A stretch of DNA of 64,000 bases from Brenneria bubanii (GTDB lineage: Bacteria; Pseudomonadota; Gammaproteobacteria; Enterobacterales; Enterobacteriaceae), in NCBI RefSeq assembly GCF_022378355.1, contig NZ_JAKMAJ010000006.1, forward strand, positions 1-64,000, written 5' to 3'. The position numbers and the translations under genes are program-made. Shown one piece after another: positions 1-64,000 of the stretch; the stretch's first letter is position 1, and each line of letters opens with the position of its first letter. The notes below the pieces were generated by a model. The model was not told where the DNA came from. It worked only from the letters and a program-made list of their open reading frames with translations, and did not search any database.

Positions 1-1
1 A

Positions 2-115
2 CCTCAAGGAAACAACATGTTGGGTGGAGCGGACAATCCAAATGGTGAATTACTGTCTTATATCATTGGCGCTAACACAGCGAGAGCGGAGCTGTCAATG
101 AGGTCGGTTTCTTAG
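2..115 (+). CDS. 3' end of an unidentified gene (partial)
   Basis: The frame is open from the window edge to a TAG and encodes 37 residues ending ARAELSMRSVS. It is convergent with the lipoprotein gene that follows 4 bp downstream. I do not recognise the family. The surroundings are rich in immunity-like orphans, so the tail of a polymorphic toxin or effector is possible, but that is inference from context only. Confidence 0.3.
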   Translation, partial: PQGNNMLGGADNPNGELLSYIIGANTARAELSMRSVS

Positions 116-119
116 GCAA

Positions 120-596
120 TCAAAATAATAAATTGTCACCCCCAGCAGGTTCGCAAAATAGCTTGCTTTCCTGGCTTCGACTCTTCCCGCCCGCAGATGA
201 TAGCTCACAGATCAGTTTCACCCGGTCATTCCTTGAATAGCCAGAGAAAACCCCGCCAAGGCGCTGTCTGGTGTAAATGCTGAGTTCTTGTCCCTGAAGG
301 TCGATTATTGTCAGCGTCCAACGACTCAGGCGATCCTGTGGCCCCACTGGAATAAACACATGCCAATTACCCTGCGGTACCATTGAAAAATGCCCGTTGC
401 TGTCGGTTTGTACCGTAGCGATTGGGCGGTCGAATTCAGTTAACGAAACCGCTACCCCGGCCAGCGGTTCTCCAGCATTAGTCAACGTGCCCTCAATCTG
501 CGGGGTGGGATAATCATGGTAAACGCAGCCGCTGAGCAAAAATGAGAGAGCAAAGATAACGTGGCTTGTGAGGCAGGAGGTGACTGACATGGGCAT
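120..596 (-). CDS. Putative lipoprotein with carboxypeptidase-regulatory-like fold
   Basis: 158 aa. The N-terminus has a hydrophobic stretch ending in a lipobox, LLSGC (Cys around residue 24), so an exported, lipid-anchored protein is expected. The mature part begins with a motif typical of beta-sandwich carboxypeptidase-regulatory or DUF6795-like domains: IEGTLTNAGEPLAGVAVSL followed by a TDSNGHF turn. The start at 596 is backed by AAGGA five bases upstream. No enzymatic residues are evident. Its position between a truncated downstream gene and gene debris suggests a secretion- or effector-associated lipoprotein; the exact role is unknown. Confidence 0.65.
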   Translation of the reverse strand: MPMSVTSCLTSHVIFALSFLLSGCVYHDYPTPQIEGTLTNAGEPLAGVAVSLTEFDRPIATVQTDSNGHFSMVPQGNWHVFIPVGPQDRLSRWTLTIIDLQGQELSIYTRQRLGGVFSGYSRNDRVKLICELSSAGGKSRSQESKLFCEPAGGDNLLF

Positions 597-683
597 GAAT
601 CCTTTTGTGTAACGATATTTTTCTGTGGCGTGTAGCAGTATACGCAGGCGGTAAATTATCGAAAGTATGGATTCAGGTAGTGA

Positions 684-953
684 TGTTGGTATACGGCGTA
701 TTTAACCAGGCCGGCGGCTGAATCAGTTAAAGGAGGCAAAGAAAAGACGTCTCCATCCTGCTTAACGGCGATACGTCCCGTAATCGATGGGATCTCACTT
801 TCCAAAACCGCCTATAATGGGGCGCTTTTCTTAACCTCTATTCCCGTTATGGATGGCTGGGAACCCGAAGAAGTAAAAGAATTAGCGATTCGCTATTCGC
901 ATAAACAACCCAATAATTATAGAGAAAATATTCCCGCGGAAGCCCCTGATTAA
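684..953 (+). pseudogene. Start-less coding-like fragment
   Basis: This frame runs 89 codons with no stop and no plausible ATG start, and ends in NIPAEAPD before TAA. A second frame in the same DNA, from about 749, also reads like protein (SILLNGDTSRNRWDL, then after one stop FLNLYSRYGWLGTRRS), so a frameshifted or decayed gene is more likely than an intact one. I cannot assign a family. The rest of 597-1142 shows nothing else supportable. Confidence 0.3.
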
Positions 954-1142
954 AAAGGCGTAAAAACATTCACAGCGAATTATCACGACCATCGATCGAG
1001 CTGGATAAAAATCAACCCGGCACATCATCCTTAGCACTATCCACTCAATGCCTACTGGTTGACAGAATACGGCATGCCCGATAGACGCCAACTCACAACC
1101 ATATAACAAATTGATTATTAATCATGAAATTATGGTGAAAAT

Positions 1143-2129
1143 TCAACTCCCCCCAGCGCGGAAAGCCTTTCGATAGTCACGCGGGCTGGTGCCCAGTATC
1201 TTTCTGAAATGATGCCGCAGGGTGGGAAGATTGCCGAAGCCGCTGCGTGTTGCGATGTCTTCCAGGCTGTAGTCAGCTTTATGCTCAAGCAGTTCACAGG
1301 CAACGCGTAAACGTTCGCGTAAAAGCCAGGTGCTGGGAGGCAGCCCCGTCAGGGCTTCGAACCGTCTTTGGAAGGTGCGTAAACTCATCCCTGCCTGGAG
1401 CGACAGGTCTGCGACCAAATGGCTTTCAGCAAGATTTCGCCTCATGCTTTCGATCACTGAACCTATGCGAGAAGCCTCATAGACCTTGGGAACCGGTTGC
1501 GGGATAAACTGTGACTGCCCGCCCTCTCGGTGTGGGGGCATAATCAGCCCCCTCGCGACGTCATTAGCCCGCTCGACGCCGAAGTCCTGACGAACAATAT
1601 GGATACACAGATCCATTCCGGCGGCGCTGCCCGCGGCGGTTAGCACATTGCCCCGATCCACATACAGTGCGTCGGGATCGAACGCTATCAGCGGGAAGCG
1701 GCTGGCGATAGCGTCAATAAAGCGCCAGTGCGTCGTCGCCTTGCCGTTATCCAGAAGACCGGACTCGGCGAGGACAACAACGCCGGAACACAGCGAGGCA
1801 ATCCGCGCCCCGCGAAAATGCGCGCGTCGTACGGCTTCGATGACTTCGTTCTCAATCGGCGACGTAATATCGGGCCAGCCGGGTATGATGATCAAATCGG
1901 CTTTGTCCAGCGCTTCCAGTCCATCGTTGATAAACACGGATAAACCGCCGCTGGCGCTGAGCATGCCAGGACGAACGGCCGCGCAGCCAAATTTGTACCA
2001 ATTGCCCCCATAGCTGCGCCGCGGCAGGCCAAAAACCTCATAAGCGATGCCGAACTCGAATGACAGCAGCTCATCCGAGATCAGGCACACGACATTGGGC
2101 CCCATGTTTATTTCGCCTTCTTCGCACAT
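1143..2129 (-). CDS. GlxA/FtrA-type AraC-family transcriptional regulator
   Basis: 328 aa. The N-terminal two thirds form a DJ-1/PfpI-like (class I glutamine amidotransferase-fold) domain with the family elements ADLIIIPGW and ASLCSGVVVLAESGLL. The C-terminal 100 residues are an AraC double helix-turn-helix (MSLRTFQRRFEALTG; DIATRSGFGNLPTLRHHFRK). Regulators of this type bind DNA with the AraC part and use the DJ-1 part as a sensor; the ligand is not predictable. The start at 2129 has a GAGGGGG Shine-Dalgarno 8 bases upstream; an internal ATG at codon 9 is an alternative. It lies upstream of, and in the same orientation as, the EamA exporter gene's neighbourhood, but a 230-bp gap separates them. 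Confidence 0.85.
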   Translation of the reverse strand: MCEEGEINMGPNVVCLISDELLSFEFGIAYEVFGLPRRSYGGNWYKFGCAAVRPGMLSASGGLSVFINDGLEALDKADLIIIPGWPDITSPIENEVIEAVRRAHFRGARIASLCSGVVVLAESGLLDNGKATTHWRFIDAIASRFPLIAFDPDALYVDRGNVLTAAGSAAGMDLCIHIVRQDFGVERANDVARGLIMPPHREGGQSQFIPQPVPKVYEASRIGSVIESMRRNLAESHLVADLSLQAGMSLRTFQRRFEALTGLPPSTWLLRERLRVACELLEHKADYSLEDIATRSGFGNLPTLRHHFRKILGTSPRDYRKAFRAGGS

Positions 2130-2358
2130 AAACGAGTCCCCCTCACGAAAAATGGAAATCGCCGCCTGCTTAGCGCAGGATAGGCACAGGCTGACTCAAT
2201 TTCAATATGCGCCTCGCCGCGGCAATGAATAAGTGGCGTGGCGGCACCTATTATCGACGTTTTTTTATTCTTCGCAGTTAATGTGTGGCCGTAAATGAAT
2301 ACGCATATATTCACCATCGCTCTTTTATTGAATAAATAATAAAATCAAGGAGTAGGTG

Positions 2359-3246
2359 TTATAACGTTTTATTGCGAATGGCGGCTACGCCGGGCACAGA
2401 CATACCCAGGGCCATAAATAACAGCCCCGCAATCTGAACCATGCTTAACGATTCATTTAGCAGGAAATAACCGGCTATGCTGGTAATAAATGGCACCGTC
2501 GGCATAATCAATGATGCTCGTTGTGGTCCTTTCTTCTGAACGAGATATAAATAGAGGAATATTGCGACGGCACCCGCCAAAATACCTTGCGTAAAAGCCT
2601 GTAAGGCAATTTCTACCATGGTGGCGCTTCCGAAACCCGTTTGCATCGTTGCGTGCGAAAACATAGCGGGAAAGCATGATGACAAAGAGACAACCGCCGT
2701 TCCCAGAATCGGCTCAACCCGCCATCGCTTAATAAGCACGCCATAAAGAGAGAACATCAAACCCTGAAGTACAAAGAGCGTTGTTCCGAGCGTAGACAAC
2801 CCTCGGGTCAAAAAGGTGTTGTAGATAAATAGAAGTATTCCGACAGTGATAAGCGCGGTGCTAACCAGCGACACCCAGTCAAGTCGGGTCTTCAAAAGAA
2901 GAAAAGGCAAAAGAAAGGAGAAAAGAACGATTGAACCTGGTCCTAGGGTAGCGACATAGCCGGCCGACGTAAGCGAAATTCCGGTGTTAATGACAATCAG
3001 ATAGGGAAAGCCGGCAAGTATCGAAAGCGTCAGGATTTTAGCCATGCCCAACGCCCTCATTTTAACCCGGTTTTCTGATTTACAGAGGTAAGGTATAAAC
3101 AGCGCGCCCGCCGCATAGAAACGCAAAATGGTGAGACCTGACGGCGTAATTTGTCCCTGAAGGCCGGCTCGCGCCGCTAGAAACTGCACGGCATAAATTA
3201 GGACCAGCAGCACGCCAGCTCCGGTAATATGTCGTTTGCTCGTCAT
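2359..3246 (-). CDS. EamA/DMT-superfamily transporter
   Basis: 295 aa, almost entirely hydrophobic, with about ten membrane segments arranged as two EamA repeats (for example GLTILRFYAAGALFIPYL in the first, GLMFSLYGVLIKRW and AGAVAIFLYLYLVQKKG in the second). Members of this family export metabolites or amino acids across the inner membrane; the substrate cannot be read from sequence. AGGA lies 7 bases before the ATG. The next gene on this strand in the direction of transcription is the FtrA-type regulator, which could control it, but nothing shown here proves that. Confidence 0.85.
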   Translation of the reverse strand: MTSKRHITGAGVLLVLIYAVQFLAARAGLQGQITPSGLTILRFYAAGALFIPYLCKSENRVKMRALGMAKILTLSILAGFPYLIVINTGISLTSAGYVATLGPGSIVLFSFLLPFLLLKTRLDWVSLVSTALITVGILLFIYNTFLTRGLSTLGTTLFVLQGLMFSLYGVLIKRWRVEPILGTAVVSLSSCFPAMFSHATMQTGFGSATMVEIALQAFTQGILAGAVAIFLYLYLVQKKGPQRASLIMPTVPFITSIAGYFLLNESLSMVQIAGLLFMALGMSVPGVAAIRNKTL

Positions 3247-3476
3247 GGCGTTCCTATATTTACGGTCATAGCGGATCAGATGAAGTCGTTGGCCTTATTC
3301 AGGGTGATGCATCGCTGCATATTTAGATTATTGATCATCGCTGATGGCGATAAAAAGCGGCGTGAATGCCGGTTATCGTAAATGATATGCCAAAAAACAT
3401 GCAGATTTTCCGCATAGCGGTAGAAAAGTATAAAAGTGAGCAGATAATAATAACGTTCACTGCTATATTCATGATG

Positions 3477-3845
3477 CTAACTGATTAAAAAATCGACTTT
3501 CTTCTCTTCATATTTAAAGTAATCGATGTTATCCACAAGTATGTCTAGAATCAGATGATAACCTTTAACGTCGTCTTTCAGCGCCTGTGTCATACCCACT
3601 AAAAACACACACATATTATTCTTTTCTAGAAGATCCAAACCACCATAAATAGAATCAGAAAAAGCATCAAAATGGCACTTACTGTATAATGGCGGATCCA
3701 GCGGCAGTGATTTTTTTATCTCGTCAAAAACATCATAGATATTTACCGCTCGTTCAAAACGAGAGATGATTACCGTATGACCTTTTTTTTCATATTCATC
3801 TACCAGATTATTCAGCTCTTTGCTTTTAAAAAAAATCAAAGACAT
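3477..3845 (-). CDS. Barstar-family protein (orphan immunity protein)
   Basis: 122 aa, small and acidic. The middle matches the barstar pattern: a predicted helix (VFDEIKKSLPL), then CHFDAFSDSIYGGLDLL, corresponding to the YxxNxDALxDxL segment that plugs the active site of barnase-type RNases, followed by the beta strand MCVFLVG. Barstar homologues neutralise secreted RNases in contact-dependent or Rhs toxin systems. No barnase-like toxin is visible next to it, so it is probably an orphan immunity gene. The DNA is AT-rich compared with the core genes further along, in keeping with acquisition by transfer. Confidence 0.65.
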   Translation of the reverse strand: MSLIFFKSKELNNLVDEYEKKGHTVIISRFERAVNIYDVFDEIKKSLPLDPPLYSKCHFDAFSDSIYGGLDLLEKNNMCVFLVGMTQALKDDVKGYHLILDILVDNIDYFKYEEKKVDFLIS

Positions 3846-3970
3846 GTTATTTTACCTTTTAAAAAGTTACATAAAATAATCATTTTCTTATGTGCCGCGC
3901 ATTCTCATATTTAACATAAAAATCAATAAACAATATAATCATAACCGTCGTAAAAAACGCTGATAATCAT

Positions 3971-4462
3971 TTACAACCGAATAAACTCTTTTATATTATT
4001 TTTATTCTCCGTTGATGAAAAAAACGACAGGGAAACATTAACACCATCTCTTTTAAATTTAACGCCATAACTACCTGGGGGCAGATTGATAAAGGATCCA
4101 GAGATATAATTTATGTCATCGGGCTCCAGACCGCCGCCTGTGGTATCTTCCCCGGCGCCAATAAATAGACAGCCTGATGGAGAGTGCATATATACGATAC
4201 CAGTATATTCTTTTAAATCATCGACAATATTGATCAAATAATCGCCATCGCTATCCAGATTAAAAAAAATGGCATTTCCATTATTAACTTCATCAATCTC
4301 ATCGTCTTCGATACTCCACCAATCCGGCGTATCACTAATACGATGCTTAAGCGACTGTAAATCAAATACCACCAGGGTAGCCGTATCGGTTAACACATTG
4401 AATTTAATGTTAATTTTAATAACCCTCAAATATTTAAGCTTATCTGCCTTAGATACGTTCAA
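3971..4462 (-). CDS. DUF6386-like protein, probable immunity protein
   Basis: 163 aa, acidic and soluble, with no signal peptide. Recognisable elements are TDTATLVVFDLQSLKHRI, DWWSIEDDE, PSGCLFIGAGEDTTGGGLEP and LPPGSYGVK; from memory this order matches a small family (DUF6386) found among polymorphic-toxin immunity genes, but the name would need a profile search. The frame opens with TTG at 4462 and has no ATG before the conserved part, so the true start is uncertain and the 5' end may be truncated. Base composition is low-GC like its neighbours. Confidence 0.55.
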   Translation of the reverse strand: MNVSKADKLKYLRVIKINIKFNVLTDTATLVVFDLQSLKHRISDTPDWWSIEDDEIDEVNNGNAIFFNLDSDGDYLINIVDDLKEYTGIVYMHSPSGCLFIGAGEDTTGGGLEPDDINYISGSFINLPPGSYGVKFKRDGVNVSLSFFSSTENKNNIKEFIRL

Positions 4463-4514
4463 CTCATGAATAATAATTTAAAGATGGTTGATCTATTCTA
4501 TCGTTCAAAGAACT

Positions 4515-4664
4515 TTAAAAATAATTTTCCCGGACAGGAAACTGACAGCTAATAACGTTGACTTCACCTTTCTGGATAAGATCCCCTATAACTGTCTGTC
4601 CCTGAACATGGATTAAATTAACATAATCATCTAACAAAGCAATACTTTCATAGATAAAAGGCTA
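4515..4664 (-). pseudogene. Start-less 3' fragment of a coding sequence
   Basis: 49 sense codons and a stop, bounded upstream by a TAG and lacking any start. The product (SIALLDDYVNLIHVQGQTVI continuing through IQKGEVNVISCQF) has normal amino-acid balance and predicted amphipathic segments, unlike random translation. It sits between two immunity-like genes on the same strand and is best explained as the tail of another such gene. Family unknown. Confidence 0.4.
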
Positions 4665-4691
4665 AACGTTGCATTACCATAAATAATATAT

Positions 4692-5012
4692 TTATAGTTT
4701 AATAAAGGCATCGTTTTCAAAATAAAACATAAAACATTTAAATAGCGCCTCATCAGACAGGTTATTCCTTTGATCTTTTGCATTATTCACTATGCTTTTT
4801 ACGGATTGGCACCCCATGACATATCGATATCCCGCAGCGTTAACCACCGGTGGATCTTCATCTGGATCGTCTGAATCTACATCATCGGGATCTTCTATCA
4901 TGGCTAACGAATCCAAATTCCAAGCCGACACATCATCAGTCAGGTACAACGCCAGACGCCAATCAATACTTTCAGACTTCGTTAATACTTCTCTTAAATT
5001 TTTATGCGCCAT
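4692..5012 (-). CDS. Small acidic protein, DUF7716-like, probable immunity protein
   Basis: 106 aa from the ATG at 5012; the frame is open further upstream to 5060, but MAHKNLREVL reads as a natural N-terminus and a purine-rich stretch lies about 10 bases before it. The protein has an acidic centre (EDPDDVDSDDPDEDPP), a VNNAKDQ helix, and the ending CFMFYFENDAFIKL. This layout resembles a family I recall as DUF7716, often near toxin-immunity loci; the assignment is tentative. No export signal. Confidence 0.5.
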   Translation of the reverse strand: MAHKNLREVLTKSESIDWRLALYLTDDVSAWNLDSLAMIEDPDDVDSDDPDEDPPVVNAAGYRYVMGCQSVKSIVNNAKDQRNNLSDEALFKCFMFYFENDAFIKL

Positions 5013-5288
5013 CTTATCGACCGCTTCCCCGCGAAAGATCTGCCTATGCCTGAGGCACATTCTAAGTCAGCCACCTCAGATAATAAAGCAACCAAAACAG
5101 AGCGTTACTTTAGCTTCAGATATAAATTGCCGCACTGCCGCTCTCAGAACCTGCAAACATATCAATATGATATAGAACGAGAGATTATTCAGTCAGCCAG
5201 ACCGATGCAAAACAAAAAACCACCGCAGATCCTGATTGACGGCGGCACTAAAAACCGCAGGGACTACATGGGCGAGCTCATGCTATGA
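5004..5288 (+). pseudogene. Possible 3' remnant of a gene on the plus strand
   Basis: The frame is open to TGA at 5286-5288. Its second half (QYDIEREIIQSARPMQNK, ILIDGGTKNRRDYMGELML) reads like the C-terminus of a real protein, while the first part overlaps the 5' end of the opposite-strand gene and is not convincing. The ATG at 5004 has no Shine-Dalgarno. I interpret it as the tail of an effector-type gene whose body has been lost; I cannot name the family. Confidence 0.3.
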
Positions 5289-5323
5289 GATCCAACACGG
5301 GCTTTTGTAGCAAAGCCGACGCT

Positions 5324-5683
5324 TTAGCGAGGTATGCCGCCGCCATTTATTTTCACTTGCCAATCTGAGCTGTCAACGATATTGATTATCGCAAGGCAAT
5401 TCGTTAAATCATCAATATCCTCATAGGCTAACAATTCAGCGCTCGCCACCATGAAGAATGTCTTTATGTCCTCTAATGAATCAGCGAATAGCTTCGCTTC
5501 ACTCCACGTCATTTCCAGCCCATATTCTTTCGATAAAACCAGCGCTTCAAAGTCGGGCATAGATAAGCCATACAGTGCGCAACCAACCGCATCTACTTCA
5601 TATAAATACCAATTCCAATCATTCTCAGGAATAATTTTTATCAGATCGCTTAGCTGTAACTTTCTGTTTTCGCGTAAAAACAT
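5324..5683 (-). CDS. Hypothetical protein, possible immunity protein
   Basis: 119 aa from the ATG at 5683 (MFLRENRKLQ); the frame is open to 5848, with in-frame ATGs at 5707 and 5704, and no upstream site is decisive. The product is acidic, cytosolic and mainly helical (DLIKIIPENDWNWYLYEVDA; YEDIDDLTNCLAIINI). I do not recognise a domain. Size, acidity and location next to the other orphans fit an immunity protein, which is inference. The 47-codon upstream extension is rich in Arg and Gly and looks non-coding. Confidence 0.45.
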   Translation of the reverse strand: MFLRENRKLQLSDLIKIIPENDWNWYLYEVDAVGCALYGLSMPDFEALVLSKEYGLEMTWSEAKLFADSLEDIKTFFMVASAELLAYEDIDDLTNCLAIINIVDSSDWQVKINGGGIPR

Positions 5684-5784
5684 TTTTCCCGATTCAGTCT
5701 TCATCATCAATATGCCTATGGCTTGGCAGGAATATGCGGCACGCCCTTCCGGTCGGGTCAGGGCTAAGATCTGTTTCTTTGTAA

Positions 5785-5985
5785 AACACGTCCATTTTAT
5801 CCTCCCTCCTTTTTCGCCGTCTGCCGGCCCAGCGCCCCTGGCGATCAAAAAATATCGAAAGTGAGAATATCCTTGAATTACCGCCCGCCATCAACAACAT
5901 CTCGCTTAACGGCAACCGGATTAGCATTCGTTATCCCGTGATTTACCGCGTCGATGCGTTTCCACGAATGCCGGCTATTTTGTAA
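5785..5985 (+). pseudogene. Start-less 3' coding fragment
   Basis: 66 codons to a TAA without a start codon. The product contains SENILELPPAINNISLNG, then RISIRYPVIYRVDAFPRMPA, a balanced, protein-like composition. It begins inside the upstream extension of the opposite-strand gene. Probably the tail of a deleted gene; family unknown. Confidence 0.35.
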
Positions 5986-6022
5986 TATCCACAACATTCT
6001 ATAGCCTTACCTCTTCGCATCA

Positions 6023-6229
6023 TTAGCGCCCCCATATCCGTCGCTGTATTGACGGACACAACCGTAATCCTCTTACCTGGAAAAGGGTATTTTTCTTGCC
6101 TGCGCAGTAAAGCGCAATCCCGCCAGAAGAATCCAAATCATCACTGAACCGGTTGCCGCCATAACCCCGCCTTAATGATGTTTCATCAGGAGAAGTAAGC
6201 AACGCCGTTATATTATCCCACGTCAGAAC
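6023..6229 (-). pseudogene. Start-less coding fragment
   Basis: 68 codons between a TAG and a TAA, with no ATG. It encodes VLTWDNITALLTSPDETSLR, then YGGNRFSDDLDSSGGIALYC, which has the look of a folded protein segment. Family unknown. It closes the series of fragments in this zone. Confidence 0.4.
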
Positions 6230-6665
6230 CTACCGGTTAATGGCGGTTCTCATTGGGCGTGAATTATGGTATTGGGCATTTACGAACGAGCGCCGAGGCA
6301 GCCATAAGAATAATTGATTTAACCTATCCAACATCAAAAAAAAACAACCATTTCAATATATAACCAGTTGTAAATATTACCATGCAGACTAATGGGTTAT
6401 TAAGGCGGCAAACAAAAAAATCTATTTCCGCAGGGGGCATGATTCAAGCCGGAATATATGCCGCTTAACTGCCTATTATCTCTGGGAAAATACGTAAATT
6501 AGAAAAAAAAGTCTGTTTGCGGTACCCTGTAGCGCGTTTTTACATCTTTCAATGTATAAAACCCAACATATTTCGTTTAAAAAACGCCGATATAAATCGG
6601 AATTATTTTACTCCACGAAGAGTGGTAATTAAGTAAAAAGAGACCAACACCATGGAGAGAAATAA
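6230..6665. other. Intergenic region upstream of the ABC operon
   Basis: 436 bases, AT-rich in its second half. A GGAGAG Shine-Dalgarno lies at about 6655-6660 directly before the operon start. No recognisable operator or RNA gene was found; the promoter is presumably in the AT-rich part, but I cannot place it with confidence. Confidence 0.3.
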
Positions 6666-8255
6666 ATGAAAAAAGAGCATTCGGACTTACAGAAATTACT
6701 TGGGCATACGCAGTTGAGTCGCCGGTCATTTCTTAATACTGCCGCACTCCTTGGAGCGAGTAGTGTACTTTCTTCATTTCCTCTGAGCAGTTCTGCCGCA
6801 CAAGCCGTGCCCAAGAAGGGCGGCACGCTTAAACTGGGTATGTCCGGCGGTAATACCAGCGATACGCTCGATCCCACACTGTTCAGCGACTGGGTGCCGC
6901 TCAATCAGGCCTACATGCTGATGAACGGTCTGGTCGAGATCGATGAAAATAATCAGGCCACGCCGGAGCTGCTGGAAAGCTGGCAGGTCGAACCGGGTGC
7001 CAAAGAGTGGCGCTTCAAGGTGCGTCAGGGCGTTACCTTCCACAACGGCAAAACGCTGGATGCGGATGACATCATCTACTCCATCAATCTGCACCGCGGC
7101 GAAAAGTCACGCAGCGCGGTTCGCTCCCAGCTCTCCAGCATCACGAAACTCTCCCGCACCGCCCCTGACGAGATTGCCATTACGCTCGACAGCGGCAACG
7201 CGGATCTGCCGTATCTGCTGGCGGACTATCACCTGCTGGTGGTGCCGAACGGCTTTACCGACTGGTCACACCCTATCGGCACCGGCGGATTCACGTTCGA
7301 CTACTATCAGCCAGGCGTTCGCTCTCGTTTCAAACGCAACCCGAACTACTGGAAGCCGAACCGCGCGTTCGTCGACGCCGTGGAAGTGCTGGTCATCAAC
7401 GATCCGACCGCCCGCACCAATGCGCTGATTTCCGGGCAGGTGCATGCCATCAACCGCGTCGATTTCAAAACCGTCGATTTCCTGAAGCGCAGCCCGCTGC
7501 TAAATATCATTCGATCTTCCGGCGGTCAGCACTTCACGTTCCTGATGGACTGCCGCGCCGCGCCGTTTAACAACAACGACGTGCGCCTCGCGATCAAGTA
7601 CGGCATCGACCGTGAAAAAATTCTGGCCACTGTGCTGCGCGGCTACGGCAGCCTCGGCAATGACCATCCGATTCCGAAAACCGATCGCTTCTTCAACCAC
7701 GACCTGCCGCAGCGCGCGTGGGATCCGGACAAGGCCAAATTCCACCTGAAAAAGGTCGGGCTGACTACGCTCCCGCTGGAGCTATCCTCCTCAGACGCCG
7801 CTTTCGCCGGTGCGCTGGACGCGGCGGCGCTGTTCCAGGGACAGGCCAACCAGTCGGGCCTTCAGGTGACCATCAAACGCCAGCCCGCCGACAGCTACTG
7901 GGAGAACGTGTGGATGAAAGCCCCGTTCAGCATGGGCTACTGGGGAGGTCGACCGACCGCCGACCAGATGTTCTCCACCGCCTGGCAGTCCACCGCCAAG
8001 TGGAACGATGCCCATTGGAAAAATGACCGCTTCGATGCGCTGCTGTTGCAGGCCCGTTCCCTGCTCGACGAGAAGGCGCGCGCCGACATCTACGGCGAAC
8101 TGCAGAGCATCGCACGCGACGACGGCGGCGCGATGATTCCGCTCTTCGGCGACTATCTCGATGCGACCAGCAAAAAACTGGGCGGCGTCACGCCCCATCC
8201 GTTGTTCAACTTTATGGGGGGACGTCTGGCGGAGCGCGTCTGGCTGGAGTCGTAA
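6666..8255 (+). CDS. Dipeptide-type ABC transporter, substrate-binding protein (Tat signal)
   Basis: 529 aa, family 5 extracellular solute-binding protein. The N-terminus carries a twin-arginine signal (SRRSFLNTAALLGA, RR at 19-20) with cleavage expected after the SSAAQA region, so it should be exported folded. Family features include GGTLKLGMSGG after the signal, DADDIIYSINLHRGE, and the hinge segments PIGTGGFTFDYYQPG and NDVRLAIKYGIDREKIL. The stop overlaps the next gene's ATG by one base (TAATG), so it is translationally coupled to the permease. The ligand could be a short peptide or a peptide-like compound; the downstream hydrolase and deaminase hint at a nitrogenous substrate. Confidence 0.9.
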   Translation: MKKEHSDLQKLLGHTQLSRRSFLNTAALLGASSVLSSFPLSSSAAQAVPKKGGTLKLGMSGGNTSDTLDPTLFSDWVPLNQAYMLMNGLVEIDENNQATPELLESWQVEPGAKEWRFKVRQGVTFHNGKTLDADDIIYSINLHRGEKSRSAVRSQLSSITKLSRTAPDEIAITLDSGNADLPYLLADYHLLVVPNGFTDWSHPIGTGGFTFDYYQPGVRSRFKRNPNYWKPNRAFVDAVEVLVINDPTARTNALISGQVHAINRVDFKTVDFLKRSPLLNIIRSSGGQHFTFLMDCRAAPFNNNDVRLAIKYGIDREKILATVLRGYGSLGNDHPIPKTDRFFNHDLPQRAWDPDKAKFHLKKVGLTTLPLELSSSDAAFAGALDAAALFQGQANQSGLQVTIKRQPADSYWENVWMKAPFSMGYWGGRPTADQMFSTAWQSTAKWNDAHWKNDRFDALLLQARSLLDEKARADIYGELQSIARDDGGAMIPLFGDYLDATSKKLGGVTPHPLFNFMGGRLAERVWLES

Positions 8256-9202
8256 TGAAAAAGCATATCCTTCACCGTCTCTTGCTGGGGCTGTTGACGC
8301 TCTGGCTGGTTTCCATGCTGATCTTTCTCGGCACCGAGCTGCTGCCCGGCGATATCGCCAGCGCGCTGCTCGGCCAAAACGGTACCCCGGAAACCATTGC
8401 TGCGCTGCGCACCCAGCTGGGGCTGGATCAGCCTGCCGTCGGCCGCTATCTGCACTGGCTGACCGGTGTGCTGCACGGCGATCTCGGCACCTCGCTGGCC
8501 AACGGGCGTCCTATCAGTGAAGAGCTGCTACCGCGCCTGGAGAACACGCTGTTTCTGGCCGCCTATGCCGCGCTGATCGCCATTCCGCTGGCGGTGGCGC
8601 TCGGCATTGCCTGCGCCATCTGGCGCGGTTCGCTGTTCGACCGGCTCGCCAACTCGCTGACGCTCCTAAGCATTTCCGTCCCGGAATTTTTCGTCGGCTA
8701 CCTGCTGGTGATTTTCTTCGCTATCCACTTCGCCTGGTTCCCCAGTCTGGCGATGGTCAGCCCGGACGACTCGCTGACGCAGCGGCTGTATAACGCGACG
8801 CTGCCGATGATCACGCTAGTGCTGGTGGTGCTGGCGCACATGCTGCGCATGACGCGCGCCTCCGTGGGCGCGGTCATGTCAGCCGGTTATATCGAAACCG
8901 CGCTGCTGAAAGGCGTGCCGCGCTGGCGCATCGTGCTGGGTCATGCCTTGCCCAACGCGCTGGCGCCCATCATCAACGTGGTGGCCTTCAACCTCGCGTA
9001 TCTGGTCGTCGGCGTGATCCTGGTCGAAGTCGTCTTTGTCTATCCGGGCATTGGACAGCTGATGGTCGATGCGGTCAGTAAACGCGACCTGCCTGTCGTA
9101 CAGGCGTGCGGACTGCTGTTCGGCGGCACTTATATCCTGCTGAACACCGTCGCCGATCTGCTGGCTATCTGGTGTAACCCCCGACTGCGACATACGAGGT
9201 AA
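8255..9202 (+). CDS. ABC transporter permease, DppB type
   Basis: 315 aa inner-membrane permease. It has the N-terminal DppB-type start (HRLLLGLLTLWLVSMLIF), a periplasmic loop with QLGLDQPAVGRYLHWL, five further hydrophobic segments and the EAA-loop signature YIETALLKGVPRWRIVLGHA that contacts the ATPase. It starts one base inside the SBP stop and is followed by the second permease after 7 bases. Forms the transmembrane channel with the next gene product. Confidence 0.92.
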   Translation: MKKHILHRLLLGLLTLWLVSMLIFLGTELLPGDIASALLGQNGTPETIAALRTQLGLDQPAVGRYLHWLTGVLHGDLGTSLANGRPISEELLPRLENTLFLAAYAALIAIPLAVALGIACAIWRGSLFDRLANSLTLLSISVPEFFVGYLLVIFFAIHFAWFPSLAMVSPDDSLTQRLYNATLPMITLVLVVLAHMLRMTRASVGAVMSAGYIETALLKGVPRWRIVLGHALPNALAPIINVVAFNLAYLVVGVILVEVVFVYPGIGQLMVDAVSKRDLPVVQACGLLFGGTYILLNTVADLLAIWCNPRLRHTR

Positions 9203-9209
9203 GTCAGGC

Positions 9210-10040
9210 ATGAAAATAACAAAAATGAGCGGAGTGCCGCTCTCGGCGTGGATCGGGCTGCTGATTATCGCCGTCAATCTGATTGGCGCGCTGTTCGCGC
9301 CCTGGCTGGCTCCGCATAGCGAAACCGCGCAGGTCGGCGACATCTGGATAGCGCCGTCGGCTGACGCGCTGCTCGGCACCGACAGTTTGGGGCGCGATAT
9401 GCTGTCCCGCATTCTGTTCGGCGCCCGCACCACCATCGCCATTGCGCTGGTGATCACCTTCAGCTCCTTCGTCATCGGGATCATTACCGGCTTCACCGCG
9501 GCGATTTACGGCCGCTGGGTCGACGTCGTACTGACGCGTATCGTCGATACCCTGATGTCGATTCCGGTCCTGATTCTGGCGCTGATTGTCCTCTCCGTAT
9601 TGGGAACCTCAGTCCCGGTGCTGGTCGGCACTATCGCGCTGCTCGACGCCACCCGCGTCTTCCGGCTGGCGCGTCTGGTCGCGCAGGACATCGTGTGTCA
9701 GGAATATGTGGAACTGGCCCGGCTGCGCGGCGAAGGCCTGCGCTGGATCCTGACGCGGGAAATCCTGCCGAACGCCATTCCGCCGCTGCTGGCCGAATTC
9801 GGCATGCGTTTCTGCTTCACGTTCCTGTTCATCGCCGGCCTCAGCTTCCTTGGCCTTGGTATCCAACCGCCGTACGCCGACTGGGGAAGCATGGTGCGCG
9901 ACAACGCGCAGGCCATCAACTTCGGGCTGCTGGCGCCGCTCTATCCGGCAGCCGCCATCGCGCTGCTGACCATCGGCGTCAATTTGGTCGTGGACTGGCT
10001 GCTGCTGCGCAACAACCTGTCACTGGGGGATGAAGCATGA
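9210..10040 (+). CDS. ABC transporter permease, DppC type
   Basis: 276 aa. It has the DppC-type N-terminal membrane helix, then HSETAQVGDIWIAPSADALL and GTDSLGRDMLSRILFGAR, which is diagnostic for the family, several membrane helices, and an EAA loop (EYVELARLRGEGLRWILTRE). It pairs with the preceding permease. Its stop overlaps the ATPase start (ATGA), so the operon is tightly coupled. Confidence 0.92.
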   Translation: MKITKMSGVPLSAWIGLLIIAVNLIGALFAPWLAPHSETAQVGDIWIAPSADALLGTDSLGRDMLSRILFGARTTIAIALVITFSSFVIGIITGFTAAIYGRWVDVVLTRIVDTLMSIPVLILALIVLSVLGTSVPVLVGTIALLDATRVFRLARLVAQDIVCQEYVELARLRGEGLRWILTREILPNAIPPLLAEFGMRFCFTFLFIAGLSFLGLGIQPPYADWGSMVRDNAQAINFGLLAPLYPAAAIALLTIGVNLVVDWLLLRNNLSLGDEA

Positions 10041-11659
10041 ATCAACCTGTTCTCGACATCCGTCATCTGCGTATCGAAACCGAAGACAAGGGACGCGCGC
10101 TGGTGCAGGACATCTCGCTCACCCTGCAACGGGGCGAAGTCCTTGGCCTGATCGGCGAATCCGGCGCGGGCAAGTCCACCATCGGGCTGGCCGCGATGGG
10201 CTATACCCGTCCGGGTTGCCGCATCAGCGCGGGCGAAGTCCGCATCGACGATCACGATATCGTGCCGCTCTCCAACGCACAGAAGCAGGCGATCCGCGGC
10301 CGCCGCGTCGCCTACGTGGCGCAGAGCGCCGCCGCCGCGTTCAACCCGGCGCTGACCATCGGCAAACAGGTGTGTGAAGGCCCGTTGCGACACGGTCTGA
10401 TGAGCCGCAGCGAGGCGAACGCCTGGGCCACGACGCTGTTCACCGCGCTGGATCTGCCCGATCCGGAAAACATCGGCAAACGCTATCCGCATCAGCTCTC
10501 CGGCGGACAGCTGCAACGCGCGATGGCGGCGATGGCGATGTCCTGCAAACCCGACCTGCTGATCATGGACGAACCCACCACCGCGCTGGATGTCACCACG
10601 CAGATCGAAGTGCTGGTGATGCTGCGCAAACTGGTGCGGGAGTTTAACACCGCCGCGCTGTACATCACGCACGATCTGGCCGTGGTGTCCCAGATCGCCG
10701 ACCGCATTCTGGTGCTGCGTCAGGGACGCGCCGTGGAATGCGGCGACACCGACGTCATTTTGCAGACGCCGAAGGAAACCTATACGCAGCAGCTGGTTTC
10801 CGAACGCACGCACGCGCTGACGCAGGGCGAAGAAACACAGTCCGACGCTTCCGCGCTGCTGACGCTGGACCGTCTTAGCACCGGCTACAGCGGCAAACGG
10901 GTAGTACACGATGTTTCGCTGTCGCTGCCCAAAGGGCAAACGCTGGCGATCATCGGCGAATCCGGCAGCGGTAAGAGCACGCTGGCGCGAGCGCTGTGCG
11001 GTCTGCTGAACGATACCGAGGGCGATGCGATCTTTGACGGCGTCAAACTGGCGCATCGCTATCAGCAACGCGATAAAGAGACGCTGCGCCGCATCCAGAT
11101 GATCTACCAGTTGCCGGACGTCGCGCTGAATCCGCGGCAGACGATTCTGGAAGCCATCGGCCGCCCTATCGCCTTTTATTTCGGCCATAACCGCCAGCAG
11201 GTGCGCGCCCGCGTCGAGGAGCTGCTCCAGCTGACCGAGTTGCCGACCTCGCTGGCCGACCGCTATCCCGGCGAACTTTCCGGCGGACAGAAGCAGCGCG
11301 TCTGCATCGCGCGAGCGCTGGCCGCCAATCCGGATCTGATTATCTGCGACGAAGCGACGTCCGCGCTTGATCCGCTGGTCGCCGAGGGCGTGCTGAACCT
11401 GCTCAAACGGCTGCAAGAGCAGCTGGGGCTCTCCTATCTGTTCATCACGCACGATCTCGGCACGGTCAAACGCGTCGCTCAGCAGGTCGCGGTCATGTAT
11501 CAGGGCAATATCGTCGCGCAAGGCCCGACGGGCAAAGTCTTTAGCGCCCCGATGCACCCTTACACCGAAAAACTGCTGACCTCCGTCCCTGAAATGCGCA
11601 GCTCCTGGCTCGACGAAGTTCTGGAGACGCGCAGCAATGAAATTTCGACAGGAATATGA
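10037..11659 (+). CDS. ABC transporter ATPase with two nucleotide-binding domains (DppD-DppF fusion type)
   Basis: 540 aa with two complete ATPase halves. The first has Walker A GESGAGKST (around residue 40), signature LSGGQLQRA and Walker B LLIMDEPTT. The second, starting near residue 270, has GESGSGKST, LSGGQKQRV and LIICDEATS. Peptide importers usually use two separate ATPases; here they are fused, as in YejF/GsiA-type proteins. ATG overlap links it to the permease upstream, and its TGA overlaps the hydrolase ATG, so hydrolase and transporter are expressed together. Confidence 0.92.
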   Translation: MNQPVLDIRHLRIETEDKGRALVQDISLTLQRGEVLGLIGESGAGKSTIGLAAMGYTRPGCRISAGEVRIDDHDIVPLSNAQKQAIRGRRVAYVAQSAAAAFNPALTIGKQVCEGPLRHGLMSRSEANAWATTLFTALDLPDPENIGKRYPHQLSGGQLQRAMAAMAMSCKPDLLIMDEPTTALDVTTQIEVLVMLRKLVREFNTAALYITHDLAVVSQIADRILVLRQGRAVECGDTDVILQTPKETYTQQLVSERTHALTQGEETQSDASALLTLDRLSTGYSGKRVVHDVSLSLPKGQTLAIIGESGSGKSTLARALCGLLNDTEGDAIFDGVKLAHRYQQRDKETLRRIQMIYQLPDVALNPRQTILEAIGRPIAFYFGHNRQQVRARVEELLQLTELPTSLADRYPGELSGGQKQRVCIARALAANPDLIICDEATSALDPLVAEGVLNLLKRLQEQLGLSYLFITHDLGTVKRVAQQVAVMYQGNIVAQGPTGKVFSAPMHPYTEKLLTSVPEMRSSWLDEVLETRSNEISTGI

Positions 11660-13680
11660 TGAAAGAAACCGTAACCCACTTCCCGCACAACGTCGTCGTT
11701 ACCGAACATTTCTGGATCACGCTGGCCGACGGCACCCGTCTGGCGGCGCGGATGTGGCTGCCTGAGCAGGCGCATCAAACACCGGTTCCGGCCATTCTGG
11801 AATACATTCCCTACCGCAAACGCGACGGAACCCGTACGCGCGATGAACCAATGCACGGCTGGTTTGCCGGTCACGGCTACGCCGTCCTGCGCGTGGACAT
11901 GCGCGGCAGCGGCGAATCCGACGGACTGATGGCCGATGAATACCTGTTGCAGGAACAGGAAGATGCGCTGGAAGTGATCGACTGGATCAGCCGTCAGGCG
12001 TGGTGCAGCGGCGCGGTCGGCATGATGGGCAAATCCTGGGGCGGCTTCAACTGCCTGCAGCTCGCCGCGCGCCGTCCGCCAGCGCTGAAGACGATCATCA
12101 CCGTCTGCTCGACCGACGATCGCTATAACGACGACATCCACTACAAAGGCGGCTGTCTGCTGAACGACAACCTGTGGTGGGGCGGCATCATGATGGCGTA
12201 CCAGAGCCGTCCGCAGGACCCGGCGCTGATCGGCGAAAGCTGGTATCAGGACTGGATGCACCGGCTGGACAACATGCCGTTCTTCCCCGCCCAATGGATG
12301 GAGCATCCGCTGCGCGACGCCTACTGGCGCCACGGCTCTGTGGGCGAAAACTGGTCGGACATTCAGTGTCCCGTGATGGCGATCGGCGGCTGGGCTGACT
12401 CCTACACCAATGCGGTTTTCCGTCTGATGGATAACCTTGAGGTCCCACGCAAGGCCATCATCGGCCCGTGGGCGCACATCTATCCGCAGGACGGGACGCC
12501 GGAACCGGCCATCGGCTTCCTGCAAGAAGCCGTGCGCTGGTGGGATCACTGGCTGAAAGGCGAAGACAACGACGTACTGGACGGACCGCGCGTGCAGGCG
12601 TGGATGAACGAGAGCCAGCGCCCCAGCTCGCAGCGGCCGACAGCGCCGGGCGAATGGATCGGCATTGACGGCGACACCGCGGCGGCTACCACCCCGCGCA
12701 CCTTCTGGCTACAGCGCGGCCAGTTGAACGACCAGCCGGATGAGCACGCTGGCTGGCAGAATGTGTGTTCGCCGCAGAGCCACGGTGTCATGGGCGGAGA
12801 ATGGATGGGCGCGGGCGTATTGGGCGAAAGCCCGAGCGATCAGCGCATCGACGACGGTCTGGCGACGTTTTATGAAAGCGAGCCGTTGCAGGACATGCTG
12901 ACGATCTACGGCCTGCCGCAGTTTAGCGTCGCGCTGAAAAGTGATAAGCCCGCCGCCATGCTGTATGTGCGCCTGTCCGACGTCGCGGAAGACGGCGCGG
13001 TGACTCGCGTTTCGCACGGCTGGGTGAATCTGAGCCATTTGCAGGGGCAGGATCGTCATACCCCGCTGACGCCGGGAGACACCGTGCAGGTCAACGTTCA
13101 GCTGGACGGCATCGCCTGGCGCTTCCCCGCCGGGCATCGTCTGCGCGTCTCGCTGGCGACCACCTACTGGCCGATGGTCTGGCCGATGGCCGAAGCGGCG
13201 ACGCTCAGCGTCGATCTGGCAAGCGCGCAGCTGCGCCTGCCGGTCTGCGAGTCGGTACAGCCTATCGCTGGCCCCAACCCGCATCCCAAGACCGCGCCGG
13301 ATACGCCGCTGACCGTGCTGTCGCCGGGACGAGTCGACCGTCACGCGTCCTATGACATCGTCACCGATACCTGGACCTACGTCACCGAAGGCGTCGGCGG
13401 CGTGTTCGGCGAGGGGGTTTACCGCTTCGACGACATCGACACCACCGTCGACCACAGCCTGCGTCGTCAGTTGACCATCAACAGTCAGGACCCGCTGTCG
13501 GCCCGCTATCTGTTGACGCAGTCGATGAAAATGGGACGTGAAGGCTGGTGGACCGAGGCGGAGATCACGCTGGAGCTGCGCGGCGATCTCACCCACTTTA
13601 TCGTGACGGCGGATATGCGTATCCAGCATAACGGCAAAGCGGTCTTCGATCGCCAATGGAACCGGCGCATCGCGCGCTGA
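11656..13680 (+). CDS. CocE/NonD family hydrolase (X-Pro dipeptidyl-peptidase-like)
   Basis: 674 aa cytosolic alpha/beta hydrolase without a signal peptide. The nucleophile elbow is GKSWGGF (Ser about residue 126); the acid is likely in GGWADSYTNA and the histidine in GPWAHIYPQ. The C-terminal third is the jelly-roll domain of this family (PAGHRLRVSLATTYWPMVWP). Members cleave acyl esters or X-Pro dipeptides. It overlaps the ATPase stop, so it very probably acts on what the importer brings in. A second C-terminal extension after residue 560 (TYVTEGVGGVFGEGVYRFDD) is also present. Substrate unknown. Confidence 0.88.
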   Translation: MMKETVTHFPHNVVVTEHFWITLADGTRLAARMWLPEQAHQTPVPAILEYIPYRKRDGTRTRDEPMHGWFAGHGYAVLRVDMRGSGESDGLMADEYLLQEQEDALEVIDWISRQAWCSGAVGMMGKSWGGFNCLQLAARRPPALKTIITVCSTDDRYNDDIHYKGGCLLNDNLWWGGIMMAYQSRPQDPALIGESWYQDWMHRLDNMPFFPAQWMEHPLRDAYWRHGSVGENWSDIQCPVMAIGGWADSYTNAVFRLMDNLEVPRKAIIGPWAHIYPQDGTPEPAIGFLQEAVRWWDHWLKGEDNDVLDGPRVQAWMNESQRPSSQRPTAPGEWIGIDGDTAAATTPRTFWLQRGQLNDQPDEHAGWQNVCSPQSHGVMGGEWMGAGVLGESPSDQRIDDGLATFYESEPLQDMLTIYGLPQFSVALKSDKPAAMLYVRLSDVAEDGAVTRVSHGWVNLSHLQGQDRHTPLTPGDTVQVNVQLDGIAWRFPAGHRLRVSLATTYWPMVWPMAEAATLSVDLASAQLRLPVCESVQPIAGPNPHPKTAPDTPLTVLSPGRVDRHASYDIVTDTWTYVTEGVGGVFGEGVYRFDDIDTTVDHSLRRQLTINSQDPLSARYLLTQSMKMGREGWWTEAEITLELRGDLTHFIVTADMRIQHNGKAVFDRQWNRRIAR

Positions 13681-13875
13681 TCCCCCGCCCGCCGCCTGGC
13701 GGCGGGCTGTCTTCGCCGGCGCAACGCAGTTCCACTGAAATTGATAAAAACGCGGAACGGCGCTTCATCATAGTGCACACAACCGGCCTTTCCGCCCGCA
13801 AAGGGCTGCTGTCCACCTCGCTGGTGCTGGTGAGCTTTACCCTGTTTACCGCCACGATGTTCGCCGGAGGAGAGC

Positions 13876-14210
13876 TGGCCGACAGCATGCAGCAGGCGCG
13901 GGAAACGGCCACTTTTGCCGAAATCCACCAGCAGTCGTTCGAACCGGTGTATTATCGGGAATTGGGCGTCACTCGACTTTTGCCGCCAGACGCTGGCCGG
14001 CAATCTCAACAGCCACGGCCGCCATGTTGACGCCGCCCGCGCCTTGGGTATTCACCGCAATACCCTCAGATACCGTTTGGCGACGCGGGAAAAATGACGG
14101 GCCGCGCCCTGCTGGATCCGCTGCGCCGGCTCAACCTGCATAACGCCCTGCTGATCGAGCGCATACTGTTGCACACTCACCGGCTCGATCCTCACGAGTC
14201 CGACGGCTGA
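13876..14210 (+). pseudogene. Degraded PucR-type regulator
   Basis: Three consecutive frames carry pieces of the C-terminal part of a PucR/CdaR-like activator. The first frame has QQARETATFAEIHQQSFEPV followed by YRELGVTRLL. The next has LAGNLNSHGRHVDAARALG and IHRNTLRYRL, the PucR helix-turn-helix. The last has TGRALLDPLRRLNLHNALL. At least two frameshifts and an internal deletion of roughly 40 residues separate them, so it cannot be functional. It lies between the transporter/hydrolase operon and the deaminase gene, where a purine- or amide-responsive activator would make sense. What precedes 13876 (a membrane-like stretch from about 13790) is unassigned. Confidence 0.7.
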
Positions 14211-14256
14211 CCGCCTTCCGACCCGCAATCTATCCGTCACGACAAGGAGAATATGA

Positions 14257-15510
14257 ATGAGAATCGTCAACGCCCGCCTGCGCCATCGCCCGCAACTGTT
14301 CACGCTGGAAATCCGCGACGGATTATTCACTGCCATCACGCCGCAGACTACCGGACAAAATGCGGCGACGGCGGAGATCGACGCGCACGGCAACCTTGCC
14401 TGCGCGCCGTTCGTCGAACCTCATATTCATCTCGATGCGGCGCTCACGGCCGGAGAGCCCAACTGGAACCAGAGTGGTACCCTGTTCGAAGGCATTGAGC
14501 GCTGGGCCGAGCGCAAACCGCTGTTGACGCCCGACGATATCCGCACCCGCGCCCGCAAAACTATCCAGTTGCTGATGGAGAACGGCGTGCAGGCGATCCG
14601 CACCCACGTCGACACCACCGATCCCAGACTGACCGCGACCAGGGTGCTGTGCGAGCTGCGTGACCAACTAAAAGATAAAATAGAGCTGCAGGTGGTTGCC
14701 TTTCCGCAGGAAGGGCTGCTCTCTTATCCCAACGGCCTGCGGCTGATGGAGGAAGCGCTGGAGATCGGCGTCGATGTGGTGGGCGGCATTCCCCATTTTG
14801 AGTACACCCGGGAGTTGGGCGAAGCCTCCATGAAACAGGTTATCGCGCTGGCGAAAAAATACGATCGCCTGGTGGATGTACACTGCGATGAAATTGATGA
14901 CCCCAATTCGCGTTTCCTTGAGGTGCTGGCGACCGAAGCGCTATTCAACGACATGGGGCACCGCGTCACCGCCAGCCATACCACCGCCATGCACTCCTAC
15001 GACAACGCCTACTGCTCCAAGCTATTTCGTCTGCTGAAAAAATCCGGCATCAGCTTCGTCTCCTGTCCTACTGAGAGCATCCACCTGCAGGGGCGTTTCG
15101 ATACCTTCCCGAAACGTCGCGGGGTGACGCGGGTGAAGGAACTGTTGGCCGCCGGGATGAACGTCTGTCTGGCGCAGGATTCGGTATTCGACCCCTGGTA
15201 TTCCCTCGGCAATGGCAAACTGCTGCGGGTATTGGATGCGGGGCTGCATATCTGCCAGATGATGGGTTATCAGGATATTTCCACCGCGCTAAGTCTGATC
15301 ACCGACAACAGCGCCAAAGCGCTGGGTATTGACGGGCGTTACGGCATTGAGGTCGGCAAGCCCGCCAACCTGATCATATTGTCCGGCGAAAATGATTACG
15401 AAGCGATCCGCCGTCAGGAAGACGTGCTCTGGTCTGTCCGACACGGCGAGATTATCCTGCAACGCCGCCCCGCACAGGTGGTTAACCGGCCGGCAATCTT
15501 CTCTGAATAA
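14257..15510 (+). CDS. Cytosine-deaminase-like amidohydrolase
   Basis: 417 aa, metal-dependent amidohydrolase superfamily. Metal ligands are visible in order: PHIHLD (HxH, about residue 55), VDVHCDEIDD with the catalytic His/Glu region around residue 210, ASHTTAMHSY around residue 240, and LAQDSVFDPWYS with the Asp around residue 310. This is the pattern of CodA and AtzC-type deaminases, which remove amino or alkylamino groups from pyrimidines or s-triazines. An AAGGAG lies 7 bases before the ATG. It follows the dead PucR gene in the same orientation as the importer operon and likely completes a catabolic set. The exact substrate is open. Confidence 0.88.
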   Translation: MRIVNARLRHRPQLFTLEIRDGLFTAITPQTTGQNAATAEIDAHGNLACAPFVEPHIHLDAALTAGEPNWNQSGTLFEGIERWAERKPLLTPDDIRTRARKTIQLLMENGVQAIRTHVDTTDPRLTATRVLCELRDQLKDKIELQVVAFPQEGLLSYPNGLRLMEEALEIGVDVVGGIPHFEYTRELGEASMKQVIALAKKYDRLVDVHCDEIDDPNSRFLEVLATEALFNDMGHRVTASHTTAMHSYDNAYCSKLFRLLKKSGISFVSCPTESIHLQGRFDTFPKRRGVTRVKELLAAGMNVCLAQDSVFDPWYSLGNGKLLRVLDAGLHICQMMGYQDISTALSLITDNSAKALGIDGRYGIEVGKPANLIILSGENDYEAIRRQEDVLWSVRHGEIILQRRPAQVVNRPAIFSE

Positions 15511-15630
15511 GCGAAATACATGATCGTTCGCCGCAGCGCATCGTTGCGTTGGATAAACTCGTTATCTATGCGAATATATACCGATTAATATCGATAACCA
15601 CTTGCGTGATTTTAAACATCAGGAGCAACC

Positions 15631-16257
15631 ATGAGTTTTAGTCTTTGGATCGCTTATACCGGAATTATCAGCGCATTAATCGCGATACCGGGTCCTTCGG
15701 CTTTGCTTTGCATGTCGCACGGACTGCGCTACGGGCATGCACGCGCCGCGGCGACCGTGCTCGGGGGCGCGCTTGCCGCGCTAACGCTGATGGCCTGTTC
15801 GGCTCTGGGTCTAGGCGCTATCCTCGCGGCGTCAACCACCGCTTTTATCGCGTTAAAAATCGTCGGCGCGGTCTATTTAATCTGGCTGGGCATCACCTCG
15901 TGGCGTTCATCGACAATGGATCAAACCGCGCCGGGCGTTCAGGATGCGCCGTCGACCGGCTGGTGGTCTTTATTCCGTAAAGGCTATCTGGTGGGGATCA
16001 GCAACCCGAAAGATTTGCTCTTCTTCGCCGCGCTGTTCCCTCACTTTATTGATACCGACGCCCCGCATCTGTTGCAGTTCGTAATACTTGCCGCGACCTG
16101 GCTGGTCATCGATTGCAGCATAATGTTTATCTACGCCTGCACCGGCCGCCGGCTGTCGACGCTGTTTGCAAACCCCCGCCGTATAAAACTATTTAACCGT
16201 TCAACCGGCGGCATTTTTATCCTGGCGGGCACGACGCTGGCGGCCTCGACCAAATAG
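15631..16257 (+). CDS. LysE/RhtB-family exporter
   Basis: 208 aa with six predicted membrane helices. The family hallmark PGPSALLCMSHGLRYGHARA follows the first helix, and VGAVYLIWLGITSWRS, GYLVGISNPKDLLFFAALFP and the last helix are all as expected for full-length members. Such proteins export amino acids or homoserine lactones. CAGGAG precedes the ATG. It is followed by a bidirectional terminator. Confidence 0.9.
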   Translation: MSFSLWIAYTGIISALIAIPGPSALLCMSHGLRYGHARAAATVLGGALAALTLMACSALGLGAILAASTTAFIALKIVGAVYLIWLGITSWRSSTMDQTAPGVQDAPSTGWWSLFRKGYLVGISNPKDLLFFAALFPHFIDTDAPHLLQFVILAATWLVIDCSIMFIYACTGRRLSTLFANPRRIKLFNRSTGGIFILAGTTLAASTK

Positions 16258-16271
16258 TCGCGGTCTGGCCG

Positions 16272-16300
16272 ATAATCACCTTCTTAACGAAGGTGATTAT
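16272..16300. terminator. Bidirectional terminator between the exporter and the acetyltransferase
   Basis: Perfect 12-bp stem (ATAATCACCTTC / GAAGGTGATTAT) with loop TTAAC. It is followed by TTTC on the plus strand, and its right arm overlaps the acetyltransferase stop codon. Confidence 0.75.
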
Positions 16301-16779
16301 TTCATCGACGCCAATTGTCTGATGCCGCGTTCATCCAGCCGATAGCGGATCCACTCATTCTGCGGCAATGCCCCTATGCGGTTATAGAAATCGATTGCCG
16401 GCTGATTCCAGTCAAGTACGCTCCATTCCAGCCGACCGCATTTTCTTTGCCGGGCAATGTCGGCAAGATGTCCGAGCAGCGCTTTACCCGCGCCGCGGTG
16501 ACGAAATTGCCGCCCGATGTACAAGTCTTCCAGATAAATGCCGTTTTTCCCCAGCCAGGTGGAGTAGCTCATAAAGAAAACCGCATAACCGGCCGGCTGG
16601 CCGTCGATACGGCAAATAAGCGCTTCTGCGCTGGCATCCTCGCCGAATAACGATTTTTCAATATCCTGACGTGAAGCCACGACCTCGTGCCGGGCTTTCT
16701 CATAGTCCGCCAGCTCAATAATAAAATTTAAAATGACGTCGGCATCGGACTTCTGAGCGGGATAAATCTCTATATTCAT
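16297..16779 (-). CDS. GNAT-family N-acetyltransferase, diamine acetyltransferase-like
   Basis: 160 aa, single GNAT domain. It shows the acetyl-CoA binding motif A as YIGRQFRHRGAGKALLGHL and motif B as CGRLEWSVLDWNQPAIDFYN, with YEDLY-type strand IYLEDLYIG before it. The WSVLDWNxPAIxFYxxxGA segment is typical of the SSAT-like subgroup acting on polyamines or thialysine, suggesting a small amine as acceptor; that is inference. Convergent with the exporter gene. Confidence 0.87.
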   Translation of the reverse strand: MNIEIYPAQKSDADVILNFIIELADYEKARHEVVASRQDIEKSLFGEDASAEALICRIDGQPAGYAVFFMSYSTWLGKNGIYLEDLYIGRQFRHRGAGKALLGHLADIARQRKCGRLEWSVLDWNQPAIDFYNRIGALPQNEWIRYRLDERGIRQLASMK

Positions 16780-16867
16780 GTAGATTCCATGGATTGTGGT
16801 GAGGAGGAATGCTTGCCATGCTACTTCATTGCCAATACTGTATGAACTGCATTATGCTCAGGAATTA

Positions 16868-17788
16868 ATGAATAACATGCATCTTGACCTACGCCGTATC
16901 GATCTGAATTTACTGCTTATATTCAACGGTCTCTATCAGCACCGATCCGTTGCCGCATCGGCTAAAGCGCTGGCGATGAGCCCCTCGGCCGTCAGCCATG
17001 CCTTGATTCGGCTACGCCGCACCTTTTCGGACACGCTATTTTTTCGCGTCGGCAACAGCATGCAGCCCACCGTGCTGGCGGAAGAGATTGCGGCGCCCAT
17101 CGCCGACAGTCTGGCGCTGCTGACGCAGGGGCTGGCGCGTCGCCCGCGTTTCTCCCCGGCCCAAAGCACCGAAAGCTTTACCTTTTCCATCACCGATTAT
17201 ACGGTTTTCTCGGTTTTCCCTTCCCTGATGGCGCAGATGGAAAAACTGGCGCCGAACATTACGTTCAATCTGGTCTATTCCCCGCAGAAAGTGGCGATTA
17301 ACGATTTACTGGCGGGGAAAATAGATTTTGCGCTCGGGTTCACCGAGGCGACGCAGATAGAAAATAAGGACATCGAAGAAATCGACTGGATCGAAGACCA
17401 CTATGTGGCGATATCTCCGGCGGATTACCCGCTCAGCGAAACCTTAACCCTCGAAGACTATCTTCGGGCGCGCCATCTGGTGGTCACGCCCTGGAATGAG
17501 GCTCGCGGCGTAGTGGATTACTCGCTGGATAAGATCAATAAACAACGCAACATCGTGGTGAAAACCCCGTCAATGATGAGCGCGCCGTTTATCATCGCCC
17601 AATCCTCCATGCTGATGACGCTGCCTTATCACGTGGCGACGCTTTTCAGCAAAGTCATGCCGTTGCGTATCCATCCGCTGCCCTTCGACGTGCCCGGCTA
17701 TCGGGTGAAAATATACAGCCACCGCAGAAATAGCCGACCGGAAGCCCAGCGTTGGATTCAGTCCCTGCTGCAGCGCCTCGCCGCCTGA
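16868..17788 (+). CDS. LysR-family transcriptional regulator
   Basis: 306 aa. The start at 16868 is favoured over the in-frame upstream codon at 16796, because AGGA lies 5 bases before it and MNNMHLDLRRIDLNLLLIF is a natural LysR N-terminus. The N-terminal HTH is clear (ASAKALAMSPSAVSHALIRL), and the rest is a type 2 periplasmic-binding-protein-like effector domain (FSITDYTVFSVFPSLM onward). NodD/LeuO-like in layout. Divergent from the acetyltransferase with less than 90 bp between starts, so it may control it. Effector unknown. Confidence 0.88.
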   Translation: MNNMHLDLRRIDLNLLLIFNGLYQHRSVAASAKALAMSPSAVSHALIRLRRTFSDTLFFRVGNSMQPTVLAEEIAAPIADSLALLTQGLARRPRFSPAQSTESFTFSITDYTVFSVFPSLMAQMEKLAPNITFNLVYSPQKVAINDLLAGKIDFALGFTEATQIENKDIEEIDWIEDHYVAISPADYPLSETLTLEDYLRARHLVVTPWNEARGVVDYSLDKINKQRNIVVKTPSMMSAPFIIAQSSMLMTLPYHVATLFSKVMPLRIHPLPFDVPGYRVKIYSHRRNSRPEAQRWIQSLLQRLAA

Positions 17789-17794
17789 GCGGTG

Positions 17795-18439
17795 TCAGCG
17801 TAGCTGAATCAGCGTTAAGCGGCCGCCGAACACCGCGCCGGTATCGATATAAAGCTGGTTGAAAAATATCAGCGGCTTATGCAGCGGCGTGTGCCCAAAG
17901 ATAAACAGATGCGCTCCGGCGATGCGCGTCCCCTCGTCGGCCATGGCGCGCGTGATGCGGTTACGCCCCCAAACCAGCTCATCCTCATCGACGGCCTTGC
18001 CGAAGGCATAGTCGTCCGCCGGGTAGTCGGCGTGCGCAATAACATAATGGCGGCCGCCGATATTCGCCTCGATGACCAGCGGCAGGTCTGCCGTTTGCAT
18101 GATCCGCCTGGCGGCTAATCGTTTTTCGCCCTCATCAAGCGAGGAATACCAGCGTCCGCCGTTGCGTGCCCAAAGCCAGCCGTTATCCTCGCTCAGCGCT
18201 TCCCGCGCCATCTGTTCATGATTGCCGCATACGGCGGTAAACCAGGACTCATCCAGCAGCGACAGGCAGGCCGGACTGTCCGGCCCGCGGTCAATCAGAT
18301 CGCCGACCGAAATCAGCAGGTCGGCCTGGCGATCGAATCCCCGTGCCGCCAGCGCATCCAGCAATCGCTGATAGCAGCCGTGGATATCGCCGACCACAAA
18401 TATTTTTTGATAATCCTCACCGCTGATTCTGCGATACAT
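17795..18439 (-). CDS. Serine/threonine protein phosphatase, PphA/PphB (PrpA/PrpB) type
   Basis: 214 aa from the ATG at 18439 (GAGGTG 5 bases upstream); the open frame extends further 5' without support. All metallophosphatase motifs are present: VVGDIHGCY, VGDLIDRGPDS, VCGNHEQM, AHADYP and FGHTPLH. This is the lambda-phosphatase-like group with two metal ions; E. coli PphA and PphB report on misfolded envelope proteins through the Cpx system. Which of the two it corresponds to cannot be decided here. Confidence 0.88.
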   Translation of the reverse strand: MYRRISGEDYQKIFVVGDIHGCYQRLLDALAARGFDRQADLLISVGDLIDRGPDSPACLSLLDESWFTAVCGNHEQMAREALSEDNGWLWARNGGRWYSSLDEGEKRLAARRIMQTADLPLVIEANIGGRHYVIAHADYPADDYAFGKAVDEDELVWGRNRITRAMADEGTRIAGAHLFIFGHTPLHKPLIFFNQLYIDTGAVFGGRLTLIQLR

Positions 18440-18570
18440 GGACACCTCATCTGAAGCGCACTGGCATACTGAAGCCCGGCCGGGGAAACGTCGACGGCCG
18501 TTGACTGGGTCAATCGTTCGCCCATTTTTACACACTCAGATAAGTATGGCATTTAACGCGCCGATATGGC

Positions 18571-18731
18571 CTAGGCTTCCGTCGGATGGTGCGGCGCGGC
18601 CAGAATGCGCTGATAAAACACCAGATCCAGCCACCGTCCAAATTTAAAGGCCGCCTGGGGAATGGTGCCGCAAGCCTTTCATGCAGCGCGACGCTGACGC
18701 TGTTTTCTGCATCGATTCCGATGGTATGCAT
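18571..18731 (-). pseudogene. Broken phosphinothricin-type N-acetyltransferase gene
   Basis: Two adjacent frames on the minus strand hold the C-terminus of a PAT/MnaT-like GNAT protein: GIDAENSVSVALHERL, then after a frameshift PQAAFKFGRWLDLVFYQRIL, which is the conserved FKFGRWLDLVF ending. The N-terminal half and the acetyl-CoA loop are not visible upstream, so the gene is truncated as well as frameshifted. The remaining bases of 18440-18873 hold nothing else I can support. Confidence 0.7.
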
Positions 18732-18873
18732 GCCCGGCGACTGCCTGAATTTCGACGTCGAATATCCCGTCGTATTTCATAATCCACAGCCGCGGGAGTG
18801 CCGTTATTTATTAGCGATCGCCGACGAATAATCCGTTGTTCTGAGGAGCCGGTATCTGCAACATGCGACGCCC

Positions 18874-19185
18874 TCATGGCTGCCCCTCGCCGCCGGTGCG
18901 GGAAAGATCGGGGAAAAGCTCGCGCAGCGTATCGGCGATGGCCTGGCGGTCATAACCCAGTTGCCGCAAAATCATGGCGATTTGCCGGGCGGAAACCGCA
19001 TCCTGATAGACCGAATGGATGACATCGGCAATCAACTGAGGGGTGATGATGCTAATCAGGGCGATTTCCTGCGCCGCGCCGCCCCACGCCTGAAGAAGAT
19101 GTTCAAGCGCCTGTTCCGGGGTCATGCCCTGTTCCTTTAGCGATGCCACCACGGAAACCAGCTTATCTCTTATTGCATTCGCCAT
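18874..19185 (-). CDS. Hypothetical small protein
   Basis: 103 aa with a good Shine-Dalgarno (AAGGAG, 8 bases from ATG), so it is probably translated. The sequence is helical: IRDKLVSVVASLKEQGMTPE, then EIALISIITPQLIADVIHSV and a C-terminal segment (ARQIAMILRQLGYDRQAIAD) that could form a helix-turn-helix-like pair. No signal peptide, no cysteines. I do not recognise the family. Confidence 0.6.
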   Translation of the reverse strand: MANAIRDKLVSVVASLKEQGMTPEQALEHLLQAWGGAAQEIALISIITPQLIADVIHSVYQDAVSARQIAMILRQLGYDRQAIADTLRELFPDLSRTGGEGQP

Positions 19186-19325
19186 TATTCGGCTCCTTGA
19201 TCAGCGGAAGCCTCTCCTCATCCCCGCCAACCGACCATTCGACCGGAAAACCCGTCCTGCCCCCGCACGCCACAATCTGAAGTTGTCGCTGCCACAAATA
19301 AAGGGTGTTTTTCCAATATATCTCA

Positions 19326-19346
19326 GATGGTTATAGTGAAACCATC
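19326..19346. promoter_or_regulatory. Inverted repeat in the leader of the flavoprotein gene
   Basis: GATGGTT and AACCATC, a perfect 7-bp dyad around ATAGTGA. It lies about 180 bp before the flavoprotein ATG and could be a regulator site or a hairpin of the preceding transcript. Confidence 0.35.
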
Positions 19347-19392
19347 GCGTGTTATCCCCCATAAAACGCACCAACGCCAGGGCGGATAGTCA

Positions 19393-19408
19393 TTTGGACG
19401 CGTCCAAA
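19393..19408. promoter_or_regulatory. 16-bp perfect palindrome, operator-like
   Basis: TTTGGACGCGTCCAAA is a perfect 16-bp palindrome with a central CGCG, about 110 bp upstream of the flavoprotein start. Such sites are typical of dimeric repressors with LacI- or GntR-like folds. The cognate regulator is not obvious: the local LysR would be expected to prefer T-N11-A boxes. Confidence 0.5.
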
Positions 19409-19518
19409 CCATTGATCTGGCTGCATCAAGACCGTTCTTCATCATACAACAGGCGGAAGATATAACCAGAAAACAGCACAAGGATTCGCCATTTCTACCA
19501 TAACAGGAAGATAACACT

Positions 19519-21063
19519 ATGAGCAGATTAAGAAAAAATGCCCACTTCAGTTGCTTTCTTTTCATCTTTAGCCTCTCCCTCGGCTATGTACCAGACGCTA
19601 CCGCGCAAGCGCGCAAACTAGAAACCGACGTGGTTGTCGTCGGTTTCGGCGGCGCCGGCGTTTCCGCCGCGGTATCTGCGGCGGAATCCGGATTGAAAGT
19701 CATCGCATTGGAAAAACAGGGGATCGCCGGCGGCAGTTCCAACTTTGCCGAAGGACTTTTTGGCGTCCAAACCGATCAAACCCGCAAAAATTCGATAATC
19801 ATGAGTCCGGAAGAGGCTTACCGCACTTCAATGGCGTTTAACCAGTCCTACCGAGTGAATCCCGCGCTGGTGAGGCTATATCTAAAGGAATCCGGCGCCA
19901 CCATCCGCTGGCTGGAAAAACACGGCGTCAGTTTCCACGTCACTCAAATATCACCGAGCGAACCGCGGGTGTGGCATATCGTGGAGGATTACGGCAACGC
20001 CAGTCATGGGGCGGCGCTCATCAAGCGAATGGTGGAGCGCGCCAACGAACTAGGCGTGACGGTGATGTATAAAACACCGGGGAAAAAACTGATCTATCAG
20101 GATGGCGCCATTAAAGGCGTGGAAGCGGAAGATGCCGCCGGCAACAACATCACCATCACGGCGAAAGCGGTCATTCTGGCCACCGGGGGATTTCAGGACA
20201 GCAAAGAAAAAGTCAAAGCCTGGACGCCCTTCGATCCCGAAAAAGTCCAACCTTTCGCCTTCCTGAACAAAACCGGCGACGGTATTGATATGGCGATGAG
20301 CGTCGGCGCGGATACCACCGACTTTGGGTTGATGCTGCATCCGGCGCTGACGGACAAAGGCATTCCGCTGGTGGGCGATTTACAGGGGATGGCCTGGGAA
20401 CCCAATCTGTGGGTCAATAAATACGGCAATCGCTTTATCGATGAAACGGTCGTGCAAAGTTTTGTGATTGCCGGTAACGCGATTGAGGCGCAGCGAGATA
20501 GCTTCGTCTGGTCCATTTTTGACGACAATACGGTGAAATACGTCGGAGAACAGGGCGCCAGAACCGGGATGGGCGTAATTATTCCGGTCATGAAAAAACT
20601 CATCAATGTGAAAAAAGAGATCGATGACGCCATCAAGGCGGGCAGCCACAAGGTCGTGATGGCCAGCTCGCCGGCTGAACTGGCTAAAAAGATCGCGGTT
20701 GATCCCCAACGGCTGCAAGCATCAATCACTCGTTATAACCAGATCAAAGAAAAGAATATGGATGAGGATTTTGCCAGAAATCCAGCCACGGTGATGCCGA
20801 TTACCGGCCCCACCTATTACGCACTGAAAGTCCAACCTCACTATTTCGCCACTATTGGCGGCTTGAGGATTACGCCGGCGATGGAAGTAACGGACAAACA
20901 GGATAATGTGATCAAGGGACTCTATGCAACCGGCCTGGATGCGGGCGGACTGTACGGCAGAACCTATACGCTGTGGGCGTCAGGATCTGCTTACTCCTTC
21001 TCGGTTACCTCGGGCCGTCTGTCCGGCGCCAACGCCGCCGGCTATGTCCACGCGCTGAAATAA
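19519..21063 (+). CDS. Exported FAD-dependent oxidoreductase (fumarate-reductase flavoprotein-like)
   Basis: 514 aa. A signal peptide is evident (hydrophobic FSCFLFIFSL-type core to about residue 30, ending DATAQA), so the enzyme should be periplasmic. The dinucleotide-binding motif VVVGFGGAGVSAAVSAAES follows directly, and the FAD_binding_2 architecture continues with EKQGIAGGSSNFAEG, VILATGGFQDSKEKVKAW and a C-terminal TGLDAGGLYGRTYTLWASGS. It lacks the heme and flavinylation domains of flavocytochrome c, so its electron partner is unknown. AGGAAG lies about 8 bases upstream of the ATG. It is followed by an outer-membrane channel gene, presumably in one operon. Confidence 0.85.
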   Translation: MSRLRKNAHFSCFLFIFSLSLGYVPDATAQARKLETDVVVVGFGGAGVSAAVSAAESGLKVIALEKQGIAGGSSNFAEGLFGVQTDQTRKNSIIMSPEEAYRTSMAFNQSYRVNPALVRLYLKESGATIRWLEKHGVSFHVTQISPSEPRVWHIVEDYGNASHGAALIKRMVERANELGVTVMYKTPGKKLIYQDGAIKGVEAEDAAGNNITITAKAVILATGGFQDSKEKVKAWTPFDPEKVQPFAFLNKTGDGIDMAMSVGADTTDFGLMLHPALTDKGIPLVGDLQGMAWEPNLWVNKYGNRFIDETVVQSFVIAGNAIEAQRDSFVWSIFDDNTVKYVGEQGARTGMGVIIPVMKKLINVKKEIDDAIKAGSHKVVMASSPAELAKKIAVDPQRLQASITRYNQIKEKNMDEDFARNPATVMPITGPTYYALKVQPHYFATIGGLRITPAMEVTDKQDNVIKGLYATGLDAGGLYGRTYTLWASGSAYSFSVTSGRLSGANAAGYVHALK

Positions 21064-21077
21064 CTCCCGCACGCTGT

Positions 21078-21101
21078 GATGGGGAGCCCAGGCTCCCCAT
21101 C
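21078..21101 (+). terminator. Intercistronic hairpin
   Basis: GATGGGGAGCC / GGCTCCCCATC, an 11-bp perfect stem separated by CA, between the flavoprotein and channel genes. No T-run follows, so it more likely acts as an RNA-stability or attenuation element than as a full terminator. Confidence 0.5.
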
Positions 21102-21126
21102 GTGCCTCACAAGCACTGGGGGAATA

Positions 21127-22086
21127 ATGAATAATATCAAACCATTGATTAGCGTCACTCTGCTGACGGCGGCCGTAATGACAGGGCCCGAGGTTTATGG
21201 CGTAGAAAACGTCACGCCCTTGCAACCGGGCGCCACCACCGGCAACGCGGCCGGTATGCTGCCGCCGGACGGGCTTTATTTTTCGTTTGCCAGCGCTTAT
21301 GAAACCGGCTCACTGCGGGATGAAAACGGCGATAAGGCCCAAACGCCCGGCGGCAGAGTCCAACTCAAGGTCAACAGCTCCGCGGCGTCACTGTTGTGGG
21401 TACCGGGTTGGGAAATGATCGGCGCCCGTTACGGACTCAGTATGACTCAGCCGTACCGCACGATTCGCGTCAAAATCGACAGCGGCGCCGGTACGGATAG
21501 CTATGACGGATTGCTCAACACCACGCTCACCCCGCTGATGCTATCGTGGGATCTGGGCACCGGCCTGTTTGTCGGATTCGGCGCGGGGATTAGCTTGAAA
21601 AACGGCAAGTTTGCATACCAATACAGCGAAACCGCCGACAGAAACGTTATGCTGGGAAACGCTACCGCCAATAATTTTTATATTTTTCAGCCAAATCTCG
21701 CCTTCACCTATCTGCGCGACGACTGGGCTTTCACGCTGAATAATATCTTTAATATCAATACCCGTAACAAAACAACAGAGTATCAAACCGGGCACCTCTA
21801 TTATCTGGATGCGACCGCAACCCATGCGATTGAGAACTGGACCCTGGGCATGATTGGCAACTACACCCGGCAAATCAGCAATGATGAGATAAAAGGACGG
21901 AAGGTCGCCGGCATTACGGGATTTCATACCCAGGGTAAACGTACTCAATATGCCGCGCTTGGCCCGCTGGTCGGCTACAACTTCGGCTCATTTGCCGTTT
22001 CCGGCCGCTTGCTGATCCCGCTGTTCGCCAAAAATGATGTGGAGATGTCAATATTTCAATTGGGCGTCACCGTCCCGCTGCAATAA
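21127..22086 (+). CDS. Outer-membrane channel/transporter, MetA-pathway (PF13557-like) type
   Basis: 319 aa from the ATG at 21127 (GGGGG 5 bases upstream). A signal peptide ends near residue 26 (PEVYG). The mature protein is rich in alternating aromatic strands (GLYFSFASAYETGSL; FVGFGAGISLKNGKFAYQY; NLAFTYLRDDWAFTLNNIFN) and ends in a beta strand VTVPLQ, as expected for a beta-barrel. The pattern resembles the SphA/phenol-degradation MetA family that transports aromatic or hydrophobic compounds. Its coupling to the exported flavoprotein suggests an uptake-plus-oxidation module. Confidence 0.75.
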   Translation: MNNIKPLISVTLLTAAVMTGPEVYGVENVTPLQPGATTGNAAGMLPPDGLYFSFASAYETGSLRDENGDKAQTPGGRVQLKVNSSAASLLWVPGWEMIGARYGLSMTQPYRTIRVKIDSGAGTDSYDGLLNTTLTPLMLSWDLGTGLFVGFGAGISLKNGKFAYQYSETADRNVMLGNATANNFYIFQPNLAFTYLRDDWAFTLNNIFNINTRNKTTEYQTGHLYYLDATATHAIENWTLGMIGNYTRQISNDEIKGRKVAGITGFHTQGKRTQYAALGPLVGYNFGSFAVSGRLLIPLFAKNDVEMSIFQLGVTVPLQ

Positions 22087-22122
22087 ACGCCAGACCGCCA
22101 TCGTCATAACCCGGCGTACCGC

Positions 22123-22145
22123 TGCGCACAGCAAAACTGTGCGCA
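22123..22145. terminator. Hairpin downstream of the channel gene
   Basis: TGCGCACAG / CTGTGCGCA, 9-bp perfect stem with loop CAAAA, 37 bp after the stop. The tract that follows is AT-rich but not a clean T-run. Confidence 0.5.
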
Positions 22146-22271
22146 ATATCCATATTATCTATCGGTGTTTTTTTATTCCTATGATAGCTGTCATATTTTG
22201 ACGGAAAACCCCTGGTTACACTGAGCATCACTCCTTGTACGATCTTTCTTCAACGATGGAAGCGACGGTAT

Positions 22272-23222
22272 ATGGATATCGGCACACTGAAGTATTTTGT
22301 TCAGGTGTATGAGGATCGTTGCCTGACGCGTTCGGCACAAAAACTATTCATCACCCAGCAGGCGCTGAGCAGGCAGATCCTCAATCTGGAAACCGAACTG
22401 GGCGTAACCCTGTTTCTGCGCAATTCCCGTGGCATGTCGCCGACAGCTATGGGGGACTTTCTCTATGCCAAAGCCACGACCGCCATCAACGGCATTGCCG
22501 CGCTGGAAAGCGATATCCGCACCAGACAACGGAACCAGCGTCTTCGCTACCGCCTGGGTTTTTCTCCCGGTACCTTGCAGAGTCTGGGCGTTCCTCGGGT
22601 AATGGCGTTTCTGGCCGCCTACCATGAGGCGGAGTGCGAACTGTCCGAACATGCCGATATCGAGTGTGAGGCGCGCGTGGATAGAGGAGCGCTGGATATG
22701 GCGCTTACCGTGAGGCCTGAAAACAACCCACGGCTGCGCTATACCAGCATCAAGCAGGAGCGAATTGTACTGATCACTAATCAGAGGCACCGCCTGGCGC
22801 GACAGGCTAAAGCGCGGCCAATTCGTCTGACCGATATGGCCGATGTCTCGCTGATTATGCTGGATGAAACCTTCCGGCTACAGGAGACTATCTTGCAGCA
22901 TCTGCACCGGGCGGGCATCGCTCCCCGCATTCATACCCATATCAGCCACGATCTGCGCGTCGCCCGTGATCTGGTGATGCTCAATCAGGGCGTTTTTATC
23001 TTTGTCGAAGGGTTAGCCCGCCCGTTGCTGCAAGAAGGCATGGTATCTATCCCCTTGTTGGGCACCGGGATGAGGTGGGATATCGGGCTGATCGCCGCCC
23101 GTGAATCCACCACGCCTTCACCAACGCTACTCAATTTCGTTAACCGCTTTCAGCATGAAATGCGACAAGATCCGGCCGCTTCGCGATGGGAAATCGACAG
23201 CGTCTGTCGCTCGCCCACCTGA
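22272..23222 (+). CDS. LysR-family transcriptional regulator
   Basis: 316 aa with a clear LysR HTH at residues 1-60 (MDIGTLKYFVQVYEDRCLTR; LFITQQALSRQILNLETELG) and an effector-binding domain to the end. It is downstream of the flavoprotein and channel genes in the same orientation, 185 bp away, and is the obvious candidate to regulate them. Effector unknown. Confidence 0.88.
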   Translation: MDIGTLKYFVQVYEDRCLTRSAQKLFITQQALSRQILNLETELGVTLFLRNSRGMSPTAMGDFLYAKATTAINGIAALESDIRTRQRNQRLRYRLGFSPGTLQSLGVPRVMAFLAAYHEAECELSEHADIECEARVDRGALDMALTVRPENNPRLRYTSIKQERIVLITNQRHRLARQAKARPIRLTDMADVSLIMLDETFRLQETILQHLHRAGIAPRIHTHISHDLRVARDLVMLNQGVFIFVEGLARPLLQEGMVSIPLLGTGMRWDIGLIAARESTTPSPTLLNFVNRFQHEMRQDPAASRWEIDSVCRSPT

Positions 23223-23475
23223 AATCACATTTTTTTTTACAAAAGAAACAAAGAGATGAAAGTCACTGTTCGCGACCGCAAGGCTATCGCGCCGATTAAA
23301 TCGTCGGCATAACGCAGAGAGCAGCATTTATCCGCCATCGGTGTATAATATGCCGAATTGTTAAAAATATATTGAAACAACGCCACGTAAATCGAGTCAT
23401 TATCCTCGTTCTTCGAGATGCGATAATTCCCCAAATAAACATCGAGTTTCATTCTGTGAGCAAAAAGGCTAAGTC

Positions 23476-27009
<3,534 letters not shown>

Positions 27010-27222
27010 TGCGCGCGCCAGGCTATCCTTGCAGGCCGTAACCTGCCGATGACTCCCTCCCTTTCTCAGGCGAGGGAGCACATCCGGCGTTTTCAATAAC
27101 GCCTTCCTCTGATAAACAGGGCTCTGGGGGAAGATCATGCCTCTTTCCTCCGCCCCCTTTTTCGCTCGCTGCACCAACCCAGCGCCGCCACGGTTGATGG
27201 AATTTCATATCTGTCTTCTTGA

Positions 27223-28554
27223 TCAGCGGTAAATCTGACTCACCGCTTCCGCGATCGTCTCGATCAATGGTTCCTGCAGCTGCGAAATACTGATGCGTAC
27301 ATAGTGCCCGTTTCTGGTGCCGAAACGTTCTCCCGGCTGCACGGCCACGCCATGAGCGGCCATCGTGACCAACGCATAGCGTTCCGACGGCACCGGCAGC
27401 CAGATGCACAGGCTGTCATTTTCCGGCACGTAGATCCCTCGCCTCGCCAGCGCATCCGCCAGCCATTGGCGCCGCTGATGATAAACCTGACGGGCATGTT
27501 CAATCCCCAGTTGCGTTTTCCGATCGGCGAGCAAAAAGCTCAGCGCGCCCTGCAATATTCGGCTGCTCCAGCCCGCGCCGAAATTACGAAAGGACTGAAT
27601 CTTGCCGATAACCTCCGCCGAACCGGACAGCACGGCCATACGTAAATCGGGGCCGTAGGCTTTCGAATAGGAGCGGATATAGACGGTCTGCGCCGGATAA
27701 TACGATCCCATGCTCAGCGCGGGATAGGAAGAGATCTCTCCGACGCCGTCGTCTTCGATAATCATCGTCATCGGACTATCCGCCAGCAGCGCGGCCATGG
27801 CCGCCATACGCGACGGACTGACTGAATGACCGGTATGAGAATGGGTTCTGGGCTGATAGATAAACGCGGCGGGCTTGTGCCGCAATGCCTGCTCCAGCGC
27901 TTCGATAACCGGGCCCTGTTCATCACATTCAATCTGAATGGTGTTGATGCCGATATGGTCCAGCAAATCCAGCAGCCGCGCCGCCGTCGGGCTTTCTATC
28001 ACCACGGTGGAACCGGGGAAAAGCAGCGTTTGCAGCGCCAGATTGACGCCGTCGAAACCGCCGTCGGAGGTCATAAACGCCGGCGCCGCATAAGGCCAGT
28101 CTTCCCGCAGTTGCGCTTCCAGTTCGGGAATAATCGATGTGCGCTGGTAGCTATTTAAATTCTTGACCCGGGCGCCATATAAAAGCGCGTCGTCAAGATC
28201 CGGCAACAGGGCGGGATCGGGCGCCGATAAGGTAAGATCGGCGATAATCGCATCGCCAAAGTTGCCTATTTTCTCAAAACGCTCAGGGCGCGGGGTAACC
28301 TGTTGACCGGACACCCACATGCCGGTTCTGCCGCGCCCCGCAATCACTTTTTGTCGCCGCAGCTGGCTCCAGGCGGCGGAAATCGTCGCCGGACTCACGC
28401 CCAAGGCCTCGGCCAGCTCTCTTACCGGCGGCAATTGCCGGCCAATTTCAATTTTTCCGCCCCGGATAAGCGCCGACATATCCGTCGCGATGCCGCGGAT
28501 ACTGTGGTTATTCAACTGCTGCGCCAGCCAGTTTGTCTCGATCGGTTTAGCCAT
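27223..28554 (-). CDS. MocR-type (GntR plus aminotransferase-like) transcriptional regulator
   Basis: 443 aa from the ATG at 28554. A longer frame opens at 28593, but that extension would be translated from the operator dyad, so the inner start is preferred. The N-terminal winged helix is GntR-like (LPPVRELAEALGVSPATISA). The remainder has the fold type I aminotransferase architecture with VVIESPTAARLLDLLDHIG, IIEDDGVGEISS and the pyridoxal-phosphate lysine in YIRSYSKAYGPDLRMAVLSG. MocR proteins sense PLP-linked amines or amino acids. It is divergent from the five-gene operon at 28694 and probably regulates it and itself. Confidence 0.9.
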   Translation of the reverse strand: MAKPIETNWLAQQLNNHSIRGIATDMSALIRGGKIEIGRQLPPVRELAEALGVSPATISAAWSQLRRQKVIAGRGRTGMWVSGQQVTPRPERFEKIGNFGDAIIADLTLSAPDPALLPDLDDALLYGARVKNLNSYQRTSIIPELEAQLREDWPYAAPAFMTSDGGFDGVNLALQTLLFPGSTVVIESPTAARLLDLLDHIGINTIQIECDEQGPVIEALEQALRHKPAAFIYQPRTHSHTGHSVSPSRMAAMAALLADSPMTMIIEDDGVGEISSYPALSMGSYYPAQTVYIRSYSKAYGPDLRMAVLSGSAEVIGKIQSFRNFGAGWSSRILQGALSFLLADRKTQLGIEHARQVYHQRRQWLADALARRGIYVPENDSLCIWLPVPSERYALVTMAAHGVAVQPGERFGTRNGHYVRISISQLQEPLIETIAEAVSQIYR

Positions 28555-28564
28555 AAAGAATATT

Positions 28565-28592
28565 TGTACAATAACAAAAATATTATTGTACA
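28565..28592. promoter_or_regulatory. Operator-like dyad between the MocR gene and its divergent operon
   Basis: TGTACAATAA and TTATTGTACA form a perfect 10-bp inverted repeat around CAAAAATA (28 bp in total). It lies 11-38 bases upstream of the MocR start and about 100 bases upstream of the first operon gene, as expected for an autoregulatory and divergent control site. Confidence 0.7.
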
Positions 28593-28693
28593 CGTACTAA
28601 CATCGATCTAGTATCAAAAAAAAGCACATTTTGTGCAAATGTCAGGCATGTTTCATCCACGAGCGATCGTGCCTTCATCGGGGAACCACCAAA

Positions 28694-29674
28694 TTGACGA
28701 TAACGATTAGACTGGCCGTGAGGGATTGGGATTATTTCACCCCACTCGCCCTGGGCGACATCAAACCAGAAGGGTTTAAGCTAGAAATAGATCGGGTCGG
28801 AACGCTGCCGGATAATCTGGCCACCAGCAGCCGGTACGATGCGGGAGAGGTTTCATTTAGCCGCTATGCGCAAAGCCGCGCTCGCGGCGATGAGAGTCTG
28901 GTCGCCTTGCCGCACTTTTTAATGCGCGGCTTCCGCCAGCGCTGCATTCTTACCACCCAGGACAGTCCGCTGGTCTCGCTATCGCAATTGGCCGGGAAGA
29001 AGATCGGCCTGACCGGCTGGCAGGATTCCGGCAATACCTGGACTCGCGCGCTACTGCGCCGTGAAGGCATCGGTAATGACGATGCTTACTGGTACGTCGG
29101 CCGCCTGACGGAAGCGCATCCGATTGTCGATCGTCTGGCCGGGTTTGGCCGACCGGGGCGCATAGAAGCCGCGCCGGGCGAGCAGCCGCTGATTACGCTG
29201 CTGAAAAAAGGGGGTTTGGATGCCATTTTCACCCCCTTTATGCCGGAGGGCTTTTTTAACGGCGATTCCGGTTTAAGACAGCTCCAACCGGATTTCCGTC
29301 AGGCGGAAATCGACTATTTTCATCAGGTCGGCTATGTGCCCGGCATGCATGTGCTGGCCATCAAACCGGCGCTGGCGGCCGAACATCCCTGGTTGCCCCA
29401 GGCGCTCAGCAAGGTTATCGACCAGTCATACGCGCTGTGGATGGGCAAACGCATCAAATATGCCGATACCACGCCCTGGTTGTTGGACGACCTGCGCAGA
29501 ACCGCTCAGGACTTACCCGTTCACTGGAACGACAACGGTTTTGCCATCAATAAAACCATGATTGCCGATTTCGCCAGTGAGCTGCATGTACAGGGGATCA
29601 CGACGCAATGTCTGACCCCGGAGGAGCTGTTCCCGTGGGCGGCATCGTGTTTGTCTGAAGAGAAGAGGGATTGA
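28694..29674 (+). CDS. SBP-fold protein similar to 4,5-dihydroxyphthalate decarboxylase / NMT1-like binding protein
   Basis: 326 aa from a TTG start at 28694 (GGGG about 9 bases upstream); a longer frame opens at 28631 but looks non-coding. The product begins directly with ITIRLAVRDWDYFTPLALGD and has no signal peptide. The fold elements are those of type 2 periplasmic binding proteins, for example DAGEVSFSRYAQSRARGDE and LAGKKIGLTGWQDSGNTWTR, and match the group that includes phthalate decarboxylase Pht5. Being cytosolic, it is more likely an enzyme or a cytosolic binder than the importer's SBP. It leads an operon with a C-N hydrolase and a complete amino-acid ABC importer. Confidence 0.7.
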   Translation: MTITIRLAVRDWDYFTPLALGDIKPEGFKLEIDRVGTLPDNLATSSRYDAGEVSFSRYAQSRARGDESLVALPHFLMRGFRQRCILTTQDSPLVSLSQLAGKKIGLTGWQDSGNTWTRALLRREGIGNDDAYWYVGRLTEAHPIVDRLAGFGRPGRIEAAPGEQPLITLLKKGGLDAIFTPFMPEGFFNGDSGLRQLQPDFRQAEIDYFHQVGYVPGMHVLAIKPALAAEHPWLPQALSKVIDQSYALWMGKRIKYADTTPWLLDDLRRTAQDLPVHWNDNGFAINKTMIADFASELHVQGITTQCLTPEELFPWAASCLSEEKRD

Positions 29675-29675
29675 G

Positions 29676-30470
29676 ATGAAAGTCGCACTTGGTCAGTTCG
29701 CCGTCGACCGCGAATGGCAAAATAATGTCGTCACCGCACTGAAGCTGATGTCGGACGCACGGCAGGCAGGCGCCGATCTTTTGGTGCTGCCGGAAGGGGT
29801 GCTCGCGCGGGATATCACCAATCCCAAACTGGTGTTGACCGCGGCTCAACCGTTGGACGGCCCTTTCGTCAGCCAGCTGCTGGCGGCCAGCAAGGGCAAT
29901 TCAATGACGACGATGATGAGTATTCACGTACCTAACGGCAGCGAAAAGGTATGGAACGTGCTCATCGCCATGCGTAACGGAGAGATCATCGCCCAGTATA
30001 AAAAACTGCATCTGTACGATGCGTTCTCCATGCAAGAGTCGGAGAACGTCACCCCCGGCGATGACGTTCCGCCGTTGATCGAGGTGGCGGGACTGAAAAT
30101 CGGTCTGATGACCTGTTATGACGTGCGTTTCCCCGAGTTCGCGCGCCGTTTGGTGCTGGACGGCGCACAGGTACTGGTTCTGCCGGCCGCCTGGGTCAAA
30201 GGGCCGCTGAAAGAGTCACACTGGGAATTGCTGGTTCGCGCGCGCGCGCTGGAAAACACCGCTTATGTGGTGGCGGTGGGCGAATGCGGCGTGAGAAATA
30301 TCGGCAACAGCATGGTGGTTGATCCGCTGGGCGTGGTGGCGGTTCAGGCGCCCGAAGTGCCGGCGCTGGTCTACGCCGATGTGGATCCTGAGCGCCTTTC
30401 CTATGCGCGGGAAGTTCTACCTTCTCTGGCTAATCGCCGTTTCGATACGCCGCGCCTGCCACACGAGTAA
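29676..30470 (+). CDS. Carbon-nitrogen hydrolase (nitrilase superfamily)
   Basis: 264 aa. The catalytic triad of the superfamily is visible: Glu in LLVLPEGVLA (about 43), Lys in YKKLHLYD (about 110) and Cys in GLMTCYDVRFPEFARR (about 147). Length and motif spacing fit the NIT2/deaminated-glutathione-amidase/omega-amidase branch, which hydrolyses amides such as those formed from amino acids. It starts one base after the preceding stop with GAGGG upstream and is translationally close to the SBP gene that follows 13 bp later. Cytosolic. Substrate probably defined by the neighbouring importer. Confidence 0.9.
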   Translation: MKVALGQFAVDREWQNNVVTALKLMSDARQAGADLLVLPEGVLARDITNPKLVLTAAQPLDGPFVSQLLAASKGNSMTTMMSIHVPNGSEKVWNVLIAMRNGEIIAQYKKLHLYDAFSMQESENVTPGDDVPPLIEVAGLKIGLMTCYDVRFPEFARRLVLDGAQVLVLPAAWVKGPLKESHWELLVRARALENTAYVVAVGECGVRNIGNSMVVDPLGVVAVQAPEVPALVYADVDPERLSYAREVLPSLANRRFDTPRLPHE

Positions 30471-30483
30471 TGGAGATTGATCG

Positions 30484-31377
30484 ATGAAAATGAAACGTTT
30501 AGGACAGACAGCGCTGCTAACCGGACTGCTTTTTTCCGCCGAGGCGTTTGCCGCGTCCACGCCTGAAATCGCCCCGCAGCAGGTGAATGACAATCTGCAC
30601 GCCCGTTTACCGGACGACATCAAAAAGACCGGCGTGATCAAAGCGGTGAACAACGGCTCTTTTCCTCCGTATGAAATTATCAACGGCACCCATTCTCTGG
30701 AAGGCGCCAGCGCCGACTTGGCGAAAGCGCTGGGCGAAGTGCTGGGCGTAAAAGTCGAGCATGCGTCGGTCAGCGGCTTATCCAGCCTGCTGAGCGGCAT
30801 CCAGTCCGGCCGTTATCAGTTCGCCATGGGACCAATCGGCGATTTCCCGGCGCGCCAGGAAAAGAATGACTTTGTCGATTTCGTCCGTGAGTTCGTGGTG
30901 TTTGCCGTGCGTGCCGGCAACCCGGAGAAAATCAACACGCTGGACGATACCTGCGGCAAACGCGTTGCCGTTATGTCCGGCGGGTCAGCCGAGCAGGTGA
31001 TTATAAAGCAATCGAAAGCCTGCACCGACGCAGGTAAAGCGGCGGTGGCGATCCAGTCTTATAGCGATCAACCGACGTCCATTCTGTCAGTCCGCTCAGA
31101 ACGGGCCGACGCCTTCTTCTCCTCACAGGCGCCGCTCACCTACTTCGTGGAGCAGACCAACGGTCAGCTGGAGCTCGCAGGCACCGGTCAACACAATGGT
31201 TTTGAAGACCTGTATCAAGGCTCGGTATTCGACAAAAACTCTCCGCTGGTGCCGATCATTCAGGAAGCCTATCAACTGCTGTTTGATAACGGCACCTACG
31301 CCGCCATCATGAAAAAATGGCATCTGGATGACAATATGCTGCCAGCGCCCGGCGTAAATCTGGCAGGAAAACAGTAA
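30484..31377 (+). CDS. Amino-acid ABC transporter, substrate-binding protein
   Basis: 297 aa with a signal peptide (LGQTALLTGLLFSAEAFA). The family 3 binding-protein elements are GVIKAVNNGSFPPYEIING near residue 53, ADLAKALGEVLGVKVE, and GKRVAVMSGGSAEQVIIKQ. No lipobox, so it should be a soluble periplasmic protein. It starts 13 bp after the amidase and is followed by the permease gene. Ligand probably a polar amino acid or amino acid derivative. Confidence 0.9.
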   Translation: MKMKRLGQTALLTGLLFSAEAFAASTPEIAPQQVNDNLHARLPDDIKKTGVIKAVNNGSFPPYEIINGTHSLEGASADLAKALGEVLGVKVEHASVSGLSSLLSGIQSGRYQFAMGPIGDFPARQEKNDFVDFVREFVVFAVRAGNPEKINTLDDTCGKRVAVMSGGSAEQVIIKQSKACTDAGKAAVAIQSYSDQPTSILSVRSERADAFFSSQAPLTYFVEQTNGQLELAGTGQHNGFEDLYQGSVFDKNSPLVPIIQEAYQLLFDNGTYAAIMKKWHLDDNMLPAPGVNLAGKQ

Positions 31378-31387
31378 CGCGGTGGTG

Positions 31388-32347
31388 ATGAGTCGTAACA
31401 TCGACCATAAGGGGTATGATTTGACTGTGGATGCGCAGAGAAATGTAGCCAGAGCCCAGCCGCCCAGCCGCTTAACGCTGCGGCTGTCTTGGGCGTTCAC
31501 GCTGATTATCGCGGCTTATGTCATAGGGTCGATCAGCACCAATAAAAATTTTGAGTGGCCCGTTGTTTATCAGTGGGTTACTGAAAAGACCATCATCGAG
31601 GGGCTGAGCGTTACCCTGGGATTGACGGTGGTTTCCATGGCGATCGGCGTGGCGCTGGGCATGCTGCTGGCGATCGCCCGTTTATCCAGTAATGTGCTGC
31701 TGCGCGGGCTTTCCGGCCTTTATATCTGGTTTTTCCGCGGTACGCCGCTGCTGGTACAGCTGATTTTCTGGTACAACCTCTCAACCCTTTACCCGCGACT
31801 ATCGCTGGGCATTCCGTTTGGCCCGGAGTGGATGAGCTGGAACACCAATGACCTGATCACGCCGCTGACGGCGGCGATTGCCGGTCTGGCGCTGAACGAG
31901 GCCGCCTATATGGCGGAAATCATCCGCGGCGGGCTGTTGTCCGTGGATAATGGCCAGGTGGAAACCACCCAGGCCTTTGGCATGAGTCGCAGCCGCGCGC
32001 TGCGGCGTATCATCATTCCACAGGCGATGCGCGCTATCGTACCGCCGACCGGCAACCAGTTAATCAGCATGATCAAGGCGACATCGCTGGTCAGCGTGAT
32101 TGCGATGGGCGATTTGCTCTATTCGGTACAGGCTATCTATAACCGTACCTTCGAGGTGATCCCGATGCTGATGGTGGCGGTTATCTGGTATCTGTTTATC
32201 ACTTCGCTGCTGAATATCGGCCAATCCGCCATTGAGCGTTACTATTCACGCGGCGTTCGGCGTCCGGCGTCGGAAACCCGCCGCAGCGCGCCGCTCAAGG
32301 CGAATGCGCTGAACGATGCGATCGGTAAGGAGCCATCCCATGACTAA
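31388..32347 (+). CDS. Amino-acid ABC transporter, permease
   Basis: 319 aa from the ATG at 31388, which is preceded by two in-frame GTGs. After a 45-residue cytoplasmic N-terminus come five or six hydrophobic segments and the HisM/HisQ-type signature [20 protein letters not shown], with the EAA loop [20 protein letters not shown]. An insertion between helices ([20 protein letters not shown]) is common in single-permease systems, so a homodimer is likely. Overlaps the ATPase start by 8 bp. Confidence 0.9.
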
Positions 32348-33149
32348 AGCTCATCGCCTGTCCGCCGGGGAAACCGCGCTGATGCAGGGGGCACCGCTGA
32401 TAACGGCGCGCAATGTTCACAAGCACTTTGGCGATAACCACGTTCTGCGCGGAATTGATTTGGATGTCCATGCCGGCGAAGTGGTGGTGGTACTGGGGCC
32501 GTCCGGCTCGGGAAAATCGACATTTTTGCGCTGCATCAACCATCTGGAAGAGATGGACGAAGGCTATATCATGATGGGCGACGAACAGATCGGCTATCGA
32601 CTGCGCGGGGGCAGGCTCTATCCGTTGTCATCTCGCGAGATCGCCCGCCAGCGCAGCGAAATAGGTATGGTTTTTCAGCAATTTAACCTTTATCCCCACC
32701 TGACCGTGCTGCAAAACATCATCGAAGCGCCGATTGGCGTGCATAAGCAGAATCGTCAGCAGGCGCGAACCTATGCGTTCGAGCTGCTTGAACGCGTCGG
32801 GCTAAGCCACAAAGCCGATGCCTATCCGCGTCATCTGTCCGGCGGACAGCAGCAGCGCGTCGCCATCGCCCGGGCGCTGGCTATCCGTCCCAAACTGATG
32901 CTGTTTGATGAACCCACTTCCGCGCTGGACCCGGAGCTGGTGGGCGAAGTATTAGCCACCATGAAAGATCTGGCGTTGCAGGGATTGACCATGATTGTGG
33001 TGACGCATGAAATCGGCTTTGCCAGGGAAGCGGCGGATCGGGTGGTGTTTATGGATCAGGGCGTGGTGGTGGAACATGGCAAACCGGACGATATTCTGGT
33101 CAATCCGCAGCATCCGCGCACCCAGGCGTTTCTTAGCCGTTTTATTTAG
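32340..33149 (+). CDS. Amino-acid ABC transporter, ATPase
   Basis: 269 aa from the ATG at 32340 (AAGGAG upstream), overlapping the permease stop. Walker A is GPSGSGKST, signature [15 protein letters not shown], Walker [15 protein letters not shown] and the His switch VVTHE, as in GlnQ/HisP. An insertion [20 protein letters not shown] lies between Walker A and the Q-loop. Completes the importer of this operon. Confidence 0.93.
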
Positions 33150-33156
33150 CCGCCGC

Positions 33157-33188
33157 CTGAACACGCCGCGGCGTTGCGGCGTGTTCAG
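33157..33188 (+). terminator. Strong hairpin at the operon end
   Basis: CTGAACACGCCGC / GCGGCGTGTTCAG, a perfect 13-bp GC-rich stem with a 6-base loop, 8 bp after the ATPase stop. It is followed by ATTAACC instead of a T-run, so termination may be Rho-assisted, or the hairpin may protect the 3' end. Confidence 0.6.
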
Positions 33189-33483
33189 ATTAACCGGAAA
33201 TGGACGCGCACCGCTTTTTCGGCGAAGCGTGCCGAAGTACGGAACGCAGCGCCATCAGCGACTGACGACGACGTATTTATCCTTATTATTTTTTCCACTC
33301 CCGCCGAGTATTTTCTACATTTCTTAATAAGAAAAAAATCAATCCGTGAAACAAGATAATATATTTACGCTTATTCTTTCTTTTCGCCATGCGATGAATA
33401 TGCATATACCAAAATCCCAGCCACGCAATACGCCTAAAATTCAGATAAATAATTTAATTATATTAAACCAAGTAAAAAACCAA

Positions 33484-33510
33484 TAAAGTTCGACAATATT
33501 AATCCGATAA
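33484..33510 (+). promoter_or_regulatory. Sigma-28 (FliA) promoter of the chemoreceptor gene
   Basis: TAAAGTTC, an 11-base spacer, then TCCGATAA: one mismatch in each half compared with TAAAGTTT-N11-GCCGATAA, with the exact consensus spacing. It lies 173 bp before the chemoreceptor ATG in an otherwise AT-rich, gene-free region (33189-33682) and makes that gene a class 3 flagellar gene. Confidence 0.75.
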
Positions 33511-33682
33511 ACAATCACGCTATCAACGTTCACCATGAACATTAAATTGCAAAAAATTTATACATTAAATTGTTATTAACTTGTTTTTAAAAATTTAAAC
33601 CATTTAAACAAGAAGGACTCAAATAAATAATAACTTATTAATTTTATTTACTTTAACTACTTTTTAATCCATGGAGAGAGAT

Positions 33683-35338
33683 ATGAAATTAGTAGACTGG
33701 CGGATAGGCTACCGCCTGGGATTAGGATTTGCCTTCCTTATATTTATGGTGCTGAGCATCGGCGCTATCGCCTTAACCAACCTTGCCGATTTTAATAAAA
33801 AAATAGACTCCATCGTCTCTGAAACCTACCCCATCACGGTAAATGGCAATACGTTGATCAGTACGATTAACGATGCATTGCTGGTTTATGAGCAATTATT
33901 CATCGTCAATACTCAGGAAGAATTAGACGATAGTTTTGGCGCTATCCAGGAATATATAAAAAAGATAAGTCCACTATTAAACGGCCTGCAGGAAGCCGCC
34001 AACGACAGCGAATCGCAGCGTATCATACAGGACATTACCGAGGTGCGCGGAGAATTCCTGACCACCAGCCAAAAGTTCATGAAGATGATTAAGGCGAATG
34101 ACCGCAGCGGCGCCATCCATGAATATCTGACGGTGACCCGCGATGTACAGGAGCGCTATAAAAGTAAAGTTGCCGAGTTTGTCAGCTATCAAAATACCAA
34201 GATGATCAAGGCCAGGGATTCCGTCACGCAAAGCTATCACAGCGTACTGATTTTCCTGATATCGTGCATATTGCTCAGTATTGCCCTGGGAACCATCATC
34301 GCTTGGTTGATCACCCGCAGCGTGACCCGCCCGTTAAGAGAAGCGCTGGATATGGCGGAAAACGTGGCCAAGGGCGATCTGACCACGCAGGTCAGGACCT
34401 TTAATCGGGATGAAACCGGCCAATTGCTGGCCTCGCTGCATAAGATGAGCACCAACCTCAGACAGATCGTCACACAGGTACGCGACGGTGCGGAAGCCAT
34501 CACCACGGCCTCCACCCAAATTGCCGCTGGCAACCAGGATCTCTCTTCGCGAACCGAGGAACAAGCCAGTTCGCTGGAAGAAACGGCGTCTTCCATGGAA
34601 CAACTGACGTCAACGATCAAAAACACAGCGGAAAACACCATCCAGGCAACGGAACTGGCCGCCGGCGCTACCCAGACAGTGGAAAAAAGCGGAGAGATGA
34701 TGACTGCCGTCACGCGGGAAATGCGCGAAATCAGCGAATCCTCGCAACGCATGTCGGACATCATCAACGTGATTGACAGCATCGCGTTCCAAACCAATAT
34801 TCTGGCGCTTAACGCGGCGGTTGAGGCAGCGCGCGCCGGAGAGCAAGGACGCGGTTTCGCCGTCGTGGCCAGCGAAGTGCGTTCTCTGGCGCAACGTAGC
34901 GCAACCTCGGCAAAAGAGATCAAAGAGCTGATCGCCGCCGCCGCGCAAAAAATCCAGAACGGCATGACGCTGGTGGATGGCACCAGCGACACCATGACGT
35001 CGCTGGTGACGGATGTGCAAAGCGTCAACAATATTATTGGCGAAATCGCACAGGCTAGCAGAGAGCAAAGCGATGGCGTCAATCAGATCAACATCGCTAT
35101 CGGGCAAATCGACACTACAACCCAGCAGAACGCGGCGCTGGTGGAAGAATCCGCGACGGCGGCGCGGTCAATGCAGGATCAGGCCTACTCCCTGATGCAA
35201 ATGGTCAGCGTCTTCCAGGTCGGCGCGACGGCAACGCAGCGAAACGACATGCCCAAGTCGTTGCCGCCGGCGGAAAACGACGCCGATGCTCACAAACCCA
35301 CAGCAGGAGAGAAGCAGGAGGGATGGGCGTCATTTTAA
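33683..35338 (+). CDS. Methyl-accepting chemotaxis protein
   Basis: 551 aa from the ATG at 33683 (GGAGAG upstream; an in-frame ATG at 33671 precedes the Shine-Dalgarno). It has an N-terminal membrane helix (LGLGFAFLIFMVLSIGAIAL), a periplasmic four-helix-bundle sensor of about 150 residues, a second helix (SVLIFLISCILLSIALGTII), a HAMP domain and the conserved signalling tip IINVIDSIAFQTNILALNAA with VEAARAGEQGRGFAVVASEV. It ends GWASF, a W-x-x-F tail like the NWETF pentapeptide that tethers CheR and CheB. Ligand unknown. Confidence 0.95.
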   Translation: MKLVDWRIGYRLGLGFAFLIFMVLSIGAIALTNLADFNKKIDSIVSETYPITVNGNTLISTINDALLVYEQLFIVNTQEELDDSFGAIQEYIKKISPLLNGLQEAANDSESQRIIQDITEVRGEFLTTSQKFMKMIKANDRSGAIHEYLTVTRDVQERYKSKVAEFVSYQNTKMIKARDSVTQSYHSVLIFLISCILLSIALGTIIAWLITRSVTRPLREALDMAENVAKGDLTTQVRTFNRDETGQLLASLHKMSTNLRQIVTQVRDGAEAITTASTQIAAGNQDLSSRTEEQASSLEETASSMEQLTSTIKNTAENTIQATELAAGATQTVEKSGEMMTAVTREMREISESSQRMSDIINVIDSIAFQTNILALNAAVEAARAGEQGRGFAVVASEVRSLAQRSATSAKEIKELIAAAAQKIQNGMTLVDGTSDTMTSLVTDVQSVNNIIGEIAQASREQSDGVNQINIAIGQIDTTTQQNAALVEESATAARSMQDQAYSLMQMVSVFQVGATATQRNDMPKSLPPAENDADAHKPTAGEKQEGWASF

Positions 35339-35376
35339 ACAGCCGCGCTAGGCAAGGGCTTTGCCGCCGTCGGCAA

Positions 35377-35493
35377 TCATGCCTTGACTGATGCTCTCAA
35401 GCCGGGATAAAGGCGCTCGTATACACGCTCGCTTTTATCCCCCCGCCGTATCGGCATCGGCGGCTTATCAAAAAAGTATGATTCGTTACACAT
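35377..35493 (-). CDS. Small protein of unknown function
   Basis: 38 aa (MCNESYFFDKPPMPIRRGDK, ending YERLYPGLRASVKA). The ATG at 35493 has a near-perfect Shine-Dalgarno GGAGGG eight bases upstream, which favours translation. Basic at the C-terminus, no membrane segment. It lies in the gap between two plus-strand genes and is antisense to neither. The frame is open further upstream to 35595, but that portion has no comparable initiation site. Confidence 0.45.
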   Translation of the reverse strand: MCNESYFFDKPPMPIRRGDKSERVYERLYPGLRASVKA

Positions 35494-35606
35494 GTTATTT
35501 CCCTCCAAGGCCGTTCTGCACATATAATGCGCATCCGGTTCATCCTTGAACCCAGAACAAACCAGATTCCTCCTTTCTGGTATGGCATTTACCATTCAAT
35601 AAAGAC

Positions 35607-36809
35607 ATGAAAATGAGTATTCGCGCGATCTTAACCCTGGTTGTAGCTGCTGCGGCATTCAGCCAGGCAGCCTTTGCTGTTGTCTATCCTCTGCCGCCGG
35701 CCAATAGCCGATTGGTAGGTGAAAATCTGGAATTTACCATCCCGTCGGACAGCAAGCTGCCGCTGGAACACTTTGCCGCCCAATTCCAGATGGGGCTGAG
35801 CAATATGATGGAAGCCAACCCAGGCGTTGATGCCTATCTGCCAACGCCAGGCAGCACGCTGATTATTCCTCATCAATTGATTCTGCCGAATGCGCCGCGT
35901 GAAGGCATCGTGATCAACAGCGCTGAAATGCGGTTGTATTACTACCCGAAAGGCACTAAAACCGTCGTGGTATTGCCGATCGGGATTGGCGAATTGGGCA
36001 AAGATACGCCGATTAACTGGATTACATCTGTGCAGCGTAAGAAAAACGGCCCGACCTGGACGCCAACCGCCGCGATGCACGCGGAGTACGCCGCCCGCGG
36101 CGAAACCTTGCCGAAAGTGTATCCGGCCGGCCCGGATAACCCGATGGGGCTTTACGCTTTATATATTGGTCGTCTGTACGCCATCCACGGCACCAACGCC
36201 AATTTCGGTATTGGTCTGCGCGTGAGTCATGGCTGCGTGCGTTTACGGGCGGATGATATTAAATATCTGTTCGACCACGTTCCCGTCGGCACCCGCGTAC
36301 AGTTTATCAACGAACCGATAAAAGCCACGGTGGAACCGGACGGTTCGCGCTATGTGGAAGTTCACCATCCGCTGTCGCGCACCGTGGAAGAGTTTAATTC
36401 CGACATCCCGGCGCCGCTGACCATTAGCGATAGCGTCGGCAAGGTGATCGCCGATGCCAGCACCAATCAGAGCGCATTCGATAAGGCGCTTCAGCAGCGT
36501 TCCGGCATCCCGACCAAAATCAACGGTCCAAGCGAAGAAGTAGCGCCGCTGACGGCGCCGGTTGAATCGGTCGATGCGCCTGCGGCTACGCCGGAAGCGC
36601 CGACTGAATCGGCCGATGCGCCTGCGGCCGCGCCGGAAGCGCCGACTGAATCGGCCGATGCGCCTGCGGCCACGCCGGAAGCGCCGACTGAATCGGCTAC
36701 GCCAGAAGCACAGCCGCAAGAGGATGCGGTCCAGGATAACGCGCCGCAAGAAAACGCCGATCCTCAGTTGAATAGCCTGGATCCGGAATCCAGCGCTAAC
36801 CATTCTTAA
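35607..36809 (+). CDS. L,D-transpeptidase of the ErfK/YbiS/YcfS/YnhG type
   Basis: 400 aa. A signal peptide ends near residue 24 (SQAAFA), followed by a LysM-like segment ([20 protein letters not shown]), then the YkuD catalytic domain with the active-site motif [20 protein letters not shown]. These enzymes attach Braun lipoprotein to peptidoglycan or make 3-3 cross-links in the periplasm. The C-terminal 90 residues are unusual: an Ala/Pro/Glu-rich tail with three identical 14-residue repeats, absent from the standard family length of about 310-330 aa. Which E. coli paralogue it corresponds to is not clear. Confidence 0.9.
36573..36698 (+). repeat. Three tandem 42-bp repeats in the L,D-transpeptidase tail
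   Basis: Units at 36573-36614, 36615-36656 and 36657-36698 encode [14 protein letters not shown] (the second has AAA in place of AAT). They differ by only a few bases, so copy number is likely to vary between strains by slippage or recombination. Confidence 0.9.
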
Positions 36810-36838
36810 CCGGCGTCATCGATCTTCCCCCTCCACAG

Positions 36839-36883
36839 ACTGTCTCTTTGTCACATTTTATGCGGACTCAGAGACAGTTTTAT
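36839..36883 (+). terminator. Candidate Rho-independent terminator of the L,D-transpeptidase gene
   Basis: ACTGTCTCT and AGAGACAGT form a 9-bp stem with a 22-base loop, directly followed by TTTTAT. The long loop lowers confidence. Confidence 0.5.
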
Positions 36884-36992
36884 ACGCCGCATCGCCGCCC
36901 TCTTATTCTTATGCCGCTGCCCCAAACTCGGCTTCCCCCTCTCGCGCGCCAGTACAGGACAATAAACACAAGCGAGCCATTTGATCGACAAA

Positions 36993-37044
36993 ATTAGTTG
37001 ACATATCATTAGTTGCATAGATAATTAATGACACATCAACTAAT
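36993..37044 (+). promoter_or_regulatory. Promoter overlapped by an inverted-repeat operator upstream of the MarR gene
   Basis: A perfect -35 (TTGACA, 36998-37003) and a 5/6 -10 (GATAAT, 37020-37025) are separated by 16 bases. The same stretch is bracketed by ATTAGTTGA (36993-37001) and TCAACTAAT (37036-37044), with an inner TCATTA/TAATGA pair, so a dimeric repressor bound here would block RNA polymerase. Autoregulation by the MarR protein is the obvious reading. Confidence 0.65.
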
Positions 37045-37060
37045 TATCATTTATCCCCTT

Positions 37061-37516
37061 ATGCCTATACCGGAATCCTCCCCGCGCCGCCGATTTGCGC
37101 TGCTGATGGGGCACACTACTCGTCTCTGGCGTCGCGTTATCGATAGAAAATTACAGCCTTACGGGCTGACGCAAGCCACCTGGCTGCCGTTGCTGTATAT
37201 CGCTCGTTCAACGACGCCTATGAATCAAAAACAGCTGGCGGAATCCATCGGTTTTGAAGCCTCGGCGGTTGTCCGTCTATTGGATAATCTTCAAAAACAG
37301 GGCCTTATTGAACGACGCGAAGGAAGCGACCGCCGGATTAAGGAAATTCACCTCACCGAACAGGGCGTGGCGCAGGTCAGGAATGTTGAAAACATCGCCA
37401 ATCAGGTGCGAATCAAAGCGTTAGACGGCCTTGGCGAAGAACAGATCGAACAGATAAATCAAGCGGTGGAACAGGTTATCGCCAACCTCTCCGCAATTGA
37501 ACGGAGCGATTCATGA
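37061..37516 (+). CDS. MarR-family regulator of the efflux operon (SlyA/EmrR-like)
   Basis: 151 aa from the ATG at 37061. An in-frame ATG at 37028 lies only 3 bases beyond the -10 box and cannot be the start of this transcript. The winged-helix region is clear (MNQKQLAESIGFEASAVVRL; LIERREGSDRRIKEIHLTEQ). MarR proteins of this arrangement repress the following pump genes and release DNA on binding phenolic or drug-like ligands. The stop overlaps the emrA-like start by ATGA. Confidence 0.88.
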   Translation: MPIPESSPRRRFALLMGHTTRLWRRVIDRKLQPYGLTQATWLPLLYIARSTTPMNQKQLAESIGFEASAVVRLLDNLQKQGLIERREGSDRRIKEIHLTEQGVAQVRNVENIANQVRIKALDGLGEEQIEQINQAVEQVIANLSAIERSDS

Positions 37517-38628
37517 GCAGTCAGTTTATCCGTTCATTTCAGCATTTGAACCGCCGTCGCCAGATTATGCTGCTGTCCGGCATCGTCATTCTGGCGATCG
37601 TCCTGATCTGGCTGAGCGCCTGGCTGCACCAGCGCATGAGGCATATCAACGAGAGCGATGCGCATATCGTCGGAGAAGTCATTTCCCTCGCCAGCCGGGA
37701 GAGCGGATGGCTGACCGCCCGCCCGGTGATCGATGGCGACGAAGTCAAAAAGGATCAGATCCTGGCGCAGATCGACGAGCGGGACGCCAGACTGCGGCTG
37801 GCGGCGCTGGAAGGCAGCCTGGCCGCCGCGGATGCGCAGATCGGCTACAGTCAAGCCCAGCGCCAAACAACGGATATGACCACCAAAGCGGAACTGGAGG
37901 AAGCGCAGGCGCAGCTTGCTTCAGCCGAGTCTTCGCTGGCCAACGCCGGTTATCAACTCCAGCTGGCGCAAAACAACTTCAAACGGGATGACCAACTGGT
38001 CAAAACCGGTCTGACGCCGAAAAAAACCTGGGATGAATCTCATGCGCTGTTGCTGCAGCGTCAGAGTGAACAGCAGGAAGCGCAAGCGCAGCGAGTTTCC
38101 GTGCAGGCGGCGATCGCCAACGCCCAGGCGCAGCGCAATAATCTGACGGTGCTGGATCGGCAAATCGAAATGGAACATCAGCAACGCGTCGCGTTACAGG
38201 CTCAGGTGGATCAACTGAAACAGGAGATCGCCGACCGAACGCTGCGTTCGCCGGTGGATGGCGTAGTGGATCGGACCATCGGCAACGTGGGCGATTATAT
38301 TCAGGAGGGTCAGTGGGTGATGATGGTTCATGATCCCCTCAATCTGTGGGTGGAAGCCAATATCAAAGAAACGGCGATCGAAAAAGTGAAGGTCGGGCAG
38401 CAGGTCGATATTACGGTGGACGCCTACCCGAATATCGCATTCCACGGACACGTCACGCGCGTCGGCAATGCGGCGACCAACCAGTTCGCGCTTCTCCCCA
38501 GCCCGAATCCCTCCGGCAACTTCACCAAAATCACCCAGCGGGTGCCGGTGCGAATCGCGTTTGAGCAGCCCGATCCACGACTGAAACCGGGATTAATGAC
38601 GGAAGTCACCATCAATGTCGCCGATTGA
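37513..38628 (+). CDS. HlyD/EmrA-type membrane-fusion protein
   Basis: 371 aa. One N-terminal membrane helix (IMLLSGIVILAIVLIWLSAW) anchors it in the inner membrane. The rest is periplasmic: a biotinyl-lipoyl-like half (GEVISLASRESGWLTARPV), a long alpha-helical hairpin rich in Ala, Gln and Glu (residues about 95-220), the second lipoyl half (TLRSPVDGVVDRTIGNVGDY) and a beta-barrel. It bridges the EmrB-like pump to an outer-membrane channel, which is not encoded here. Overlaps genes on both sides (4 bp and 14 bp). Confidence 0.93.
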   Translation: MSSQFIRSFQHLNRRRQIMLLSGIVILAIVLIWLSAWLHQRMRHINESDAHIVGEVISLASRESGWLTARPVIDGDEVKKDQILAQIDERDARLRLAALEGSLAAADAQIGYSQAQRQTTDMTTKAELEEAQAQLASAESSLANAGYQLQLAQNNFKRDDQLVKTGLTPKKTWDESHALLLQRQSEQQEAQAQRVSVQAAIANAQAQRNNLTVLDRQIEMEHQQRVALQAQVDQLKQEIADRTLRSPVDGVVDRTIGNVGDYIQEGQWVMMVHDPLNLWVEANIKETAIEKVKVGQQVDITVDAYPNIAFHGHVTRVGNAATNQFALLPSPNPSGNFTKITQRVPVRIAFEQPDPRLKPGLMTEVTINVAD

Positions 38629-40204
38629 AGCTCAGGCAGCGCGCTTCGGTTCCTCGTACCGCTGGATGGCGACCGCTACCATTATGTTGGGTACGATCGC
38701 CACAACCGCCACCGCCACCATTGTGAATGTCGCCATGCGCGACATTATGGGGGCTTTCGGCATGGGTCAGGATCAGGTTCAGTGGCTTTCCACCGCCTTT
38801 CTGGCTTCCATGACCGCCACCATGCTGGCGACCGCCTGGATGCTGGAACGCTTTGGTTATCGTAAGACCTATATCGGTTCACTGGTGATTTTCGTGATTG
38901 GCAGCGTGGTGGGCGCCATTAGCCAAAACGGCGCCGAAGTCATTATCGCCCGTATTCTGCAAGGCGGCGCCTCAGGCATTATTCAGCCGCTGGCGATGGT
39001 GGTGATCTCTCAGGTCTTTCCGCCGTCGCAGCGCGGCAAAGCGATGGGCATTTACGGCGTCGGCGTGGTGCTGGCGCCCGCGCTTGGCCCGACGGCGGGC
39101 GGTATGATGGTCGACCAACTGGACTGGCGCGCGGTGTTTATGGTGGTGGTGCCCTTCTGTCTGGCGGGCATTGCCGCGGCGATCTTTATCTTGCCGGGTA
39201 AATCCGCGCATAGGGATGCCCCGAAGCACAGGTTTGACGGCATCGGCTTCACGCTGCTGGTGATTGCGCTGGTGACACTGCTCAGCGGATTATCCAACGG
39301 CCAGCGCGAAGGCTGGGATTCATTTCTGATCGTCGGCCTATTGGTTTGCTCGCTGCTGGCCAGCATCGCCTTTATTGCCTATGAGCTGCATACCCCGCAC
39401 CCTTTGCTGAGTCTGCGAGTGTTCGCTAATCCGGCCTTCAGCGCCGGCTGTATCGTGGCTTTTGCGCTCGGCGCCGGTATTTATGCCTCAACCTATATTA
39501 TTCCGCTGTTTGTGCAGGGGATTCAGGGGTACACGCCAACGCGATCCGGACTGCTGCTGATGCCCGCCGGTCTGGCGCTGGGATTAGTCTTTCCCATTGC
39601 AGGCAGCATCAGCGACCGCGTCGTGCCCTATATTCCCGTCATCATCGGATTGGCGTTATTCGGCCTTTCCTGCTGGCTCTCAAGCTGGGCCGATACCAAT
39701 ACCCCCTTCTGGACCATGGCCTGGTGGATCGTCATCGGGCGCATCGGGCTGGGCCTGATGCTGCCGGCGATGAATGCCGGTTCGTTACGCGCCCTGCCGC
39801 CGGAGCATCTGGCTCAGGGCGCCGGTAGTCTGAACTTCATCCGTCAGCTGGGCGGCGCATTAGGGGTTAACCTGCTGTCGGTCTTTATCGAGCGCCGCGG
39901 ATCTTTTCATGGGGAAATACTGGCGGAGTCGCTAACTCGCGGCAATGCCGTCAGTACGGACGCCATCCGTCAGCTCAGCGGACTATACGCGCATTGGGGC
40001 AACCCGTTTGGCGAACCGCTGAGCACCAGCGTCAACCCCGGAGTGATGGAATTTATTGAGCGCATACTGGCGCCGAAGGCGCAGATGTTCGCCTATCAGG
40101 ATGGCTTCTATATGGTGGCGATGTGCTTTTTCGTCGCGATAATTCCCGCGCTGTTTATTCGCGGCCGCGTCTCGACGCTACAAGCGATCGCCAAAAACCG
40201 ATGA
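38615..40204 (+). CDS. EmrB-type MFS drug:H+ antiporter (DHA2, 14 TM)
   Basis: 529 aa with about 14 hydrophobic segments. Family motifs: TIVNVAMRDIMGAFGMGQDQ in helix 1, the LQGGASGIIQPLAMVVISQV region, GVVLAPALGPTAGGMMVDQL (motif C of antiporters), and PAGLALGLVFPIAGSISDRV. Together with the membrane-fusion protein it forms a tripartite efflux pump for hydrophobic compounds. The operon is MarR-HlyD-MFS, as in emrRAB. Start overlaps the previous stop by 14 bp. Confidence 0.93.
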   Translation: MSPIEAQAARFGSSYRWMATATIMLGTIATTATATIVNVAMRDIMGAFGMGQDQVQWLSTAFLASMTATMLATAWMLERFGYRKTYIGSLVIFVIGSVVGAISQNGAEVIIARILQGGASGIIQPLAMVVISQVFPPSQRGKAMGIYGVGVVLAPALGPTAGGMMVDQLDWRAVFMVVVPFCLAGIAAAIFILPGKSAHRDAPKHRFDGIGFTLLVIALVTLLSGLSNGQREGWDSFLIVGLLVCSLLASIAFIAYELHTPHPLLSLRVFANPAFSAGCIVAFALGAGIYASTYIIPLFVQGIQGYTPTRSGLLLMPAGLALGLVFPIAGSISDRVVPYIPVIIGLALFGLSCWLSSWADTNTPFWTMAWWIVIGRIGLGLMLPAMNAGSLRALPPEHLAQGAGSLNFIRQLGGALGVNLLSVFIERRGSFHGEILAESLTRGNAVSTDAIRQLSGLYAHWGNPFGEPLSTSVNPGVMEFIERILAPKAQMFAYQDGFYMVAMCFFVAIIPALFIRGRVSTLQAIAKNR

Positions 40205-40215
40205 CCCCCACCCAT

Positions 40216-40250
40216 CAGGCTGCAGGTGAGGCGCCTGCAGCCTGCCGTTG
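40216..40250. terminator. Terminator between the pump operon and the AI-2E transporter gene
   Basis: CAGGCTGCAGG / CCTGCAGCCTG, 11-bp perfect stem, 7-base loop, followed on the plus strand by CCGTTGTTTAAA. It lies between convergent genes and may serve both. Confidence 0.6.
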
Positions 40251-40251
40251 T

Positions 40252-41262
40252 TTAAATCAGAGAGGCCTCTTTCAACTCACTTTTCAAATAAGCGTAATAA
40301 ATCGGCGCGGCAATCACGCCAGACAGACCGAACGCCGCTTCGAATACCAGCATCGCCAACAGAATTTCCCAGGCGTGGGCTTTGATCCGCGAACCGACAA
40401 TCTGCGCATTGAGGAAATATTCCAGCTTGTGAATCAACATCAGATACACCAGCGCAATCAATGCCGTCGGCAGCGAGATGGATAAAGCGGAAATAAAGAC
40501 GATGGAATTGGAAATCAAGTTGCCAATCACCGGCAGCAAACCGAACACGAACGTCAGCACCACCAGCGTTTTGGAGAATGGCAAATGAACGCCGAAGCAG
40601 GGGAAGATGCCAAGGATAAATATGGCGGACAGCACGGTATTTACGACAGAAATTTTGACCTGCGCAAAAACAATGTTGCGAAACGAGGCGGACAACAGCG
40701 ATACCCGGCGCAATAGTTCCGCCTTCAGCATCGGCTTCTCGTCGCTGTTTTCCACATTATACAAAGAGATAATCGCCCCGAGCACCATTCCGATCAGCAT
40801 GGTGACGAAACCATGCAGAAAGCTTTTTCCCATGTTTTGCAGGATAGCGACATGCTGCTGCACCCATTGTAAGAACTCATGCTGCAGTTCTTCCATGCTG
40901 ACGGGCAAATATCCGGGCAGATAGACCATCAGTTGCTGCTGGATGTCGTTAAGGATATAGGCAATCCGCGTATTGAATGCCGTCGTGTCTTTCATTTCCT
41001 GCATCAGCAACCCCACCAGGCTACCGAAAAGCAGGCTCAACAAACTGACCACCAACGTGCTGATAATCGCGACCACGATCCAGCGGGCCCGTTTGCCGCT
41101 GATCACTTTTTGAAAATAGGGCGTCAGCAGGTTAACGATTTCATAAACCAGAAAACCAGCGATAAAACAGGCTAACAGACGCAAGGGCAGCAGCAGCAGC
41201 AAGCTCCCCATAATAAAGAAAAAGCTCAAAAATCGAGCTTGTTTCAGATTCAGTAACTGCAT
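40252..41262 (-). CDS. AI-2E-family transporter (PerM/TqsA superfamily)
   Basis: 336 aa from the ATG at 41262, chosen because AGGA lies 8 bases upstream; the frame extends to 41319 without support. About eight hydrophobic segments with a central extramembrane domain (residues 110-160, NDIQQQLMVYLPGYLPVSME). The C-terminal half has HLPFSKTLVVLTFVFGLLPV and GNLISNSIVFISALSISLPT, typical of the family. Members include TqsA, which exports autoinducer 2, and Na+/H+ antiporter-like PerM; the substrate here is open. Confidence 0.85.
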   Translation of the reverse strand: MQLLNLKQARFLSFFFIMGSLLLLLPLRLLACFIAGFLVYEIVNLLTPYFQKVISGKRARWIVVAIISTLVVSLLSLLFGSLVGLLMQEMKDTTAFNTRIAYILNDIQQQLMVYLPGYLPVSMEELQHEFLQWVQQHVAILQNMGKSFLHGFVTMLIGMVLGAIISLYNVENSDEKPMLKAELLRRVSLLSASFRNIVFAQVKISVVNTVLSAIFILGIFPCFGVHLPFSKTLVVLTFVFGLLPVIGNLISNSIVFISALSISLPTALIALVYLMLIHKLEYFLNAQIVGSRIKAHAWEILLAMLVFEAAFGLSGVIAAPIYYAYLKSELKEASLI

Positions 41263-41311
41263 GATGACGTCCTGTATACGTAAAACCAAGGCTAAATGTA
41301 AAAATGCAGAA

Positions 41312-41341
41312 ATACCCAATAGATTTCAAGATGAAGGGTAT
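41312..41341. repeat. Possible end of an ERIC-like intergenic repeat
   Basis: ATACCC and GGGTAT bracket a stretch (AATAGATTTCAAGATG) that resembles the terminal part of enterobacterial intergenic repeats. Only an end is visible, with no recognisable core, so this is weak. Confidence 0.25.
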
Positions 41342-42556
41342 AGAGCGAATGGCGCGATTTAGGCGGCAAGCCGGCTTATTCTTAGCTTTTTAGCGTAGAA
41401 ACGCCAGCGCGTTGTCATTCACCGTTATCCGCCGTTCGACCGCAGTACTGTCATCGGGGCTGAAACCCCGATGAAACCACGCAGACAATATCCGATATGG
41501 ATGCCGGGGCCAGGATTGTAATAAGATTTTCATATTAGAATAAATTACCGTTTTTACCCGACGTGTTCAGCTCGCGGATAACATGGCCAGAAGAAAGCGG
41601 CCAGGGAACCTCGTCTCTGTCCATCCGGCATTGGGGCGAAAAGGCGCGACGCGCAGTTAATGAAATGTTGTTATTTAATGTGGTCCCGTAACAATCGAAT
41701 TGCGCACTCCGACTAATAAGCCGACAATAAATAGTGCCGACATTTCTGAACAATGGCATAAATTAACAATTAAGAAACCCTACCCCGTCGTGGGTAGGCC
41801 TCGCCCCCGAGGCAGACTCATCGGCAACGAGCTTGACCGGCCGAAAAGCGGGCGTCGTGGAGAAACAGAATGAACCCAAAGCACCAAGGCGGGAAACAAA
41901 GCTAACACACCTAAAATTTGAAGTATGACAGCATAAGTTAATAAATAACCAGCGGGAAACAGCATTTATCAGACTATCTGACAAGTCGTTGAACATTTAA
42001 AAATAATGAAATTATTCAGAAAGCAAAAATTGCGCCTTACACAAATTTTATCAAAAAATGCTTTTTCCGAGACATCGCGTTACCTCAGGGAAGCAACATC
42101 GCTAAGCCGACACCCGGTATAGGAAACTAATCAATAAACAAACAAATAAAAAATAATTAATTATTTTTTAAAAAATCAACCTTAATATAGCCAGACCACC
42201 CCTAACAACTCATGCCATTGATTATTTTGGCAAGGCAATAGCATTAAATGATCATCGGCATTTTTTAATGTTGCGATCGAGGAAAAGATTAAGTTTGGCG
42301 GGAAGTAATATTTAGCATGCTGCCAGATTTAAAATTCGATTAATAAGGCTAGTTTATATATTTCGGGCTAAAAAATCACTAACGTTGAAAAAGATAAGCG
42401 ACCATTACATTACAGGCTGGCATCAATACAATAGGACGTTATTGCTGTCGCTATGCGCAACTACAGCAGGTTTTTGCTATCATGTTTAGGCAATAGCGGG
42501 CTGCCGCAAACAACGCAATCTCTGGCGTGATAAGGGAGGCCTGCAAACCGATGCGT
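41342..42556. other. Gene-poor stretch with hairpins and an AT palindrome
   Basis: About 1.2 kb without a gene I can support. Two adjacent hairpins lie at 41779-41798 (CCTACCC/GGGTAGG) and 41798-41813 (GCCTCG/CGAGGC). On the minus strand the first is followed by GTTTCTTAA, so a leftward transcript could end here, and a short minus-strand frame with a hydrophobic start (41965 to 41780) runs through them. A 22-bp perfect palindrome of A and T only lies at 42148-42169. The rest is AT-rich and featureless. Confidence 0.4.
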
Positions 42557-42943
42557 TTAAGAAGCCAGGTTCGCTGGCGGTTCCTCCTGATTCAGGATCA
42601 AGAGAGAAAGTACGCGATTTTCAACATTCAGTTTGGAGAACGATAACGTGCCGAGCCGCCTTTTGGTAAAGCCGTCGGACAGCAGGTCTGACACCACGTG
42701 CGTACTTAATGCATTGGCGTCCGTCATGAAATTTTGGTAGGCGAACTTCACGCTAATCGGCAGAACATCATCAATAGAGACCGGCGTATTCATTTCCGAG
42801 CGTAGCCCGAAATGTGCGTTAAAAGCAGAATTGGCGCAAACAACTTTGCACGTTTCATCAATGACTGCGACAGCCCGTCGTTCATTTTGAACTGGCTGGC
42901 TTAACATGCCAATGATCTCGTTCCGGCCGAATATCAGACTCAT
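42557..42943 (-). CDS. Orphan PAS-domain protein
   Basis: 128 aa from the ATG at 42943, which has AGAGGG six bases upstream; the frame opens 18 bases earlier. The core is a PAS-like sensor (VAVIDETCKVVCANSAFNAH then FGLRSEMNTPVSIDDVLP), followed by predicted helices and strands (LSFSKLNVENRVLSLLILN). No output domain, no membrane helix and no neighbouring kinase, so it is a single-domain cytosolic sensor or the surviving part of a larger protein. Function unknown; alternatively the N-terminal part of a NifL-like or LuxR-type regulator. Confidence 0.6.
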   Translation of the reverse strand: MSLIFGRNEIIGMLSQPVQNERRAVAVIDETCKVVCANSAFNAHFGLRSEMNTPVSIDDVLPISVKFAYQNFMTDANALSTHVVSDLLSDGFTKRRLGTLSFSKLNVENRVLSLLILNQEEPPANLAS

Positions 42944-43320
42944 TATTTCCCTCTGCGTCATGCTATGTAAAAGATACCGCTAAGGGCTGATAGCAACCGC
43001 CTAACGATAAGCACTCAACTCACCGGTTTCCCATGAGGACATCCGGCATAATGTAGTTATCTAAGTTTTTTAGTTTTAAAAACCGGATCCTGCTGAATAA
43101 GAACAAAAAATAAAATTTGGATTTAGCTGGCTGGTTCACAGACCTTTACTTGTATTCCTAATCAACGATCCAAAGACATTAATGAAAGCACCGAGATGCA
43201 TACTGATTATCCATACAATCCGCATGTTGATAATCAGATAAGTCTAAATGGCTACTCTGAATAGAAATATAACCTGAATAGTGTTGTCACTATCGGCGGA
43301 ATAAAGGAGATCTTTATACG

Positions 43321-43345
43321 TTTTGATCGTAAAGGACGATCAAAA
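43321..43345. promoter_or_regulatory. Perfect 10-bp inverted repeat upstream of acs
   Basis: TTTTGATCGT and ACGATCAAAA around AAAGG. It lies about 300 bp upstream of acs and 10 bp from a second dyad. Either a regulator site or a hairpin; no regulator can be named. Confidence 0.45.
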
Positions 43346-43354
43346 GATTGAGAA

Positions 43355-43373
43355 CAATAGATGTAATCTATTG
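43355..43373. promoter_or_regulatory. Perfect 8-bp inverted repeat upstream of acs
   Basis: CAATAGAT and ATCTATTG around GTA, centred about 30 bases from the centre of the preceding dyad, roughly three helical turns. It may be part of the same control region. Confidence 0.45.
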
Positions 43374-43437
43374 AAAACAATGGATTGATCGTTATATTCA
43401 TCACAGGGAAGGGAATAATTCTTCTAATTTTTTATAG

Positions 43438-43453
43438 TGTGACATATATCACC
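43438..43453 (+). promoter_or_regulatory. CRP-binding site upstream of acs
   Basis: TGTGACATATATCACC matches TGTGA-N6-TCACA in 9 of 10 consensus bases. It lies about 190 bp before the acs ATG. CRP activates acs in E. coli, so the location is as expected. Confidence 0.7.
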
Positions 43454-43641
43454 GACTATGTGTATCCCCTAAATTCAGCAAGTCACTGACTTTACTGATA
43501 AGCCACGCTATTTCACCGCCAGACCCTTATTGTTTTTCTCATATTGCGTGATCCGTCGCTCAAAAAAGAAACAAAAACCACCAGTTAATCATGATTAACT
43601 TTTTATTGACATATTGTTAACATAATTAAGGAGACGCGCAT

Positions 43642-45603
43642 ATGACCCAATACCATAAACACGCCATACCGGCCGCTATTGCGGAAAATGCCCAGATAAA
43701 TGCTGATCAGTATAAGAAGAAATATCAGCAATCCATTGATGATCCAGCCTCTTTTTGGCGCGAACAGGGGAGAATTATTGATTGGATCAATCCGTATCGG
43801 CAAGTAAAAAACACATCGTTTGATCCCGGTCATATTCGGATTCGCTGGTTCGAAGACGGTACGCTCAACGTAGCGGCGAACTGTCTGGACCGCCACCTGG
43901 CGGCACGTGGCGACCAAACCGCGATAATCTGGGAAGGCGATGATGCCAAAGAGAGTAAAACCCTCACCTACCGGGAGTTATACCGCGCCGTCTGCCGCTT
44001 CGCCAACGCGCTAAAATCACTGGGGATAAAAAAGGGCGATGTGATCGCCATCTACATGCCGATGGTGCCGGAAGCGGCCGTCGCCATGCTGGCCTGCGCG
44101 CGTATCGGCGCTATCCATTCGGTTATCTTCGCCGGTTTTTCTCCGGAAGCCATCGCCGGGCGAATCATCGACTCCAATGCCAGACTGGTGATTACGGCTG
44201 ATGAGGGTATCCGTGCCGGACGAATCATTCCGCTTAAGAAAAATATTGATGAAGCGTTACAAAACCCCGCAGTAACAAGCATCAGCAATGTGCTCGTATT
44301 CCAACGAACCGGAAAAGAGACGGAATGGCAGACCGGACGCGATCTTTGGTGGAGCGACCTGATCGAACAGGCCGACGATCGCTGCCCGCCGGCAGAGATG
44401 AATGCCGAAGATCCGCTGTTTATCCTATATACCTCGGGTTCCACCGGCAAACCCAAAGGCGTATTGCATACCTCCGGCGGCTACCTGGTTTATGCGGCGA
44501 TAACCTTTAAATATGTCTTTGACTATCACCCCGGCGATATCTATTGGTGCACCGCGGACGTCGGCTGGATTACCGGGCACAGCTATCTGCTGTATGGACC
44601 GCTGGCCTGCGGCGCCGTTACCCTGATGTTCGAAGGCGTGCCCAACTGGCCGGATGCCCGGCGCCTGGCGCAGGTTATCGACAAGCATCAGGTCAATATT
44701 CTCTACACCGCCCCCACCGCCATCCGGGCGCTGATGGCCGAGGGAGATAAATCCATTGAAGGCACTTCGCGAAAGTCGCTGAAAATCATGGGGTCCGTTG
44801 GAGAACCGATCAATCCGGAAGCCTGGGAATGGTATTTCAACAAAATCGGCAACGGCAGGTGTCCCATCGTCGATACTTGGTGGCAGACAGAAACCGGCGG
44901 TTTCATGATTACCCCGCTGCCCGGCGCGATTGAGACCAAAGCCGGTTCGGCGACCTATCCTTTCTTCGGCGTTCAGCCGGCATTGGTGGATAATTTGGGA
45001 CATCCGCAGCAAGGCGTCGGCGAAGGCAATCTGGTGATTACAGACTCCTGGCCCGGTCAGGCTCGAACCCTGTTTGGCGATCATGAGCGGTTTGAACAAA
45101 CCTACTTTTCCACCTTTAAAGGCATGTATTTCAGCGGCGACGGCGCTCGCCGTGATGAAGACGGCTATTACTGGATCACCGGCCGCGTCGATGATGTGCT
45201 GAACGTATCCGGCCATCGGCTGGGCACGGCGGAGATCGAATCCGCGCTGGTCGCGCATCCCAAAATCGCCGAAGCCGCGGTGGTAGGCATCCCGCACAGC
45301 CTGAAAGGCCAGGCGATTTATGCCTATATCACGTTAAATCACGGTGAGGAGCCGTCCAGCGCGCTGTATCAGGAAGTTCGGGACTGGGTACGCAAAGAGA
45401 TCGGCCCGATTGCCACACCGGATATTCTTCACTGGACCGATTCGTTACCAAAAACCCGCTCCGGCAAAATTATGCGCCGCATCCTGCGCAAAATCGCGGT
45501 GGGCGACACCAGCAACCTCGGCGATACCTCGACGCTGGCCGATCCCGGCGTGGTGGAGACGCTGCTGGCGGAAAAACAGACAATGAACGCCGCCCCCCAA
45601 TAA
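43642..45603 (+). CDS. acs: Acetyl-coenzyme A synthetase
   Basis: 653 aa, full length. It activates acetate in two steps through acetyl-AMP to acetyl-CoA and lets cells scavenge acetate. Adenylate-forming motifs: [12 protein letters not shown] (about residue 265), [55 protein letters not shown] and the lysine acetylation site TRSGKIMRR (about 607) that is silenced by Pat-type acetyltransferases. AGGAG upstream of the ATG. No actP or yjcH follows, unlike E. coli; a convergent two-component system lies downstream. A CRP site is present upstream. Confidence 0.97.
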
Positions 45604-45650
45604 TCATCTGACCGAGCCGGCAACGCCTCCCGCAAACCTCGCGCCGGCGT

Positions 45651-47108
45651 TTAGCGGCAAAGACGGCCGCCATGGTTAGCGGCGGCGTTAAGGCATAGAT
45701 AGACTATCAGTCCCGGGTGGGCGGACTCAAGACAGAGCCTGCCGCCGTGTAGATCGGCAATCGCTTTGACCAATGATAAACCCAGACCGTAGCCCGACTG
45801 CTGCGGTCTGGCGTCCAGGCGCTGAAAACGCTGAAGCGCTTTCTCATGATGCCACACCGGGATACCGGGTCCCCGGTCGGCGACGGTTAGCGCCATCCGG
45901 CCCTGATAAAGCTTCACCCCGAGGGTGATCTCTTTTCCCTGTGCCGCGTACTTCAGCGCATTTTCCACCAGATTGGCCAAAGCCTGGAATAAGAGCGCCC
46001 GATCGCCGAACAGCTGAATGCCGGCCTTAACCTCTATCAGTAAACGACAGCCGCGTTCTTCCGCCAATGGCTGGTAATATTCAATAACATCCTCCAGCAG
46101 CAGCCGCGCGCCAATCTGTTCAAACTGATGGATACAGCGCCCGCTCTCAATCTCGCCAATACGCATCACCGAGCGAAACAGACCGAGAACGTTGTGCACT
46201 TCGCTCACCGCCAGATTCAGCTCATCGCGAATATCAGCCTCCAGCCCGGCGCGCTCGGTCAGGTTAAACAGTCGGTTTTGCAGATGCGTTAACGGCGTGC
46301 GCAACTCATGAGCGATGTGGCTGGAGGTATTGCGCACCTGCTCCATCAGACGTTCGATACGCTCCAGATTCTGATTGATATCCGCGCTCAGGCAGTCAAA
46401 TTCGTCGCCGTAGGGCGACAACGGCATCCTGACCTGCTGTTCGCCGGTACTGTACCGATGAAGCGCCTCACGAATCTGCTCAACGCTGCGTAAATTACGC
46501 AGGCTAAAGCGCCGACTGACCAGCAGCACGACGAACAGCCCGGCGCCGGCCACCAGCGGGATCGCGCTTACCCGCTCGAGCATCGGACGAATGTTATAGG
46601 CCGTAAACAACACCCCGCCATCATTCAACATGACCGATAGGCCGATCAGATTAGGATCGTTTTTACTGGAAAGAATATCTTTCAGGCACGCGACATCCAT
46701 CTTGCAGCCGGTGCTGTGCACATTTTTCAGCGGATGATTATGATAAAGAATATCGCCATGTTTATCCATCACCAGAAATAGCGGTAATTCATCATTCTTC
46801 GCCAAATTATCCTGACGAAGCTGCGCAATCAGACTTTCCGTATTGATTAAGCGTGACTGTACCGAGTAATCATAAATATTACCCAGAATCACTTCGCGCA
46901 CATGCGTTCGAATTAACGTTTCGCTTAATATACTGAAACCGACAATACTCATTAGCATCATTAATAAAAAAATGAGGGTAATAGATTGTCTGAAATTCGC
47001 CGTACAGACAAAGCCAGGATATTTATTTTCCCCTACTAACTGCCAGTGTTTTATTTTTACCTGCCAGCGTTGGCCTGATTTTATGTTATTCCGTGTAGCT
47101 GCCGACAT
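45651..47108 (-). CDS. Two-component sensor histidine kinase
   Basis: About 485 aa from the ATG at 47108 (the frame opens at 47126). It has a first membrane helix (ITLIFLLMMLMSIVGFSILS), a periplasmic sensor of about 130 residues with two cysteines (GCKMDVACLKD), a second helix (LVAGAGLFVVLLVSRRF), a HAMP-like linker, the phosphoaccepting His in SSHIAHELRTPLTHLQ, the N box LVENALKYAA, and G boxes DRGPGIPVW and GYGLGLSLVKAI. The gene overlaps the response regulator's 3' end by about 23 bp. The paired periplasmic Cys could form a disulfide or bind metal, which with the Fur-like site upstream points to an envelope or metal signal; that is inference. Confidence 0.93.
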   Translation of the reverse strand: MSAATRNNIKSGQRWQVKIKHWQLVGENKYPGFVCTANFRQSITLIFLLMMLMSIVGFSILSETLIRTHVREVILGNIYDYSVQSRLINTESLIAQLRQDNLAKNDELPLFLVMDKHGDILYHNHPLKNVHSTGCKMDVACLKDILSSKNDPNLIGLSVMLNDGGVLFTAYNIRPMLERVSAIPLVAGAGLFVVLLVSRRFSLRNLRSVEQIREALHRYSTGEQQVRMPLSPYGDEFDCLSADINQNLERIERLMEQVRNTSSHIAHELRTPLTHLQNRLFNLTERAGLEADIRDELNLAVSEVHNVLGLFRSVMRIGEIESGRCIHQFEQIGARLLLEDVIEYYQPLAEERGCRLLIEVKAGIQLFGDRALLFQALANLVENALKYAAQGKEITLGVKLYQGRMALTVADRGPGIPVWHHEKALQRFQRLDARPQQSGYGLGLSLVKAIADLHGGRLCLESAHPGLIVYLCLNAAANHGGRLCR

Positions 47109-47796
47109 CTGTTCTATCCTTATCAACAGAACCTAACGCATACCCCATTGCCCTTAAGGTCTTTATTAACGGATACGGAAATCCCTTATCAATTTTTGCC
47201 CGCAGTTTCGACATATGGACATCGATCAAATTGGTCTGCGGATCGAAGTGATAGCCCCATACCCGCTCCAGCAACATGGTGCGGGTTATCGCCTGCCCAG
47301 GATTTTCCATTAATATAATCAATAACTTGATTTCTTTATCGGTTAATTCGATACGCTGACCGCCGCGCCAGGCGACCCGCTGCAGACGATCGAGCTGCAA
47401 ATCTTCAAACGTCAGAATCGCAGCGTTATCCGCATGGCGTTTACCCCGTCGCGCCATAATATCCAGACGCAATCTTAATTCATTAAAATTAAACGGCTTA
47501 CCGAGATAATCCTCGGCGCCAAGCTCCAATCCCATTACTCTGTCAACATCTCTGTCCAATGCGGAAAGCAACATAATCGGCGGGTGACGCGATCCCTGTA
47601 ATTCACGTAATACGCTAAAGCCATCCATGATCGGCAGCATTCTATCCAGCAGCACGACATCATAAACTTCATCTTTTATTGCTTTTAATGCATGCGCGCC
47701 ATCGTGAACCATACGGCAAGAATGGCCATATGAATGTAATTTCGAGCCTAACCAATGGCACAATACGGAATCGTCATCAACCACCAGTACACGCAT
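47086..47796 (-). CDS. OmpR/PhoB-family response regulator
   Basis: 236 aa. The receiver domain has the acidic pocket VDDDS, the phosphorylation Asp51 in VVLLDRMLPIMDGF and Lys100 in GKPFNFNEL. The winged-helix DNA-binding domain covers residues 130-225 (ELTDKEIKLLIILMENPGQA; VWGYHFDPQTNLIDVHMSKL). The C-terminal tail after GYALGS is short. Co-transcribed with the kinase gene. Targets unknown. Confidence 0.94.
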   Translation of the reverse strand: MRVLVVDDDSVLCHWLGSKLHSYGHSCRMVHDGAHALKAIKDEVYDVVLLDRMLPIMDGFSVLRELQGSRHPPIMLLSALDRDVDRVMGLELGAEDYLGKPFNFNELRLRLDIMARRGKRHADNAAILTFEDLQLDRLQRVAWRGGQRIELTDKEIKLLIILMENPGQAITRTMLLERVWGYHFDPQTNLIDVHMSKLRAKIDKGFPYPLIKTLRAMGYALGSVDKDRTDVGSYTE

Positions 47797-47837
47797 CTTT
47801 TTCCCCTGCTAAATGTCGCTATTCACCTATTTTATTT

Positions 47838-47852
47838 ATGGGTAATACCCAT
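47838..47852. promoter_or_regulatory. Palindrome in the response-regulator leader
   Basis: ATGGGTA-A-TACCCAT, a perfect 15-base dyad 42 bases before the start codon. It could be a regulator site or a small hairpin of the leader. Confidence 0.4.
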
Positions 47853-47944
47853 TTATTATTTCAGGCGGATATAACAAACAACGCCCTTTTCCACCTCTGC
47901 CGTAAAATCACGGGCAGAAAGTATCATCGGCACACTATTAGCTA

Positions 47945-47963
47945 GATAATAACAATCATTATC
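47945..47963. promoter_or_regulatory. Fur-box-like site upstream of the two-component genes
   Basis: GATAATAACAATCATTATC matches the 19-bp Fur consensus (GATAATGATAATCATTATC) at 17 of 19 positions. It lies about 150 bp upstream of the response regulator; the antiporter gene on the other side points away from it. Suggests iron control of the two-component system. Confidence 0.6.
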
Positions 47964-48024
47964 ATTTAGTGACAAGCCATTTACAATCGAACCGGCTGCT
48001 TTTAAATGTAAGGATTTAGAAAAG

Positions 48025-48050
48025 CCTCCCATCGGCTAAGCGATGGGAGG
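48025..48050 (-). terminator. Terminator of the antiporter gene
   Basis: CCTCCCATCG / CGATGGGAGG, 10-bp perfect stem with a 6-base loop. On the minus strand it is followed by CTTTTC, as expected for a Rho-independent terminator. Confidence 0.75.
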
Positions 48051-48093
48051 GGAGGAAAAGGCAATGATTATAGAATCTAACGAGCCGTCAGTC

Positions 48094-49740
48094 TTACTCG
48101 CGCTCGCTCAATACGGCTTCCAGCAAATCCAGCTCCCGCAGCATTTTTTGTAGCGTCTCATTGCTGATTTGCTGCGTGGCGCGTAAATGATAAAGCTCGG
48201 CGCGCTCTGAATTCAACGCCGTCAGACGAAAGCGGCGTTCCAGGTTCTCAATCAGCAGGCTGTGTTCCATATCACTCTGACCGGCCACCTGACGTCGTAA
48301 ATTACCAATCACCCGGGCGCTGACTTCTTTCAGGACCTGTTCATCAATGTTCTCTTCACGATCGGCGGCCAGACGCTCCTCCATTTTATGCAGGCTGGTA
48401 ATCGCCACTTCGGCCATGGTGCTCCGCGCTATCCGTTCCTCTTTGGCGTAAACCGTCTTATCCGCCACGACAATGCCGCGCAGCAGCAGCGGCAACGCCA
48501 ATACGCCGCACAGCAGGGAGAACAAAATGACGCCCGTGGCGATAAAGACCAACTGATAGCGAGACGGAAAAGCCGTGCCGTCGGTCAGCAGCAAAGGGAT
48601 GGAGAGCACACCGGCCAGCGTAATGGCGCCGCGTACGCCGGCGAAAGAGGAGATCCACAGCTCGCGCGTCGTGAACTCGGCAAACACCATCGGTTTCTTT
48701 TTCTGGATATGCAGGCTGTACCTTTTCATCACCCACAGCCAGCCAAAACGCAGCAGCAGCAGCGCGATATAAATAACGGCGATGTCGGTGAACAGCATCC
48801 AGGTTTCAACCGTCGGGTCCAGTTCCGCCTGAGTAATCGACGTTTCCAGAATGCCCGGCAATTGCAGCCCCAGCATAATGAACACCATGCCGTTAAACAC
48901 AAACTCCAGCATCGACCAGACACCGTTCGCACGCAGCCGCATATTGAGCGGCGCATTGCGGATAACGCCGGATTGGCCGATGGTCATCCCGGAGGCGACG
49001 GCCGCCAGGATGCCGGAAACCCCAATATGTTCGGCGATAAGATAGGCCGCAAAAGGCAATAGCAGCAGCAAAACGATCTGGGTGGCGGCATCATTGCCGC
49101 TCCAGCGGCTGATGATGCGCAATGATTTACTGTAAATCCAGGTGACCGCCACCCCGGCCAACAGCCCACCCAATGCAACTTTTATAAACGCCAGCGTGGC
49201 GCCGGACACGCTGAATACCATGGTTCCCATGGCGACGGCGACGGCAAATTTCAACGAGACCAGGCCGGAAGCATCGTTCATCAATGCCTCCCCCTGCAGG
49301 ATCCCCATCAGTTTTTTGGGAATACGATCCTCACCCACGATGCCGGACAACGCGACGGCATCGGTTGGCGACAGCACCGCGGCCAGCGCGAAAGCGGCGA
49401 TCAGCGGCATGCCGGGCACCATCCAATAGATGAAGTAGCCGACGCCCACCACGGTAATCAGCACCAGTACCAGCGCCAGACCGATAATTTCACGCCCGTA
49501 CTGCAGGAATTCCCGCGTCGGCGTTTTCCAGCCGTCGGCAAACAGCAGCGGCGGAATAAACAACACCATGAACAGCTCGGGGTTGAAGTCGACGTGCAGG
49601 CCAAACTGCGGTACGGCAAGTACGGCTCCAACGGCGATTTGCATTAATGGAAGAGGTATCTGAAAAGGTAGAATTCGTGTAACCACCCCTGACAGAGAAA
49701 CCACCAGGGTCAAAATAAGAATAGTAAAAAAGATTTCCAT
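48094..49740 (-). CDS. Na+/H+ antiporter, CPA1 family (YjcE-like)
   Basis: 548 aa. About twelve membrane helices with family motifs FIPPLLFADGWKTPTREF, LAAVLSPTDAVALSGIVGED and EALMNDASGLVSLKFAVAVA (the acidic residues that carry the ions). The last 130 residues are cytosolic and helical, ending in a leucine-rich tail (LQKMLRELDLLEAVLSERE). AAGGAAAGC precedes the ATG. In E. coli the homologue yjcE lies near acs and ghxP, and this order is roughly kept here. Confidence 0.92.
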   Translation of the reverse strand: MEIFFTILILTLVVSLSGVVTRILPFQIPLPLMQIAVGAVLAVPQFGLHVDFNPELFMVLFIPPLLFADGWKTPTREFLQYGREIIGLALVLVLITVVGVGYFIYWMVPGMPLIAAFALAAVLSPTDAVALSGIVGEDRIPKKLMGILQGEALMNDASGLVSLKFAVAVAMGTMVFSVSGATLAFIKVALGGLLAGVAVTWIYSKSLRIISRWSGNDAATQIVLLLLLPFAAYLIAEHIGVSGILAAVASGMTIGQSGVIRNAPLNMRLRANGVWSMLEFVFNGMVFIMLGLQLPGILETSITQAELDPTVETWMLFTDIAVIYIALLLLRFGWLWVMKRYSLHIQKKKPMVFAEFTTRELWISSFAGVRGAITLAGVLSIPLLLTDGTAFPSRYQLVFIATGVILFSLLCGVLALPLLLRGIVVADKTVYAKEERIARSTMAEVAITSLHKMEERLAADREENIDEQVLKEVSARVIGNLRRQVAGQSDMEHSLLIENLERRFRLTALNSERAELYHLRATQQISNETLQKMLRELDLLEAVLSERE

Positions 49741-50050
49741 GCTTTCCTTAGACTTTCTCCTGCAACATAAAAAAATGGCTCAATCGCCCGCCAGTCTCAT
49801 GAAATACTACCCGGTATTTAACGTCTCTATTCTGTCACTAAAATTAATATCTGAGAGGAAAAAATTTATATTTTCCGCATTTTCACATACCAAACTTCAA
49901 CTAACGACAAATGAAGTATCGGCACTATCCGGAAAGCGGAAAAATGACAAGGAAAACGCCCTTCCAGCCTGAGGAGAAAGCATTGCCAACAGGCGTCGCG
50001 TTAATGGTGGAGCAGGAATAGAGGATAATACCGAGGCAGGAGATTTGTCG

Positions 50051-50083
50051 CAGGATGCGAGGGGATAATCCCCTCGCATCCTG
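50051..50083. terminator. Very strong hairpin downstream of ghxP
   Basis: CAGGATGCGAGGGGA / TCCCCTCGCATCCTG, a 15-bp perfect stem with loop TAA, 5 bp beyond the ghxP stop. No T-run follows on the minus strand, so the mechanism is uncertain. Confidence 0.65.
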
Positions 50084-50088
50084 GCTGC

Positions 50089-51450
50089 TTAGAGCGCCCA
50101 ACCACCAGCGTAGAACACCACCAGCGCAATCGCAATCAGCACGGTGCCGATATTCAGCTTGCGCCATTCGCCAGAGAAGATGCGCCCCAGCACCAGCGAA
50201 CCAAAGCCCAGCATAATGCCGGTCACGATGTTGCAGGTCAGTACGATAAACACCGCGCAAACCAGCCCCGACATCGCATCAACAAAATCGTCGAAGTTCA
50301 GTTTGGTGACATTGCTCAGCATCAGCAGACCGACATACATCAGCGCCGGCGCCGTAGCATATGCGGGAACCAGATAAGACAGCGGGGACAGGAATAGAAT
50401 CAACAGGAACAACAGGCCGACCACGGTTGCGGTCAGACCGGTTTTTCCCCCGGCGGCCGTACCTGCGGCAGATTCAATATAGACCGCCGCCGGCGAGGTG
50501 CCGACCAGGCTGGAAAGGATGCTGCTGACGGAGTCGGCGGTCAGCGCTTTGCCGCCATTGACGATCTGCCCGTCTTTGTCCAACAGATTCGCCTGACCGG
50601 CGACCGCACGGATCGTGCCGGTCGCATCAAATACCGCCGTCATCACCAACGCCAACACGCTGGGCAACACCGCCGGCTGTAACGCGCCCATAATATCCAG
50701 CGTGAAAATCAGCGAGGTGCCGTCTTCACCGCTCAGGCTCGGCCAGGCAAACCATCCCTGATATTTAACATTCGGGTCAAAGATCAGGCCAAGGATAGAG
50801 AGAGCGATGATCACCAACAAAATACCGCCCGGAACACCACGTTTTTCCAGGCCGATGGTGGCCGCCAACCCGAGCAGAGCCATCATAACCGGGAAGGAGG
50901 TAAAGTCACCCAGCGCAACCGGCAGACCATCAATTGGGTTTTTAACCACCAGACCAATGCCGTTGGCGGCAATAATCAACAGGAACAGACCAATGCCGAT
51001 CCCGGTGCCGTGAGCAACGCCAAGCGGGAGATGGCGCAGGATCCAGGAGCGAATGCCGGTGGCGGAAATGAGAGTGAACAGCACCCCCATCAGAAAAATC
51101 GCCCCCAGCGCGACCGGAATACTAATTTGCTGCCCCAAGACCAGGCTGAACGCCGTAAAGGCGGTCAGAGAAATCGCACAGCCGATAGCCATCGGCAGGT
51201 TCGCCCACAGCCCCATCAGCAATGAGCCGAATCCGGCAACCATGCAGGTCGCGACAAAGACGGCTGTCGGCGGGAAGCCGGCTTTACCCAACATGCCCGG
51301 AACGACAATAACCGAGTAAACCATAGCCAAAAACGTGGTTAATCCCGCCAAGACTTCCTGACGTACGTTGCTGCCACGCTGCGTTATTTGAAAAAAAGCA
51401 TCAAGCGCGCCATGCGGGCGTGCCGTGCTATCACGAGTGGTATTTGACAT
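50089..51450 (-). CDS. ghxP: Guanine/hypoxanthine permease (NCS2 family, AdeP/GhxP type)
   Basis: 453 aa with about 12-14 hydrophobic segments. It follows E. coli GhxP almost residue by residue, for example [78 protein letters not shown] and [18 protein letters not shown]. It imports guanine and hypoxanthine with protons. A PurR box lies about 110 bp upstream of the start, as for the E. coli gene. Confidence 0.93.
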
Positions 51451-51557
51451 GGCCGTATCCCCATAAATGTCATTATTATTTAGTTAAGGTAAATCCTAAG
51501 CGGTTCTCCCTGCTCTGCGCAGGATAATGCCAATACATCATGAACCTGGGGCGATGC

Positions 51558-51573
51558 GAGCAAACGATTACAT
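51558..51573. promoter_or_regulatory. PurR box upstream of ghxP
   Basis: GAGCAAACGATTACAT fits the PurR pattern ANGCAANCGNTTNCNT at every fixed base except the first. It lies about 110 bp from the ghxP ATG. The rest of 51451-51920 holds no supportable gene. Confidence 0.65.
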
Positions 51574-51920
51574 CGTTCAGCGCAAACCGCAAAATTTAGC
51601 TAAATTATTGAAGCCAGAGATTATCCTGCTTCCCCGATATTTATTTCAACTGTTAATCAAGACTATTTACCTATACCTGATAAGGAGAAACGGCTTTGCG
51701 ACGGCGTAAGAGCAGAAACCTTCAAATATGGATTTCGATGCATTCTGGAGAAAACAGGGTGGGATTATCGGTAAAGTCGATCAATGACCGAGCGCGTCGA
51801 TCCCAATCTATCGGCAGCGGTCCCCTGACCCGCCAACAGCAAAATGGCCGCCGTCAGGCAGCCATTTTCAACCTTTGCGCGCGAATTCAAAAAACAAGGA
51901 AACCGAACTCGCCACGCATA

Positions 51921-52844
51921 TCAGGCGTATAAAGAGACTTCCCCGGTCGGGCGCGTTTTAAAGCGCCGATGCAGCCAAAGGTATTGCTCGGGCGCGCGCA
52001 TAATCTCTTTTTCCACCACCCTGTTCATATAGCAGGCCGCTTCATGCTCGTCGTGGTACGGATAATCCTGCAGTTCCGGCTGAATCACCAGTTTATACCC
52101 GGCAACCCGCGGCTTGCGGATCAAGACGATAGTGATCATCGACGGCTTCGCCAGACGAGCGATGGTAAAGGTGCCATTGGTGGTCGCCGCGTTCTTTACC
52201 GCAAAGAACGGGGCGAAAATGCTGCCTTTCGGGCCATAATCCTGATCCGGCGCAAACCATACGGTTTCTCCGCGTTTCAACGCATGAACCATACCGCGCA
52301 GATCTCTGCGGTCGATCATCGCCTTGTTAGAACGCGAGCGCCCCCAGGTTTGCACCAGCTCCATCACTTTATTGTTGTGGGGTCGATACATTGCCATCAT
52401 CGGCTGGCACAGTCCCATTGCCCTGCCGCCCAGCTCCAGCGACATAAAGTGGATGCCAATCGCCATCACGCCCTGACCTTTCGCACATGCCTGCTGCAAA
52501 TGCTCCAGTCCGGAGACGTCAAACCAGTGGCGGACTCGCCGATCCGACCAGAACCAAGCCATGCCGGTTTCCACCAACGCCATTCCCAGTGAAGAAAAGT
52601 TATTGACGATCATCGCCTCCCGCTCCGACACGGGAATATGAGGAAAACACAGTTCAAGGTTACGCCGGGCAATGGCCACTCTGCGTTTTAGAAAAAATCG
52701 GGAAAAGCGCCCCGCGCTGCTGCCGATTTTCATCAGTAACGGATAAGGCAATTGAACTATCAGGAATAGGGTCGCTAAACTGAACCAGGTGAGCCAGTAG
52801 CGCGGATGGAGTAATGCTCTGGTAAATTTCTGTTTAATTTTCAT
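51921..52844 (-). CDS. lpxP: Kdo2-lipid IVA palmitoleoyltransferase
   Basis: 307 aa late acyltransferase of lipid A synthesis, anchored by one N-terminal helix (YWLTWFSLATLFLIVQLPYP). It carries the HX4E-type catalytic site in IGIHFMSLELGGRAMGLCQP, and MYRPHNNKVMELVQTWGRSR, FAPDQDYGPKGSIFAPFFAV and the ending EQYLWLHRRFKTRPTGEVSL. The MGLCQPMMAMYRPHNN block and the GEVSLY end match LpxP better than LpxL. In E. coli LpxP is induced at low temperature and adds palmitoleate in place of laurate; the cold-shock gene next to it supports that reading. Confidence 0.85.
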   Translation of the reverse strand: MKIKQKFTRALLHPRYWLTWFSLATLFLIVQLPYPLLMKIGSSAGRFSRFFLKRRVAIARRNLELCFPHIPVSEREAMIVNNFSSLGMALVETGMAWFWSDRRVRHWFDVSGLEHLQQACAKGQGVMAIGIHFMSLELGGRAMGLCQPMMAMYRPHNNKVMELVQTWGRSRSNKAMIDRRDLRGMVHALKRGETVWFAPDQDYGPKGSIFAPFFAVKNAATTNGTFTIARLAKPSMITIVLIRKPRVAGYKLVIQPELQDYPYHDEHEAACYMNRVVEKEIMRAPEQYLWLHRRFKTRPTGEVSLYA

Positions 52845-53113
52845 GAGACTCGTCGTTAAGTGGCCATAGAGCGTATCGCATAAAGAATCGCTTCGCCGCG
52901 CTACGACTACTATGACACTACTTATTGTATATAGTTGCTATACAGTATGAAATTCAATCCAACCGTCTTAATTTCGATCTGGAAACAAGGAAGAAGGGCT
53001 AGTCACGGAGAGCGTCATAGGAAGTGAGCGAGTCCAACCGGTCGTGGGTGACGGCGCCGGCGTATCATACCCGATACAACGTAATGATAGGAGTAGTAGC
53101 AATAGAAATAATA

Positions 53114-53140
53114 AAGCCCCTCAGAATATCTGAGGGGCTT
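53114..53140 (-). terminator. Terminator of the cold-shock gene
   Basis: AAGCCCCTCAGA / TCTGAGGGGCTT, perfect 12-bp stem with loop ATA. On the minus strand it is followed by TATTATTTC. About 80 bp after the stop codon. The rest of the gap between lpxP and this gene (52845-53220) contains no other supportable feature. Confidence 0.8.
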
Positions 53141-53220
53141 ATGTATCATCAGGTATTTTCAGCGAAAATGCTTTAACGAAGGTGGTAAAACCCAGGTCAG
53201 CAATCTTCGGCCGAAGACCT

Positions 53221-53439
53221 TTAGATTACGGTAACATTCACAGCTGATGGGCCTTTCTGGCCGCTTTCAACGCTGAATTCTACCTTTTGGCCTTCGTCCA
53301 GGCTTTTGTAATCGTTACCCTGGCCTTGAATGGCAGAGAAATGAACGAATACATCTTTGCTGCCGTCAGTCGGGGTGATGAAACCAAAACCTTTACCAGC
53401 GTCAAACCATTTTACCAATCCAGTCATTTTATTAGACAT
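53221..53439 (-). CDS. CspA-family cold-shock protein
   Basis: 72 aa, the standard length. It has both RNA-binding motifs, KGFGFITP and VFVHFSAI, and ends [10 protein letters not shown]. It acts as an RNA chaperone in the cytosol. AAGGAAG lies 6 bases before the ATG. The 440-bp upstream gap leaves room for the long 5' leader typical of cold-inducible csp genes, but I cannot identify its promoter. Which paralogue (A, B, C, E, G) it is cannot be decided. Confidence 0.94.
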
Positions 53440-53879
53440 AGAGAACTTCCTTTATATATTTAGATAGCCACTATAGGGCGGAGTAGGGTCTGTTACAGTG
53501 ATTACTTATGGGCACTTATAAAAAGGAAATTCGTCGGATAAGAGATTGGGTACATCGCTTGAACTAGGAACTGCTTAATTACAATGTCTTACATAAATAG
53601 GTCTGTATTCCAGGCCGATGAAGCTATTAACGCATGAACCCATTTTTATAGCAAGCCTTTATTTTTTAAAAGTTCGCGAACCGCAATCAGGGGAAACATA
53701 TTCAGGGTCGGAATGATGCCGATGGGCGTACAAAAAAACCGAGAGTGCGTTCATATTAATGACAAACATCACGTTATTGCGCGATGTTTTTTTCGCCTTT
53801 CGCGCGCTCTAGCCCTGTTTTCGTGGCGATTGCAAAAGGGGAAACTGTGATTTACTCAAGCAAAAATCAAAAAGAAGGG
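53440..53879. other. Intergenic region upstream of the cold-shock gene
   Basis: 440 bases with no gene. The part next to the cold-shock gene could be its 5' untranslated region. Plus-strand open frames here are antisense to the molybdate-binding gene and lack initiation sites. Confidence 0.4.
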
Positions 53880-54308
53880 TTATTTGTAAGTCGCCAGAAT
53901 AATACTGGAAGCCTTGATCAGCGCAATCACATCACTGCCGTTCGCAATTGCCATTTCATCAAGACTTTCGTTGGTGACGCTTGCCGTCAGCGCCAATCCA
54001 TTGCTGGTTTCAATATGAATCATCGAATTAACGGCGCCTTTTACGACAGTCTTGACTTGGCCGGACAACTGATTACGAGCAGAAAAATTCAGGCCGCAGT
54101 CTGCGGAAGCAAGAATGATCCAAGGCGCTTTCACCAACGCAACCGCTTTTTTTCCAGGCGCCAAATCGAGAGACGCGCTACTGGCCTTGGTAATCACGGT
54201 TGTCAGCACATCACCGCTATCCAGCTTCAGCACAACCTCATTATTAATCGCGCCTTCGACGATTGTAGATACCACGCCGGCTAGTTGATTCCTTGCAGAA
54301 ACGGACAT
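53880..54308 (-). CDS. Molybdate-binding protein with two Mop/TOBE domains
   Basis: 142 aa from the ATG at 54308 (GAGGTG upstream). It consists of two Mop domains, each starting with SARNQL (residues 4-9 and about 76-81) and ending with an IILA strand (APWIILAS; ASSIILATYK). This is the architecture of molbindins and of the ModE C-terminal part, which bind molybdate or tungstate as storage or buffer. Cytosolic. No mod transport genes are nearby, so it is an orphan. Confidence 0.88.
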   Translation of the reverse strand: MSVSARNQLAGVVSTIVEGAINNEVVLKLDSGDVLTTVITKASSASLDLAPGKKAVALVKAPWIILASADCGLNFSARNQLSGQVKTVVKGAVNSMIHIETSNGLALTASVTNESLDEMAIANGSDVIALIKASSIILATYK

Positions 54309-54877
54309 ATTCACCTCTTTGATATTCAGGTTAATTAAAATACTTCCGGACTGAACCGCGACCATAACCATGCAACAATGCTTACGGTTAACTAACTCAA
54401 TACTGGTCTATCGGACAAATAATGGCAATACCGAATAGCAGCCAGGTTGGATATCAAAAAGATATGCTTGAAATCCATCGATACCCACACTGTAACTCAT
54501 GTTTTCTTAATCGGCTTTTAGCGCTTTTATTCAATATATAAGAACGGATAACCGCCACATCACATTCAGTATTTTATTTGCAAACGCGAATAAGAAATAA
54601 CTGAAAGTGCTAGCTGTGGCGGATGATTCAACTTGCAAAAAATTGAATGTTACCGAATATGAATACATACAAAAAGATATGTCTGAAACATCAAAAAAAC
54701 CTTAGATGAGTAACCAAGCGTATTCCTAGGCATCAACATACAAATTTTTCATTCAAAAATTTCGACTGTTTCACGAAAATCTTCTAGTAATTTTTTTCCA
54801 GATCGATCAAAGGATTGACCTATCAAACAGGTAGAATCGATCGACAAATAAATCATTTTTATAGGTTAATATTTTTA
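54309..54877. other. Gap upstream of the first YdiV-like gene
   Basis: About 570 AT-rich bases without a gene. Several GATCGATC-type motifs occur near 54801-54845, of the same kind as the dyad that follows at 54878, so the control region may extend over 100 bp. Confidence 0.4.
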
Positions 54878-54906
54878 TATTGATCAGTTTTATAGATCGA
54901 TCAATA
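54878..54906. promoter_or_regulatory. 29-bp dyad upstream of the first YdiV-like gene
   Basis: TATTGATC, 13 bases beginning AGTTTTA and ending GATC, then GATCAATA. The same arrangement with the same spacing recurs at 56207-56235 before the second gene; the two copies differ at only a few spacer bases. It ends 33 bases upstream of the ATG. Confidence 0.7.
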
Positions 54907-54939
54907 ATGCTCAAAACATAGCCACTCCAGGGAATCGTG

Positions 54940-55635
54940 ATGACCGTCGATTCAATCTCATGTGCCAATAGGCACTATGTTATAGAGCCTATTTATAGTT
55001 GTCAGAATCGGTTATTCGCGATGGAGCTGCTTACCCGATTTAATGATGAAGGGCCACGTTCGGAGAAACGAATTCAGCAAATGAGCCGCGCGGAGAAGCA
55101 GGCGCTGCTGGTAGATCAACTGGAATCCATCACCCAGAAGCAACGCTATTTCATTGAAAATGAAATACGTCTGTCGATAAACATCGACTTCACCATGGCG
55201 ATGTTTTTATCCCAGGATGGTGAGACCAGACGCTTATTGGATAATTTACCCTTTATTTGCCTGGAGATAGGCGAGAGTTTCCCTAATCTCAATGATGGGA
55301 AACGTAATCCGCTGCTTGCAACGCTGTATGAACGTTACCCACTTTGGCTAGATGGCTTTGGTAGCGGGGATGCCAATATATATGCGGTAAGCCAGTCGAC
55401 CTTTCACTATGTCAAGCTGGATAAGATATTCTACTGGGAAATGATAAAGGACAGGAAAGTCTATACATTATCCGTTCTAGTAGAAAACATAAAAAAATAC
55501 TGTCACGGCATCATTATAGAAGGAGTCCAAACCCACTCGGAATATTATCTTTTAAAAAACTGCGGCATAGAAGGCATTCAGGGATATATCTACCCAACCT
55601 ATACATTAGATACGCTACCGATATTAAAAAAATGA
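54940..55635 (+). CDS. YdiV/RflP-like degenerate EAL protein, copy 1
   Basis: 231 aa from the ATG at 54940 (AGGGA 6 bases upstream; a GTG directly precedes it). It is the length of YdiV and has a single degenerate EAL domain: AMELLTRF in place of EAL, LSINIDF, CLEIGESFPNLNDGKRNPLL, WLDGFGSGDANIYAVS, YVKLDKIFY, IIIEGVQ. The second Asp of the DDFG motif is Gly, so c-di-GMP hydrolysis is unlikely. The NLNDGKRNPLL..LYERYPLWL..FGSGDAN stretch is the YdiV/STM1697 signature; those proteins bind FlhD and turn off flagellar genes. It is translationally overlapped by a small membrane ORF and followed by a paralogue. Confidence 0.85.
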   Translation: MTVDSISCANRHYVIEPIYSCQNRLFAMELLTRFNDEGPRSEKRIQQMSRAEKQALLVDQLESITQKQRYFIENEIRLSINIDFTMAMFLSQDGETRRLLDNLPFICLEIGESFPNLNDGKRNPLLATLYERYPLWLDGFGSGDANIYAVSQSTFHYVKLDKIFYWEMIKDRKVYTLSVLVENIKKYCHGIIIEGVQTHSEYYLLKNCGIEGIQGYIYPTYTLDTLPILKK

Positions 55636-55757
55636 ACGAGATAATCATATTATTAGTGTTGGTTTTAATTGTTGCCTATGCATTCATAAAGCAATATATA
55701 AAAAGTGCGCAAAATAAGATAATTACAAAAAGGAAAGTAAAAAAATTAAAAAGGTAG
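55632..55757 (+). CDS. Small membrane protein overlapping the YdiV-like gene
   Basis: 41 codons starting with ATG at 55632, which overlaps the TGA of the preceding gene (ATGA), an arrangement typical of translational coupling. The product has one hydrophobic helix at residues 4-18 (IIILLVLVLIVAYAF) and then a strongly basic tail (ITKRKVKKLKR), the layout of small inner-membrane proteins with a cytosolic basic end. The frame stays open for 82 codons after the TAG, so the stop might be a secondary mutation. Confidence 0.5.
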   Translation: MNEIIILLVLVLIVAYAFIKQYIKSAQNKIITKRKVKKLKR

Positions 55758-56006
55758 ATACAGAATGAAAAGCAATACTATTACATCAATGGCTGGATAG
55801 AAGCACAGTACGATACAAACGCAGAAAAAAACAGCATCGTCTTCCCCCTAAATCATCCTGGATCTCGGCCCTGTGGAGCCTCAGTTCCTCTCTGGAAAAG
55901 CATTCATAATTTTTTCGTATGGAACCGATCGGCGCCAATAAAGATTAGCCAGCTAATTATTTATTCATACAAATATATTAGCAAGATAACCATAAAAGTG
56001 TCGTAG
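55758..56006 (+). other. Open frame continuing after the small ORF
   Basis: In the same frame as the small membrane ORF, 82 codons follow its TAG without another stop (KQYYYINGWIEAQYDTNAEK, then SIVFPLNHPGSRP). The composition is protein-like. It could be the rest of a formerly longer gene, or chance. No start codon with a Shine-Dalgarno is present. The remainder up to 56206 shows nothing. Confidence 0.3.
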
Positions 56007-56206
56007 CAAATCACCCGACATGACAGTATAATGGCAAAGATTCCAATTCGTTTATTATATATTGATAAATAATCTTTTCTGGCTTATGGCTAATGCGATT
56101 TTCCCGCTCAAAATTCACTGTTATTTCAAGTTCATTCCACGGCAATACCTATCAAAAAAACTTAATCGATCGGTAAATTAATAATTTAGAGCAATTAAAA
56201 CTGATA

Positions 56207-56235
56207 TATTGATCAGTTTTACTGATCGATCAATA
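56207..56235. promoter_or_regulatory. 29-bp dyad upstream of the second YdiV-like gene
   Basis: TATTGATC-N13-GATCAATA, the second copy of the dyad described at 54878. It ends 29 bases upstream of the chosen ATG. Confidence 0.7.
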
Positions 56236-56264
56236 ATATGTTATTAACTCTAAACCTGGAAACT

Positions 56265-56969
56265 ATGCCAATGGTAGATTCAATACTAGATATAGATGAT
56301 AGGAGGCACTATGTTGCCAAGCCTGTCTATAATTTCCAGCAAGAGATGTTCGCCGTAGAGCTACTGGCAAGGTATAAAAATAGAGGGCTAAGCTCGACCA
56401 AACACCCCCTACAGTTGAGCCAATCAGAAAAATACGATGTACTGATAGATCAGTTGGAATGTATTTCGGCAAAACAGTCATATTTCATTGATAACAATGT
56501 CTTAGTGACGATAAACATCGATTTTGTGATGGCGGTATTCATATTGCAGAATAAATACGCCGGTGACTTACTGCAGAGCCTGCCGTTCATCCATCTGAAA
56601 ATAAACGAGATATTCCCAAATCTCAATGATGGGAAACGGAATCCCCTGCTTGCAAAACTCTATGAACGCTACCCGCTGTGGCTCGATGATATGGGTAAAG
56701 GCGACGCCAATCTCTACGCCGTTAGCCAATCTGTTTTTAGTTATATTAAGCTGGATAAGCATTTCTATTACGACATGATCAAATGCAAAGAAGATTATGT
56801 CTTATTATCATTAATCAACAATATAAAGAAATTTTGCAACGGGGTTATCGTTGAAGGCGTACAGGATCACTCAGAACACGAGTATTTAAAACGCTGCGGG
56901 ATACATGGCATGCAAGGGCAGCTTTATCCAACATATCGGCTCGATAACTTACCCGCATTATCTGAATAG
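56265..56969 (+). CDS. YdiV/RflP-like degenerate EAL protein, copy 2
   Basis: 234 aa from the ATG at 56265 (GGAA upstream). An in-frame ATG at 56238 is only 3 bases from the dyad and lacks a Shine-Dalgarno, so it is rejected. Same fold as copy 1 with AVELLARY, VTINIDF, HLKINEIFPNLNDGKRNPLL, WLDDMGKGDANLYAVS, YIKLDKHFY and VIVEGVQ. Here the DD motif is intact, but the metal-binding Glu of the third motif is Lys (LKINE), so it too should be inactive as a phosphodiesterase. The two copies look like an old tandem duplication. Confidence 0.85.
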   Translation: MPMVDSILDIDDRRHYVAKPVYNFQQEMFAVELLARYKNRGLSSTKHPLQLSQSEKYDVLIDQLECISAKQSYFIDNNVLVTINIDFVMAVFILQNKYAGDLLQSLPFIHLKINEIFPNLNDGKRNPLLAKLYERYPLWLDDMGKGDANLYAVSQSVFSYIKLDKHFYYDMIKCKEDYVLLSLINNIKKFCNGVIVEGVQDHSEHEYLKRCGIHGMQGQLYPTYRLDNLPALSE

Positions 56970-57131
56970 CGATAGAGACAATATTCCAGATAGAGACTTA
57001 AGCGAAAACTGATTTAATCACAGTAGGAAATCATTACATCAGCACGAATCGAATTATTTAAGCATCGAGGCTTCATTCCGTATCAGCATTAGCTGCTGAC
57101 AACCTCGTTGACCTGAAAGATGGCGGATATA

Positions 57132-57213
57132 TTAAATAATTCGAGTTACAGCAAAACGGCATAACGGCGAATCCCCCGGCGCTTGCGCAAGTGAGTTCCG
57201 CAGGGGTCGCTTA
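57132..57213. repeat. ERIC-like intergenic repeat
   Basis: The stretch AATAATTCGAGTTACAGC, then GCGAATCCCCCGGCGCTT, then GCAAGTGAGTTCC and CAGGGGT, follows the order of the enterobacterial ERIC core, with many differences. It sits in the gene-free gap 56970-57549, which holds nothing else supportable. Confidence 0.5.
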
Positions 57214-57549
57214 ATCATGACCTGCCTCGGTCTTGAGCGCCGCATCCTGCGCTGGGCATATCACGGCTATTGATAATAAAAAAACCTATATTTCAAATGG
57301 TTTTATACAACCGACAGGAAATTTATCTATTATTCCTGCATAATCAAATAACCATCAGCATGCTCCCAACGGGTAAAACGACTGACGGCAGCCAACAATA
57401 TAAAATAGGACAATACTCATCGTCTGATACGAATATCCATTAGAATCGAACCTATATTATATCCAGACTCTTTCAGCATGCCGGAAACAAGATCGCGGTA
57501 ATCTGAAAGAATAAAGGATGTATGCATAAATCTGAATGGAGGATACACA

Positions 57550-58497
57550 ATGCCCCAGATTTTTACCCTCACCCTCGCCCCCTCCCTGGATTGCGCCACC
57601 ACCACACCAAAAATCTACCCGGAAGGAAAACTGCGCTGTACCGCACCGATATTTGAACCCGGCGGAGGTGGAATTAACGTTGCCCGCGCCGTCGTTCATC
57701 TGGGAGGCAAGGCCTGCGCCATATTTCCTATCGGCGGTCCAACGGGCGAACACCTGGCTGAATTACTCGAGCAAGAAGGCGTTGAAACGGAAACGTTGCC
57801 TACGCAGGACTGGACACGCCAGAACCTGCACGTCCATGCGGATAACAGCGGCGAACAATTCCGCTTTGTCATGCCCGGAGCCAGGCTGAGCGATAGCGAA
57901 TCTGACCGGCTGATCGAACGCATATTGAAAATTCCGGCAGGTTCGCTATTGGTCATCAGCGGCAGCCTGCCGCCGGGATGCGAGGTTGAAAAATTAACCT
58001 ATCTAGTGAAACAGGCTCAGGCGAATAAATTGAGCTGCATAGTCGACAGCTCTGGCACGGCGCTGCAGGGTTGTCTGGAGCAAGGAGGACTAGCACTGGT
58101 GAAACCTAATCACAATGAGCTATCGGCGCTGGTCGGACGTCCATTGGAAAGTCCCGACGATGTGTATAACGCCGCATCCGAACTGATACGCAAAGGGGCG
58201 GCTGAACGCGTTGTCGTGTCTCTGGGCCCGCAGGGGGCGCTGGCGGTCGATCGCAAAGATTGTATACAGGCCGTGCCGCCGCCGGTGAAAAAAATGAGCA
58301 CCGTGGGTGCAGGGGACAGTATGGTCGGCGCAATGACATTAAAGCTGGCAGCCGGAGCCGGACTGGGAGAAATGGTGCGCTATGGCGTCGCCGCAGGAAC
58401 CGCGGCCACCTTGAATCAGGGCACGCGTCTCTGTTCAAAGGCGGATACGCAACGCGTGTATGATTACATTTGTCAGAGCAAAGCGTTAACCGACTGA
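57550..58497 (+). CDS. pfkB: 6-phosphofructokinase II
   Basis: 315 aa PfkB/ribokinase-family sugar kinase that phosphorylates fructose 6-phosphate to fructose 1,6-bisphosphate. It follows E. coli PfkB closely: IFTLTLAPSLDCATTTPKIY, PEGKLRCTAPIFEPGGGGIN (substrate site), ISGSLPPG, VKPNHNELSALV, and the ATP/anion-hole signature MSTVGAGDSMVGAMTLKLA with the catalytic Asp. GGAGG lies 7 bases before the ATG. Transcribed alone. Confidence 0.96.
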   Translation: MPQIFTLTLAPSLDCATTTPKIYPEGKLRCTAPIFEPGGGGINVARAVVHLGGKACAIFPIGGPTGEHLAELLEQEGVETETLPTQDWTRQNLHVHADNSGEQFRFVMPGARLSDSESDRLIERILKIPAGSLLVISGSLPPGCEVEKLTYLVKQAQANKLSCIVDSSGTALQGCLEQGGLALVKPNHNELSALVGRPLESPDDVYNAASELIRKGAAERVVVSLGPQGALAVDRKDCIQAVPPPVKKMSTVGAGDSMVGAMTLKLAAGAGLGEMVRYGVAAGTAATLNQGTRLCSKADTQRVYDYICQSKALTD

Positions 58498-58551
58498 TTG
58501 GAAGAGCGCGTTGACTTGCAGGCTGTGGCCGTTGCAGGGAGCCGATTAGCT

Positions 58552-58588
58552 ACAGGGGGATGTCGGCATAAGGCATCCCTCCCCCTGT
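58552..58588. terminator. Terminator between pfkB and cbpM
   Basis: ACAGGGGG and CCCCCTGT pair, with further imperfect GATG/CATC pairing inside. It lies between convergent genes and could serve both. Confidence 0.6.
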
Positions 58589-58594
58589 CAGGCG

Positions 58595-58900
58595 CTATGA
58601 GTCAATCAGAAAACGACTCAGCTGTCTGCGCAACTGATTATTCTCGTTTTTAAGCTCATCAATCTTATCCAGCAGCGTCAGCGTCATCGCGATGCCGGAC
58701 CAGTCTATATCCAGTTCAGCCTGCAACCGCTGTGCGCGCCGAAGACAACTCAGCGCATGATAATCAAAAACCCAACTCGGTTTCTCAGGCTCAAGAGGAA
58801 CAATGACGCCCAGCCCCACAACTTCAATCAGCTCATCCTGAGAAATATTTACTGACTGACACAGTTCCACCATCGTAAATGTCATTTCTTCAGTCATCAT
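58595..58900 (-). CDS. cbpM: Chaperone modulatory protein CbpM
   Basis: 101 aa from the ATG at 58900, where GGGAG (inside the cbpA stop region) is spaced 5 bases upstream; an ATG at 58912 precedes that site and is less likely. The protein matches CbpM along its length (FTMVELCQSVNISQDELIEV; EVVGLGVIVPLEPEKPSWVF; ELDIDWSGIAMTLTLLDKID; a C-terminal coiled-coil-like end). CbpM binds the J domain of CbpA and blocks its co-chaperone and DNA-binding activity. Gene pair typical of Enterobacterales. Confidence 0.93.
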   Translation of the reverse strand: MMTEEMTFTMVELCQSVNISQDELIEVVGLGVIVPLEPEKPSWVFDYHALSCLRRAQRLQAELDIDWSGIAMTLTLLDKIDELKNENNQLRRQLSRFLIDS

Positions 58901-58902
58901 GT

Positions 58903-59853
58903 CTACTCCCATCCATCCCGAGGATTAAACGCGGCCTGTTCGGCTAACTGTTTCCATAGGGCACTGACTTTTTCATCTGGTTTCGGGGGCATAACCACTT
59001 TCAGAATGGCGTACATATCGCCGGCCCCGCTTTTCTTGCTCACCAATCCTTTACCTTTAATCCGTAGCCGCTTGCCGCTCTGGCTGCCGGGTGGAATGGT
59101 CAGAGCAATCTTGCCGGTTAAGGTCGGCACTTCTATTGCCGTTCCCAGTGCCGCTTCCCAAGGCGCCAGCGGCACGACGATATGCAGATCGTGACCATCA
59201 ATATCAAACAGCGGATGCGGCGCAAGACGGATAATCAGGAATAAATCGCCATTTGGCCCACCGCCGAATCCGGCGCTGCCCTGCCCTTTCAGACGAATGC
59301 GCTCGCCGTTGCCAACGCCTGCCGGAATTTTGACATTCAGCGTTTTACTGATTTCCTTGGTCTGACGTCCGAACGCATCATAAACCGGTAAATGATAAGA
59401 AATAGGTCGGGTCTGTTCGGTTAAGGTTTCCTCTAAAAACAGGGGCACCTCCATCTCGAAATCCTGACCACGGGCATGGTGGGCGTTTTCGGCGGAAGCG
59501 CGTTGTCCCCCTGCGGCATGACGGCCAAAAACGGATTCAAAGAAATCAGAAAAATCACGTGGATTACCCTGCGCACTATGCCAGGTCTGCTCGCCGCCGC
59601 CATAGTTTGGCGGCGGTTCGGAAAAACGTGGATCGTTGCGGTGTAATCTTAGTTCGTCATATTCGGCGCGGCGCTCGCGGTCTTTTAGCACTTCATACGC
59701 TTCGGCGACTTCCTTAAATTTGCTTTCTGCATCCTTCTCAGCGCTGACATCGGGGTGATATTTGCGAGCCAGCCTGCGGTAGGCCGTTTTGATCGTTTTC
59801 AGATCGGCGGATGGGTCTACTTCCAACGCAGCATAGTAATCTTTGAACTCCAT
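58903..59853 (-). CDS. cbpA: Curved DNA-binding protein, DnaJ homologue CbpA
   Basis: 316 aa. J domain at residues 1-70 with the HPD motif ([12 protein letters not shown]), a Gly-rich linker, and two DnaJ C-terminal beta domains ([40 protein letters not shown]). No zinc fingers, as expected for CbpA. It works with DnaK and binds curved DNA in stationary phase. AAGGTG lies 8 bases before the ATG; cbpM follows immediately. Confidence 0.95.
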
Positions 59854-60324
59854 GCGTTAACACCTTAAATTCAATAGGTTATGCGATAGAAATCATCTAT
59901 TTTTTTAGATAGGTCACTCGTTCTCGTTCATATCTTTTATCGATCATACACCTTTGATAAAACCGCAACCTCTCTTAAAAAGGTAGACGATTAGCCAAGG
60001 TTTCGATAAATATTTAAGAAATATCACCCGGCGTCGGGCCCCGGCGCATTCAGCAAAAACGGAATATTTGCACCGCTTTTAATGCGCGCGCCGGACATAG
60101 CGCTTTTTGTCGATATATTGAATCCATCGGCAAGCGTCCGTTTCCCCGCGGGTAGCATTATTGGCCTACAGTTAGATAAGATGGCGCTGTGCGAAGTGGT
60201 GTGAAGTTAACAACGGCAAGATATAACCCCTGTTCGCGCGACAATCAGATCCATCTATCCTTACTGTCTGTATTTCGAACCACATAAAAGCCGTGACGCA
60301 TGAATTCCAAGGAGCGTTGAACCG
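59854..60324. other. Intergenic region between cbpA and yjbB
   Basis: 471 bases with both promoters expected (divergent genes). AT-rich next to cbpA. The AAGGAG Shine-Dalgarno of yjbB lies at 60309-60314. No clear operator seen. Confidence 0.4.
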
Positions 60325-61950
60325 TTGTTAACTCTGTTTAACTTACTGTCTGCTATAGCATTATTGGTATGGGGCACACACATTGTTCGCACCGGCATTA
60401 TGCGTGTGTACGGCGCCGTACTGCGCCGGGTATTAAGCCGCAGCGTGGAAAAAAAGCCGCTGGCCTTTATTGCCGGAATTGGCGTTACCGCGCTGGTGCA
60501 AAGCAGTAACGCCACGACGCTGTTGGTCACCTCTTTTGTCGCGCAGAACCTGGTTGGGCTGGCGCCGGCTCTGGTTATCATTCTCGGCGCCGACGTCGGT
60601 ACGGCCCTCATGGCGCGTTTGCTCACCTTTGACCTCTCCTGGCTTTCACCGCTATTTATCTTTTTCGGCGTGGTCTTTTTCCTGGGTCGAAAGCAGTCGC
60701 GAGCCGGACAGCTAGGCCGCGTCGCTATCGGTTTGGGCTTAATTCTGCTGGCTCTGCACCTGATTGTGGAAGCGGTGACGCCGATTACTCAGGCTTCCGG
60801 CGTACGGGTTATTTTCTCCTCACTAACCGGCGATACCATGCTGGATGCCTTGGTTGGCGCAGTGTTCGCCATCATCAGTTATTCAAGTCTGGCCGCAGTG
60901 CTGCTGACCGCCACGCTGACCGCCACCGGCATGATTTCATTCCAGGTCGCCCTCTGTCTGGTGATCGGCGCCAACCTCGGCAGCGGCCTGCTGGCGGTGC
61001 TCAATAACAGCGCATCGAACGCCGCCGGCAAGCGGGTCGCGCTCGGCAGCCTATTGTTTAAATTCATCGGCTGCGTGCTGGTGCTGCCATTTGTGCATCT
61101 GCTGCCGAATTGGCTTGATAAACTGCCGATGAGCGATGAAGAGCGGGTCATTTTCTTCCACGTTTTCTACAACCTGATCCGCTGCCTGGTTATGGTGCCT
61201 TTTGCCGGACCAATGGCCTCGCTCTGCAAACGGCTAATCGTCGATGAACCGGAAAACGATCTGCGGCTGAAACCCAGACACCTGGATATCAGCGCGCTGG
61301 ATACTCCGGCGCTGGCGTTGGCCAACGCCGCGCGGGAAACGCTGCGTATGGGCGATGTTCTGGAACTGATGATGACCGCATTCAGCAAAGTGATTCACGG
61401 CATGCCGCGTGAAGCGCGTGAAATACGCAAGCTGGATGACGATGTCGATGTGCTTTATACCGCCATCAAGCTCTATTTGGCGCGGATACCTAAAGAAGAT
61501 TTGCCAGAAGAAGACTCGCGCCGCTGGGCGGAAACCATAGAAATGGCCCTGAACCTTGAGCAAGCCGGCGATATCGTAGAACGCATCAGCGGCGATGTGG
61601 CGGATAAGTCGCTGGCGACCCGGCGCGCGTTTTCCGCCGAAGGGCTCAAAGAGCTGGAAGCCTTGTCTGAACTATTGCTGAATAACCTGCGTCTGAGTTT
61701 ATCGGTGTTCTTATCGCGTGATATCACCAGCGCCAAACGGCTACGCCGCGCCAAACACCGTTTTAATCTCACCAACCGTCGATTCTCCCACGCGCATGTC
61801 GACCGCCTGCATCAGCAAAATGTACAGAGCATCGAAACCAGTTCTCTGCACTTGGGCCTCTTGGGCGATATGAAACGCATGAACTCGCTGTTCTGCGCGG
61901 TGGCCTATAGCGTACTGGAACATCCCAATGACGAGCGGGAAGAAGAGTAA
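60325..61950 (+). CDS. yjbB: Na/Pi cotransporter family protein YjbB
   Basis: 541 aa. The start is TTG at 60325, with AAGGAG 10 bases upstream; the N-terminus then aligns directly with E. coli YjbB (MLTLFNLLSAIALLVWGTHI). Two Na/Pi repeats carry the QSSNATTLLVTSFVAQNL and GADVGTALMARLLTF signatures; the C-terminal 200 residues are a PhoU-like helical domain. E. coli YjbB exports phosphate. Monocistronic. Confidence 0.94.
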   Translation: MLTLFNLLSAIALLVWGTHIVRTGIMRVYGAVLRRVLSRSVEKKPLAFIAGIGVTALVQSSNATTLLVTSFVAQNLVGLAPALVIILGADVGTALMARLLTFDLSWLSPLFIFFGVVFFLGRKQSRAGQLGRVAIGLGLILLALHLIVEAVTPITQASGVRVIFSSLTGDTMLDALVGAVFAIISYSSLAAVLLTATLTATGMISFQVALCLVIGANLGSGLLAVLNNSASNAAGKRVALGSLLFKFIGCVLVLPFVHLLPNWLDKLPMSDEERVIFFHVFYNLIRCLVMVPFAGPMASLCKRLIVDEPENDLRLKPRHLDISALDTPALALANAARETLRMGDVLELMMTAFSKVIHGMPREAREIRKLDDDVDVLYTAIKLYLARIPKEDLPEEDSRRWAETIEMALNLEQAGDIVERISGDVADKSLATRRAFSAEGLKELEALSELLLNNLRLSLSVFLSRDITSAKRLRRAKHRFNLTNRRFSHAHVDRLHQQNVQSIETSSLHLGLLGDMKRMNSLFCAVAYSVLEHPNDEREEE

Positions 61951-62123
61951 CTTCCTCCCTTGCCTGGCCTGTAATGTAATTCATTGTAAAATCATGCAGG
62001 GCGCGGCGTTCGAAGGGCGCCATACCCTAGCCGCTATAAATAACCCGTGCTATCTTCCTAATTGAATTACTTGTGGATTACCTACCATTAACTTTTTATT
62101 AACTCAAGTACAGAGGATCGGTT

Positions 62124-63011
62124 ATGGCACGTATGACTGCAAAAGATTTTTCGCCGGAATTGCTTGAGCTGTACGATTACTATGCGCATGGCAAGATCAG
62201 CAAACGAGAGTTTGTCTCTATGGCGGCAAAATTTGCCATCGGCGGAATGACAGGTATGACGCTGCTCAGTTTGATGAGTCCGAATTACGCGCTGGCGCAG
62301 CAGGTTGAATTCACCGATCCCGCCATCATCCCCGAATATATCCACTATCCCTCGCCTTCCGGTCATGGCGAAGTGCGTGGCTATTTTGTGCGGCCCGCCG
62401 CGGCCAAAGGCAAGTTGCCGGCGGTGGTGGTGGTGCATGAGAATCGCGGATTGAATCCTTATATAGAAGACGTGGCTCGCCGAGTCGCGAAGGCCGGCTT
62501 CATCGCGCTGGCGCCCGACGGGCTTAGTTCGGTGGGCGGTTATCCCGGAAATGATGATCAAGGACGCGAGCTGCAACAGAAGGTCGATCCCACCAAACTG
62601 ATGAATGACTTTTTTGCGGCGATCGACTTCATGATGCACCATCCGGCCGCTACGGGTAAGGTGGGGATCACCGGATTCTGCTATGGCGGAGGCGTCTCGA
62701 ATGCGGCGGCCGTCGCGTTTCCCGATCTGGCGGCAGCCGTTCCCTTCTACGGACGTCAGGCCAATCCCGAAGATGTTGCCAAGATTAAAGCGCCGTTACT
62801 GATCCATTACGCTGAGTTGGATACCCGAATCAACGAAGGTTGGCCGGCTTATGAAGAAGCATTGAAGGCGGGAGGTAAAACCTATGAAGCCCACATTTAT
62901 CCGGGAGTGAATCACGGTTTTCATAACGATTCGACGCCACGCTACGATAAAGCCGCCGCCGATCTGGCCTGGGCGCGCACCATTACCTGGTTCAACCGCT
63001 ATCTGACGTGA
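62124..63011 (+). CDS. Dienelactone hydrolase family protein (YghX-like)
   Basis: 295 aa. The N-terminus has a Tat-like segment ([20 protein letters not shown]) with Lys-Arg instead of Arg-Arg, followed by a hydrophobic stretch and YALAQ, so export is possible but not certain. The alpha/beta hydrolase core has the nucleophile Cys in [14 protein letters not shown], the acid in [12 protein letters not shown] and the His in [22 protein letters not shown] upstream of the ATG. Substrate unknown; closest family known to me is E. coli YghX. Confidence 0.87.
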
Positions 63012-63056
63012 TTTTCAATCAGCGTCAATTCGCCAGCGCGTCGAGATTATCAGCGA

Positions 63057-63076
63057 TGCCCGGGTCTTCCCGGGCA
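63057..63076. terminator. Hairpin between the hydrolase and receptor genes
   Basis: TGCCCGGG / CCCGGGCA, 8-bp perfect stem with loop TCTT. It lies between convergent genes. No clear T-run on either side. Confidence 0.5.
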
Positions 63077-63101
63077 CGCCAAGACGACTCAGGCAAAATT
63101 A

Positions 63102-64000
63102 TCAGAAGTTGTAGGTAACACCCGCGTAGTAAGCCCTTCCCGGCTCATTATAGGTCGATGCGCCTTCGTTTTCGCGATAGACGCGTTTGTCGAACAGATT
63201 GCTGATGCCCGCATTGAGCCGCAGATTTTTTACGATGTCATAATTCACACCGACCCCTGCGACAGAGTAAGCGCCGATTTCCTGAGTGGACATACCGCTG
63301 GTATCGCTAACCGTTTCCGCATACTGCCGCGGTTTTTGGCGACCATACAGGGTCCAGGCCGCATTGGTGGACAGCTTATCGGTTACCTGCCACTCCAGCA
63401 TGGTATTGATGGTGTACTTGGGGATCACAGACAGCGGATTGCCGGTATCTTTATTTTTGGACTCAATCATATAAGTGGCATTGGTTCGCCAGTCCAGCGT
63501 ATCGCGCACCAGCGGCACCGTCAGATTCGCCTCCAACCCTTCCACCACCGCTTTGCCGCCGTTTTCCCAACGCAGCACATTATATCCGTTGGATGATTGA
63601 CCGACGACATCCGTACCGGAGACGATTTTATTCTTATAGTCGTTGCGAAAATAGGTGATGCCGGCATCGTAGCCGTTATTGCTGAATGACAGACCGATTT
63701 CCTTATTGACGCTGACCTCCGGTTTCAAATCATCGTTACCCAACAGATAGCATTGTGAATAACCTATCGGGCAGCCGTTACCACGCGTCGCCAGTAAATA
63801 TCCTTCGCTGGACTGATACAGGTTGGGCGCTTTGAACACCCGGGCGATGCCGGCCTTCAGCTTGAAATAATCGCCCAGTTCCTGAGAGGCATTCAGGCTT
63901 GGACTCCAGTTCGAACCAAATTTGTTGTGATAATCCAGGCGCAGGCCGGGTATGACATGGGTGCCCGGAGTGGCTTCAATATTATCCTCAAAATAAACCG
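63102..64000 (-). CDS. TonB-dependent ferric-siderophore receptor, FepA-like (3' part)
   Basis: The C-terminal 298 residues lie in the window; the gene continues beyond its right edge, so the start, signal peptide and plug are not seen. The sequence follows FepA closely: HVIPGLRLDYHNKFGSNWSP, GIARVFKAPNLYQSSEGYLL, CPIGYSQCYLLGNDDLKPEV, VNKEIGLSFSNNGYDAGITY, NLFDKRVYRENEGASTYNEP, and a terminal aromatic strand GVTYNF. It imports an iron-catecholate siderophore, probably enterobactin or a relative, across the outer membrane. It has the conserved Cys pair of FepA's loop region. Confidence 0.9.
   Translation of the reverse strand, partial: VYFEDNIEATPGTHVIPGLRLDYHNKFGSNWSPSLNASQELGDYFKLKAGIARVFKAPNLYQSSEGYLLATRGNGCPIGYSQCYLLGNDDLKPEVSVNKEIGLSFSNNGYDAGITYFRNDYKNKIVSGTDVVGQSSNGYNVLRWENGGKAVVEGLEANLTVPLVRDTLDWRTNATYMIESKNKDTGNPLSVIPKYTINTMLEWQVTDKLSTNAAWTLYGRQKPRQYAETVSDTSGMSTQEIGAYSVAGVGVNYDIVKNLRLNAGISNLFDKRVYRENEGASTYNEPGRAYYAGVTYNF

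What the first reader, a model, noticed from the sequence alone, without database searches (positions are those of the whole stretch)
54878..56235. Identical 29-bp dyad before both YdiV-like genes
TATTGATC-N13-GATCAATA at 54878 and 56207, with the same spacer length and nearly the same spacer, although the coding regions have diverged greatly. Strong conservation suggests binding by one regulator. Other GATCGATC motifs cluster near 54801-54845 and similar TGATCGT elements appear upstream of acs.
Basis: seen in the sequence. Interest (0 to 1): 0.72.

Follow-up and report, generated by a model that had tools for sequence, protein, structure and literature searches.

The report
Methylation-sensitive switch before two EAL genes
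The repeated DNA motif looks like a docking site for the protein OxyR that is sensitive to DNA methylation, the type of on/off memory switch that E. coli uses for a surface protein, here placed in front of genes that probably restrain swimming.

Summary
In detail: TATTGATC-N13-GATCAATA occurs exactly at 54878-54906 and 56207-56235 (27 of 29 bases shared) and nowhere else exactly in the genome. The arms are kept in all 13 promoters of these EAL genes found in 9 Brenneria genomes and in 2 of 2 of a second genus; related arrays precede homologues in further enterobacterial genera. The core is a GATC-N9-GATC box with upstream CTATCAAA half-sites. OxyR sites printed for the phase-variable gtr operon have this form, and a near match lies in the E. 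coli flu (agn43) promoter, where OxyR and Dam methylation compete. A published Yersinia methylome reports three unmethylated GATCs before an EAL gene with the same 17/18-bp spacing as the homologous promoters fetched here. The proteins resemble STM1697 and YdiV, inhibitors of FlhD4C2. Best reading: an OxyR/Dam epigenetic switch on EAL-type motility or c-di-GMP regulators. OxyR binding, Dam dependence and bistability are inferred, not shown, and an OxyR matrix is not clearly significant for the two window promoters alone. A new member of a known kind with a testable, unusual target.

The parts
54878..54906 (+). dyad copy A, TATTGATC-N13-GATCAATA; holds GATC-N9-GATC (54882-54898) and a third GATC (54899)
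56207..56235 (+). dyad copy B; holds GATC-N9-GATC (56211-56227) and a third GATC (56228)
54820..54845 (+). upstream element A: CTATCAAA and GATC at 54839, conserved in 13 of 13 Brenneria promoters; candidate second OxyR position
   Evidence: role inferred
56149..56173 (+). upstream element B: CTATCAAA and GATC at 56168
   Evidence: role inferred
54801..54808 (+). GATCGATC pair upstream of copy A only
54880..54908 (+). putative promoter A, TTGATC-N17-AATAAT, overlapping the dyad
   Evidence: 9 of 12 matches; such pairs are no commoner in the region than in shuffles
56209..56237 (+). putative promoter B, TTGATC-N17-AATAAT, overlapping the dyad
   Evidence: same caution
54940..55635 (+). EAL gene A (STM1697/YdiV-like); lacks one of eight catalytic residues (second Asp of DDFG is Gly)
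56265..56969 (+). EAL gene B (58% identical to A); lacks another catalytic residue (Glu to Lys); start codon uncertain (56238, 56265 or 56271)
43325..43402 (+). possible further OxyR-like array upstream of acs: box starts 43326, 43357, 43388, 31 bp apart; 43357 is the best matrix score in the window
   Evidence: conservation not tested

Best explanation
Each of the two tandem EAL genes has its own copy of an OxyR/Dam epigenetic switch of the agn43/gtr/opvAB kind. OxyR, a LysR-type protein, is inferred to bind the GATC-N9-GATC box at the promoter and the CTATCAAA/GATCG half-sites upstream, and Dam methylation of the GATCs inside these sites is inferred to block it. Because the box overlaps the putative -35 and -10, OxyR on unmethylated DNA most likely keeps the gene OFF and methylated DNA lets it be ON; the upstream element could be an alternative OxyR position. 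A cell and its descendants would keep one state for generations. The products are STM1697/YdiV-like EAL proteins that probably restrain FlhD4C2 or alter c-di-GMP, so the switch would split a clone into more and less motile cells. Shown here: sequence, conservation, form of the box, presence of OxyR and Dam, protein family. Inferred: OxyR binding, Dam sensitivity, direction, bistability, effect on motility.
For: Arms kept in 13 of 13 Brenneria and 2 of 2 g58 promoters. A scan of 391 genomes for the 19-base form gave 16 sites, 13 directly before EAL-type genes in 5 genera, control 1. A related consensus hits 88 of 371 genomes and 52 of 142 genera with no control match seen in any row. Of nine E. 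coli K-12 stretches scanned, the only place with 5 or fewer mismatches is the flu (agn43) promoter (1 mismatch), where OxyR binding to unmethylated GATCs represses (PMC12369378, PMC8286834, passages). OxyR sites printed for gtr are GATC-N9-GATC (PMC7708049 Table 2). The window boxes rank 15 and 16 of 63,986 positions with a matrix from seven known sites; 27 of 86 EAL upstreams reach p<=0.01. OxyR and Dam each in 20 of 20 genomes. Y. enterocolitica YE2225: GATCs at 38/55/73 bp unmethylated (PMC10742451); g41 EAL promoters have the same 17/18 spacing.
Against: Matrix p-values for the window promoters themselves are 0.05 (through another site) and 0.11. Both lie 3 mismatches from the stricter consensus, which does not list them. 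43 of 86 EAL upstreams exceed p 0.05, among them most E. coli plasmid EAL genes and the E. coli ydiV promoter has no array. The Brenneria upstream element fits the recalled 11-bp OxyR register only loosely. Promoter-like pairs in the region are not above chance. That g41 is Yersinia and its gene is YE2225 is inferred from spacing and family, not from a named sequence; the paper's fourth GATC is at 288 bp, in G328 at 255. No binding, methylation or expression data exist here for Brenneria.
Confidence: 0.7

Rival explanations
1. The same Dam-sensitive scheme, but the LysR-type binder is HdfR, as at the Salmonella std operon, rather than OxyR.
For: HdfR is present in 20 of 20 genomes; at std, methylation of two GATC sites prevents HdfR binding (PMC3264584, passages).
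Against: The form GATC-N9-GATC is printed for OxyR at gtr and the flu box is known as an OxyR site. The HdfR site sequence could not be compared: papers not held. The hdfR upstream shows no such box.
Confidence: 0.12
2. An ordinary operator of a LysR-type or other regulator; the GATCs are incidental and methylation does not matter.
For: LysR-type sites often have the form ATC-N9-GAT (recalled). YeiE, a LysR-type protein present in 20 of 20 genomes, represses STM1697 in Salmonella (PMC8262846, passages).
Against: GATC is kept at several positions, and in Yersinia three such GATCs are unmethylated. YeiE's own conserved intergenic dyad (TTATATATTTATAA, in 9 of 17 upstreams exactly and 1 more with one change) is different. 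LeuO is absent in 4 of 4 Brenneria tested.
Confidence: 0.11
3. No regulator: the upstream DNA is a recent duplicate of a promoter and the dyad is kept by the promoter alone.
For: The genes are tandem paralogues with alignable upstreams (76 of 97 aligned bases) and TTGATC-N17-AATAAT overlaps the dyad.
Against: The 29-mer is better kept (93%) than the 60 bp before it (72%), the leader (67%) or the coding DNA (69%), and the arms persist in other species and a second genus. The spacer between hexamers need not be kept for a promoter.
Confidence: 0.06

Closest known systems
agn43 (flu) OxyR/Dam switch of E. coli
   Same: K-12 flu promoter holds the consensus box with 1 mismatch and three GATCs, with 13-bp GATC steps as in the dyads
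   Different: Target is an autotransporter; second GATC step is 19 bp there, 43 bp (Brenneria) or 18 bp (other genera) here; regulation shown there, inferred here
gtr and opvAB OxyR/Dam phase-variation loci of Salmonella
   Same: Printed gtr sites are GATC-N9-GATC; two OxyR positions per promoter
   Different: Targets alter lipopolysaccharide; opvAB is activated by OxyR; Brenneria upstream element has one GATC plus a CTATCAAA half-site
YE2225 EAL-gene promoter of Y. enterocolitica (methylome paper PMC10742451)
   Same: EAL gene with three promoter GATCs 17 and 18 bp apart, unmethylated in vivo, like the g41 promoters fetched here
   Different: No binding protein was assigned to it in the parts read; identity with the g41 gene is inferred; Brenneria spacing is 13 and 4 (17 in all)
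STM1697 and YdiV (anti-FlhD4C2 EAL-like proteins)
   Same: Best solved relatives of the profile: 5hxg STM1697 E 8.8e-57, YdiV 1.3e-41
   Different: Several relatives keep all eight catalytic residues, so some may be active phosphodiesterases; Salmonella ydiV is bound by CadC and H-NS at another sequence (PMC9728131 passages)

Membership tests
OxyR/Dam phase-variation loci (agn43, gtr, opvAB) | Promoter box of the OxyR GATC-N9-GATC form with several GATCs | tested here: met
   12 of 13 Brenneria promoters keep GATC-N9-GATC
OxyR/Dam phase-variation loci (agn43, gtr, opvAB) | Match to an OxyR matrix beyond chance in the promoter | tested here: inconclusive
   family: 27 of 86 upstreams at p<=0.01; window promoters 0.05 and 0.11
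OxyR/Dam phase-variation loci (agn43, gtr, opvAB) | OxyR and Dam encoded in the genome | tested here: met
   20 of 20 genomes each, own genome included
OxyR/Dam phase-variation loci (agn43, gtr, opvAB) | OxyR binds the site, and binding and GATC methylation exclude each other | not testable with these tools
   only indirect: unmethylated GATCs at YE2225 in a published methylome
OxyR/Dam phase-variation loci (agn43, gtr, opvAB) | Heritable ON/OFF expression dependent on oxyR and dam | not testable with these tools
   no expression data here
STM1697/YdiV anti-FlhD4C2 EAL-like proteins | Sequence family with STM1697 or YdiV closer than catalytic EAL enzymes of known structure | tested here: met
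   STM1697 8.8e-57, YdiV 1.3e-41, next EAL enzyme 4.8e-11
STM1697/YdiV anti-FlhD4C2 EAL-like proteins | Loss of phosphodiesterase residues | tested here: inconclusive
   window A and B each lack one of eight; four relatives in the alignment lack none
STM1697/YdiV anti-FlhD4C2 EAL-like proteins | Binds FlhD and inhibits FlhD4C2 | not testable with these tools
   -
HdfR/Dam-controlled std-type promoters | HdfR-binding sequence with GATCs | not tested
   papers with the site were not held; hdfR present in 20 of 20 genomes

The most novel reading that the evidence does not exclude
Two tandem, separately heritable OxyR/Dam switches give Brenneria clones up to four epigenetic motility or c-di-GMP states, and the same type of switch is a widespread, repeatedly kept control of flagella-brake EAL genes across the enterobacteria, so that swimming heterogeneity in this group is in part written in Dam methylation.
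Probability: 0.35. Interest if true: 0.78.

Novelty: new member of a known kind. Interest (0 to 1): 0.62.

Why it matters
It offers a candidate explanation for published unmethylated GATCs before an EAL gene in Yersinia, links the known OxyR/Dam memory switch to control of motility or c-di-GMP, and makes a direct prediction: expression of these brake genes should be bistable and depend on oxyR and dam. The family-wide box (88 of 371 genomes) is also a probe for other methylation-sensitive switches, many of them on mobilisable islands.

Tried and rejected
LeuO was considered because E. coli leuO has TATTATTGATCAATTAATG upstream; dropped because no LeuO passes E<=1e-60 in 7 of 17 genomes, 4 of 4 Brenneria among them. 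YeiE was considered because it represses STM1697; disfavoured because its own conserved intergenic dyad differs. LrhA: in the E. coli lrhA stretch the only hit within 6 mismatches lies inside alaA. HdfR is kept as a rival. CadC and H-NS at Salmonella ydiV (PMC9728131 passages) concern another sequence. An FNR-type TTGAT-N4-ATCAA reading (recalled) does not fit the spacing. A simple 29-bp dimer dyad was rejected as the unit because N13 pairing is lost in G239 and G249 while GATC-N9-GATC stays. Conservation of the acs-upstream array could not be tested: acs was not in the 15-16.5-kb stretches taken from 6 other Brenneria. K-12 islands CP4-57 and CP4-6 hold no box within 5 mismatches. A search of E. 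coli genomes with the g24 EAL gene and promoter found no match.

Full report
OBSERVATION. They are the only exact copies in the 4.89-Mb genome; allowing 2 mismatches adds 2 places with unrelated spacers, and the read-backwards control gives 1.

ANATOMY. The dyads end 33 (A) and 29 (B) bp before the likely start codons of two tandem EAL genes (Pfam EAL; 58% identical). Each dyad contains GATC-N9-GATC followed directly by a third GATC and overlaps a TTGATC-N17-AATAAT promoter-like pair (such pairs are no commoner in the region than in shuffles: 8 against 7.3). CTATCAAA starts 60 bp before the dyad's TTGATC, and a further GATC stands 43 bp before the dyad's first GATC. Between copies the 29-mer is 93% identical, the 60 bp before it 72%, the leader 67%, the coding DNA 69%.

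CONSERVATION IN THE GENUS. Among 10 Brenneria genomes 9 have A- or B-type genes (56% identity or more); G114 has only EAL genes of about 30%. All 13 promoters of these genes carry the exact arms, the CTATYARA and GATCGR elements and CAATAAT; GATC-N9-GATC is in 12 of 13 (G298 has GGTC). The EAL paralogues of about 30% identity do not carry the array upstream; some have 2-mismatch matches of the 19-base form at the far end of the gene, in L063 and L065.

OTHER GENERA. The arms alone with 1 mismatch hit 59 of 295 genomes, mostly with unrelated spacers, against 7 control genomes; the 6 exact sites (5 genomes) all precede EAL genes. The 19-base form TTGATCNNTTTTANNNATNGATCAA with 1 mismatch gave 16 sites in 15 of 391 genomes, control 1: 13 sites precede an EAL-type gene in 5 genera (g1, g58, g41, g62, g66; the g66 gene is a 169-aa relative with no Pfam hit), 3 do not (G146, G325, G124). 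A profile found homologues in 132 of 391 genomes at E<=1e-38; I read 59 further upstreams, a part of those listed. They show related arrays: ATATATTGATCGTTTTTATTGATTGATT in G331 (g46), CATTGATCGATATTATTGATTGATT in G023 (g24), ATTGATCGTTATTATTGATCAATAAT in G239, and GGATTGATCGATAAAATATATTGATATACGATG in G170, G025, G254 and, with small changes, G032 and G016. By eye, the genes of G061, G023 and G331 lie between fabI and sapF, and those of G025, G340, G016 and G087 between an lplA-like gene and selO, near the ydiV place of E. coli. Many other upstreams have no array, for example the second EAL gene of g41 and five of seven plasmid genes; the E. coli ydiV promoter has none. GATC distances in 85 upstreams pile up at 4 (21), 13 (16), 17 (20), 18 (11) and 43 (17); the sequences are related, so this is descriptive.

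WHAT THE BOX IS. ATC-N9-GAT is a LysR-type form (recalled). The consensus WTYGATCGTTWTTAYMGATCRATA with 2 mismatches hits 88 of 371 genomes, 52 of 142 genera, at more than 100 places, and I saw no control match in any row. The window dyads themselves are 3 mismatches away and not in that list; a looser pattern finds them with 0 and 1. In E. coli K-12, in nine stretches scanned, the only place with 5 or fewer mismatches is in the flu (agn43) region, just before flu (1 mismatch). There loss of methylation leads to OxyR binding and repression (PMC12369378 and PMC8286834, passages). The OxyR sites printed for gtr, GATCGGTAACAACGATC and GATCGTTTATATCGATC, have the form of the box, and those for opvAB are related (PMC7708049, passages with Table 2). 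The upstream CCTATCAA agrees with the recalled OxyR consensus GATAGGT read on the other strand. A matrix from six printed sites and the agn43 box puts the window boxes at ranks 15 and 16 of 63,986. Against shuffles 27 of 86 EAL upstreams reach p<=0.01 and 43 reach 0.05, but the window promoters give 0.05 (through another site) and 0.11. The assignment therefore rests on form, conservation and relatives.

IN VIVO HINT. PMC10742451 (passages, and part 1 of the discussion) reports for Y. enterocolitica EAL gene YE2225 GATCs 38, 55 and 73 bp before the AUG unmethylated at 22 and 37 C, and one at 288 bp that goes from fully to hemimethylated. The g41 EAL promoters have GATC adenines at -39/-56/-74 (G328) and -40/-57/-75 (G040, G176): the same 17/18 steps; the next GATC of G328 is at -254. 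That g41 is Yersinia and the gene YE2225 is my inference. What I read mentions OxyR for phage Mu mom, not for YE2225.

REGULATOR. In 20 genomes that carry a box or array, OxyR and Dam are found in 20 each, HdfR in 20, YeiE in 20; LeuO in 10 of 17, in none of 4 Brenneria. The presence test excludes only LeuO. YeiE's own intergenic dyad differs. HdfR is also methylation-sensitive, at std (PMC3264584 passages), and stays a rival.

TARGET. Among solved structures the profile hits STM1697 first (5hxg, 8.8e-57), then YdiV (4es4, 3tlq), then catalytic EAL enzymes at 4.8e-11. STM1697 and YdiV inhibit FlhD4C2 (PMC8262846 passages). Window A and B each lack one of eight catalytic residues; L051, L034, L090 and L039 keep all. 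The output may be a flagellar brake, a phosphodiesterase, or either by species.

THIRD OWN-GENOME SITE. The looser pattern with 2 mismatches has 3 hits in the own genome and 1 control hit: the two dyads and G000:C4:290673, about 60 bp before a canonical EAL gene (Pfam 125.5 bits) divergent from a PilZ gene.

MECHANISM. OxyR on the unmethylated promoter box most likely blocks RNA polymerase (OFF) and methylation frees the gene (ON). The direction is the least certain step: opvAB is activated by OxyR and locked ON without Dam (PMC3350482, abstract and passages).

NOVELTY. The switch class is known. Its use before STM1697/YdiV-type EAL genes was not found in two searches: OxyR + Dam methylation + phase variation + EAL domain gave 1 paper, the Yersinia methylome; OxyR + GATC + phase variation + phosphodiesterase + flagell gave 4, of which PMC11868660 was not opened and the others were seen in passages. 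Most subscription papers are not in the library.

Noticed in passing
window 43325-43402: Upstream of acs: GATCGTAAAGGACGATC, ATAGATGTAATCTAT and GATCGTTATATTCATC with starts exactly 31 bp apart; the middle one is the best OxyR-matrix score of 63,986 window positions.
   Followed up: partly
L220/L283 (G000 contig 4, 290673): Third box of the own genome, between divergent EAL and PilZ genes.
   Followed up: partly
L278-L306: Of 29 loci read from the family-wide box search, 10 lie beside a MobA-type relaxase gene and 3 beside a GTPase gene, by tblastn: the box is common on mobilisable islands.
   Followed up: partly
L254 and E. coli genomes: The relaxase-side box region of L213 has matches in 334 of 5,426 E. 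coli genomes, all on chromosomes.
   Followed up: no
plasmid records; L257, L260: 429 of 72,556 plasmids carry a relative of EAL gene A, all under 60% identity; of 7 upstreams read, pPAT9B of Pantoea has a GATC-18-GATT-13-GATC array and a Klebsiella plasmid a weaker candidate.
   Followed up: partly
upstreams of G331, G045, G179, G023, G323: A TAAGAANATTCTTAAAA-like stretch, resembling an RcsAB box (motif recalled), precedes the array in these fabI/sapF-type EAL promoters.
   Followed up: no
L262-L277: yeiE-yeiH intergenic dyad around TTATATATTTATAA is kept exactly in 9 of 17 upstreams, Brenneria and E. coli among them: a likely YeiE site.
   Followed up: no
G297, G298, G296, G324: These genomes have a second, Dam-like methylase gene at 45-51% identity.
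   Followed up: no
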